Source of the DNA: Terriglobia bacterium
GTDB taxonomy: Bacteria; Acidobacteriota; Terriglobia; Bryobacterales; Bryobacteraceae
Length of the DNA stretch: 37,749 nt
Assembly: GCA_025350105.1 (NCBI GenBank)
Contig: JANXYJ010000099.1
Location: 1-37,749 of the forward strand
Direction: 5' to 3'
Part shown: positions 1 through 37,749 of the stretch, piece after piece
Layout: every line of letters starts with the position of its first letter
Numbering within the stretch: the first letter of the stretch is position 1
Notes under the pieces: model-generated
Seen by the model: the letters and a program-made list of their open reading frames with translations, nothing else
Told to the model about the DNA's origin: nothing
The model's database searches: none
Program-made: the position numbers and the translations under genes

Positions 1-509
1 CTTCCGGCGTGCTCAGTGACTTGAAGAAAGTTGTTCCGGGAACTGAAAATATAAAGACCATCAGTTACACGATCCGGCCAAACTATCAGCGCCCGAAGTC
101 AGGGGCTCCCCGAATGATCGCCAACTACACGGCCTCAAATACGATTGAGGTAACTCTGAACGATTTGACCCAAGTGGGAAAAGTAATCGACGCGGTTTTG
201 CAGTCTGGCGCAAACATTATCCAGAAGGTTCAGTTTGGGTTGAAGAACCCACAGGTTCCACGCCTGCAAGCTCTACGTGAGGCGGCGGCCCATGCCAAGG
301 CAAGTGCGGAGGCAATCGCAGCGGGTCTCGACGTTCATATTGTGCACGTATTGTCGGTTGCCGAAACACTTCCAAACGAACGCTTCGCAATAGCGACGAG
401 GACTTCAACCCAATTGAGTCTAAATTTTGCTGCTCCCGAAACCGAGGTAGCGCCTGGCAATATCGAGACGAGTGTTGTCGTTACATTAAGGGCTGAGATT
501 AGCCAATAG
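1..509 (+). CDS. SIMPL-domain (DUF541) protein, 5'-truncated by the window edge
   Basis: The frame is open from base 3 to a TAG at 507-509, so this is the C-terminal part (about 169 residues) of a longer protein whose start lies outside the window. The GTG at position 9 is probably an internal codon. The visible part has the alternating beta and alpha pattern of SIMPL/DUF541 proteins: a strand ending in NYTASNTIEVTL, a helix containing GKVIDAVLQSGAN, then a long helix rich in Ala (REAAAHAKASAEAIAAGL) and a final strand VVVTLRAEI. Members are usually secreted or periplasmic and form oligomeric barrels; their biochemical role is poorly defined. The signal peptide cannot be seen here. Family assignment is good; function is unknown. 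Confidence 0.72.
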   Translation, partial: SGVLSDLKKVVPGTENIKTISYTIRPNYQRPKSGAPRMIANYTASNTIEVTLNDLTQVGKVIDAVLQSGANIIQKVQFGLKNPQVPRLQALREAAAHAKASAEAIAAGLDVHIVHVLSVAETLPNERFAIATRTSTQLSLNFAAPETEVAPGNIETSVVVTLRAEISQ

Positions 510-618
510 CGCGCTCTCCTCTGTTTAGCAGCACAGCATGACCTCGCGATCCATCCATCCGCCAGAGCCAATCGTTTTCAGAATCGACACCCTTCCCGTC
601 CATAACGCTCCGCGTGTT

Positions 619-629
619 ACGATATTCGT
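619..629. promoter_or_regulatory. Short palindrome directly before higB (possible autoregulatory operator)
   Basis: ACGA-TAT-TCGT is an 11 bp palindrome that touches the GTG start of higB. HigBA modules are normally repressed by HigA binding to palindromes near the promoter. No convincing Shine-Dalgarno lies before the GTG, so the mRNA might be leaderless with TACGAT (618-623) as a weak -10. The arms are only 4 bp, so chance is a real possibility. Confidence 0.25.
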
Positions 630-908
630 GTGATCCGTTCGTTCCGTGACAAAACCACTGAAGCGGTTTTTCGCCAGCAGCGGGTCCGGCAATTTCAACA
701 GGTAGCAGTAGTGGCTTTGCGAAGACTAGTCCAGATCGACAGTGCGGATGAATTGCGCGATCTGGCCTCTCCTCCCGCCAACCGCTTAGAGGCGCTACAT
801 GGTGATCGCACCGGTCAATACAGCGTTCGCGTGAACGATCAATACCGCGTCTGTTTTCGATGGAAAGATGGGCATGCATACGATGTGGAGCTGACGGATT
901 ATCACTAA
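630..908 (+). CDS. higB: HigB-family toxin (RelE/ParE-like mRNA interferase)
   Basis: This 92-residue protein matches the HigB/RelE fold in size and pattern. It begins IRSFRDKTTEAVF, continues through a helix containing RRLVQIDSADELRDLASPPANRLEAL, and ends with the core strands GQYSVRVNDQYRVCFRWKDGHAYDVELTDYH, where the conserved Arg and the closing DYH are characteristic of HigB toxins. HigB cleaves mRNA at the ribosome and is neutralised by HigA. The start is a GTG without a clear Shine-Dalgarno. The toxin-first order, with the antitoxin 21 bp downstream, is the typical higBA arrangement, so both are probably one transcript repressed by HigA. The module looks intact. Confidence 0.9.
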   Translation: MIRSFRDKTTEAVFRQQRVRQFQQVAVVALRRLVQIDSADELRDLASPPANRLEALHGDRTGQYSVRVNDQYRVCFRWKDGHAYDVELTDYH

Positions 909-929
909 CAAAGAATGAGGATCAAACAA

Positions 930-1226
930 ATGAGCACAATCCCCTTTCCGCACCCCGGCGAAACCATTCGCGAGGACTATCTCAAACCCCTCGGCATGAG
1001 TGTCAACCGCCTTGCACTCGAACTGCGCGTTCCCGCAACTCGCATGGCGGAGATCGTACACGGCCGCCGCGGCATCACCGCGGATACTGCTCTGCGCTTG
1101 GCCCGCTACTTCAATACGACGCCCAGGTTCTGGCTGAATTTACAGGCGTCTTACGATCTGGCCAGCGCGGCAAAATCCAAAGCGCGGGAGATCCAGCGCA
1201 CGGTGCGCCCACGGGCCGCCGCCTAA
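930..1226 (+). CDS. higA: HigA-family antitoxin, XRE helix-turn-helix
   Basis: The protein (98 residues from this start) opens with the HigA signature IPFPHPGETIREDYLKPLGMS, followed by an XRE-type helix-turn-helix (NRLALELRVPATRMAEIVHGRRGITADTALRLARYF) and the typical FWLNLQASYDL segment. It should bind HigB and repress the higBA promoter. An earlier in-frame ATG at 915 would add five residues, but GAGGA at 917-921 sits 8 bases before the ATG at 930, which decides the start. The C-terminus has a short basic Ala/Arg-rich tail. It ends 18 bp from the end of the convergent MBL gene. Confidence 0.92.
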   Translation: MSTIPFPHPGETIREDYLKPLGMSVNRLALELRVPATRMAEIVHGRRGITADTALRLARYFNTTPRFWLNLQASYDLASAAKSKAREIQRTVRPRAAA

Positions 1227-1244
1227 CCGCGGAGCCCCGAACGA

Positions 1245-2234
1245 CTACTTCCCCGCCTGCACCAACTTCAATCGCGCTGCTTGTGCGCACTCGCCGGTTA
1301 CTGTGAAATAGCGTGCCACGGCATCTTTCCCAATCTCGAAAGTATGCGGCTCGCCGGGTTTGCGCAAGGCCAGCATCTTGATTTTGGGAACGGCGGAATC
1401 GAACTCCGTGTGGTTCGACATCAGAATGGTGGCGTTCGCGGCAGCCGCGGCTGCCGCCATCTTTTCCTGGGACCTTATGTAAATATCGAAGTTCGGCACT
1501 GTACTGGGGAAATTGAACGCCGTGCCTCCGGAGTACGCTACGTTCACCGGCTTCCCATTGTCTTTCACAGTGAAGAGCATCGATAAAGTCCCCGGCGTAT
1601 GGCCCGGTGTGGTAACCAGCGTCACCGTACTCCCGCCCAGCGTAATCTTCTGGCCGTCGTCGGCCACGATATCGCGCTTCGGTTTGCCTTCAGGAAACGC
1701 GTTGACAGACCTTTCGATCAACTCCCAATCCGGTGCGCCCATCACGATCCGCGCCTTATAGCGATCCTGCAGCAGTTTGGCACCGCCGACGTGATCGCCA
1801 TGCGCGTGGCTGATGATCACGTACTTAATGGTGCCCGGATCCAGGCCCAGCTTCTTCAATCCGCCGATGATTTCCTCCTCGGAGTTATACGTGAAGATCG
1901 TGTCAATGATGATGATGCCTTCTGGCGTGGTCAACGCCCAGGCATTGTGAATTTTGGAGCCGACGAAGTAAAGGTTGTCAAATACCTTCGCCGGTTCGAT
2001 GAACCAAGTGTCGCGAGCGGGCGCTGGGCCCGGCGCGGCATCGCGAATGCCGGTGATGTTGGGCGGCGCCACGCACAAACGGGCCAAGGTGGCGGTGAAA
2101 TCAGACCCAGCCGCGTTTCTGGCCGCAATCAAATGCGCGTCAATGGCGTCGGGGGCAGTCTGTGCCAACGCACCGGCACTCAAGCTACAAAAAATGGCAA
2201 TCGTTGTCCGGATACCAACCGCGAGGTTCTTCAT
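1245..2234 (-). CDS. Periplasmic metallo-beta-lactamase-fold hydrolase, subclass B3-like
   Basis: From the ATG at 2234 the product is 329 residues with a signal peptide (hydrophobic stretch about residues 9-24, cleavage after ALAQ). Zinc-ligand motifs are complete: HAHGDH at 143-148, the GHTPG histidine at 212 and SNHTEFD with His 275. The overall pattern resembles B3 beta-lactamases and related periplasmic lactone or quorum-signal hydrolases, so the substrate cannot be assigned. The open frame extends upstream to 2369, but those 45 residues are low-complexity (TTTGTATGAA) and come from a repeated intergenic segment, so the internal Met followed by a proper signal peptide was chosen. The gene is divergent from capA-like, with about 120 bp between the two starts. 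Confidence 0.85.
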   Translation of the reverse strand: MKNLAVGIRTTIAIFCSLSAGALAQTAPDAIDAHLIAARNAAGSDFTATLARLCVAPPNITGIRDAAPGPAPARDTWFIEPAKVFDNLYFVGSKIHNAWALTTPEGIIIIDTIFTYNSEEEIIGGLKKLGLDPGTIKYVIISHAHGDHVGGAKLLQDRYKARIVMGAPDWELIERSVNAFPEGKPKRDIVADDGQKITLGGSTVTLVTTPGHTPGTLSMLFTVKDNGKPVNVAYSGGTAFNFPSTVPNFDIYIRSQEKMAAAAAAANATILMSNHTEFDSAVPKIKMLALRKPGEPHTFEIGKDAVARYFTVTGECAQAARLKLVQAGK

Positions 2235-2307
2235 GACATATTTCTCAATTCTCTGGTTCTCCCCATTCTCCGTCCGCGAGGATATCATGCGCGCCGGGTT
2301 TATCGCT

Positions 2308-2343
2308 GCGCCCGTCGCTGTGCCCGTCGTTGTGCCCGGTGCT
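2308..2343. repeat. 12 bp tandem repeat (three units) in a divergent promoter region
   Basis: Three imperfect copies of a 12-base unit (GTGCCCGTCGTT type) lie between the MBL start at 2234 and the capA-like start at 2355. They sit where promoters for both genes are expected, so copy number could alter spacing or expression. Confidence 0.6.
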
Positions 2344-2354
2344 AAAATCCCCCT

Positions 2355-3620
2355 GTGAAGCTGCGACATTTCCTCCTGCTACTCTTGCCCGCGCTGCTCT
2401 GCGCAGCTGACCAACCTTGGCCGTGGTCTAAAACCGGCGGCAAAGATGTCACGCTTCTGCTGGTCGGCGACATCAACATCCAGCATCGCGCTGACCCCGC
2501 CTCCGCTTTTGCCAACGTCCGCGCCACTCTGAACCGCGCCGATTTGGTATACGGGAATCTCGAAGGCCTGCTTATCAAATCCGAAGGACCCGCCCGCGAC
2601 ATCCCCGACAAAAGCGGTTGGCAGCACATTGGACCCGAAGCCGTCCAAGCGCTGAAGGCCGGCAACATCCGCGTGGTGGGAGTGGCCAACAACGTGGCCT
2701 ATGGTCCCGAAAACATCATGAAGTCGCTGGCGGTTCTCGACGCCGCACAAATCGCCCACACCGGCGCCGGCGCAGACCTCGACGCCGCGCACGCGCCTGC
2801 CATCGTCACCGTGAAGGGCGTGAAAATCGGCTTTCTGCAGTACACCGCCAAGTGGTACGCACAGGATCACCAAATCGCCACCGCAACTCGCGCGGGTGTC
2901 GCTCGCATCATGTCCAAAGACGGCTCCACGCTTGACGAAGGCGATCTTGCCCGTCTCCGTGACGACATTCGCCGCCTGCGTTCGCAAGTGGACGTTGTCA
3001 TCGTTTCCAGTCACAACCGCGACGGCGCCGGGCGGCCTCTGCCCGAAGATATTCTGGCTGAAACCCGTCCCATCGCCGCGCCGCCCGCCGACAACGATCC
3101 TTCGCTCACCGCACCTATTCCGCTAGGCCCGCGCTTTTCCGAAGCCGAAGAATACGAAAAAGTTTTGGCGCACGCCGCCATCAATGCCGGGGCCGATATC
3201 GTCTACGGCCACGGTTCACACGTGATGCAGGGCGTAGAAGTCTACCAAGGCAAGCCGGTGATGTGGTGCCTGGGCAACTTCGCCACAGACTGGGTCCGCA
3301 TGAAACCCAACAAAGAAGGCCTGGTGGCGCGTGTTGTCATCCACAACAAACGCGTCGCGAAAGTCTCGCTGGTGCCCGTCACTCGCGAGGATGGAACCAA
3401 TGAAGACAGAACCAATGAAGACAGAACCAGCAACGTGACAATGCTCGACCCCGCCAGTGGCGCAGGCGCGGCGGCCATGCAGAAAGTGCAACGCCTGTCT
3501 GGCGGAACGCCAATACGCATTGACGGCCATGAAGCCGTGCTCGTTGGACCCAAGATTGCATCTCTCGAATTGGAGGTGCAATGTCCGGCGACATGTCCGG
3601 CGACGTCGCCTGCTCGCTGA
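2355..3620 (+). CDS. CapA-family (PGA_cap) secreted metallophosphoesterase-like protein
   Basis: The 421-residue protein starts with a signal peptide (KLRHFLLLLLPALLCAADQ). It has the CapA order of motifs: LLLVGDINIQH near residue 38, ADLVYGNLEGLL near 63, a VANNVAYGPENI segment, VDVVIVSSHNRDG, and GADIVYGHGSHVMQGVEVYQGKPVMWCLGNF near 280. The fold is calcineurin-like and the family is named for poly-gamma-glutamate or capsule synthesis, although many members have unknown roles. Two positions usually occupied by His are altered: ANNH reads ANNV, and the HWG-type strand end reads SSHNRDG. The C-terminal tail contains a 15 bp repeat coding EDGTN-EDRTN-EDRTS and a Pro/Cys-rich end. No capsule genes are nearby, so a capsule role is not supported by context. 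Confidence 0.82.
   Translation: MKLRHFLLLLLPALLCAADQPWPWSKTGGKDVTLLLVGDINIQHRADPASAFANVRATLNRADLVYGNLEGLLIKSEGPARDIPDKSGWQHIGPEAVQALKAGNIRVVGVANNVAYGPENIMKSLAVLDAAQIAHTGAGADLDAAHAPAIVTVKGVKIGFLQYTAKWYAQDHQIATATRAGVARIMSKDGSTLDEGDLARLRDDIRRLRSQVDVVIVSSHNRDGAGRPLPEDILAETRPIAAPPADNDPSLTAPIPLGPRFSEAEEYEKVLAHAAINAGADIVYGHGSHVMQGVEVYQGKPVMWCLGNFATDWVRMKPNKEGLVARVVIHNKRVAKVSLVPVTREDGTNEDRTNEDRTSNVTMLDPASGAGAAAMQKVQRLSGGTPIRIDGHEAVLVGPKIASLELEVQCPATCPATSPAR
3387..3431 (+). repeat. 15 bp in-frame tandem repeat inside the CapA-like gene
   Basis: Three 15-base units code EDGTN, EDRTN and EDRTS. The last two units are nearly identical, suggesting a recent slippage expansion in a linker that tolerates length changes. 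Confidence 0.8.
3581..3604. repeat. 12 bp perfect tandem duplication
   Basis: ATGTCCGGCGAC occurs twice back to back, at the end of the CapA-like gene. In the small overlapping frame it repeats MSGD; in the CapA frame it repeats CPAT. Confidence 0.85.
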
Positions 3621-3748
3621 CCAAAGTGGGCGTGCCTGAACCCGGCACCCTCCCGTTGTTCTTGGGCGGACTCCTGGCCCGTGTCGTGGCGAAGCCCCGT
3701 GTCGTGGCGAAGCCCCGTGTTGTGGCGAAGCCCCGCAATCCCGCGTAA
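3581..3748 (+). CDS. Small ORF with PEP-CTERM-like tail, overlapping the CapA-like 3' end (doubtful gene)
   Basis: A 55-codon frame runs from ATG 3581 to TAA 3746-3748, in the -1 frame relative to the CapA-like gene and overlapping its last 40 bases. GGAGG lies four bases before the ATG, which is short spacing. The product contains VPEPGTLPLFLGGLLA followed by a basic region, resembling a PEP-CTERM sorting signal, although the hydrophobic stretch (about 10 residues) is shorter than usual. Two repeats form part of it: a 12 bp duplication at the start and an 18 bp triplication coding VVAKPR. It may be a relic of a sorted protein or a chance frame. Confidence 0.25.
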   Translation: MSGDMSGDVACSLTKVGVPEPGTLPLFLGGLLARVVAKPRVVAKPRVVAKPRNPA

Positions 3749-3938
3749 TCCCGGCCGGGCGTGCGCGAACCGGCGCACGTCTGGCTGAGCGAAATTCCTC
3801 ATTGATGAACGCCACAAACGCGGAACGCCCTCCTACCCCCGCAATCACCCTCCAACGTTACCTGCCCCGGCAGTTGCGCGTGGCATTGGGATTGCAGCAC
3901 AAAGGGCTGACCGCGAGAGGAGATCCAAGGAGAGCTAA
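3621..3938. other. 318 bp interval: repeats and small frames, no firm gene
   Basis: Between the CapA-like and cytochrome genes lie the 18 bp triplication, the end of the PEP-CTERM-like frame and a second small frame. GGAGAG at 3929-3934 is a good ribosome binding site for the cytochrome gene. No terminator was recognised. Confidence 0.5.
3678..3731. repeat. 18 bp tandem triplication
   Basis: Three consecutive copies of CCCGTGTCGTGGCGAAGC are present, the third with one T for C change. The repeat lies between the CapA-like gene and the cytochrome gene. It is too short and has no spacers, so it is not a CRISPR; slipped-strand expansion is the simplest explanation. Confidence 0.9.
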
Positions 3939-3942
3939 ATGA
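3805..3942 (+). CDS. Possible 45-residue ORF with ATGA overlap to the cytochrome gene
   Basis: A frame from ATG 3805 ends at TGA 3940-3942, overlapping the ATG of the next gene (3939) as ATGA, a layout typical of translational coupling. The product contains ITLQRYLPRQLRVALGLQH and is basic. I recognise no family and there is no strong Shine-Dalgarno before it. It may be a real small gene or a remnant. Confidence 0.2.
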   Translation: MNATNAERPPTPAITLQRYLPRQLRVALGLQHKGLTARGDPRRAK

Positions 3943-4478
3943 GAACAATTCACAGAAATACAATGGTACTGGCACTGGGTTTTACGCCCCTGCTCTTGCT
4001 TCAATTCGGCTGCGCCACCGCACCCGAAAAACCGGCAGCGCAGGCAGAGCCGCAATTCAAGGGAGTGGTCCCCATCAACAACATCATGGTGTCGGTGGTG
4101 GATCACAACGCCCACATCATCTGGAACGCCTCGGATCCGAAAAAGGCTCCGAAGAACGACCAGGATTGGCATGCACTGGAACATGCCGCGACCACCATCG
4201 CGGTTGCTGGGAATATGATTCTGATTCCCGGCCCGCCTAAGGACGATCACGTGTGGGTTGCCGATCCGGCCTGGAAGCAATTGGCGCAAGAGGAAACCAA
4301 CGCGGGATTGAAAGCCATCCTGGCGGTGGATCACCACGACCTGAAGGCCCTGGAGGCCGCAGGCGACGATTTGGTAGTTACCTGCGAGGCCTGTCACAAG
4401 AAATTCAAGCCGGCCTTACCCGCTCACGTAGCCAAGCCGAACGAGCAGCCGGAACACTATCACAAAGCCGCGGAGTAG
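3939..4478 (+). CDS. Lipoprotein c-type cytochrome with one C-terminal heme site (cytochrome c'/c556-like)
   Basis: The 179-residue protein has a hydrophobic N-terminus ending LLLLQFGC, in which Cys25 is a plausible lipobox cysteine, followed by a Thr/Ala/Pro/Glu linker. A single heme-binding motif CEACH (149-153) lies close to the C-terminus and is followed by KKFKP. That placement is characteristic of class II cytochromes of the c'/c556 type, in which a four-helix bundle precedes the CxxCH. Several His and Met residues upstream could supply an axial ligand, but none is assigned. It is expected to be membrane-anchored on the periplasmic side. Start choice: ATG 3939 follows GGAGAG at suitable spacing. 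No oxidase or dehydrogenase partner is adjacent. Confidence 0.8.
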   Translation: MRTIHRNTMVLALGFTPLLLLQFGCATAPEKPAAQAEPQFKGVVPINNIMVSVVDHNAHIIWNASDPKKAPKNDQDWHALEHAATTIAVAGNMILIPGPPKDDHVWVADPAWKQLAQEETNAGLKAILAVDHHDLKALEAAGDDLVVTCEACHKKFKPALPAHVAKPNEQPEHYHKAAE

Positions 4479-4503
4479 GAACTGGAATGACCAGCACCAA
4501 AAA

Positions 4504-4580
4504 TCCCGTCTGCTCTTTCCTCCACAGGACTGCCTGCGCTAGTATCTAGCTTATAGGCCGAAGAAACGGAGCAGACGGGA
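4504..4580 (+). promoter_or_regulatory. Nested inverted repeat covering the ribosome binding site of the zinc peptidase gene
   Basis: A perfect 12 bp inverted repeat, TCCCGTCTGCTC at 4504-4515 and GAGCAGACGGGA at 4569-4580, flanks a 53 bp spacer that contains a second palindrome GCTAG-TAT-CTAGC at 4538-4550. The right arm overlaps the GGAG at 4568-4571 and ends one base before the ATG at 4582. In a transcript that includes the left arm, pairing would hide the Shine-Dalgarno. A promoter inside the spacer would give an unpaired leader. Structure is seen in the sequence; the regulatory role is inferred. Confidence 0.5.
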
Positions 4581-4581
4581 A

Positions 4582-5493
4582 ATGAAATACACCCCAGGTG
4601 GTGAAAGCCAGGATATTGAAGATCGCCGCGATGAAGGCGGCGGTGGTGGTGGTTATGAACAAGGCGGCCTGGGTGGAGGAATGGGCGGCATCGGGCTAGG
4701 CGGGCGGCACATCGGCATCGGCGGATTGCTGGTGCTGGGCTTGCTCAGCCTGGTATTTAAACGCGATCTGCTTTCACCGTTTATCGGCGGCGGGGGAGGC
4801 GATAGTGCCTACGACAACCCGGTTGCCGCCAGCGCGCCCAACCCCGCACGCACGCAAGCCGAGCAGCCCACCGTGCAATTCGTCTCTTTCGTCATCGACG
4901 ATGTACAGAAGTATTGGGAGCAAACCATGCCCACGCTAGGCAAGCAATATCGCCACGCCAAGCTGGTTCTGTTTCGCGATCAAACCAACTCCGGCTGCGG
5001 CGCCGCGCAGGAAGCCAGCGGGCCGTTTTATTGCCCCGAGGACGAAAAAGTGTACATCGACCTGGGTTTTTATGATGAGCTGAAACAGCGCTTTGGCGCT
5101 CCGGGGCAGTTCGCTCAAGCGTACGTGTTGGCGCATGAAGTGGGCCATCATATTCAAAAGATTTTGGGGATTGAAGCGCAGGTCCGCCAGCTGCAGCAAC
5201 GCAATCCCGCGAACGAAAATCCCTTGTCCGTTCGCCTCGAATTGCAGGCCGATTGTTTCGCTGGCATGTGGGGCCACTCGGCTTCCCAGCGCGGATTGCT
5301 CGAAACCGGCGACGTGGAAAGCGGCCTGGGTGCAGCCGCCGCCGTTGGGGACGACCGCATCGCCCGCATGTCCGGCGTGCGCGCCAATCCTGAAAAATTC
5401 ACCCACGGCTCCGCCGCGCAGCGGACTACGTGGTTTAAACGCGGCCTGGATACCGGTCAACTGCAAAACTGCGATACGTTTGGCGGACAGTAG
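4582..5493 (+). CDS. ypfJ: YpfJ/KPN_02809-family neutral zinc metallopeptidase
   Basis: The 303-residue protein belongs to the Zn_peptidase family (PF04228). Residues 1-40 are charged and glycine-rich (MKYTPGGES, then DIEDRRDEGGG and glycine runs), followed by one membrane segment at about 45-60 (IGIGGLLVLGLLSLVF). A periplasmic domain follows, with QYRHAKLVLFRDQT, a conserved CGAAQEASGPFYCP pair of cysteines, and the zinc-binding HEVGHHIQ near residue 185. The downstream ELQADCFAGMWG supplies the expected third ligand region. Length and motif order match the family closely. Its physiological substrate is unknown. Translation may be controlled by the inverted repeat that overlaps its Shine-Dalgarno. 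Confidence 0.92.
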   Translation: MKYTPGGESQDIEDRRDEGGGGGGYEQGGLGGGMGGIGLGGRHIGIGGLLVLGLLSLVFKRDLLSPFIGGGGGDSAYDNPVAASAPNPARTQAEQPTVQFVSFVIDDVQKYWEQTMPTLGKQYRHAKLVLFRDQTNSGCGAAQEASGPFYCPEDEKVYIDLGFYDELKQRFGAPGQFAQAYVLAHEVGHHIQKILGIEAQVRQLQQRNPANENPLSVRLELQADCFAGMWGHSASQRGLLETGDVESGLGAAAAVGDDRIARMSGVRANPEKFTHGSAAQRTTWFKRGLDTGQLQNCDTFGGQ

Positions 5494-5941
5494 GAGGCTT
5501 ACACGCCCCGCACGTCAGACCCCGCCGCCGCAGCGGCCGCAGCAAGCTTGACACCATTCGTCACGAACGCTCGCCAGCGCGGTCTTTGCTTCACCCACAC
5601 CAGCGCGGCTGCAAGCTGTACCGCGTCACCGGAACGCAAGGTAAGGCGATCCAACTGTGCCAGCGTCAGCTCGCGCACTTGGCGTGGTTTCCCCAAAACC
5701 AATCCTGCTGCGTGAGCTCTGACCGAAGAGCTAAATCTACAGTTCGGGGGCCTCTTAACCTAAACCCAGGTCTTTGTCCACTGAATACGCATCCGCTGCA
5801 GTCGCGACGTAATGCTCGGTGACGATGAAACCGTACTTTCGGCGTACGCGGAGTCAACGCCCACCGAACCCCGTCTGGTAAAGTAAGAAACAGTCGAACG
5901 TCCTGGCTAGCCTATTACCGAGTGCAGGCCGTTCTAAGTCT
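5494..5941. other. 448 bp interval before the T6SS block: decayed DNA, no intact gene
   Basis: The left half holds a minus-strand PIN-domain remnant. In the right half a minus-strand open stretch (5758-5853) could code KYGFIVTEHYVATAADAYSV but has no start codon and is unassigned; it may be another fragment. No convincing promoter or Shine-Dalgarno for tssK was recognised. Confidence 0.5.
5499..5759 (-). pseudogene. VapC-like PIN-domain toxin remnant (C-terminal part only)
   Basis: The minus-strand frame contains LTLRSGDAVQLAAALVW, then RAFVTNGVKLAAAAAAAGSDV, which matches the C-terminal end of PIN-domain VapC toxins (the DALQLAAAL helix and the FVTxDxxL strand). Reading upstream, the frame runs through ELTLAQLDRL and AHAAGLVLGKPRQ to a TAG at 5760-5762. 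There is no N-terminal segment with the first catalytic Asp and no adjacent VapB antitoxin in the next few hundred bases. The remaining frame has only a TTG as possible start. The likely interpretation is a truncated, inactive toxin gene. Confidence 0.65.
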
Positions 5942-7327
5942 ATGAAATACCTGTCACGGGTGGTTTGGTCGGAAGGGATGTACCTGGGGCCGCACCACTT
6001 TCAGGCCCAGAGCCGGTACTTCGAAGATTCGGCCCGGTTCGCCACATCGTCTTTGTGGTTTGAGCCTTGGGGTTTGGTGGCCGCGCAACTGGACGCCGAA
6101 GCGCTGAAAAACGGCACGGTTTCGCTGATTCACGCGCGCGGCATTTTCCCTGACGGGATGGCGTTCCACATGCCGGAAAGCGACCCACTGCCCAAGGCAC
6201 GCAACATCGCGGATTTGTTTCCGCCCACCCGCGATGCCGTCACCCTGATGCTGGCCATTCCGCCACGCCGTCCAGAGATGGCCAACACGTCGTTATCGCA
6301 ACAGCCTTCGGTAACCGGCCAGAACCCGATTCAAACGACAGAACTACCGCTCCGCTACCGCGCCGAAGCGCGGCTGCTGTGCGATGAAACCACCGGCCGC
6401 GACGAAAAACCCGTGCAGATGGGGCGCAAGAATATTCATCTATTGCTGGACAGCGAATCGCCCGGCGATTCCATCACTCTGCCCCTTGCACGCATCAAGC
6501 GCGATGGCTCCGGTAACTTTATCTTTGACGAAGCCTTCATCGCTCCGGCGATGGAAATCAGCGCCAGTGCACGGCTGATGTCGCTGCTGGGCCGGTTGAT
6601 CGACATCCTGGGGGAAAAAAGCACACGTTTTTCCCGGGGCGGAAGCGACCGCAAAAGCTGGGCCGAATTCTCCACCCAGGAAATCGCCAATTTCTGGCTG
6701 CTGCACACCGTGAATTCGGCGCTGCCACCCTTGCGGCATTTGTATCTCACCAAGCGCGGGCATCCCGAGGAGTTGTTCGTCGAAATGCTGCGCCTGGGCG
6801 GCGCGCTGTGCACTTTCGCATTTGAGTCGCATCCGCGCAGCTTGCCGCTCTACGATCACCAAAACCTGGACAAATGTTTTGGCGATCTGGATCACCATGT
6901 CCGTACGCATCTGGAGACGATTGTTCCCACCCAGTATCTTGAAATTCCCTGGACCAAGCGCGCCGATTCTTTTTACGAGGCCGCCGTTACTGATCAGCGT
7001 GTGCTGGACCGCGCGCGCTGGATCTTCGCCATCCGCTCCGCGAAGCTAAACGAACCGGAATTGATCAGCCGCACCCCGGCGTTGGTAAAACTCTGTTCCA
7101 AGGAATTCGTTCCGCAGTTGGTGAAGCGGGCCCTGCCAGGCATGGCCTTAACCCATCTTCCCGTCCCACCGGCTGCGATTCCGGTGAAAGCGGATTTTCA
7201 ATATTTCAGCGTCAGCCGCAGTGGGCCGTGTTGGGATCACATCGTGAAGTCGCGCCAGTTGGGGCTGTATGTGCCCGGCGATTTGCCGGATCCGTCCATC
7301 GAACTCTTGGTGATTTTGGAGGCATAA
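5942..7327 (+). CDS. tssK: Type VI secretion baseplate protein TssK
   Basis: The 461-residue protein begins with the TssK signature (VVWSEGMYLGPHHFQAQSRYFED) and continues with the conserved LWFEPWGL segment. The middle carries WLLHTVNSALPPLRHL and the C-terminal domain ends YFSVSRSGPCWDHIVKSRQLGLYVPGDLPDPSIELLVILE. TssK is a cytoplasmic trimeric baseplate component that links the wedge complex to the TssL/TssM membrane complex. Length is usual for the family. It is the first gene of a tight operon: tssL starts four bases after its stop, and the tssL ribosome binding site (GGAGG at 7317-7321) lies inside its 3' end. No Shine-Dalgarno is clear before its own ATG. Confidence 0.95.
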   Translation: MKYLSRVVWSEGMYLGPHHFQAQSRYFEDSARFATSSLWFEPWGLVAAQLDAEALKNGTVSLIHARGIFPDGMAFHMPESDPLPKARNIADLFPPTRDAVTLMLAIPPRRPEMANTSLSQQPSVTGQNPIQTTELPLRYRAEARLLCDETTGRDEKPVQMGRKNIHLLLDSESPGDSITLPLARIKRDGSGNFIFDEAFIAPAMEISASARLMSLLGRLIDILGEKSTRFSRGGSDRKSWAEFSTQEIANFWLLHTVNSALPPLRHLYLTKRGHPEELFVEMLRLGGALCTFAFESHPRSLPLYDHQNLDKCFGDLDHHVRTHLETIVPTQYLEIPWTKRADSFYEAAVTDQRVLDRARWIFAIRSAKLNEPELISRTPALVKLCSKEFVPQLVKRALPGMALTHLPVPPAAIPVKADFQYFSVSRSGPCWDHIVKSRQLGLYVPGDLPDPSIELLVILEA

Positions 7328-7331
7328 GAAA

Positions 7332-8051
7332 ATGCAGCCCACAACCTCAAGCCAGCCGCGCCGCGCGGAAAATTTGGCCAACGCGTTTCAGGAACTGATC
7401 ACGGTGGGGGAGCGTTTGCGCTCCAACCGCCAACAGGTTGTGGATGCCGCTTCGTTTCGCGCGCAAATCTGGGGAGCGGCGAAACTGGCCGACGAAGAAG
7501 CCCGGCGGCGCGGCTATTCTAGCGACGATATTGAGCTGGCCACCTTCGCCGTAGTCGCGTTTCTGGACGAATCGATATTGAACTTGCGCATTCCCGTTTT
7601 TGCGGACTGGCCGCGCCAGCCTTTGCAGGAGGAACGCTACGGCCATCACATGGCCGGCGAAATCTTTTTTCAAAACCTGCAAAAGCTTTTGACCAGACAA
7701 GACTCCCAGGAAACGGCGGACGTGCTGGAAGTCTATCAACTCTGCCTGCTGCTGGGGTTCGCCGGAAAATACAGCATGGGGAGCCGCGGCGATCTGCGCG
7801 CCATCACCATGCAAACCGCCGATAAAGTGCAGCGCATCCGGCAAACCAGCGGTGAGCTTTCTACGCTGTGGCGTCTTCCGCAACAAGAAGCCGCGCGGCG
7901 CGCGGGAACACAACGTGACCCGTGGGTATCGCGTTTGATGTTTTCCGCGCTTGCTTGTCTGGCGCTGCTGGTGATTTTGTTCGCGGTGTACCTGCTGGTG
8001 TTGGGCAACGGCGCCAGCGCCATCGAAGCGATTGCGAGGCGCGCATCATGA
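7332..8051 (+). CDS. tssL: Type VI secretion membrane-complex protein TssL (DotU/IcmH family)
   Basis: The 239-residue protein has the cytoplasmic DotU helical domain (NLANAFQELITVGERLRSN, FLDESILN, a YQLCLLLGFAGKY motif and GDLRAI) and a single C-terminal membrane helix (about residues 199-222, ALACLALLVILFAVYLLVL). There is no C-terminal OmpA peptidoglycan-binding extension, so anchoring to the cell wall would need another protein. It contacts TssK and TssM at the inner membrane. Its TGA overlaps the tssM ATG as ATGA, indicating translational coupling. Confidence 0.94.
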   Translation: MQPTTSSQPRRAENLANAFQELITVGERLRSNRQQVVDAASFRAQIWGAAKLADEEARRRGYSSDDIELATFAVVAFLDESILNLRIPVFADWPRQPLQEERYGHHMAGEIFFQNLQKLLTRQDSQETADVLEVYQLCLLLGFAGKYSMGSRGDLRAITMQTADKVQRIRQTSGELSTLWRLPQQEAARRAGTQRDPWVSRLMFSALACLALLVILFAVYLLVLGNGASAIEAIARRAS

Positions 8052-11000
8052 ACCTGTATTGGGCGGCGGGCGGTTCGTTTCTCTTCTCTATTTTGGTTGG
8101 CATATTTGGTGGCCGCGCGCTGCACCTGCAGGGCGCGTCGTTCTGGTTCTTCTTCGGCTTGATGACCGTGCTGGGTCTGGCCGCCGCGGCGCTGCTCGCC
8201 TATTTTCAGCGGCGCAACGAACAAGCGCGGGGAGTAATTCCGGGTGGTAACGGTTCGAGCGAAACCAATCCGTTGATTCGCGACGCCAACGCGCGTTTGG
8301 CCCAATCGCGCGGCGGCGCGGGCATCGCCAACCTGCCCATGATTTTTGTGATCGGCGATCGCGGAACGGCCAAGACCAGCACCATCCTGAATTCAGGGCT
8401 GGAGCCCGAACTCCTGGCTGGCCAAATTTATCAGGAAAATGTCGTCACCCCGACGCGCACTGCCAACATTTTTTTTGCGCGCAACACGGTGTTCGTGGAA
8501 GCTGGTGGCGCGTTGATGGGCAATCCGCAATCCTGGTCCAGTTTGGTTTCGCGGTTGCAACCGGGGCGTTTGAAATCCTTGGCCGGAGGCGGGCAAGCTC
8601 CCCGCGGCGTGCTGCTGTGTTTTGATCTGGAAACCTTCACGCGCCCCGGCGCAACCGACGCCATTGCGAATGCCGCGCGTTATCTGCAAGCGCGCTTGGG
8701 AGAAATTTCACAGATTCTCGGCGTTAGTTTTCCCGTATACGTCTTGTTCACGCGCGCTGACCGCCTGCCGTTTTTCGCCGAATACGTGCGCAACTTGAGC
8801 CAGGAAGAAGCCGGACAAGTGGTGGGCGTAACCCTCCCCATGCAGCCGGCCTCCGCCTCCGGCATCTACGCCGAAGAGGCTTCCAAGCGTTTGACGGCGG
8901 CGTTTAGTCAGATGTGTTATTCCTTTTCCGATCAACGCCTGCGTTTGTTGCCGCGCGAAACCGATGCCAGCAAACTCCCGCCCGCCTACGAATTTCCCCG
9001 CGAATTCCGCAAGCTGCGCAATTCTCTGGTGCAGTTTTTGGTGGACGTGGGCCGGCCCAGCCAGATTCAGGTGAGTCCGTTCTTGCGCGGGTTCTATTTC
9101 ACGGGTGTGCGCCCGGTGGTTGTATCGGACGCGCTGGCAGTGCCGGTTTCGCCAACTCAACCCCAAGCAGAACAATCGGGCGCAACGGGAATGTTTCGCG
9201 CGGGCATGTCACGGCCGGAAAGCGAAGCTTCACAACGCGCCGCGCGTATGCAGAACGTCGGCGGCGGTTCGCGCAAAGTTCCGCAGTGGCTGTTTCTGGG
9301 GCATCTGTTCAACGACGTGATTTTGGCCGACGAAGACGGGCGCGCCGCCAGCGGTGCCAGCGTGAAAACCAGCATGCTGAAGCGCGTGCTGTTCGCCACG
9401 GCCGCGGCCGCGTGTTTGCTGTACGCGATTCTGGCGACGGTCTCCTTCTTCGGCAATAAAGCGTTGGAAGACAAAGCGCTGGCCGCCGCACAGGCGCTGG
9501 CCGGGACAACCGTTTCAAACGCCATCCCCAGTGAAGACGCCCTTCGTAAATTGGAAGACTTGCGCAAGCCGCTGGCGGAGCTCACCGATTACGAATACAA
9601 CGGCAAGCCGCTTAGTTTGCGCTGGGGCTTGTACACGGGCAGTGGGATTCTTCCGCAAGTGCGCCGGGCCTATTACACGCGTTTCGCGCAATTGCTTTTC
9701 GGCGGAACCCAAGCCGGTTTGCTTTCGTACTTGCAGCGCGTGCCAGCGTCCCCTGCACCCAATGACGATTATGGCTTCGGCTACGATTCGCTGAAAGCTT
9801 ATCTGCTGACCACTTCCGAATGGAAGCGTTCTTCTGACACGGGCCTGCAATCGTTTCTAGGCCAGAAACTCTTTTCGCGCTGGTCCAGTCAGCGTGAAAA
9901 CGATATGGGCCAAGCCCGGCTGACGCTGGCCAAACAGCAGTTCGATTTCTACGCGCAGGATTTGCCCCACGGCAATCCGTATCCGAGCGACGCCGACAGC
10001 GGATCGGTGGATCGTTCGCGTTCCTATCTGTCGAAGTTTTCAGGCTTTCAACGGGTTTATCAGTATCTGCTTTCCGAAGCCGCGAAGAAAAGCCCGCCGG
10101 TTAGTTTTAACGATAAGTTTCCCGGCAGCGCGGCCGCCGTCACCAGCACCGTTCCGGTGCAGTGGGCTTTCACCAGGGACGGCTGGAAGTTCATGCAGGA
10201 CCAGATCAAACGCCAGAATTTTGGGGGTGAACAGTGGGTCCTAGGCGCTTATCAAAATCAAAGCGTCGACCGCGCCGCCATGGAAAAAGGAATCATGGAT
10301 GCCTACGCGCACGATTACGTCGAACAATGGCGCGCCGTGCTGCGGCGCAGCAATGTCAATCGTTACGCCGGTTATCAGGATGCCTCGCGCAAGTTGACTT
10401 TGCTCACCGGCAGCGCCGCGCCGCTGCTGGCTTTAATGTGGTGGACTTCGCAGAACACCGGCGTGGACGCACCACCTGGTGTTGCCGATAAATTCAAGGC
10501 CGTGCAGACGGTTGTCCCGCCTTCCGCCGCGCAGCAGTACATCGTCGCGCCCAATCAAAACTACAACGGCGGCTTGTTGAATCTGCAGCAATCGGTGGAC
10601 CGGGCGGCCGCCAAAGATCCTAATGGCGATCAAATGGTCCGCGATACGGCCCAGACCGCAAGACTAAACGCGCGGCAGCTTTCCTCCACCTTTCCTCCCG
10701 ATCCTGACGGCCACATCGATCAACGCACGGAAGAGCTTTTGCTGCAGCCCATCTCCTATTTAGACGGCCTGATTGGCGGCGACCTGCGGGCCGGCGGCGC
10801 GTCTTTTTGTTCTGCGTTCAATTCGCTCACCACGAAGTTTCCCTTCAATCCCACCGCGCAAGCCGAAGTAACGCTGGACGAATTGGGCGGATTCTTACGC
10901 CCGCAATCGGGCCGCCTGTGGACCTTCTACGACAGCTCGCTGAAAAGCGTGATGCAGTGCCCCAACGGCGAATGTTCGCCACAGGGCTCACAGCCAGTGA

Positions 11001-11497
11001 ACCCTGTGTTTGTACGCTTCATCAGCCAGGTGATGAAATTTTCCCGCGCCATTTACGGTGAAAACGGCCAGGAACCCAGCCTGCATTACACTTTGCGCCC
11101 GCAGGCCAGCGACCAGGTGAACGAATTCGGCGTCAACGCCAACGGCGAAAGCGCGCAACTGAAGGGCGGCGGGTCAAAGCAGTTCACTTGGCCGGGCGCG
11201 GGCACGCCCGCTTTCCGGCTTGCGCTGAAAACCGCCGATGGCGGTAATCTGGACGTGCAAAGCTGGTCCGGCACCTGGGCCGTATTTCGCTTTTTCGCCG
11301 ACGCAAATCGCAGCACCAGCGCCGGCAGCAGTTCGGTTTTCACCTGGACATTAACCAGCGGCCGCAGCCAGCAACCGGTGATCATCAAAGGCCGTCCGCT
11401 CACTTATGACTTCACCGTGGACGCCGGCGGTGGACCCGCGGTATTTAGCAAGGACTTTTTAACTACACTGAGGTGTGTAGGGCCCGTCACCAGATGA
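8048..11497 (+). CDS. tssM: Type VI secretion membrane-complex protein TssM (IcmF family)
   Basis: From ATG 8048 (ATGA overlap with tssL) the protein is 1149 residues, the usual TssM size. Two membrane helices lie at about 7-24 and 32-53, then a cytoplasmic NTPase-like domain with P-loop GDRGTAKT (103-110) and a likely Walker B segment VLLCFDLE. A third helix near 447-469 (VLFATAAAACLLYAILATVSFF) precedes a long periplasmic region ending in an IcmF C-terminal beta domain (LSWRWG-type segments are replaced by LRLALKTADGG and WSGTWAVFRFF). An open frame continues upstream to 7922 inside tssL, but the residues there are non-homologous. The P-loop variant, with RGTAKT in place of the common GxGKT, still keeps the Lys and Thr. 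Confidence 0.95.
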   Translation: MNLYWAAGGSFLFSILVGIFGGRALHLQGASFWFFFGLMTVLGLAAAALLAYFQRRNEQARGVIPGGNGSSETNPLIRDANARLAQSRGGAGIANLPMIFVIGDRGTAKTSTILNSGLEPELLAGQIYQENVVTPTRTANIFFARNTVFVEAGGALMGNPQSWSSLVSRLQPGRLKSLAGGGQAPRGVLLCFDLETFTRPGATDAIANAARYLQARLGEISQILGVSFPVYVLFTRADRLPFFAEYVRNLSQEEAGQVVGVTLPMQPASASGIYAEEASKRLTAAFSQMCYSFSDQRLRLLPRETDASKLPPAYEFPREFRKLRNSLVQFLVDVGRPSQIQVSPFLRGFYFTGVRPVVVSDALAVPVSPTQPQAEQSGATGMFRAGMSRPESEASQRAARMQNVGGGSRKVPQWLFLGHLFNDVILADEDGRAASGASVKTSMLKRVLFATAAAACLLYAILATVSFFGNKALEDKALAAAQALAGTTVSNAIPSEDALRKLEDLRKPLAELTDYEYNGKPLSLRWGLYTGSGILPQVRRAYYTRFAQLLFGGTQAGLLSYLQRVPASPAPNDDYGFGYDSLKAYLLTTSEWKRSSDTGLQSFLGQKLFSRWSSQRENDMGQARLTLAKQQFDFYAQDLPHGNPYPSDADSGSVDRSRSYLSKFSGFQRVYQYLLSEAAKKSPPVSFNDKFPGSAAAVTSTVPVQWAFTRDGWKFMQDQIKRQNFGGEQWVLGAYQNQSVDRAAMEKGIMDAYAHDYVEQWRAVLRRSNVNRYAGYQDASRKLTLLTGSAAPLLALMWWTSQNTGVDAPPGVADKFKAVQTVVPPSAAQQYIVAPNQNYNGGLLNLQQSVDRAAAKDPNGDQMVRDTAQTARLNARQLSSTFPPDPDGHIDQRTEELLLQPISYLDGLIGGDLRAGGASFCSAFNSLTTKFPFNPTAQAEVTLDELGGFLRPQSGRLWTFYDSSLKSVMQCPNGECSPQGSQPVNPVFVRFISQVMKFSRAIYGENGQEPSLHYTLRPQASDQVNEFGVNANGESAQLKGGGSKQFTWPGAGTPAFRLALKTADGGNLDVQSWSGTWAVFRFFADANRSTSAGSSSVFTWTLTSGRSQQPVIIKGRPLTYDFTVDAGGGPAVFSKDFLTTLRCVGPVTR

Positions 11498-11505
11498 CAT
11501 CACTT

Positions 11506-11531
11506 GTATAACGACACCGTATAACGATCAT
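11506..11531 (+). repeat. 13 bp imperfect tandem duplication at the kinase start
   Basis: GTATAACGACACC is followed directly by GTATAACGATCAT, the second copy running into the ATG of the first kinase gene. The duplication displaces any Shine-Dalgarno; none is visible before the ATG. Confidence 0.6.
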
Positions 11532-12639
11532 GGAACACCCAACGCGCATCGGGAAATATAACATTGAGCAGTATCTGGGCGGCGGCATGTCGCACGTCTA
11601 TCGCGCCACCGACAGCGTGCTGGGGCGGCGGGTTGCCGTGAAGGTTCTTACCGAAGCCGCCACCAAGGAAACCGAATCGAAGGCCCGCTTTTTGCAGGAA
11701 GCCCGCCTGGCATCCAATATTTCCCACGACAACATTATTGCGGTTTATGATTTTGGCGAGGAAAACGGCATGCCCTTCATGGTGATGGAATTCCTGGAAG
11801 GTGAAAGCCTGCGCCAGGCTCTCGATCACGGCACCGCCGGCGATTTGCGCCGCAAACTGGAAATCGCGGTGGCCTTGGGCCGTGCCCTGGATCACATTCA
11901 TTCCAAGCAAATTGTCCATCGCGACATCAAGCCCGAAAACATAAATGTGGATGCCAACGGCCGCGTGAAGCTGATGGATTTTGGTATCGCCAAAGCGCAG
12001 AATCTGAAACTCACCCGCGCCGGATTTACGCTGGGCACGCCGTACTATATGGCTCCCGAACAGGTGATGGGCCAGGAAGTAACGCCGCAAACCGACGTCT
12101 ATTCTTTCGGCGTTTTGTTGTATGAAATGCTGGCGGGAGCGAAACCGTTTCAGGGCGAAGGCTACGAAAAAATCTTTCAACAAACCCTGCACGAACAGCC
12201 CAGCCAGGAACCCTTGAAGGCGGCCAACGTCCCGCAGCCGGTGATTCAACTGGTGATGCGTTTGCTGGCCAAACAACCGGCGCAAAGGCCCGCCGGATTT
12301 GGGGTGGTGTGCGGGGAAATCGAAGGCATCGTGGCGCGGTTGGTACCGGTAAAAACGCCAGTGAAGGGGTCAGCCAAAACACCCGCAAAATCGGCCACAC
12401 AAAGTCCGATTCCCCGTGCGCCGGCAACACCCGGCGCAACTGACGTCTTAAAACACAGCACCAATCCTAAATTCTCCACGCCAGAGCCACCTGCCCCGGC
12501 AACGCCCACAAGTTCGGGTAGCTTCACCGACCATCTGCCGCCCCCGTTGCGTTCGCCCGTCACCTTGATGCTGCTTTCCGCGATCGCGGTGCTGGCGCTG
12601 GTGGCGATCGTTTTTATGATTGCGTCGCGATTTGTCTAA
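11530..12639 (+). CDS. Membrane-anchored Ser/Thr protein kinase of the T6SS locus (PpkA-like, Hanks type)
   Basis: The 369-residue protein has a complete Hanks kinase domain: glycine loop LGGGMSHVY (16-24), Lys38 in VAVKVL, catalytic HRDIKPEN (130-137), DFG (150-152) and APE (175-177). An Ala/Pro/Thr-rich linker with repeated KTPVKGSAKTPAKSA follows, and a C-terminal membrane helix (about 344-366) ends two or three residues before the stop, leaving essentially nothing outside. It starts 32 bases after tssM and is five bases from the next kinase, so it should be co-transcribed with the secretion genes. By analogy with PpkA, it may phosphorylate a T6SS regulator or structural protein; no Fha protein is in the window. 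The two kinases are close paralogs. Confidence 0.9.
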   Translation: MEHPTRIGKYNIEQYLGGGMSHVYRATDSVLGRRVAVKVLTEAATKETESKARFLQEARLASNISHDNIIAVYDFGEENGMPFMVMEFLEGESLRQALDHGTAGDLRRKLEIAVALGRALDHIHSKQIVHRDIKPENINVDANGRVKLMDFGIAKAQNLKLTRAGFTLGTPYYMAPEQVMGQEVTPQTDVYSFGVLLYEMLAGAKPFQGEGYEKIFQQTLHEQPSQEPLKAANVPQPVIQLVMRLLAKQPAQRPAGFGVVCGEIEGIVARLVPVKTPVKGSAKTPAKSATQSPIPRAPATPGATDVLKHSTNPKFSTPEPPAPATPTSSGSFTDHLPPPLRSPVTLMLLSAIAVLALVAIVFMIASRFV

Positions 12640-12644
12640 TAGAA

Positions 12645-14336
12645 ATGGCCGCTCCCGCTAACATGCAGCTTCCTTTTCGCATTGGCCGATACGAATTGCT
12701 GGAATTTCTCGGCGGCGGGATGTCGCAGGTCTACCGCTCGCGCGACTTGGTGATTGACCGGCCGGTGGTGGTGAAAATTCTCACGCCGGAATCCTGCGCC
12801 GACGCCGAAGCCAAAGCGCGTTTTTTACAGGAAGCCCGCATTGCTGGCAACATCCAGCACGAAAACATTGTCAGTGTTTTTGATTTTGGCGAATTCGAAC
12901 AGCGCCCCTACATCGTGATGGAATACCTGAAGGGTGAGGATCTGCGCGATGCCATCAGGAACAATCGCGCGGGCAATGTGCAGGAGCGCACCAGGATCGC
13001 CGCCGATTTGGCCTCGGCGCTCGAATACATCCACCGCCAGGGCATCATCCATCGCGACATCAAACCCGAAAACGTGCACCTGGATCCCTCCGGCCGCGTA
13101 AAGCTGATGGACTTCGGCATTTCGAAAACCGCCAATCTTTCGCTCACCCGCACGGGCATGGCGATGGGCACTCCGTTCTATATGTCGCCCGAACAAGTGG
13201 CGGGCCGCCCCACCACCGTGAGCGTGGATATTTACGCTTTCGGCATGTTGTTCTACGAACTGCTGACCGGCGTGCGCGGCATATCGGGCGAGTCGATGGA
13301 ACAAGTGTTCTTCCAGATTTTGCATGCGCCCTTGGACGAAAGCAAAATGGAAGGCGCGGGTACACCGGCCGCGATTCGAACGCTGGTGCTGCGCTGCACG
13401 GCGAAGAACGTGGAGGACCGGCCGCAATCCATGCGCGAAGTGGTGGAGGTGCTGCGCGGCGCGGTGAAGGCGCAAACATTTTCGAATCCAGCACAGGCTG
13501 CGGCGCCAGTGATCATGAAACGGGACGCCGCACCCCCGCCGGCGGCGCCCCTGCCCAATGCAAATGCCAGTGCAAAGACCGCGGCCAAAACCACCGGCGG
13601 CAAGAAAGTAGTCATCGCCGTTGTGGCCGCCATCGGTATTCTTACCGCGATTTCCATGGCTATCATCTGGTCCAAGCGCGTGCCGGCAATTCCGGGCATG
13701 GTCTATTTTGAGGCCGGAACATTTCTGGCCGGTCCTGATAAAACGCCAGCGAAGATCCAGGCCTATTTCATGGATGACACGGAAGTGACCAACGCGGCGT
13801 TCATGGAATTCTGCGCTGCCACTGGCTGCGCAACTCCCGAGGGTCCTGCCGATTTGCCGGTGGTGAACGTCACCATTGAACAAGCCCGCTCCTTTGCCAA
13901 GTGGAAGGGCAAACGTTTGCCCACGCAACTGGAATGGGAGCGCGCCGCGCGCGGCTTGGACGGCGCGAAGTATCCGTGGGGAGACACCGAAGACGCCGCT
14001 TTCGCCAACCTGAGCGAGAACCCGACGCTCACCAAACACGCGCTGATGCCGGTGCGTTCTTTCAAACGCATGCCGGTCTTTCAAATGGCGGGCAATGCGT
14101 GGGAGATGGTGGAGGGTGAGGTAACACCGAGCAACGACGCGGTGGCCATGTTTCAGAAGCTGATCGCACCACCAGGATTCCAGGAAAAGACAATGGCACA
14201 GGAAATATGGATTCAGATCCGCGGTGGTTCATTTAATACCACCCTCAAAGCCGCCGTTACCTATGAGTTCAGTTCCATCCCCGAACGATATTCCGGAGCC
14301 GACATCGGTTTCCGCTGCGCGAAATCGCTAGAGTAG
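12645..14336 (+). CDS. Ser/Thr protein kinase fused through a membrane helix to an FGE-like domain
   Basis: The 563-residue protein has an N-terminal Hanks kinase with GGGMSQVY (23-30), Lys44, HRDIKPEN (136-143), DFG (156-158) and SPE (181-183). A Pro/Ala linker leads to a membrane helix at about 323-344, after which the domain beginning PGMVYFEAGTFLAG matches formylglycine-generating-enzyme/SUMF1 domains (DDTEVTNAAFMEFC, GKRLPTQLEWERAARG, AGNAWEM, RGGSF at 526-530, and GFRCA near the end). In FGE enzymes the segment after RGGS(F/Y) carries two catalytic cysteines; here it reads NTTLKAAVTYEF, so oxidation of sulfatase cysteines is not expected. A ligand-sensing role on the periplasmic side, controlling the kinase, is inferred. 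It is the last gene of the T6SS operon. Confidence 0.9.
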   Translation: MAAPANMQLPFRIGRYELLEFLGGGMSQVYRSRDLVIDRPVVVKILTPESCADAEAKARFLQEARIAGNIQHENIVSVFDFGEFEQRPYIVMEYLKGEDLRDAIRNNRAGNVQERTRIAADLASALEYIHRQGIIHRDIKPENVHLDPSGRVKLMDFGISKTANLSLTRTGMAMGTPFYMSPEQVAGRPTTVSVDIYAFGMLFYELLTGVRGISGESMEQVFFQILHAPLDESKMEGAGTPAAIRTLVLRCTAKNVEDRPQSMREVVEVLRGAVKAQTFSNPAQAAAPVIMKRDAAPPPAAPLPNANASAKTAAKTTGGKKVVIAVVAAIGILTAISMAIIWSKRVPAIPGMVYFEAGTFLAGPDKTPAKIQAYFMDDTEVTNAAFMEFCAATGCATPEGPADLPVVNVTIEQARSFAKWKGKRLPTQLEWERAARGLDGAKYPWGDTEDAAFANLSENPTLTKHALMPVRSFKRMPVFQMAGNAWEMVEGEVTPSNDAVAMFQKLIAPPGFQEKTMAQEIWIQIRGGSFNTTLKAAVTYEFSSIPERYSGADIGFRCAKSLE

Positions 14337-14349
14337 ATTTCGTCTATCG

Positions 14350-14417
14350 TTTCCTTAGCTTCACGGTTTTTTCAGCTTCACATCTCTTCTGGCTCTACAT
14401 CTTTTCCAGCTTTACGG
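14350..14417. repeat. About four degenerate 17 bp tandem units at the 3' end of the YbjQ gene
   Basis: Four successive units of the type TTTTCAGCTTCACATC cover the last codons of the minus-strand YbjQ gene and the sequence beyond its stop. Read on the minus strand they repeat the pattern VKLEK, so the protein tail appears to have been copied past the stop codon. Confidence 0.55.
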
Positions 14418-14724
14418 CGGTCCCGTAACATAACACTTCGGTGACACCCTGCATCACTTCGGTGGCATCGTAACGTACACCCACAATGCCGTCGGCTTGC
14501 ATCTGCTCGGCGTGCGCCACCATCTTTTGATACGCCTGCTCGCGAGTCTGCTCGCACAGGTTGGTCAGCAGCGTGATGTTGCCGCCGACGATGGTTTGCA
14601 GGCTGGCTCCGATGGTGCCAAAGATGGAGCGGGAGCGAACGATGATCCCGCGCACCAAGCCCAAGCTTTGCGTGGTCCGGTAGCCATCAATGGTGAATGT
14701 GGTGGTGACGAAATTGTGAGTCAT
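14395..14724 (-). CDS. YbjQ/UPF0145-family protein
   Basis: From ATG 14724 the protein is 109 residues. It shows the UPF0145 pattern: [22 protein letters not shown], the VRSRSIFG segment, and [14 protein letters not shown] near the end. The family is small, forms oligomers and is sometimes called heavy-metal-binding, but its role is not established. A GTG at 14736 would add four residues; no Shine-Dalgarno settles the choice and a 14 bp duplication lies right there. The gene is convergent with the T6SS block. Confidence 0.82.
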
Positions 14725-14753
14725 ATTATTTAGCACCGCTTATTTAGCACCGC
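14725..14753. repeat. 14 bp tandem duplication upstream of the YbjQ gene
   Basis: TTATTTAGCACCGC occurs twice in a row (first copy with A for the leading T), directly before the minus-strand ATG at 14724, in the position of the leader. Confidence 0.75.
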
Positions 14754-14780
14754 ATGTCTGCGGACCATTTTAGCATCCAG

Positions 14781-15536
14781 CTATTTTGTATCTGGTAGAT
14801 GAAACTCGACGTTGCGTTCGCTATTCAGCTTGGCCGTAAGTGCCCGGTCCACCGCCGTGATCGAGGCGTGATTCACCGCGCCGCCCACCATCACGTAATT
14901 CAGCGTATCGCCTTGCACCCAGTAGGCCAGCGCCGGGTAAATGGTGTGGTCCTTCATGGCGATCAGAATCAGCGGCGTATCGCCGTCAATGCTGGTAGCA
15001 CTGGTACCAGAACTTGCACCCAAAGCCGCGTTCGAGTTGGTCTGCGGTCCCGGGGGCGGCAGCATCGCGTTGGAATAATCACGAATCTTCGGACTCGCGG
15101 TTTGGGGCTGGAAATTCTGGTTGATGATCACCGTCGGCGTGGCGCCCTGCTCCACGTAGCCGCCGGGCCCCGGATTATACACACCGAAAATCGAATCGTA
15201 CTCGCACGGCGCCGGAGTGTACACCGGCCCGCCAGCGCCCGCCACCGGATACGGCACCAGAATCGCTCCGCCGCCGTAACTACTGCCGTAACCGTTGCGG
15301 TTATTCACGCCTCCGCGCGGCCGCGCGCCGCCACCAGTGCGTCCGTTCCCCGCGGTGGTCACCGAACCGGTTCCGCCATTCGCTCCCGCGTGCGGGGTCC
15401 CCGGCGTCCACACATTCCCGCTGCCACCCACCGGATTCAGTTGGCCCACTGTGCCCGATCGTTGTTGGGCTAAAGCCTGTTGCGCAAGCGGAGGTAATGC
15501 GAATCCAGCCACGCAAACCATAAGAACCAAACGCAT
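14781..15536 (-). CDS. Secreted glycine-rich protein with a C-terminal domain common in Acidobacteria
   Basis: The ATG at 15536 is preceded on the minus strand by AGGGAGG with six bases of spacing, which decides the start over the upstream Met codons. The 251-residue product has a signal peptide (LVLMVCVAGFALPPLAQQALAQ), a low-complexity Gly/Asn/Thr region (about 30-100), and a C-terminal block: DTPLILIAMKDHTIYPALAYWVQGDTLNYVMVGGAVNHASITAVDRALTAKLN in short. That block is one I associate with acidobacterial hypothetical proteins; its function is unknown. The first half is flexible, suggesting an exposed envelope or periplasmic protein. It follows the DUF420 gene on the same strand but 161 bp away, so it is probably a separate transcript. 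Confidence 0.75.
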   Translation of the reverse strand: MRLVLMVCVAGFALPPLAQQALAQQRSGTVGQLNPVGGSGNVWTPGTPHAGANGGTGSVTTAGNGRTGGGARPRGGVNNRNGYGSSYGGGAILVPYPVAGAGGPVYTPAPCEYDSIFGVYNPGPGGYVEQGATPTVIINQNFQPQTASPKIRDYSNAMLPPPGPQTNSNAALGASSGTSATSIDGDTPLILIAMKDHTIYPALAYWVQGDTLNYVMVGGAVNHASITAVDRALTAKLNSERNVEFHLPDTK

Positions 15537-15653
15537 GATGAACCTCCCTAGCATCGACACCCCGATTATATGCCTAATATCCTCTTTTTAGATGTGGGAA
15601 AACGAGTTCCGGTTGCATTTATGGGTTCAACGGAGTCTTAGCGCAGGACTGGT

Positions 15654-15677
15654 ACTACGAAAAGCCCTTGTCGTAGT
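15654..15677 (-). terminator. Hairpin after the ctaB-sco-DUF420 operon
   Basis: ACTACGA and TCGTAGT form a perfect 7 bp stem with a 10 base loop, 21 bases beyond the minus-strand DUF420 stop. No T-run follows, so it is a weak intrinsic-terminator candidate or an mRNA 3'-end structure. Confidence 0.35.
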
Positions 15678-15697
15678 GCATCGAGCTTCGCGAGATT

Positions 15698-16111
15698 TTA
15701 GAACCGATACAGCATCAGGTACACCACCACGCCCGTGACGCTGACATACAACCAAATGGGCAGGGCCCAGCGGGCGATGGCCTTGTGGCGGACAAACAAA
15801 CCCTTCAGTCCGCGCCGCAAAGTGATGATGGCCAGAAACGGCACCGCCGCCGCCAGAATCGTGTGCGTGATCAGGATGGCAAAGTAGACCGTCCGCCGCC
15901 AACCCGTGTGCGGATAGTGCACACTGCCTACCTGCGAATGGTAGACCAGATAGGAAATTAGAAACAGCACCGAAACGGTAAACGCAGCCAACATCACGCG
16001 TTTGTGGGCTTCGCGCCGGCCCCGCTTAATCAGGACGAAAGCAATCACCAACAGCACGGCGGCGCTGCCGTTCAGAATCGCGTTCAAGGCGGGCAGATCG
16101 TGAAGCGTCAT
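15698..16111 (-). CDS. DUF420 membrane protein, cytochrome oxidase assembly-associated
   Basis: The 137-residue protein has four predicted membrane helices (NAILNGSAAVLLVIAFVLI, MLAAFTVSVLFLISYLVY, a third around ILITHTILAAAVPFLAIITL, and ALPIWLYVSVTGVVVYLML) with conserved His residues in KRVMLAAF-HSQVG and THTILA. This matches DUF420, whose members (for example CtaM in Gram-positive bacteria) act in maturation of heme-copper oxidases. Its ATG overlaps the sco stop codon by four bases, so translation is probably coupled. The operon order is ctaB, sco, DUF420. Confidence 0.88.
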   Translation of the reverse strand: MTLHDLPALNAILNGSAAVLLVIAFVLIKRGRREAHKRVMLAAFTVSVLFLISYLVYHSQVGSVHYPHTGWRRTVYFAILITHTILAAAVPFLAIITLRRGLKGLFVRHKAIARWALPIWLYVSVTGVVVYLMLYRF

Positions 16112-16710
16112 TTCAAAAGCTGTTTCGCATCGGCAATCAAACGCGGGATGGCGTCCTTTTCCGTGGTCTGATAGTAGCCGCGGATGTTCGAATCAGCGTC
16201 CACCAACGCGAATCGCTCCGAATGATCCAGGCTGCCATCGACGTCGTTCAACTTGAAATCTTGGCGGCCCAGTCTTTGCAGTGCGGAGACGTCGCCAGTC
16301 AGAAAAAACCATTTGCCGGGAATGGCCTCAAAGTGCTGGCTGTATTCCGCCAGCACCGGCGGCGTGTCGCGCTGGGGATCGACGGTGAAGGAGACGATCC
16401 GCACCCGCTCGTCAGTCGATAGAGACAAAGCCGCCTGCACCTGATGTAGTTGCGAGCTCATCCGCGGGCAAGGCCCCGGGCAATGAGTGAAGAAGAAATC
16501 GGCAATCCAGATTTTTTTGTGCAGCGCCGCCTGGCTATGAAAAGCCGCACCAGTCTGATCGGTCAATTCGAAAGCGGGAATGGCGCCAAGCGTGGGGAGT
16601 TCAGGAGCCGAACCGCAGCTGGCGATAAACAGCACGCCACCCAGGCAGGCAACCCGGCACGGGATGATGACCAGCTTAGTAACGCGTTCCGTCCAACACC
16701 AAAAGGCCAT
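16108..16710 (-). CDS. SCO1/SenC-family copper chaperone lipoprotein
   Basis: From ATG 16710 the protein is 200 residues. A hydrophobic N-terminus ends in a lipobox-like FIASC (Cys32), so it is likely lipidated and faces the periplasm. The thioredoxin-like domain carries the SCO copper site: CPGPC (Cys77 and Cys81) and a C-terminal His in DHSERF (about 163). SCO proteins deliver copper to the CuA centre of cytochrome c oxidase or act as thiol-disulfide reductases. A GTG at 16734 is an alternative start; neither has a strong Shine-Dalgarno. The 5' end overlaps the ctaB 3' end by about 35 bases. No oxidase subunit genes are in the window. Confidence 0.88.
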   Translation of the reverse strand: MAFWCWTERVTKLVIIPCRVACLGGVLFIASCGSAPELPTLGAIPAFELTDQTGAAFHSQAALHKKIWIADFFFTHCPGPCPRMSSQLHQVQAALSLSTDERVRIVSFTVDPQRDTPPVLAEYSQHFEAIPGKWFFLTGDVSALQRLGRQDFKLNDVDGSLDHSERFALVDADSNIRGYYQTTEKDAIPRLIADAKQLLK

Positions 16711-17569
16711 AAAGCACAGGAAGATAAACCACACTGGCCAGCAACACCTGGCGCGCGCGCGGCACCGTTCGTTCCATCATCACGCGGGTGCCCGCGTACA
16801 GGAAGTACAGCCCCAGCGCCAATGCCCCGAACAAATACCAGTTGCCGGCCATCGCCAGATATTTCGGAATCAGGCTTACGGGAATCAGCAGGACGCTAAA
16901 CCAAACAATGCGCCGTGCCGTGGATTCATTCGATGGTTCCACCACCGGCAGCATCCGGATCCCGGCACGCGCGTAGTCATCACGATACATCCAGGCGATC
17001 GCGTAAAAATGCGGGAACTGCCACAGGAACAAAATGGCGTAGAGAATGCCGGCTTCGTAATTGAGCAAGCCGCTGGCCGCCGCGTAGCCGATAAGGGGAG
17101 GCATGGCGCCGGGTATCGCGCCTACCGTCGTCGAATGCGGAGAAACGCGCTTCAACGGCGTGTAGACAAAAAGGTAGCTGGCCAGAGTGAACAGGCCCAA
17201 CATGGCGGTTAGCAGGTTCGCGCCCAGCCACAATTCCACAAAACCGGCAATCGATAAAACGATGGCAAAGACCAAAGCATGGGCCGGGGTAATGCGCCCG
17301 GAAGGAATGGGCCGTTTCATCGTGCGCGGCATTTTCGCGTCGGCCAGACGCTCGTACCATTGGTTGAGAGCTGCTGTCCCACTGGCAATCAGTCCAGTAC
17401 CCAGCAGCATGTGCAGCAACAGAAGCCAGGTCCAGTGCCCCACAATATGTTCGCCGCACAGAAAGCCGATCGCCGTGCTCATCAGAATGAAACACGTGAT
17501 GCGAGGCTTGGTCAGCTCCAGGTAGCTATGAAATCGGGACCTCAAAAACAGGGGGACTCCAGCCCTCAT
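16676..17569 (-). CDS. ctaB: Protoheme IX farnesyltransferase (heme O synthase)
   Basis: The 297-residue protein is a UbiA-superfamily prenyltransferase with about nine membrane helices. It begins YLELTKPRITCFILMSTAIGF, has the first Asp-rich motif in NQWYERLADAKMPRT (69-83), the sequence TMKRPIPSGRI, and YTPLKRVSPHSTTVGAIPGAMPPLIGY. It farnesylates heme B to heme O for heme-copper oxidases. The DAxMxRT context is typical of CtaB/CyoE. It leads the minus-strand oxidase assembly operon; a short gap separates it from the divergent IS110 relic. Confidence 0.95.
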   Translation of the reverse strand: MRAGVPLFLRSRFHSYLELTKPRITCFILMSTAIGFLCGEHIVGHWTWLLLLHMLLGTGLIASGTAALNQWYERLADAKMPRTMKRPIPSGRITPAHALVFAIVLSIAGFVELWLGANLLTAMLGLFTLASYLFVYTPLKRVSPHSTTVGAIPGAMPPLIGYAAASGLLNYEAGILYAILFLWQFPHFYAIAWMYRDDYARAGIRMLPVVEPSNESTARRIVWFSVLLIPVSLIPKYLAMAGNWYLFGALALGLYFLYAGTRVMMERTVPRARQVLLASVVYLPVLYGLLVLDGTRY

Positions 17570-17614
17570 TGTAGCCGATCCGGGGCGATTGCCGCCAGTA
17601 AATCTACACTAAAA

Positions 17615-18007
17615 ATGGAACGGTTACATTTAAAATTTAATCGCGCGATTGATTTAAGCTGCGCGAGGGGCTGGGACGAAGCATTAAGGCGTTGCGCGAT
17701 TTGGCGCTTGCGCCAGGAAACGGCCAAGACCGACCAGCTGGACACCTATGCGCTGGCACTGTTTGGCGTGCCTGGCCGGAAGCCGAACGCCCGCAATGAG
17801 CAGCCTGGGTGGCGCGGTATTCGCTGGCGCCGCGGTGCGGTTCGTGCCATTCTCTTCCTCGTAAGTTGGAGTGCCGCCCGCGGCCAGCGATCGTTGCGTG
17901 CGTTCTACCGCCGCTTGCTGGCCGTCGGCAAACCGAAACAAGTCACACGAATCACCGTGGCCCGCAAAATACTCCTGGCCTTCAATGAGATTTCACCTAG
18001 TCGCTAA
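17615..18007 (+). pseudogene. IS110-family transposase relic
   Basis: The frame from ATG 17615 joins two separated parts of an IS110 transposase. AKTDQLDTYALALFG matches the end of the N-terminal DEDD domain, and RGAVRAILFLVS, RSLRAFYRRLLAVGKPKQVTRI and ARKILLAFNEI match the C-terminal Transposase_20 domain. Most of the middle is missing. Just upstream, the +2 frame reads SIKALRDLALAPG, resembling the segment that normally precedes AKTDRID, so there is also a frameshift near 17710. No terminal repeats were seen. The element must be inactive. Confidence 0.8.
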
Positions 18008-18050
18008 CGGTCGCGGTTGGGGGGATTGCGGCTTCGGGTTGTGATGGTAA

Positions 18051-18069
18051 GACGCGGAGCACCCGCGTC
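18051..18069. repeat. Small palindromic hairpin (REP-like) after the IS110 relic
   Basis: GACGCGG-AGCAC-CCGCGTC forms a 7 bp GC-rich stem between the transposase relic and the lipoprotein gene. It could be a repeated extragenic palindrome or a terminator-like element; only one copy is in the window. Confidence 0.35.
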
Positions 18070-18100
18070 AAAACCGCGCAAGCACGCTAGACTAAATTCG

Positions 18101-19210
18101 ATGCTCACCCGACGCGCGCTGATTGCTTTGCCCTTGTTGGCCGCGTGCGGCCGCCGCCGCAAGGGTGCGGGTTTTCGCGGTTATGCGTTCGTCGCCAATC
18201 GGGACGGCCAATCCATCGCTGCGGTAGACCTGGAAGTCCTGGCCGTTGCGCGCCACATTCCCGTCGGGGGTTCACCAACACAAATGGTCACCGCGCCGTC
18301 GCGCCCATCGGTTTACGCCCTCACTTCGAGCAACGGGACTCTGCACGAAATTTCGATCGACCATCTTAGTTTCACGCGCAAGTTGATGATTGCGTCCTCG
18401 GCGATTCGCATGGAGATGGCTCCGGATGATTCGGCCATCTATGTTCTGGCCCGCGAACCGCAGGCGCTGATAAAGGTGCGGCTGGATTCATTTACTGTCG
18501 ACTGGAAATTGCCCTTGCCGGAAGAGCCGGTGGATTTCACCGTTGCCCCGGAACAGGAGCACGCCGCGCCCGCCGCGGCCGTCACCTTTCGCAGCGGCGT
18601 GCGGCTGGTGGATTTGGCCCAGCGCACATTAGGAAACCAAGCCGCCGCTGGCGATTTTGGTCCCGTGCGTTTTCTGGCGGACGCGAAAACCATGGTTGCC
18701 GCCAATCGCGGGCAGAATCAGCTGGCGTTGTTCGATGTGGCCTCAGGACAACTGATCAGCAATTTGCCGCTGAGTGTGCGCCCGGATTATTTGTGCTTTA
18801 ACTCCGATGGTGGCCAACTGTTTGTGACCGGGGAGGGGATGGACGCAGTGGTGGTCGTGTTCCCCTATCACACACCGGTGGTGGCCGGAACAATTTTGGC
18901 GGGACATGTTCCGGGGACCATGGCCGCATCGCGCCAGTATATTTTCGTCGCCAATCCACAATCGGCCAACGTCAGCATTATCGAAGTGGCGTCGCGAAAA
19001 ATGATCGCCGCGGTTTCGGTGGGCAACGAACCTGCCTGCATCACCATTACCCCCGACGATCAGTACGCGCTGGTTCTGAACCGCGTCTCCGGCGATATTT
19101 CGGTGTTACGCGTGGGAGCCATCACGCGAAACCGAGACCGCCGGGCCTCGCTGCTGACGGTGATTCCGGTGGGCGCCAGCCCGGTGAGCGCGGTGGTTCG
19201 TGCGGTTTAG
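18101..19210 (+). CDS. Lipoprotein with a YncE-like beta-propeller
   Basis: Starting at ATG 18101, the 369-residue protein has a basic N-terminus with twin arginines and a lipobox (MLTRRALIALPLLAAC), so a Tat or Sec lipoprotein. The rest is a chain of about seven beta-propeller blades of the YVTN/YncE type: AFVANRDGQSIAAVDLEVLAVARHIPVGGSPT, VYALTSSNGT, IYVLAREPQALIKV, FVTGEGMDAVVVV, IFVANPQSANVSIIEVASRK, and YALVLNRVSGDISVLRVG. Such proteins are extracytoplasmic and often bind surfaces or cofactors, but no enzymatic residues are evident. The open frame extends upstream to 18017 without homology. The gene is isolated, with no clear Shine-Dalgarno. Confidence 0.82.
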   Translation: MLTRRALIALPLLAACGRRRKGAGFRGYAFVANRDGQSIAAVDLEVLAVARHIPVGGSPTQMVTAPSRPSVYALTSSNGTLHEISIDHLSFTRKLMIASSAIRMEMAPDDSAIYVLAREPQALIKVRLDSFTVDWKLPLPEEPVDFTVAPEQEHAAPAAAVTFRSGVRLVDLAQRTLGNQAAAGDFGPVRFLADAKTMVAANRGQNQLALFDVASGQLISNLPLSVRPDYLCFNSDGGQLFVTGEGMDAVVVVFPYHTPVVAGTILAGHVPGTMAASRQYIFVANPQSANVSIIEVASRKMIAAVSVGNEPACITITPDDQYALVLNRVSGDISVLRVGAITRNRDRRASLLTVIPVGASPVSAVVRAV

Positions 19211-19222
19211 ATTCCCGCCGAA

Positions 19223-19516
19223 CTACTGAACTGATGCCGGGCCCTTAGGTTCCAGCTTGATTTCGCCAAACGTGGACTCATACTGCGAAACATTTTGCTG
19301 CAAAACGTTGCTGAGCGCCTTGGCCTGCTGTGGGCTGAGGAAAATGCCTTCGAAATTCTGGATCTGCACCGCGTCGGGTGCGTTCTGATTCATGGTGCCG
19401 AAAAGCAGGAAAAAATCCCACAAACTCACGCGGACCTGCACACTATTGGCATAGTGTTCGCGGTAGTCTCCGGTGTTGGATAGCGTGATCTTGGTTTGCG
19501 GTTGCTGCGGGTTCAT
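19223..19516 (-). CDS. DUF3467 protein
   Basis: From ATG 19516 (97 residues) the protein matches DUF3467: YREHYANSVQVRVSLWDFFLLFG, PDAVQIQNFEGIFLSPQQAKALSNVLQQNVSQYE. It is small and soluble; function is unknown. It starts 17 bases after the stop of the S9A oligopeptidase on the same strand, so the two are likely co-transcribed. A Met at 19531 is possible but adds only five residues. Confidence 0.85.
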   Translation of the reverse strand: MNPQQPQTKITLSNTGDYREHYANSVQVRVSLWDFFLLFGTMNQNAPDAVQIQNFEGIFLSPQQAKALSNVLQQNVSQYESTFGEIKLEPKGPASVQ

Positions 19517-19533
19517 AGCTCCAGCATACAAGT

Positions 19534-21588
19534 TCAGCCATTTACATTTAAAACGTCCAGCAAGAACGCATAGTGAAACGCGGTTTCTTTCAAATATTCG
19601 TAACGGCCGGACGAGCCGAAATGGCCACTGCCCATATTGACCTTCAACAACAAAGGGCGGTCATTCTGTTTCAACGCTCTTAACTTAGCCGTCCACTTCG
19701 CCGGCTCCCAATAAGACACGCGCGGGTCATTTAAGCCGGTTGTGATCAGCAACGCGGGATAATTCTTCGCACTCACGTTCTCATAGGGAGCGTACGATTT
19801 CATGTAGTCGTAAAACTCTGGGTTGGCGGGATTGCCAAACTCTTCGTATTCGCCAATAGTGAGCGGCAAGGTGGAGTCGAGCGCCGTGTTCAGGCTGTCG
19901 ACGAACGGGACCATGGCGACGACCGCCGCGAAGAGGTCCGGCCGGGCGTTCATCACCGCTCCCATCAGCAACCCACCGGCGCTGCCGCCCATGATGGCGA
20001 TGCGATCAGCGGAAGAGTACTTCTGGGCAATCAGGTGTTCTGCCGACGAGATGAAATCCTTGAAAGTGTTTTTCTTTTTCAGCATGCGGCCGTCTTCGTG
20101 CCAGGGCTTGCCCATATCCATACCGCCGCGAATGTGCGCGATGGCATAGACGAAACCGCGATCCAACAGCGAGAGGCGATCGGAGCGAAAGGCGGCGTCC
20201 ATGCTGATGCCGTAGGAGCCGTAGCCGTAGAGCAACATCGGCGCCCGGCCATCGCGCACGAAACCGTTTTTGTACACGAGAGAAATCGGAACCACTACGC
20301 CGTCCTGCCCCGTGGCAAAAATTCTTTCGCACGAATATTGCGCCGGATCGTAACCGCCGCGCACGGGCTGCTGCTTCTTCAATTCGCGCTGGCGGGTTTG
20401 CAGGTGGAAATCGTAAACCGATTTCGGCGTGATCAGCGAAGTGTATTCGAAGCGCAGCAGATCAGTCGAATAGTCGTAGTTAGGACCCATTTCGATGGCG
20501 TAGCTGGGCTCCGGAAAATCGATGGCGTAATCGGTGCTCGAGCGGAAATCGTAAACCTGGATTTCGACGAGCCCATTGATGCGCTGTTCGGTCACGAGAT
20601 AGTTTTCAAACGCGTGAACGCTTTCGATGGTGATGCCATCGCGGCCGGGAATGATTTCGCGCCAATTCGGTTTTGATGGATCGGTGACCGGCGCCTGCAC
20701 CAGACGAAAGCCTTTGGCACCGTCGTTGGTTCGAATGAAGAATGTTTCGCCGTGATGTGCCGCATCGTACTCGACACCCTGCACGCGGGGCAACAAAACA
20801 GTCAATTCACCATCTGGCGCGTTGGTGCTTAAGTAGCGGACCTCCGAGGTAATCGGACTGCCGATATTGATGAAGATGAACGCGCGTGAACGCGTGGCCG
20901 AGAGTTCGACGGTGAAGCGTTCGTCGGTTTCGTGATAGGTGAGAGTGTCCTCTTTCACACCCAACATGTGGCGGAAAACTTTGTAAGGACGCAGCGCGGG
21001 ATCTAGGATCGTATAAAAGAACGTCTGGTTGTCGCTGGCCCATTCGAGGGTGTAATACGTGTTGGGGATTTCGTCGGGCAGATGTTCGCCGGTAGCTAGA
21101 TTCTTAACGCGGATGGTGTAGGTTTCGTCGCCGGCGTAGTCGACGGAATAGGCCAGCAATTGATGATTGGGGCTGGGGGCGAAATTGCCGATGCGGAAAT
21201 ACTTTTGGCCTTCGGCCATCACGTTGCCGTCCAGCAATATCTCTTCGCCTGATTCGAGTGACAGATGTTTGCGGCAATGAATCGCGTACTGCTTGCCGGC
21301 TTCGGTGCGGGTGTAATAAAGATATTCGCCGTGCTTTACGGGCGCGCTGCTGTCGGTTTCCTGAATTCGCCCCAGCATTTCCGAGTACAACAATTCTTCT
21401 AAGGGCTTGGTGTGCGCCATCACGGCTTCGGTGTAACGATTCTCTTCCTCCAGATACTTGCGTGTGTCGGGGTCCTTGCGATCGCGCAGCCAGAAGTAGT
21501 TGTCGATGCGAGTGTCGCCGTGGACGGTCATCGAATGGGAAACACGTTTGGCGACGGGGGGGCCAACTGGCGGAGTGGAGGGGGGCAT
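19534..21588 (-). CDS. Prolyl oligopeptidase family serine protease, oligopeptidase B-like
   Basis: The 684-residue protein begins with an S9A pattern (VAKRVSHSMTVHGDTRIDNYFWLRDRKDPDTRKYLEEEN), has a beta-propeller N-terminal region and an alpha/beta hydrolase domain. The catalytic triad is Ser536 in GGSAGG, Asp621 in GLNDPRV and His656 in SGHFG. The IRGGMDMGKPWHEDGRM segment before the nucleophile is typical of oligopeptidase B/PtrB, which cuts short peptides after Arg or Lys. No signal peptide is seen, so it is probably cytoplasmic. It is divergent from the DUF1684 gene and precedes DUF3467 in an operon. Confidence 0.92.
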   Translation of the reverse strand: MPPSTPPVGPPVAKRVSHSMTVHGDTRIDNYFWLRDRKDPDTRKYLEEENRYTEAVMAHTKPLEELLYSEMLGRIQETDSSAPVKHGEYLYYTRTEAGKQYAIHCRKHLSLESGEEILLDGNVMAEGQKYFRIGNFAPSPNHQLLAYSVDYAGDETYTIRVKNLATGEHLPDEIPNTYYTLEWASDNQTFFYTILDPALRPYKVFRHMLGVKEDTLTYHETDERFTVELSATRSRAFIFINIGSPITSEVRYLSTNAPDGELTVLLPRVQGVEYDAAHHGETFFIRTNDGAKGFRLVQAPVTDPSKPNWREIIPGRDGITIESVHAFENYLVTEQRINGLVEIQVYDFRSSTDYAIDFPEPSYAIEMGPNYDYSTDLLRFEYTSLITPKSVYDFHLQTRQRELKKQQPVRGGYDPAQYSCERIFATGQDGVVVPISLVYKNGFVRDGRAPMLLYGYGSYGISMDAAFRSDRLSLLDRGFVYAIAHIRGGMDMGKPWHEDGRMLKKKNTFKDFISSAEHLIAQKYSSADRIAIMGGSAGGLLMGAVMNARPDLFAAVVAMVPFVDSLNTALDSTLPLTIGEYEEFGNPANPEFYDYMKSYAPYENVSAKNYPALLITTGLNDPRVSYWEPAKWTAKLRALKQNDRPLLLKVNMGSGHFGSSGRYEYLKETAFHYAFLLDVLNVNG

Positions 21589-21648
21589 GAGTTTCTATTT
21601 TAGCTTTGGGAACGGATGGTTTATGATTGGGCAAGAAGGCGTCTAAAT

Positions 21649-22548
21649 ATGAAGAGACCATTTGCGCTGGTTGGTTTGGCGGCCGCGGTGTTTTCCCCCT
21701 TGTTTTCGGCGGGACCGTCGTATGAAGCTTCCATTGCCGAGTGGCGCGCCGTGCGCGAAGCCAAACTGAAAGCCGATGATGGCTGGCTGACCGTGGTGGG
21801 CTTGCACTGGTTGAAGGAAGGCGCGAACCGGGTGGGCTCGGGCGCTGGGATGGAAGTTCCATTACCGAAATCGGCGCCAGCACAAGCGGGAGTGATAACG
21901 CTGAAGAACGGTGTGGCGCGGTTTGCTCCTGCTAAAAGTGCGAACATCACTTTGAACAACGCGGCGCTTTCTCAAGAGGTCCAGTTGAAGCCGGATGTCA
22001 CTCCGCAGTATGATCGCCTGCGGGCCGGGCGCGTGACATTCTTTGTCATCAAAAGGGAAGAAAAATTTGGCGTACGGGTGAAAGACAACGACAGCGAAGC
22101 GCGGCGAAACTTCGCGGGTTTACGGTGGTATCCGGTTGACACAGGCTGGAAAGTGCAGGCCAAATATACGCCGTTCGATCAGCCACATAAAGTTACATTC
22201 GACACGCTGGCGGGGTTGAAGGAACAGGACGAAAGCCCCGGCTATGTGACGTTTGAGCATGGCGGCAAGCAGTATCGGTTTGAGCCGGTTGTCGACGGGA
22301 ACGAGTTTTGGTTTGTGATGCGGGATCAAACCAGCGGCAAGTCTACTTATGCAGCGTCGCGTTTTTTGTACGCACCTTTGCCCAAGGACGGCGTGAAGAA
22401 GAGCGGCGTCATCGAAATCGATTTCAACAAGGCGGAGAACCCACCCTGCGTATTTACTGATTTTGCGACGTGTCCGCTGCCTCCGCCGCAGAATCGTTTG
22501 GCCGTGGCGGTAACGGCGGGCGAACAGATGTACGGCCGGCAACATTAA
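21649..22548 (+). CDS. DUF1684 secreted protein
   Basis: The 299-residue protein has a signal peptide (RPFALVGLAAAVFSPLFSAGPSYE) and then the DUF1684 pattern: EWRAVREAKLKADDGWLTVVGLHWLKEGANRVGS, RLRAGRVTFFVIKREEKFGVRVKDNDSEARRNFAGLRWYPVD, and the C-terminal IEIDFNKAENPPCVFTDFATCPLPPPQNRLAVAV in short pieces. The family is common in Acidobacteria and Bacteroidetes; its function is unknown. Start at ATG 21649 rather than 21616, since the signal peptide begins there. A hairpin spans its stop codon. Confidence 0.85.
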   Translation: MKRPFALVGLAAAVFSPLFSAGPSYEASIAEWRAVREAKLKADDGWLTVVGLHWLKEGANRVGSGAGMEVPLPKSAPAQAGVITLKNGVARFAPAKSANITLNNAALSQEVQLKPDVTPQYDRLRAGRVTFFVIKREEKFGVRVKDNDSEARRNFAGLRWYPVDTGWKVQAKYTPFDQPHKVTFDTLAGLKEQDESPGYVTFEHGGKQYRFEPVVDGNEFWFVMRDQTSGKSTYAASRFLYAPLPKDGVKKSGVIEIDFNKAENPPCVFTDFATCPLPPPQNRLAVAVTAGEQMYGRQH

Positions 22549-22557
22549 GTTGCCGGC
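22535..22557 (+). terminator. Hairpin across the DUF1684 stop codon
   Basis: GCCGGCAAC and GTTGCCGGC form a perfect 9 bp stem around ATTAA. The stop codon lies in the loop/stem, and the following bases (TGCTTGC) are only weakly T-rich. It is probably the transcription terminator of the DUF1684 gene. Confidence 0.6.
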
Positions 22558-22592
22558 TGCTTGCTATATCAGGTACTCCCCCGCTTAGTACT

Positions 22593-22620
22593 TTGTCTGG
22601 AGCCCAAGAAGCGCTATTCT
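22593..22620 (+). promoter_or_regulatory. Candidate sigma70 promoter of the methyl operon
   Basis: TTGTCT at 22593-22598 and TATTCT at 22615-22620 are separated by 16 bases, about 85 bases before the first gene of the operon. Match to consensus is partial. Confidence 0.4.
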
Positions 22621-22705
22621 AGTGACTTCGCCGGACGGAATTTCAGCGGCATTTTGAACCCCTACCCTGCGAGTAAATTCGCACGACATCACAAACCACC
22701 TAACG

Positions 22706-24169
22706 ATGCTTCTGAAACTGAACCACGTGAAAAGCGAGGCGGCCGGGATCACGCAGGAAGTGACCGCTGCGCTGTACGTGATGCTGGAAGAAGGCCAAAT
22801 CACGCAGGAGCAATACGGGCGGCTGCGGGTGCGGCTGGATTGGATTCAATATAAAGAAAATTTTCGTGACCCTGTGGCGGCGGCTCCGGCGGATGCCGAG
22901 CCGGGGGAAAACGCGGGCGGCAACGTAGACCTCTATTTGGATACGCGGCAAATCGCGCCAGGATCACCAACGTTGCGCGCGGATCTATTGAAGGCGTTGG
23001 CAAGAGCCACCGGCGCAGGGGCGGACGATCGTTTTTACCTGGAAGAGTTCAAGACGTTTCGCTCCAGCATTGCCTGGCATTTTAACGGCCTGTATTGGCG
23101 GCGTCTGGACGATTGGGAACGTTCGACCGGACGGAGTTATGAGACCGCGCTGCCCGGCGGGCAATCCGACGGAAATTTGCCGGAAGCGATTGCCGATAGC
23201 GTGGGCGATTTCTGGACACTGTTACAGGACTTAGACAAGAAGCGCCAGTTGCCTTCTGAAATTTTTGTGCTGGAGATTGGCGTGGGCTCCGGCTTGCGGT
23301 GCGGGCGGTGGCTGGACCGGTTTAAGGCGATCGATCAACATCGCGGCACCCATTATTATCAGAAGCTGAGAGTACTGTTGGGCGATTATTCGCTGGCGAC
23401 GCTGGATATGTCGCGGCCCAACGTGAAGGATCACATTGATCTGTGCAGCTTTATGGTGCTGGATGCGCTGAATCCTTTAAAAACGCTCGCGTTTTTGCGG
23501 CATAAAGTGATGTACGTGCAAACCACCAACATGTACGACAATTTGCCGGACGAAGAAATTCTGCGCCGCGATGGACATTTTTACTTAGTGCAATCACGCT
23601 GCTTCATTCCGCTGGAAGAAGCGCAACGGCTGTGCGCGCAGTACGGTATGGGCTTGGACAAGATTCGGCCCACGATGGGCCGGATGCTGGAAGGGCGCGC
23701 CGATTTTTTGGGGCATGAACCGGAGGATGAAGCGCGGGGCATGACGTTCTGGAAGGGCATTTGGTCGGCAATTCGCTTAGAAGAACGTCTGGTGCGTTTC
23801 GAGAATTTGCCGGATTCACCGCTGCCCGCGGCGCTGGATATCGTGAAGTTGGAGGAGATCCTGCAAGGGACTCCGGACGATTTGCGTTTTCATTTGAACT
23901 CGGGCGCTTTGGAAAGTTTCACCAACACGCTGCCACTGCTGCATCCGCGTGGTTACCTGCAGGTGCAGGATATTTTCGTCACCAACCTGAATGCCTATTC
24001 GATGGGTTTTTATGGGCCGGGAAAATTGGACGGCTCGATTGTGAACTGGGTGAACGGGGCGCTGATGAAAGGCGTGGCGGAACGGGTGGGTTACGATGTG
24101 CACTTTGCGCCGTTCCGGTATCGCAAGGGATCGAAGACGTCCATTCTGTATACGTCGCCCCGTGAATAA
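22706..24169 (+). CDS. MidA-like (NDUFAF7/Methyltransf_28) SAM-dependent methyltransferase
   Basis: The 487-residue protein has a class I SAM-binding motif VLEIGVGSGL (about 188-197). After it, the order resembles the MidA/NDUFAF7 family (PF02636): DYSLATLDMSRPNVKDHI (strand 2 region), YVQTTNMYDNLPDEEIL (like NEFFDALP), and HPRGYLQVQDIFVTN (like the GxLLxxDYG segment). The first 180 residues are helical and lack the clear GDFYTSPE motif of canonical MidA, so this is a distant relative. MidA/NDUFAF7 methylates an arginine in a complex I subunit; the target here is unknown. The next gene (core MetE) starts 20 bases downstream, so it is in one transcript with methionine-cycle genes. Confidence 0.6.
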   Translation: MLLKLNHVKSEAAGITQEVTAALYVMLEEGQITQEQYGRLRVRLDWIQYKENFRDPVAAAPADAEPGENAGGNVDLYLDTRQIAPGSPTLRADLLKALARATGAGADDRFYLEEFKTFRSSIAWHFNGLYWRRLDDWERSTGRSYETALPGGQSDGNLPEAIADSVGDFWTLLQDLDKKRQLPSEIFVLEIGVGSGLRCGRWLDRFKAIDQHRGTHYYQKLRVLLGDYSLATLDMSRPNVKDHIDLCSFMVLDALNPLKTLAFLRHKVMYVQTTNMYDNLPDEEILRRDGHFYLVQSRCFIPLEEAQRLCAQYGMGLDKIRPTMGRMLEGRADFLGHEPEDEARGMTFWKGIWSAIRLEERLVRFENLPDSPLPAALDIVKLEEILQGTPDDLRFHLNSGALESFTNTLPLLHPRGYLQVQDIFVTNLNAYSMGFYGPGKLDGSIVNWVNGALMKGVAERVGYDVHFAPFRYRKGSKTSILYTSPRE

Positions 24170-24189
24170 ACAAACGGAGTAAATCATTT

Positions 24190-25191
24190 ATGTCTTTGCC
24201 TATTCTTCCCACGACAATTGTTGGCAGCTACTCGATGCCGGGCTGGCTGGAGCGTTTGAAGACCGAATATTTCGCGCGGCGGATTCGCAGGCAGGATTTA
24301 GAAGAAGCCTACGACGTGGTGGCGAAAGCGGCGATTAAAGATCAGGAAGTGGCGGGGCTGGACATCGTCACCGACGGCGAAGCGCAGCGCGACAACATGG
24401 TGGACTACTTTGTGGAGCGCATGGCCGGGGTGGAAATCGACCGCACGTCGAAAAAATATTACTACGACTTTTATACGAGTACGGTAAATGCCAAGCTGCC
24501 GGTGGCGCCGCTTGGGTTGGTGGGCGATTTCAAGCTACTGAGTGCGTTTACCGATCGCGCGACCAAGATTTGCATCACCGGTCCGCATCATCTGGCAAAA
24601 AAGATCGGCAACAAATTCTACAAAAGCGAAGGCGAATTCGCGGCGGAGCTGGCGCAGGTGTTGAATCCGGAATTGAAGGCGCTGGCGGCGGCAGGCGCGC
24701 AGTATATTCAAATCGACGAGCCGTCGTACTCTGGCTTCCCGGAAGATTTGCCCTGGGCGATTGAAGCGCTGAACATCATGACCGAGGGCGTGGATGCGAA
24801 ATTGGCGCTTCACATCTGTTACGGCAATCGTTACGGCAAACCGTCGTGGGAAGGCAGCTACGAGTATCTGTTTCCGGAAATCACCAAAGCGAAAGTGCAG
24901 CAGTTGACCTTGGAATTTGCACGGCGCGGCGGGCAGGATTTGAATCTTTTCAAAAAAGACGCACATCCGTTTGAATTGGGTGTAGGCGTGATCGATGTCA
25001 AGACGCCGGAGATTGAAACGCCGGAGATGGTGGCCGGACACATCCGCAAAGCGTTGGAAGTGATGCCCGCCGAGCGTTTGTTTGTGCTGCCCGATTGTGG
25101 CTGCTTCCATCTGCAGCGCGAGATTGCATTCGCCAAACTGCAGGCAATGGTGGAAGGCGCGAAGATGGTCAGAAAAGAATTGGGGAAGTAA
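24190..25191 (+). CDS. Core MetE: cobalamin-independent methionine synthase catalytic domain protein
   Basis: The 333-residue protein corresponds to the C-terminal catalytic half of MetE with no N-terminal domain. It begins PTTIVGSYSMPGWL and contains QIDEPSY, the zinc ligands His208 and Cys210 (LHICYGN), Glu242 and Cys303 (PDCGC), and GVGVIDVKTPE near residue 264-275. The zinc site is intact, so a methyl transfer to a thiol such as homocysteine is expected. Core MetE proteins use donors other than polyglutamyl methyl-THF in several lineages. Here a MetF-type reductase follows three bases later, so methyl-THF is a plausible upstream donor, perhaps via a carrier. GGAG precedes the ATG. Confidence 0.88.
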   Translation: MSLPILPTTIVGSYSMPGWLERLKTEYFARRIRRQDLEEAYDVVAKAAIKDQEVAGLDIVTDGEAQRDNMVDYFVERMAGVEIDRTSKKYYYDFYTSTVNAKLPVAPLGLVGDFKLLSAFTDRATKICITGPHHLAKKIGNKFYKSEGEFAAELAQVLNPELKALAAAGAQYIQIDEPSYSGFPEDLPWAIEALNIMTEGVDAKLALHICYGNRYGKPSWEGSYEYLFPEITKAKVQQLTLEFARRGGQDLNLFKKDAHPFELGVGVIDVKTPEIETPEMVAGHIRKALEVMPAERLFVLPDCGCFHLQREIAFAKLQAMVEGAKMVRKELGK

Positions 25192-25194
25192 ACG

Positions 25195-26715
25195 ATGGCC
25201 ACAAATCCCATTCGCGAATCACTGAAAAGCGGCAAGTTTTTCTACATGGTGGAGATGGTGGCTTCCGCCAATACGCGCGAAGCGCAGCTGATGCAGACCG
25301 CCTCCGAAATCGCAGGTGTTACTGAAATCACCGCGGGCAGTATCACCAGTTACGCCGGTGGTTCGACGGGGCACGATCCGGTGCGCATTGGGACCGCCGT
25401 GCGGGCACGCGGACTGACGGTGAACATCCACCTGACGTGCGTGAACAAAGACCGGCTAACCATTCACAATACGTTACAGGATCTGGCCGCGCTGGGCATT
25501 GAAAACGTTTTTGCAATTTCCGGCGATTACCCAAAAGGCACGGACCCGGCATCGACCATTTTCGATCTGGACTCCGTGCAGTTGGTGGAGATGATCAATG
25601 AGGTCCGCCAGCACGCCAAGATTCCGTTTCTGATTTCCGGGGCGGTGTCGCCGTTCAAGTACGTGGAGGCCGATTGCGCCTATCAATATTTGAAGCTGGA
25701 GAAGAAAATCGCGGCGGGCCTGGATTACGCCATCACGCAGTTGGGCTATGATTCGCGCAAGTTTCGCGAGTTGAAGCGCTATTTGGATGAGCGCGGTCTT
25801 AAAACGCCGGTGCTGGGAAATGTTTACATCCTGAACGCGCGTGCGGCCGAGAAGATGTCGAAGGGTGAGCCTCCCGGATGCTGGGTGGCGAAGGAACTGC
25901 TGGAGCGCATTCAAGAGGAAACCAAGTCCGCCGATAGAGGCATGGCGGCCCGGTTGGAACGCGCCGCGAAGATGGTGGCGATTGTGCGCGGCCTGGGTTA
26001 TGCGGGCGCATATTTGGGCGGCGATAGCAAGGCAGAGCGGTTGAAGTGGGTGATCAAACGGAGTGAGGAACTCGCGCCAAAGTGGGAAGAGCTGGCGGAG
26101 GAAATCAGCTACGCGCCGAAGGGCGGGTTCTATTATTACGAAACCCCGAAGGCTCCACCGAAGCCACGTGGATTTGCATTAGCGGCCAGCGAGACCATGC
26201 ACTCGCTTCTCTTCGCCAAGACCGAGCCGATGAAGAGCCTGGTGACGGGCGTGGTGAAAACGGTGGATCACTTCCCGGCGGTGGCGCATGCGCTGGAGCG
26301 TGTGGAATACGCGTTTAAATCGCCCGCGTATGGCTGCCAGGCTTGCGGGAATTGCGTGCTGCCGGAAATGGAATATGTGTGCCCGCAGACGTGCCCCAAA
26401 GGCATGCGCAATGGGCCTTGCGGCGGGACGTTAATGGGGCGCTGCGAAGTGCACGATATGCCGTGCATCTGGGTGAGCGTGTATGATCGGGCCAAAGCCA
26501 ACAATCATATCGATCAACTGAAGACGTTCATTCCGGCGCCGAATCGGGCGTTGAAGGGGACCAGTTCGTGGATTAATTACTTTTTGGATCGCGACGTGCG
26601 GCCGGGGCATCCGGGCGCGTTGATTCAGATTGAGCCGCTGCCGGCGAGTTTGGCCGGCGTATTGGCCGAGCCGGAAACCGTAACCAGCGGAACTGCCGCC
26701 ACCAACAGTAAATGA
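25195..26715 (+). CDS. Methylenetetrahydrofolate reductase fused to a MetV-like cysteine-rich domain
   Basis: The 506-residue protein begins with a MetF-like TIM barrel (residues 1-300; FFYMVEMVASAN, NIHLTCVNKDR, GIENVFAISGDYPKG, FLISGAVSPFKYVEADCAYQYLKLEKKIAAGLDYAITQLGYD in pieces), followed by the MTHFR_C domain. The latter has clustered cysteines, C381, C384, C387, C396, C400 and C409, in GCQACGNCVLPE and CPQTCPKGMRNGPCGG, as in acetogen MetV, where it binds zinc and contacts MetF. In those organisms the two are separate; here they are one chain. The reaction is reduction of methylene-THF to methyl-THF. The C-terminus (about 470-506) is Ala/Thr-rich. It is the last gene of the operon. Confidence 0.85.
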   Translation: MATNPIRESLKSGKFFYMVEMVASANTREAQLMQTASEIAGVTEITAGSITSYAGGSTGHDPVRIGTAVRARGLTVNIHLTCVNKDRLTIHNTLQDLAALGIENVFAISGDYPKGTDPASTIFDLDSVQLVEMINEVRQHAKIPFLISGAVSPFKYVEADCAYQYLKLEKKIAAGLDYAITQLGYDSRKFRELKRYLDERGLKTPVLGNVYILNARAAEKMSKGEPPGCWVAKELLERIQEETKSADRGMAARLERAAKMVAIVRGLGYAGAYLGGDSKAERLKWVIKRSEELAPKWEELAEEISYAPKGGFYYYETPKAPPKPRGFALAASETMHSLLFAKTEPMKSLVTGVVKTVDHFPAVAHALERVEYAFKSPAYGCQACGNCVLPEMEYVCPQTCPKGMRNGPCGGTLMGRCEVHDMPCIWVSVYDRAKANNHIDQLKTFIPAPNRALKGTSSWINYFLDRDVRPGHPGALIQIEPLPASLAGVLAEPETVTSGTAATNSK

Positions 26716-26787
26716 CCTTCGCCGCGCGTTGCGGGGCTGCTTCGGGTATCATTAATCTCATTGCGTTTTGAATAGGAGATGCCCAGA

Positions 26788-27210
26788 ATGCGGAAGTGCC
26801 GCCTGTTTTTCGTGGGACTGGTTTTCGCGATCTTAGTGTTCGGACAAAGTCCCGAAACCTTTAAAACCAGACTTGCGCCGGTAGCTCTTGACGCGGCGAT
26901 GAAGAATAACATTGCCGGCGTTGGTTCGGCGTCGGCGGTGCTGGCGGGCAGCAAACTCACCATATCCGGCACGTTTGAAGGATTGAAGAGCAACGCCACG
27001 ATGGCGCACATTCATCAGGGAACAGCGACGGGTGTGCGCGGCGATAAACTGTTGGATCTGACTGTTTCGCAAGCCATGAACGGGACGCTTTCCGGCACCT
27101 TTGATCTGACCTCGGACCAAGTGGCGAATTTGAAAAAAGGCAAATGGTACGTACAGATTCACAGTGAAAAGGCGCCGGCGGGCAACCTGTGGGGCTGGCT
27201 TTTGAAATAA
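26788..27210 (+). CDS. CHRD-domain secreted protein
   Basis: The ATG at 26788 has AGGAG (26774-26778) nine bases upstream; the earlier ATG at 26779 directly abuts that sequence. The 140-residue product has a signal peptide ([19 protein letters not shown]) and one CHRD domain: [70 protein letters not shown] domains occur in chordin and in secreted bacterial proteins, with a beta-barrel fold and unclear role. It is the first gene of the dehydrogenase operon, 13 bases before the PQQ gene. Confidence 0.88.
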
Positions 27211-27223
27211 GGGTTTAAAACAA

Positions 27224-29305
27224 ATGAAGATGAAATTGTTTTTTGCGGGCTTCCTATTCGCCGCCAGCGTTTTAGCGCAGACTGTGCAGCAGGCTGAGGC
27301 GGGCCGCACGCTTTATCAAGCGCGCTGTTCGATGTGCCATGCTCCGGATCTGGGCGGAAATGAAGCGCCGCAGTTGGCCGGGTCGAACTTCATGGCGGCG
27401 TGGGGCACACGGTCGGCGCGGGAACTGGTCACGCTGATTCAATCGTCGATGCCTCCGGCCAATGCGGGAACGCTGGGTGAGGAAAATTCGGTGAACGTAG
27501 CCGCGTTCATTTTGGCCGCCAATGGCACGACGCCGGGTACGCAGGCTTTGAATGTGGCGTCTGCTTTTACGGTTCGCAGCGTGGCAAACGGCACTCCGGC
27601 AATTGCGCTGCAAGCAGGCGGAGCAATCACAACCGCCACGGGGGCATCGGCCGCGAAGGGGCTTACGGTAACCGGCGAAGTGAAGAACTACGCGCCGGTG
27701 ACGGATGCGATGTTGAAGAATCCCGATCCCGGCGATTGGCTGATGATCCGGCGCAATTATCAGGCGTGGAGCTATAGCCCGCTGACGCAGGTGACCAACA
27801 CCAACGTAAAAGATCTGCAATTGGTTTGGACCTGGGCGATGAACGAAGGCGGTGCGAACGAGCCTACGCCGATCGTCCACAACGGCACGATGTTTCTGGC
27901 CAACACGGCGAATATTGTTCAAGCACTGGATGCGCGCAGCGGCGAATTGATTTGGGAAAATCGCATTGGGCCCGCCATTTCCGGGGGTTTGGGAGCAATT
28001 CGCAGTCTGGGTTTGTATGGCGATAAAGTTTACCTGGCAACCACAGACGAACATCTGGTGGCGCTGGATGCACGCACGGGCAAGCTGGTGTGGAACACGC
28101 AGATTGCCGATGCGGCGAAGGGTTACAGCAACACCAGCGGGCCTATCATCATCAATGGAAAAGTGATTCAGGGCATGGGCGGCTGCGATCGCTACAAGGA
28201 AACCGGATGTTATATCAGCGCCTACGATGCGCAGACCGGCAAGCAACTTTGGAAGTTTGAAACAGTGGCGCGGGTGGGCACTCCGGCTGGTGAGACGTGG
28301 GGCACGCTGCCGAATTTGCTGCGCGCCGGCGGCGATACGTGGATCACCGGCAGCTACGATCCGCAACTAAATTTGACGTACTGGGGTGTGGCTCAGGCGA
28401 AGCCGTGGATGCGGGCGATTCGCGGAACCAATGCGGCCGCGTTGTATACGACGTCAACGGTGGCGCTGAATCCGGACGATGGGAAATTGGTTTGGTATTA
28501 CCAGCACACGCCCGGCGAAAGCCTGGATCTGGACGTGGTGTATGAACGCGTGCTGATCGATTCCGGCAATCAGAATTTGCTGTTTACGGTGGGGAAAGAC
28601 GGCGTTTTATGGAAGCTGGACCGCAAGGACGGCAAGTTTCTAGATTACAAAGAAACGCTGTTCCAGAACGTGTTCGATAGCATCGATAAGAAAACCGGCG
28701 CGGTGCATTATCGCAATGAAATCGTTGAGCAAAAGCCCGAGGAGTGGGTGCAGTCGTGCCCTTCCACCGAGGGCGGCCACAACTGGCAGGCCATGAGCTA
28801 CCATCCGGCGAGCGGACAGCTGATTATTCCTTTAAGCCAAAGCTGCATGGAAATGTTTGGCAGGAAAACGGAAGCGAAAGAAGGCTCCGGTGGCACCTCC
28901 GCCAACCGGCGATTTTTTGAAATGCCGGGGACCAACGGCAACGTGGGCAAGCTGGCGGCCTACGACATCAAGACCATGAAGGAGACTTGGAAGCTGGAGC
29001 AGCGCGCGCCGTTTCTCACGTCTGTGCTCTCCACCGCCGGTGGCGTGGCGTTCGTTGGCGATTTGGATCGGGTCTTCAAAGCTGTGGATGTGAAGACCGG
29101 CGTCATTTTGTGGCAAACGCGATTAGCGACTTCGGTGCAGGGCTTTCCGGTATCGTTTAGTGTGGGTGGCAAGCAGTACATCGCTGTATCGGCAGGTATC
29201 GGTGGAGGCAGTCCGCGGCAGGTGCCGGGGACGATTGTGGGCGACGTGCGGCATCCTGATCACGGCAATGCGCTGTATGTGTTTGCGCTGCCGGAAAGAA
29301 AATAA
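27224..29305 (+). CDS. PQQ-dependent dehydrogenase with N-terminal cytochrome c domain
   Basis: The 693-residue protein has a signal peptide ([17 protein letters not shown]) and a cytochrome c domain with CSMCH (35-39). An eight-bladed quinoprotein propeller follows from about residue 170, with repeats such as [25 protein letters not shown] and [20 protein letters not shown] (the Asp of the active site). The PQQ-stacking Glu segment (GxEYGVRG in MDH) is altered to [17 protein letters not shown], and no vicinal Cys pair is seen, so substrate specificity cannot be predicted. It should oxidise an alcohol or sugar in the periplasm and pass electrons through its own heme. The SRPBCC gene begins two bases after its stop. 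Confidence 0.88.
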
Positions 29306-29307
29306 CG

Positions 29308-29835
29308 ATGCGCAAGATTTGCTGCTTATTGTTGCTGGGCACACTTCCGGCCTGGTCCGCGGTTGTGGATTCGGCGAGCAACGGTTTTACGGTTCGTACG
29401 ACTTTGGAAATTGAGGCCACGCCAGAGCAGGTTTACAAAAAGTTGTTCGAAATCGGCAATTGGTGGAGCCCAATGCACACGTTCTCGGGCGACGCGCACA
29501 ACCTGAGCCTGGAAGAAAAACCCATGGGCTGTTTTTGCGAAAAGTTACCGGGGCAAGGCGCCGTTCGCCATATGGAAGTGGTGAATTTTGCGTCGGGGAA
29601 AAGCATGGTTTTGAATGGCGGGCTGGGTCCGGCGCCATCGTTGGCGATAACGGGTAGCATGACGGTGGCGTTGGCTCCGGTGGCCAATAGCGGCAACACC
29701 AAACTGCAAGTGACCTACGCAGTGGCCGGGTATCTGGCGGGGGGACTGCAGAGTTGGGCAGCGCCTGTGGATGCAATGCTGAACGAGCAGTTCACGCGGC
29801 TGAAGAGTTATGTGGAGAAATCGGCGGTGAAATAG
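29308..29835 (+). CDS. Exported SRPBCC (START-like) domain protein
   Basis: The 175-residue protein has a signal peptide (RKICCLLLLGTLPAWSAVV) and an SRPBCC fold: TLEIEATPEQVYKKLFEIGNWWSPMHTFSG, then strands ending in TYAVAGYLAGG, and the long C-terminal helix PVDAMLNEQFTRLKSYVEK. The fold is a hydrophobic-ligand-binding cup. Periplasmic SRPBCC proteins are uncommon; here the operon suggests binding of a substrate or product of the PQQ enzyme. Function is inferred from context only. Confidence 0.82.
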   Translation: MRKICCLLLLGTLPAWSAVVDSASNGFTVRTTLEIEATPEQVYKKLFEIGNWWSPMHTFSGDAHNLSLEEKPMGCFCEKLPGQGAVRHMEVVNFASGKSMVLNGGLGPAPSLAITGSMTVALAPVANSGNTKLQVTYAVAGYLAGGLQSWAAPVDAMLNEQFTRLKSYVEKSAVK

Positions 29836-29878
29836 TCAGTTGTTCAGGCGGCTAGAATTGGGCTGAATGAGGATCATC

Positions 29879-30913
29879 ATGAAATGTTTTCTTTTGTCCA
29901 TCTGGATTGCGTTGACGGTGCTGGCGCAGAGCACGTTGGGACAGAACTTTCCCGTCACGCAGGGCAAAGTCTATAAATTTGAAAAGGTGGCTGATGGGGT
30001 TTACTACGCCACCGGCGGCGCGGGCAGCAACAACGTGGTGATTGTGAACGATCTGGACGTGATGCTGGTGGATGATGGGTCGACGCCAGCGGCGGCGCGG
30101 GCGTTATTGGCGGACCTGCGGTTGGTGACCACCAAGCCAGTGCGTACGGTGGTGAACACGCATTTTCACTACGATCACACCGACGGCAACTCCGTGTTTG
30201 GACCAGAGGTGGAGATCATCGCGCACCAATATGTGCGCAACGCGATTCTGAATTTCGACGTGATGCATCGCGAGCCGTATCTGACGTCGACTGGCGTTCT
30301 GCCGTCGCAAATTGAGGCGTTGAAGAAACAAGTGGAGCAGGAGCGTTTCGCCGATAAACTGGCCCTGCTGACCAAACAATTAAGCGATGCCGATGCTTTG
30401 CGCGCAGGGCTGAAGGAAGTGAAGCCGGTGCCGCCCAACGTCACCTATGACTCAAAACTGGTGATATTCAAGGGGTCACGCGAAATCCAACTTCTGTTCT
30501 TAGGGCGGGGCCACACCGGCGGCGATACTTTTGTGTATTTGCCGAAAGAGAAGATCATTTGCACGGGCGATGAAGAGGAAGGCTCGCGCGTGGCGTACAT
30601 GGGCGATGCGTTTTTCGATGAATGGATCGTTACGCTAGAAGAGCTGAAGAAGCTGGATTTCAATCTGGTGTTGGGCGGGCATGGAATGCCGTTTCGCGAT
30701 AAGGCCGTCATCACGGCTTTTCAGGCGTACCTGAAAGACATTGTGGAGCAGGCAACCGCGCTGCGCAAACAAGGCGTTTCGGCGGACGACGCGGCCAAGC
30801 GTGTGGACCTGACCAAGCATGCCAAGGACTTTCCGCAGATTACCGGGCCAGGCGCGGAAGTGCGCGGCGTGCGGCGAATTTATGAGTGGCTGGCCGAAAA
30901 GGAAAAGAAGTAG
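29879..30913 (+). CDS. Periplasmic MBL-fold hydrolase
   Basis: ATG 29879 follows TGAGGAT at good spacing and is followed by a signal peptide (KCFLLSIWIALTVLAQSTLGQ); the ATG at 29867 overlaps that Shine-Dalgarno. The 344-residue protein has all MBL zinc motifs: HFHYDH (95-100), His212 in GRGHTGGD, Asp231 in CTGDE, and His268 in GGHGM. It resembles the quinoprotein relay or soxH-like periplasmic MBL proteins that often accompany PQQ dehydrogenases. The physiological substrate is not predictable. It is the last gene of the operon and is convergent with motB-like, only three bases apart. Confidence 0.88.
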   Translation: MKCFLLSIWIALTVLAQSTLGQNFPVTQGKVYKFEKVADGVYYATGGAGSNNVVIVNDLDVMLVDDGSTPAAARALLADLRLVTTKPVRTVVNTHFHYDHTDGNSVFGPEVEIIAHQYVRNAILNFDVMHREPYLTSTGVLPSQIEALKKQVEQERFADKLALLTKQLSDADALRAGLKEVKPVPPNVTYDSKLVIFKGSREIQLLFLGRGHTGGDTFVYLPKEKIICTGDEEEGSRVAYMGDAFFDEWIVTLEELKKLDFNLVLGGHGMPFRDKAVITAFQAYLKDIVEQATALRKQGVSADDAAKRVDLTKHAKDFPQITGPGAEVRGVRRIYEWLAEKEKK

Positions 30914-30916
30914 AGG

Positions 30917-31534
30917 CTACTCCTCCGGCACCTCATCCAACACAATGATTTCCACGCGGCGATTGCTGGCGCGGCCGTCTTCGGACTCATTTGACACTTT
31001 GGGATTGTTGGAGGCATGGCTGGTGACCGATAGACGTTCTTCGGCGATGCCATAGGCCTTTACAAAAATATCCAGCAGGTGCAGACCGCGCGCGGCGGCC
31101 AGTTCCCAATTGTCGTTGAAACGTTCGTTGTGAATGGGGGTGGGATCGGTATAGCCCACCAGGTTCACTTTGTTGGGCACCTGGCGCAAGACTTGGGCGA
31201 TTTTCTTGACGCTTTCCAACGCCGAACGGTCCAACTCATCCTGACCTGGAGCAAATAGGACGGCTTGCGGAATGCTAATCACTAAGCCGTGTCTTTCCAT
31301 TCGGAGGTCGACGCCAGTTTCGGCCAACTGTTTTTTTACGCGCTGCAGATTGGTGTCTTGCGAGGTGACCAACAGAGGCGTGGGCGGAAGGGCCGCCGGC
31401 TTGGCTGCGGTGATTTTGTTCATGTTGGCCGCCAGCCCAATAAAGAAGATCAGCAGAATGGTGAGCACATCCAGATAGCTGATCATCCAGCGGTCGCGCG
31501 TGCCGTGATCACGCGCGAGAAAAGCGGGCTTCAT
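30917..31534 (-). CDS. MotB-like stator protein (OmpA-type peptidoglycan-binding)
   Basis: The 205-residue protein has the MotB N-terminus: RWMISYLDVLTILLIFFIGLA with the proton-carrying Asp22 near the start of the only membrane helix. An OmpA/MotB domain follows (about 85-200) with VLFAPGQDELDRSALESVKKIAQVL and DGRASNRRVEIIVL. Its ATG overlaps the motA-like stop by four bases. With MotA it forms a proton-driven stator complex. No flagellar genes are in the window, so whether it drives a flagellum or another motor is open. Confidence 0.85.
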   Translation of the reverse strand: MKPAFLARDHGTRDRWMISYLDVLTILLIFFIGLAANMNKITAAKPAALPPTPLLVTSQDTNLQRVKKQLAETGVDLRMERHGLVISIPQAVLFAPGQDELDRSALESVKKIAQVLRQVPNKVNLVGYTDPTPIHNERFNDNWELAAARGLHLLDIFVKAYGIAEERLSVTSHASNNPKVSNESEDGRASNRRVEIIVLDEVPEE

Positions 31535-32436
31535 TGCGCTGGCTCCTCTGTCCGCAGGTGGCAGCCCAAACGTTCCCGCAATAATGATGGATGCATGCCA
31601 TCGATCAAACCCAGGCCGCCTTCCAGAATCATTTCTTCCACGGCAAAACGTTCCGCTGCGTTGGCGCGGATTCGATACGCGGCTGGCAACAGAATCAAAT
31701 TCGCCAGCGACAGCCCGTAGATGGTGGACACAAACGCGGTACCGATGCCGAAAGCCACCGCGGAAGTGTTGGAGAATTGGTGCAACACGTCAATCAAACC
31801 CACCACGGTGCCCAGCACGCCCACGGTGGGCGCGAAACTGCCAGCCACCTCCAGTACCTTGGCATCCGCTTCGGCTTGGCGTTCGTGCAAACGGATTTTG
31901 TTTTCGACGGTGGACTGAAAGTCGTTGCGGTCCTGCAGATCGATGGTCAGCACCAACACTTCGTGCAGAAACACGTCACTAGCGTGGTCGGACTTGATCG
32001 CCATCAGCCCATCCTTGCGGCGCAGCCTGGCGCAAGCCAGCATTTCTTCCAAAATGATTTCGCGGGCTGCCGCCGGTGGCCGTTGCAGCAGTTGCCGCGC
32101 GCTGAGGGCGGCGTGGATAAATGCCAGACGCGGCGTGGTGATCAGCGTTACTCCCAAGGTTCCACCCACCACGATGAACAGCGCGGCAGGTTGCAAAAAG
32201 TAGCTGAGCTTCACGCCGGTGAAGGCGATACCGATAACGGTAGCGCCCAGAGCGATGAGGATACCGGCCAGCATCCAGCGATCAATCAAGGCAAGTCTGG
32301 ATTTGGGACGCGCAGCGGGACTTCGCTCGGATGGAGATTGCCGGTCGGCAGTTTCTTTGACACTTTTTTCTCTGACGGTAATTTCTTTCGCGACGATTGG
32401 TTTAACAATTTTTTGTTTAACGACGGCAGGACCCAC
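31531..32436 (-). CDS. MotA/TolQ/ExbB-family proton channel protein
   Basis: The 301-residue protein has the MotA pattern: helices from about 52-70 and 80-98, a cytoplasmic domain with KIRLHERQAEADAKVLEVAGSFAPTVGVLGTVVGLIDVLHQF in pieces, and the final helix around 233-255. The conserved Pro in SFAPTVGVLG and the GTVVGLI motif are present. An N-terminal Lys/Glu-rich extension (KQKIVKPIVAKEITVREKSVKE) of about 45 residues is not part of the usual MotA. The start is a GTG with a weak GAG before it; a later TTG would remove the extension. It pairs with motB-like by ATGA overlap. Confidence 0.85.
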   Translation of the reverse strand: MGPAVVKQKIVKPIVAKEITVREKSVKETADRQSPSERSPAARPKSRLALIDRWMLAGILIALGATVIGIAFTGVKLSYFLQPAALFIVVGGTLGVTLITTPRLAFIHAALSARQLLQRPPAAAREIILEEMLACARLRRKDGLMAIKSDHASDVFLHEVLVLTIDLQDRNDFQSTVENKIRLHERQAEADAKVLEVAGSFAPTVGVLGTVVGLIDVLHQFSNTSAVAFGIGTAFVSTIYGLSLANLILLPAAYRIRANAAERFAVEEMILEGGLGLIDGMHPSLLRERLGCHLRTEEPAQ

Positions 32437-32565
32437 TCAAATTGGAGAGCACGCCCGACGCCAAATTCGCCGCTTCCGCGAATCAAGGGTTTAGCTCGTT
32501 TCGTGGCGGTCAGATCAACAAGACTGGAACGGACCGTGCCGGGACGGGAACGGAAATGGAATTGG

Positions 32566-34152
32566 CTATTTCAACAAATCAACAAACGTATGGTGGCGAA
32601 ACGCGGGCTTACTGCGTTTGGCGGCCAGCACGCCGTTGCGTGGGGCGCGGGCGGCTTGCTCGTGCTGCACCAGCATGGTAATGCCCATGCGGCCGATTTC
32701 GTAGGCGCGCCAATAAATGTTATCGCGCATCATGTCGTTGCGGAAGCTGAGCACTTCCCGGCGGGCAAAACGCTGCCAGCCATTTCCATGGCGCGGCGGA
32801 ACGGGCGAGCCTTCGTCGGCGCTGGAGCGGCGCGGGGTCACACACTCGTTCAGTTTTAGAACCGCAATGCGGCTGTCGGTCAGCATCAAATCGCCGGTGG
32901 CATTGTGGGTGTAGCCGGGCACCTGGGTGCGATCAAAGGAATCGAGCGTCTGGACGCATTGGGTATACACCAAATCGGTGAGGATCTTTTCACGCTCGGT
33001 ATCAATGTAACTATCGATTTTGTGCGTCAAGGTATGGCCCCGACGCATGAAAGCAAAATCGATATCGCGGGTGGCCGCGCCCACCCAGATTTCTTGCCCG
33101 TCAATTTCGCCGGGCTGCTTCCAGATGCGGATGTGATGGCGCTTGGAAGGGTCGTTGAAACCCTTTTGCCAAGTAATATCCGGCGGCGCGCCGTTCAGTA
33201 GCAGCTTGCTCATCGGGGCTTGGCGGTAGCCATTGCCATCGGCCACAGCGCGAATCTGCCGCACATGCGAAGCCATGGACTTGCGGTGCGCCCCCTCCCA
33301 GCCGGCGGCTTCAAACGCACGGCTGATGCGGCCGTGGGTTCCGATGAACATGAAATTGACCAGGTCGGAGGGGCGTTGGTGAACTGGTTCGACCGTGCGT
33401 TCGGGCAGTTGTTCAAGGACGGCCTGCAGATGTTCGCTCTCTGAATCAGTGGAAGTTGGCGGCTCGTCGAAATCGTTCGGCGCATTGCTTGCAACGGTTA
33501 CCACCGCGGACCCTTCTGCGGCTACATTGAGCAAATCAGGAAGCAAATCAGGGGTCGCTGCTGCTTCCACCGATGCGGGAACCAATAGCGGCCGGGTTAG
33601 CTGTAGTGACATCTCGACGCCGGCCGGATAGTAGAGTTCAGGCTCCGGGACTTGAACCAAAAGCATTTTCACGGCCCATAGCGCCAACGGTCCGGGCATT
33701 TCCCAACCAATGGCAGTCCGGATGTAGCCGCCCACACGATAGGCAAGGGTGGCGGTTTTGCGTTGGCCCCGGATGCTGCCATCGGCGGCAACGGCTTCAC
33801 GGGCCATGTCCACCGAGTGAACCGCGGCGGAAAGCGGCAACTGTACCAGCTTGCCCGCGGGATCGGTAAACGTGATGCGATTGAACGAAAGGCCTAACGC
33901 AGCAGTTTCGTGGACAACGCCAAAGCCCACGCGTTGCACGGATTTCAGAACCCCTTCCAGCTTTGCGCCGGCCGGCAGAACGGTGTCGCGATCGAGTTCC
34001 ACCGGGGCGATGAGGTCCGCCGTTATGCGGTCACCAACTCGCCCGGCATAAGATCCCACTGTCGTGGTGAGGCGAATTTGCAGGGGAGTGCTTTCGGGAA
34101 TCGGCCGGCTATGCAACAATTGCGCCACCAAAACCAGTGCGGACACGATCAT
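32566..34152 (-). CDS. LssY_C-domain protein with an N-terminal beta-rich region
   Basis: The 528-residue protein has a weak N-terminal hydrophobic segment (MIVSALVLVAQLLH). Residues 20-120 carry a beta-rich block (GRVGDRITADLIAPVELDRDTVLPAGAKLEGVL) seen in acidobacterial proteins, and the C-terminal half contains the LssY_C signature: DLVNFMFIGTHGRISRAFEAAGWEGAHRKSMASHV, then VGAATRDIDFAFMRRGHTLTHKIDSYIDTEREKI. LssY_C is found next to, or fused to, PAP2/DedA proteins; its function is unknown. It lies 129 bases upstream of motA-like on the same strand. Two 12 bp copies coding PDLL sit in the linker (about 210-217). Confidence 0.8.
   Translation of the reverse strand: MIVSALVLVAQLLHSRPIPESTPLQIRLTTTVGSYAGRVGDRITADLIAPVELDRDTVLPAGAKLEGVLKSVQRVGFGVVHETAALGLSFNRITFTDPAGKLVQLPLSAAVHSVDMAREAVAADGSIRGQRKTATLAYRVGGYIRTAIGWEMPGPLALWAVKMLLVQVPEPELYYPAGVEMSLQLTRPLLVPASVEAAATPDLLPDLLNVAAEGSAVVTVASNAPNDFDEPPTSTDSESEHLQAVLEQLPERTVEPVHQRPSDLVNFMFIGTHGRISRAFEAAGWEGAHRKSMASHVRQIRAVADGNGYRQAPMSKLLLNGAPPDITWQKGFNDPSKRHHIRIWKQPGEIDGQEIWVGAATRDIDFAFMRRGHTLTHKIDSYIDTEREKILTDLVYTQCVQTLDSFDRTQVPGYTHNATGDLMLTDSRIAVLKLNECVTPRRSSADEGSPVPPRHGNGWQRFARREVLSFRNDMMRDNIYWRAYEIGRMGITMLVQHEQAARAPRNGVLAAKRSKPAFRHHTFVDLLK
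33529..33552. repeat. 12 bp tandem duplication in the LssY_C gene
   Basis: GAGCAAATCAGG is followed by AAGCAAATCAGG; on the minus strand these code PDLL-PDLL within a low-complexity linker. Confidence 0.7.
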
Positions 34153-34494
34153 GGTGTCGTTTTGTCCATCATGCTTTTCTCTCTCCGAACCGCTTCTCGC
34201 TCTTCGAATTGCCCGGTCGCAGTTTCTGCCGCTACATCAATCGTCTTTTCGCGCAATGTCCAGTAGTTGGGCGGCCACAATTCCGCTCACGACATTCTTA
34301 ATATCATAGTGCAGGAACGCTGCTTCCTGCTTAAAACAAAGATTAAAACGGCTCCACTTACCATAACTGCATGACCTTGGACGAACGGGCTGCCGTCGAG
34401 TGGAATGCACCCGAGCATTTTGCATTCGATTTGCGCTGGATCAGGCAATGAAGTTCGCCGCAGTAACCGGCGCACTTGCTAAACTTGAATCTCC
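34153..34494. other. 342 bp interval between the LssY_C gene and prfB
   Basis: This divergent region should hold promoters for both genes. It contains a 26-codon frame (34371-34451) starting MTLDER, which echoes the first codons of prfB. No promoter, terminator or RNA gene was recognised. Confidence 0.4.
34371..34451 (+). other. 26-codon leader frame echoing the prfB start
   Basis: ATGACCTTGGACGAACGG at 34371 differs at only two positions from ATGACATTGGACGAACTGG at the prfB start (34495), and codes MTLDER against MTLDEL. The frame ends at TGA 34449-34451. It may be a remnant of a partial duplication or a short leader peptide. Confidence 0.3.
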
Positions 34495-35638
34495 ATGACA
34501 TTGGACGAACTGGAAAGAGAATACGTTTCGCTCCGCCAGCAGGCTGACGCTGTGCGGAGCTATCTTTGACTCGCCGCAAGGCAAGGCGCAGTTAGCCGCC
34601 ACTGAAGAGCAGATTAACGCGCCGGACTTCTGGTCCACTCCCGAAAAAAGCCAAAAGGTGATGCAGGACCGCAAGCGCCTGGACGAACAGATTGAGCAGG
34701 ATACTAAAATCGCGTCGCTGACCTCCGACCTGGACACGCTGTTTGAGCTGGGGCGAGAAGGCGAAAACGTCACGGCGGATCTGGAGCGCAGTCTGAAAAG
34801 CCTGGGGGCCTATCTGGAGAAGCTGGAGACAGCCATGTTGCTCTCCGGTGAAAACGACGGGGCCAGCGCGATCGTAACAATTCACCCCGGGGCGGGCGGC
34901 ACCGAAAGCCAGGATTGGGCGGAGATGCTGATGCGCATGTACCTGCGCTGGGCGGAGCGCAATCGCTTTGAAACCATCATCACCGACCGGTTGGAGGGCG
35001 AAGGGGCGGGCATCAAGTCGGTTACGTTTGAAGTAAACGGGGCCAACGCATATGGCCTTCTGCAAAGCGAAGTGGGCGTGCACCGGCTGGTGCGCATTTC
35101 GCCGTTCGACGCCAACGCGCGGCGGCACACGTCCTTTGCATCTGTGTTCGTTTATCCGCAGATTGACGATGAGATCGTCATCGATATTAAGATCGAAGAT
35201 GTTCGCGTGGATACGTTCCGCGCTTCGGGCGCGGGCGGGCAGCACGTGAACCGGACCGATTCGGCCATTCGCATGACGCACATTCCCACCAACATCGTGG
35301 TGCAGTGCCAGGCCGAGCGCAGCCAACACAAAAACCGCGCCAGCGCCATGAAACAATTGCGCGCCAAATTGTACGAGCACGAATTGGCCAAAAAGAAAGC
35401 CGAAGAACGCAAGCTGGAAGATACCAAACTGGGCATCAACTTCGGCAGCCAGATTCGCAGCTACGTGCTGGCGCCTTACCGGATGATTAAGGACCATCGC
35501 ACTAAACTGGCCGTGGGCGATGTGGACCGGGTTCTGGATGGCGATTTGGAATCGCTGATTCACGCGTATCTGGTATTGCTGAAAACCGGGAAAACGGCGG
35601 CGGCCAGCAGTGGGTCCGATAAAGATGATTTGGACTAG
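34495..35638 (+). CDS. prfB: Peptide chain release factor 2, with programmed +1 frameshift
   Basis: The gene starts at ATG 34495, runs 24 codons (MTLDELEREYVSLRQQADAVRSYL) to a TGA at 34567, then continues in the +1 frame as DSPQGKAQL. The whole product is about 380 residues. The anticodon-like SPF (ISPFD) and the GGQ motif (GAGGQHVN, about 247) identify it as RF2, which recognises UGA and UAA. An in-frame stop at 34486 rules out a longer start. The shift at CTT TGA C is the widely conserved autoregulation of RF2. No clear Shine-Dalgarno precedes the ATG. The downstream gene is sua5, 46 bases away. Confidence 0.93.
34552..34570 (+). promoter_or_regulatory. RF2 programmed frameshift site
   Basis: GTGCGGAGCTATCTTTGAC carries the slippery CTT TGA C, with TGA at 34567-34569, and a purine-rich CGGAG upstream acting as the internal Shine-Dalgarno-like stimulator. 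Low RF2 allows a +1 shift into the main frame; abundant RF2 terminates at TGA. Confidence 0.92.
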
Positions 35639-35684
35639 CGGAACAGGCTGAAGCCAGTGCCAGCTAACTCCGTGCCATCAAATT

Positions 35685-36632
35685 ATGAACCACCCGCTTT
35701 CCATTGCTGACGCCGCCGCCTTGCTGCAGCGGGGCGAGTTGGTGGCGTTTCCCACGGAAACCGTTTACGGTTTGGGCGCGAGCGCGTTGGACGCGAACGC
35801 GGTGGCCAAGATTTATGCATTAAAGGGGCGCCCGGCGACCAGCCCGCTGATTGTGCACGTGGCGTCCATCGACATGGCGAAGACGCTGGCGGCAGAATGG
35901 CCGTCCGCAGCAGACGCGCTGGCGCGGGCCTTTTGGCCGGGCCCGCTGACGCTGGTCGTACCCAAAAACGTCTTGCCGAAAAAAACATTCGTTCCTAATA
36001 TTGTTACCGCCGGTTTGGCGACGGTGGGCATTCGCGTTCCGAATCATCCTGTGGCATTGCAGTTGATTGACGCGGCGGGCTTGCCACTGGCCGCACCCAG
36101 CGCGAACCGGTTCATGCAGCTTTCACCGACGACCGCAGCGCACGTGCGCGCTGCGTTTGGGGATGAACTTCCTGTGCTGGACGGCGGAGCGTGCAGGGTG
36201 GGGATTGAGTCGACGGTGGTGCAAATTTTGGATGGGCAAGTCACGCTGCTGCGGCCGGGCGGCATTTCGCGGAAGCAAATTGAGGCGGCGCTGGGGCAGG
36301 TTGTGCGATCAATCGACGAAGTAGCAGCAGGCGCCTCTCACCCCGCGCCGGGCATGCACGCGCGGCACTATAGTCCGCGAACGCCGCTGGTGCTGGTGCA
36401 CTCTCCCGCGGATTTGCCGGCTGGATTGGGCGCATATATTTGGCACAGCCAGTTTTCGCTGCTGCCTGGTGCGCACATGCCGGGCGATCCGAGTGAATAT
36501 GCCGCACGGTTGTATGATGTCCTCCACGAATTGGATAACGAAGGCTGGGCCTGGATCGCGGTGGAGTTGCCGCCCGAGAGTCCGGAATGGGAAGCGGTGC
36601 GGGACCGGCTCAAACGAGCGGGTTCACTTTAA
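35685..36632 (+). CDS. L-threonylcarbamoyladenylate synthase (Sua5/TsaC)
   Basis: The 315-residue protein has the YrdC domain (about 8-190) with GELVAFPTETVYGLGASAL, KIYALKGRPATSPLIVH, and LAAPSANRFMQLSPT, plus the Sua5 C-terminal domain (about 205-312) starting at the linker HPAPGMHARHYSP. It makes threonylcarbamoyl-AMP for t6A37 modification of ANN-decoding tRNAs. The long Sua5 form is present rather than the short TsaC. No Shine-Dalgarno is clear before the ATG. It lies between prfB and an isolated MBL gene. Confidence 0.93.
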   Translation: MNHPLSIADAAALLQRGELVAFPTETVYGLGASALDANAVAKIYALKGRPATSPLIVHVASIDMAKTLAAEWPSAADALARAFWPGPLTLVVPKNVLPKKTFVPNIVTAGLATVGIRVPNHPVALQLIDAAGLPLAAPSANRFMQLSPTTAAHVRAAFGDELPVLDGGACRVGIESTVVQILDGQVTLLRPGGISRKQIEAALGQVVRSIDEVAAGASHPAPGMHARHYSPRTPLVLVHSPADLPAGLGAYIWHSQFSLLPGAHMPGDPSEYAARLYDVLHELDNEGWAWIAVELPPESPEWEAVRDRLKRAGSL

Positions 36633-36820
36633 CATCTCCCTTGAATTCATGAAACGCTGATTTGTTAGTCTAATACGGGGCGATGGAGCCGTGCCCTCCT
36701 GTACACAGACCGGATAGTGTCACGTGAGGATTGGTGACGGTTGATTCTGGGGTGGTCTACTCTCCAACAGGTATCGGTCCCACTTCACACTCGAACGCAA
36801 GTCACAATAGATAAATCCAA

Positions 36821-37579
36821 ATGAAGACCGGCCCCGCACTGATTCAGGAAATCGACCAGACGCTCACCGCCACGCCGACGCTGTGGTGGCTGGGGCATGC
36901 GGGTTTCGTAATCCGCTTCGCGCACATCACGTTTTATGTGGATGCGTGCCTGTCGCGCGAAGGTGCGCTGCTCAGCAGCGCGGATGTCACCCATGCCGAC
37001 ATGTTTCTGGCCACGCACGCGCACGCGGGCCACTTGGACGCGCCGTCTTTGGTGACGATGCTGCAAGGATCAAAGCGTGCCAAAGTAATTCTGCCGAAAA
37101 GCGCCGCCGATGGGGCCAACGCGCAGGGTATTCCGTTTCCGCGCATGACCACCACCGACGCCGATTTGCGTGTGGAATTTTTCAAAGACAATTTGTACGG
37201 GCGGGTGTATTCGGTGCCCTCGGCGCATCCGGAACTGGACCGCACGCCCATCGGCGGCTATCCGTATTTGGGTTATTTGATCCGCTTCGGGCGCTGGACC
37301 ATTTATCACCCGGGCGATTGCGTCTACTACGAAGGTCTGGCGGACCGGCTTAGGCCCTATACGGTGAGTGTGGCACTGTTGCCGATTGGCGGCAAGAATT
37401 TTTCCATTAATGACGCCGCGCAGTTGACGGCCGATATTGGCGCGAAGTGGATTGTGCCCATGCACTATGAGGGTACACAGATGGAAAATGATTTCCTTTC
37501 GCACATGTTGGGACACAGGCCGTATCAGAAGTTCAAAGTGCTGCAGCGCGGGGAGAAGTGGACCGTGCCGGAGGAGTAA
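36821..37579 (+). CDS. UlaG-like MBL-fold protein with an altered metal motif
   Basis: The 252-residue protein matches COG2220/UlaG: LWWLGHAGFVIRF, FYVDAC, THAHAGHLDAPSLV, SVPSAHPELD, GYLIRFGRWTIYHPGDCVYYEGLADRL, and VPMHYEG near the end. In the canonical HxHxDH motif the Asp is replaced by Gly (HAHAGH, 66-71), which would remove a ligand or proton donor of the second metal, while other ligands (SAHPE, HPGDC, MHYEG) are kept. UlaG is a Mn-dependent L-ascorbate-6-phosphate lactonase; that activity is not expected here. The protein is cytoplasmic by appearance. A 188 bp interval without a recognised gene precedes it. Confidence 0.8.
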   Translation: MKTGPALIQEIDQTLTATPTLWWLGHAGFVIRFAHITFYVDACLSREGALLSSADVTHADMFLATHAHAGHLDAPSLVTMLQGSKRAKVILPKSAADGANAQGIPFPRMTTTDADLRVEFFKDNLYGRVYSVPSAHPELDRTPIGGYPYLGYLIRFGRWTIYHPGDCVYYEGLADRLRPYTVSVALLPIGGKNFSINDAAQLTADIGAKWIVPMHYEGTQMENDFLSHMLGHRPYQKFKVLQRGEKWTVPEE

Positions 37580-37689
37580 CGCCGGTGTGTGATCACTAAT
37601 CTGCCCACGTCCCGGGCTTTCTTTCTAGTGACACGCGATATATACTTATCCTATTCGGACTGGATCTTAACGGAGAAAGGGTTTTGTTC

Positions 37690-37749
37690 ATGACGACAAA
37701 GTGCGCGATCATCGCAGTCGGGACGTTCGTTCTTTTCACTGCACATGCT
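37690..37749 (+). CDS. Start of a secreted protein, cut by the window end
   Basis: ATG 37690 is preceded by GGAGAAAGG at suitable spacing. The 20 visible residues, MTTKCAIIAVGTFVLFTAHA, form a signal peptide. The family cannot be recognised. Confidence 0.6.
   Translation, partial: MTTKCAIIAVGTFVLFTAHA

Follow-up and report, generated by a model that had tools for sequence, protein, structure and literature searches.

A MidA-fold protein paired with a core MetE in soil bacteria: a candidate two-protein methionine synthase among folate one-carbon genes

Across two or more phyla of soil bacteria, a gene for a protein with a MidA-type methyltransferase fold and a gene for a stand-alone MetE barrel form an almost inseparable pair, often followed by a gene for a MetF::MetV fusion. 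We put at roughly four in ten the probability that this cassette encodes a B12-independent two-protein core methionine synthase, of the Mes kind, working on the 5-methyl-tetrahydrofolate (methyl-THF) pool of aryl-O-demethylating bacteria. The window (the whole stretch of 37,749 nucleotides analysed here) carries the following genes:

22706-24169, + strand: MidA-fold protein gene, 487 aa; an N-terminal part of its own of about 110 residues, followed at model residues 111-487 by a class I methyltransferase domain of MidA-like type
24190-25191, + strand: core MetE gene, 333 aa; PF01717
25195-26715, + strand: MetF::MetV fusion gene, 506 aa; PF02219 at residues 6-245 and C-terminal PF12225 at residues 361-450
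27224-29305, + strand: PQQ-dependent alcohol dehydrogenase family gene; a downstream neighbour, listed as genomic context

The first three open reading frames, all on the + strand, are separated by gaps of 20 and 3 bases, and the coordinates agree with the tight packing described in an earlier, sequence-only reading of this DNA. The product of the downstream neighbour scores 385.9 bits against TIGR03075, under the cut-off of 480; PQQ-dependent alcohol dehydrogenase-like genes also lie near the cassette in three other loci (L023, L080, L107).

Linkage and distribution of the cassette

Searches with the MidA-like protein recovered 54 loci, mostly from Acidobacteriota, with 15 from Rokubacteria and one from Acidimicrobiia. 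Core MetE is the next gene in 53 of these, and the contig of the remaining one ends before it. This linkage is far beyond chance, and the check for conserved adjacency in related genomes that the sequence-only reading had proposed came out in its favour. MetF::MetV comes next in 36 of the 51 loci with a complete MetE, and gaps of at most 20 bases separate 45 of 54 measured MidA-like/MetE pairs and 33 of 38 MetE/MetF::MetV pairs. Across 61 related genomes, all 12 MetE sequences of at least 66% identity adjoin a MidA-like gene; other MetE matches are at most 42% identical (among the matches listed, at E<=1e-30). Distances of the MidA-like protein correlate with those of MetE (r 0.81) and of MetF::MetV (0.83), the first value being no higher than the second. 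In the phylum sample the MidA-like protein was found in 2/396 genomes at E<=1e-20 (in the genomes listed, scoring covered four first-look candidates), and a search of plasmids gave no match. We found no description of the cassette among open-licence PMC papers.

The counts below come from overlapping sets of loci. The MidA-like protein was aligned from the window, G060 and those 50 of the 54 loci whose ORF1 is near-full; core MetE (n=52) from the window and the 51 of 54 loci with a complete MetE; neighbourhood counts (n=52 loci) use the same 51 loci plus G060; and MetF::MetV was compared in 31 loci. Neighbour genes were defined by codon-scored ORF calling, chosen because shadow ORFs abound in GC-rich DNA, and genome contigs were scanned with short peptide patterns, a non-exhaustive procedure.

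The core MetE, its partner and the MetF::MetV fusion

Core MetE matches PF01717 with 156.7 bits over residues 6-325; a PF08267 match (32.9 bits, above the cut-off of 27) falls within that barrel, at residues 124-269, and there is no second barrel. The best NCBIfam model, PRK04326, scores 303 bits, under its cut-off of 406, and the NCBIfam matches of both core MetE and MetF::MetV all fall under curated cut-offs. The zinc ligands H208, C210, E242 and C303 align with H641, C643, E665 and C726 of Escherichia coli MetE, the homocysteine-binding residues S13, E64 and D176 are present, and all seven are invariant in 52/52 cassette MetE sequences, which confirms the stand-alone MetE domain with intact zinc ligands first read from the window.

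The folate site is another matter. The MetE tryptophan that stacks on the folate pterin is Trp539 in the Thermotoga maritima enzyme, according to PMC539065, and it is Trp in all six MetE or split-MetE C-halves examined. In cassette MetE the position is Arg in 51 of 52 sequences and Lys in one, that of the window (K138), and never Trp; at the equivalent of R493, the 15 cassette sequences that were inspected carry Asp. With both positions altered in this way, cassette MetE is unlikely, as judged from its residues, to bind methyl-THF in the manner of MetE.

The best PDB match of cassette MetE is MesD (3rpd, 210 bits, versus 135 for MetE), and in the tree it groups with MesD-type core enzymes. MesD needs a partner, MesX, and MetF is dispensable for it, as reported in Price et al. 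2021 (PMC7857596), where the chemistry of MesX is given as unknown. The resemblance to MesD-MesX extends to a stand-alone MetE barrel with intact zinc and homocysteine residues but, as in MesD, no pterin Trp, to a dedicated partner gene alongside, and to aerobic hosts, which on the cassette side are suggested by nearby dioxygenase and PQQ-enzyme genes. However, cassette MetE is only about 35% identical to MesD, where about 55% or more marks membership, the partner has a MidA fold instead of being a DUF1852 protein, and a MetF::MetV is attached. Kinship between the MidA-like protein and MesX was considered and ruled out, hhalign giving a probability of 0.5 out of 100 (with one MesX sequence). 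Split MetE offers a second comparison, in that its C-half is likewise a core MetE whose partner is encoded by the gene just upstream (as in Natrinema, L130) and in that the best NCBIfam model, PRK04326, points the same way, but the cassette partner is no MetE N-half, the pterin Trp present in 5/5 split enzymes is absent here, and cassette MetE lies on a separate side of the tree.

The partner itself has no Pfam or NCBIfam match at E<=1, PF02636 included, and has no credible relative among PDB sequences (best E 1.5 with the single sequence, 0.44 with a profile). An AF2 model built from an alignment of 52 sequences reached a pLDDT of 89.3, superseding an earlier model from 12 sequences (pLDDT 74). 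The top five PDB chains found by Foldseek comprise three titled MidA or COG1565 (5zu0, 5ztz, 4g67) and two from 1zkd, titled putative protein, which we take to be of the MidA/COG1565 family. MidA structures align with the model at Z 18.0-19.0 over 273-289 residues with about 10% identity, in alignments that scarcely cover model residues 1-110. As other class I methyltransferases reach Z 18.3, with fewer residues covered, the MidA label depends on how much is covered and on hhalign, which relates the family to 19 true MidA sequences (aligned from 25 loci fetched; the source was the phylum, where 71/149 genomes have a PF02636 match) with a probability of 93.9 and E 1.6e-7. At the level of the fold, calling the first protein a distant MidA type was right, and the model predicts the SAM-methyltransferase-type fold on which that view depended.

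Class I methyltransferases bind SAM via a glycine-rich loop and an acidic residue after strand 2. In the MidA-like protein E190, G192, G194 and D227 are invariant (52/52), the last aligning with a conserved Glu (E129) of true MidA, and these residues lend putative SAM binding motif-level support. MidA and NDUFAF7 (PF02636, COG1565) methylate an arginine of a complex I subunit. The cassette protein shares their fold and an alignable motif region, but differs in its 110 extra N-terminal residues and its linkage to MetE, and it has lost a Glu of the NE..DA motif that is invariant in 19/19 true MidA: hhalign places a gap there, and V, M or T follows the conserved Asn in 52/52 sequences. Because this Glu is missing, the protein is unlikely to have kept true MidA function.

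The third protein combines PF02219 (94.9 bits) with PF12225 (86.9 bits), and each of the eight cysteines in its MetV part is conserved in 30 of the 31 MetF::MetV sequences compared, so the MetF barrel fused to a MetV cysteine-cluster domain was correctly recognised. Such a fusion is already known as such, Pfam describing PF12225 as an MTHFR C-terminal domain. The acetogen MetVF methylene-THF reductase, as set out in PMC8760232, likewise combines a MetF barrel with an eight-cysteine MetV-type domain; the cassette protein differs in being one fused chain, in hosts with aromatic-catabolic genes.

LigM, one-carbon genes and other methionine synthases

LigM is a THF-dependent vanillate O-demethylase. 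Among the 61 related genomes, of Acidobacteriota, the cassette is present in 12/13 with LigM versus 0/48 without it (shared ancestry ignored). LigM scores above the cut-off in all 12 holders among these relatives, as it does in 21 of the 24 remaining holders outside Rokubacteria, versus none of 15 Rokubacteria holders; in the genome of the window it sits on other contigs than the cassette. It lies nearby in 7/15 loci without MetF::MetV versus 1/37 with it, and in 49 of 52 loci MetF::MetV, another MetF or LigM is found near MetE (L086, with LigM near the pair and no MetF::MetV, has another MetF). Most of the loci without MetF::MetV have LigM or another MetF close by. A formate-THF ligase gene occurs near the cassette in 12/52 loci, of which one is incomplete, lying at the edge of its locus, and two are only 45-48% alike. 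PurU directly follows MetF::MetV in L084 and L090, and protocatechuate 3,4-dioxygenase genes occur in the L080, L090 and L023 loci; LigM searches of the L080 and L090 genomes gave no match. The methyl-transfer context originally proposed is supported, and the strongest clue, visible from other genomes only, is LigM co-occurrence together with the recurring folate one-carbon genes. MetE-like paralogs also occur in aromatic operons, for example on Aminobacter pUSP2 with an extradiol dioxygenase, and near hmgA. Across 19 sources (8 + 11), riboswitch searches for SAM, cobalamin and THF elements gave no match. Neither MetK nor SahH could be recognised in those recurrent neighbour clusters that were inspected, a part of which were annotated.

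A comparable grouping is known from Sphingobium SYK-6, where ligM shares an operon with metF and with ligH, which encodes formyl-THF synthetase, according to PMC6888825. O-demethylase, MetF and formate-THF ligase come together in both cases, but here the MidA-fold/MetE pair is added, MetF is fused to the MetV domain and, in the genome of the window, LigM is on other contigs.

No MetH activation domain was found in the genome of the window, and its four PF01717 matches are all core-size (open frames of 341-388 aa): the cassette MetE and three other core proteins, which share the same zinc and homocysteine residues. Among relatives the MetH activation domain is missing from 7/12 holders versus 4/49 non-holders (p 4e-4), and in genomes at least 90% complete from 5/10 versus 1/36 (p 0.001), shared ancestry being ignored in both tests; MetH is present in 5/12 related holders. 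Of the Rokubacteria holders, 13/15 have MetH or a split MetE, so the cassette is not their sole methionine synthase, and these bacteria, all 15 of which are without LigM, count against a housekeeping role. The sequence-only reading had named a full MetH or MetE elsewhere as a ground for doubt, and on this the picture is mixed: none was found in the genome of the window, and the related holders agree in 7/12 cases, but Rokubacteria and the three further core proteins point the other way. The profile of synthases covers 41 genomes, with copy numbers from a per-genome table; for the three of the 15 Rokubacteria holders outside that set (G476, G479, G488), MetH comes from a separate search. The split MetE of G471 is known as two adjacent matches; those of G466, G467, G480 and G482 were read in sequence, and two of these four have Ala in the zinc-ligand E665 column, perhaps through an alignment slip.

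Possible roles of the pair

Under the reading we prefer, core MetE would be a zinc/homocysteine barrel working only with its MidA-fold partner, which would bring or activate the methyl donor in place of the MetE N-terminal half or MesX. LigM, through aryl-O-demethylation, or MetF/MetF::MetV would fill the methyl-THF pool, methionine synthesis by the pair would relieve it, and MetF::MetV with formate-THF ligase or PurU would take care of the remaining one-carbon units. That two proteins make one enzyme, with methionine as product and a methyl group from this pool, we infer from several observations: the near-constant linkage together with seven invariant catalytic residues, the more frequent lack of the MetH activation domain in holders, the tracking of LigM with a MetF or LigM source near almost every locus, and the match to MesD, itself dependent on MesX. 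Against this reading stand the lost pterin Trp and the Asp at the R493 position, with methyl-THF binding by the MidA-fold protein purely hypothetical; the other synthases of Rokubacteria and of some related holders; the further core MetE-like proteins in the genome of the window and the absence of LigM from Rokubacteria holders; and the lack of SAM or cobalamin riboswitches, with a MidA-like/MetE correlation not above that with MetF::MetV. A bolder version, possible though doubtful, adds the pair to the core methionine synthases as their fifth kind: the MidA-fold protein would bring the donor to a B12-free barrel devoid of a folate site, so that methoxy carbon of lignin-derived aromatics would reach methionine by new chemistry, whether via LigM and methyl-THF or directly from the aryl ether.

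Thiolates and THF are both methyl acceptors, and the pair might itself be a catabolic demethylase that moves the methyl group of an aryl methyl ether, or a similar compound, to THF or a thiol; oxidation of methyl-THF would then fall to MetF::MetV, and release of formate to PurU or formate-THF ligase, on the pattern of the chloromethane or LigM pathways. This is somewhat unlikely, but it draws on the near-perfect LigM co-occurrence among relatives, the placing of PurU and formate-THF ligase genes, the dioxygenase loci (two in genomes with no LigM match), the paralogs in aromatic operons and the coexisting synthases of Rokubacteria, as well as on chloromethane users, in which metF and purU are essential according to PMC3621897. 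A THF-directed demethylase, however, would have no need of invariant homocysteine and zinc residues, most of the seven loci with LigM near the pair and no MetF::MetV would have two sources of methyl groups with no consumer alongside (L086 having its other MetF), and the commoner lack of MetH in holders stays unexplained.

Less probable still is a role as a conventional SAM-dependent methyltransferase: the MidA-like protein would have a substrate of its own, and MetE and MetF::MetV would only regenerate the methyl group of SAM for it. Its fold, the four invariant motif residues and the D227/E129 correspondence fit such an enzyme, but MetE of the cassette type was not found without the MidA-like gene in the 61 relatives, a bond tighter than SAM supply needs, the inspected neighbour clusters yielded no recognised MetK or SahH, and MidA's invariant Glu is gone. 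A true MidA methylating a complex I arginine, with an incidental MetE linkage, is very improbable: MidA is the closest fold and no PF02636 protein was found in the genome of the window, but the protein has neither a PF02636 match nor the NE..DA Glu and is MetE-linked in all loci but one.

Returning to the two-protein synthase, the cassette would provide a second obligate-looking partner of core MetE, unrelated to MesX and with a recognisable methyltransferase fold, which makes the question of the methyl source testable with three small genes. This is also a first account of a protein missed by the Pfam and NCBIfam models. Together with the aromatic-demethylating enzymes, the cassette points to an undescribed, B12-free handling of one-carbon units. 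The link to LigM connects it with the recycling of methoxyl groups from lignin by soil Acidobacteriota, which are known mainly through metagenomes, and the cassette might explain how some Acidobacteriota live without MetH.

Gene layout and conservation of the pair

ORF calling confirmed the three-gene layout and the intergenic gaps of the operon that the sequence-only reading had proposed as part of a methyl-transfer pathway:

22706..24169 (+), MidA-fold protein, 487 aa (ORF1)
24190..25191 (+), core MetE, 333 aa (ORF2)
25195..26715 (+), MetF::MetV fusion, 506 aa (ORF3)

ORF2 is a core MetE, and the claimed fusion stands, ORF3 comprising an MTHFR barrel and the PF12225 cysteine domain (Pfam). 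The genome is 4.7 Mb and 96.5% complete; most named records that contain the cassette (ORF1 and core MetE, often with MetF::MetV) come from Bryobacterales/Bryobacteraceae or from other Acidobacteriota MAGs. The upstream neighbour, a DUF1684 protein (PF07920, 21616-22548), is not recurrent among the other loci clustered.

ORF1 has no Pfam or NCBIfam relatives at E<=1. Its AF2 model, built from 52 sequences (mean pLDDT 89.3, pTM 0.86), led in Foldseek to five top PDB chains: 5zu0 and 5ztz, which have MidA in their titles, 4g67, titled COG1565, and two chains of 1zkd, taken here as MidA/COG1565 family although its title says just putative protein. VIA-align, covering mainly residues 111-487, gave Z 18.0-19.0 over 273-289 aligned residues at 10-11% identity against 1zkd, 5zu0, 5ztz, 4g67 and 4f3n, with other class I methyltransferases close behind (Z up to 18.3, 188-200 residues). 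The modelled fold is firmly that of a class I methyltransferase; because other members of that class score nearly as high, the MidA label rests on coverage and on hhalign, where the ORF1 alignment matched 19 true MidA sequences with probability 93.9 (E 1.6e-7). With MidA structures leading, the MidA-like SAM-methyltransferase fold suggested earlier is borne out. Residues E190, G192, G194 and D227, invariant in 52/52 sequences, align in hhalign with the glycine-rich motif and acidic residue of MidA, which makes SAM binding plausible. The Glu of NE..DA, invariant in MidA, is missing, hhalign placing a gap at that position, and all 52 sequences have V, M or T directly after the conserved Asn. Lacking both a Pfam match and this Glu, ORF1 is, judged by its sequence, MidA-like and not MidA.

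A full-length ORF1 protein occurs in 12 of 61 related genomes, and G009 shows an additional partial match (29% identity). The same MetE lies directly beside ORF1 in all 12 holders (66-74% identical, the window's own excluded), and ten also carry MetF::MetV; the match to the G015 copy contains two in-frame stops towards its end, and the G009 copy is truncated where its contig stops. Conversely, all 12 MetE proteins of at least 66% identity in the related genomes sit in the cassette arrangement, the others reaching at most 42% among the matches listed. A scan of the genome collection that used sequence patterns, with the ORF1 alignment as query, found 54 loci, ten apparently common to the related-genome set; by title these are mostly Acidobacteriota, with 15 Rokubacteria or Rokuibacteriota and one Acidimicrobiia. 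L093 (CALQCC020000049.1), titled a Bordetella parapertussis MAG, has coordinates matching G015 of the window's genus and is apparently a mislabelled MAG. Conserved adjacency, proposed from the sequence as a check, was found: MetE is the next gene in 53 of the 54 loci (cut by the contig end in L077 and L111), the sole exception being L120, whose contig ends inside ORF1. Of 52 loci in which MetE is complete (G060 and 51 of those 54), 37 have MetF::MetV as the following gene and 15 do not. Pairwise distances correlate between ORF1 and MetE (r 0.81, 31 loci), ORF1 and MetF::MetV (r 0.83) and MetE and MetF::MetV (r 0.71); taken together, the correlations reflect joint inheritance rather than contact. 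At the 3' end of MetF::MetV in L108 are two Acido-Lenti-1 RNA (RF01687) matches in opposite orientation, 9901-9946 (-) and 10037-10082 (+).

Zinc ligands and folate-site positions of the cassette MetE and its paralogs

Cassette MetE keeps all seven zinc and homocysteine residues without exception, in agreement with the intact zinc ligands read from the sequence. In T. maritima MetE the pterin stacks on Trp539 (PMC539065), which aligns with E. coli W561. This position is Trp in E. coli MetE, Natrinema split MetE and four Rokubacteria split MetE, Thr in two MesD (a known core methionine synthase), and Arg (51/52) or Lys (1/52) in cassette MetE; all 15 cassette enzymes aligned carry Asp where T. 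maritima has Arg493. As both residues are replaced, a MetE-like folate site is unlikely. In a quick tree (31 sequences, midpoint root) the cassette MetE sequences cluster together (SH-aLRT 89) and fall with MesD and other core paralogs, apart from MetE and split MetE (support 95). By sequence criteria the cassette would pass for a Mes-type core methionine synthase, but it is neither MesD-MesX, from which partner and identity set it apart, nor a folate-type MetE, whose pterin Trp it lacks.

Holders encode 1 to 24 PF01717 proteins (41 genomes), and the window genome's three others keep the same Zn/Hcy residues. These core-MetE-like proteins are strongly expanded in Rokubacteria holders (for example 24 in G475, locus L105; 21 each in G469, L099, and G474, L104), which suggests that they form a large family of uncharacterised methyl or alkyl transferases. 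In L078 (4795-5889), L081, L085, L086, L094 and L095 the gene immediately upstream of the MidA-fold gene encodes a second, distant core MetE; that of L078 is nearest to PRK06520, below cut-off, and keeps the zinc and homocysteine residues. At L144:5287-6387, LigM has a close neighbour that scores above the PRK06520 cut-off. Contig C187 of the window genome has a 38% paralog of cassette MetE (L132:7339-8406), with a homogentisate 1,2-dioxygenase gene 1.2 kb away. On Aminobacter sp. MSH1 plasmid pUSP2 (L125:5998-7023) a core MetE, 36% identical and annotated as uroporphyrinogen decarboxylase family, stands in an apparent operon with extradiol dioxygenase, citryl-CoA lyase, CoA-transferase and TRAP transporter genes.

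Neighbouring C1 genes and co-occurrence with LigM

In 49 of 52 loci the pair has a neighbour whose expected role is to produce or consume 5-methyl-THF. LigM, which demethylates vanillate and 3-O-methylgallate with THF, was recognised near the pair in L083 at 766 bits (curated cut-off 580), and relatives 55-100% identical to the L087 copy occur near the pair in 8 loci: 1 of 37 with MetF::MetV versus 7 of 15 without (p 3e-4, uncorrected for shared ancestry and partly one clade). Another MetF is nearby in six of these 15; L086 has both, and L100, L101 and L102 neither. Of the stand-alone MetF, two match MTHFR weakly (25-26 bits, cut-off 24), that of L107 matches strongly and that of L081 is a fragment at the contig edge. 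Twelve loci have formate-THF ligase near the pair; one of these genes is an edge fragment and two are only 45-48% alike. PurU comes immediately after MetF::MetV in two loci (L084, L090). Genes for protocatechuate 3,4-dioxygenase are near the cassette in L080, L090 and L023, and L115 has a partial match at its edge. This context resembles the ligM-metF-ligH operon of SYK-6 (PMC6888825) and, in bacteria that use chloromethane, the metF/purU branch (PMC3621897); relative to both, the MidA-fold/MetE pair is the new element. Lone lipoyl domain and E1 dehydrogenase genes lie near the cassette in L084 (6148-8516), L090, L115 and L023, with no E2 recognised within these loci, and an aceE-like E1 in two Rokubacteria loci, L100 and L102.

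Genome-wide, 13 of the 61 relatives have LigM above the cut-off; the 14 control genomes have none. The cassette is present in 12 of 13 LigM genomes versus 0 of 48 others (Fisher p 7e-12), in 11/12 against 0/11 within the genus (p 1e-5) and in 10/11 against 0/35 among genomes at least 90% complete (p 3e-9), all ignoring shared ancestry. Of another 39 genomes with the cassette, 21 have a LigM that exceeds the cut-off (non-Rokubacteria 21/24, Rokubacteria 0/15).

Candidate roles of the cassette

We tentatively favour, at a probability of about 0.42, a two-protein methionine synthase working on the methyl-THF pool: the zinc barrel of core MetE would hold homocysteine, and the MidA-fold partner would supply the role of the lost folate site and N-terminal barrel. 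Its chief weakness is that this partner is not known to bind folate. A catabolic demethylase, the chief rival, would account for the aromatic genes and for coexistence with MetH, but leaves the invariant homocysteine residues unexplained, and we regard it as rather unlikely. That ORF1 is a plain SAM-dependent methyltransferase, with methyl regeneration, seems improbable.

The sequence-only reading had also named a full MetH or MetE elsewhere in the genome, with this core MetE dispensable, as counting against its proposal. In 7 of 12 related holders the MetH activation domain is missing (versus 4 of 49 non-holders). That domain is likewise absent or below cut-off in 17 of the 39 other holders, including all nine genomes of L078, L081, L082, L083, L085, L086, L087, L094 and L095, and in G473 the cassette MetE is the single PF01717 protein, with no MetH hit and no LigM in the assembly as it stands. 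A second synthase is, by contrast, encoded in 13 of 15 Rokubacteria holders, eight with a strong MetH match and five others with split MetE (sequences of four read), leaving only G468 and G472 with neither clearly present. The frequent absence of the MetH activation domain fits a B12-free replacement, although the other PF01717 proteins of the holders weigh against it; in Rokubacteria the cassette must have an additional or conditional role.
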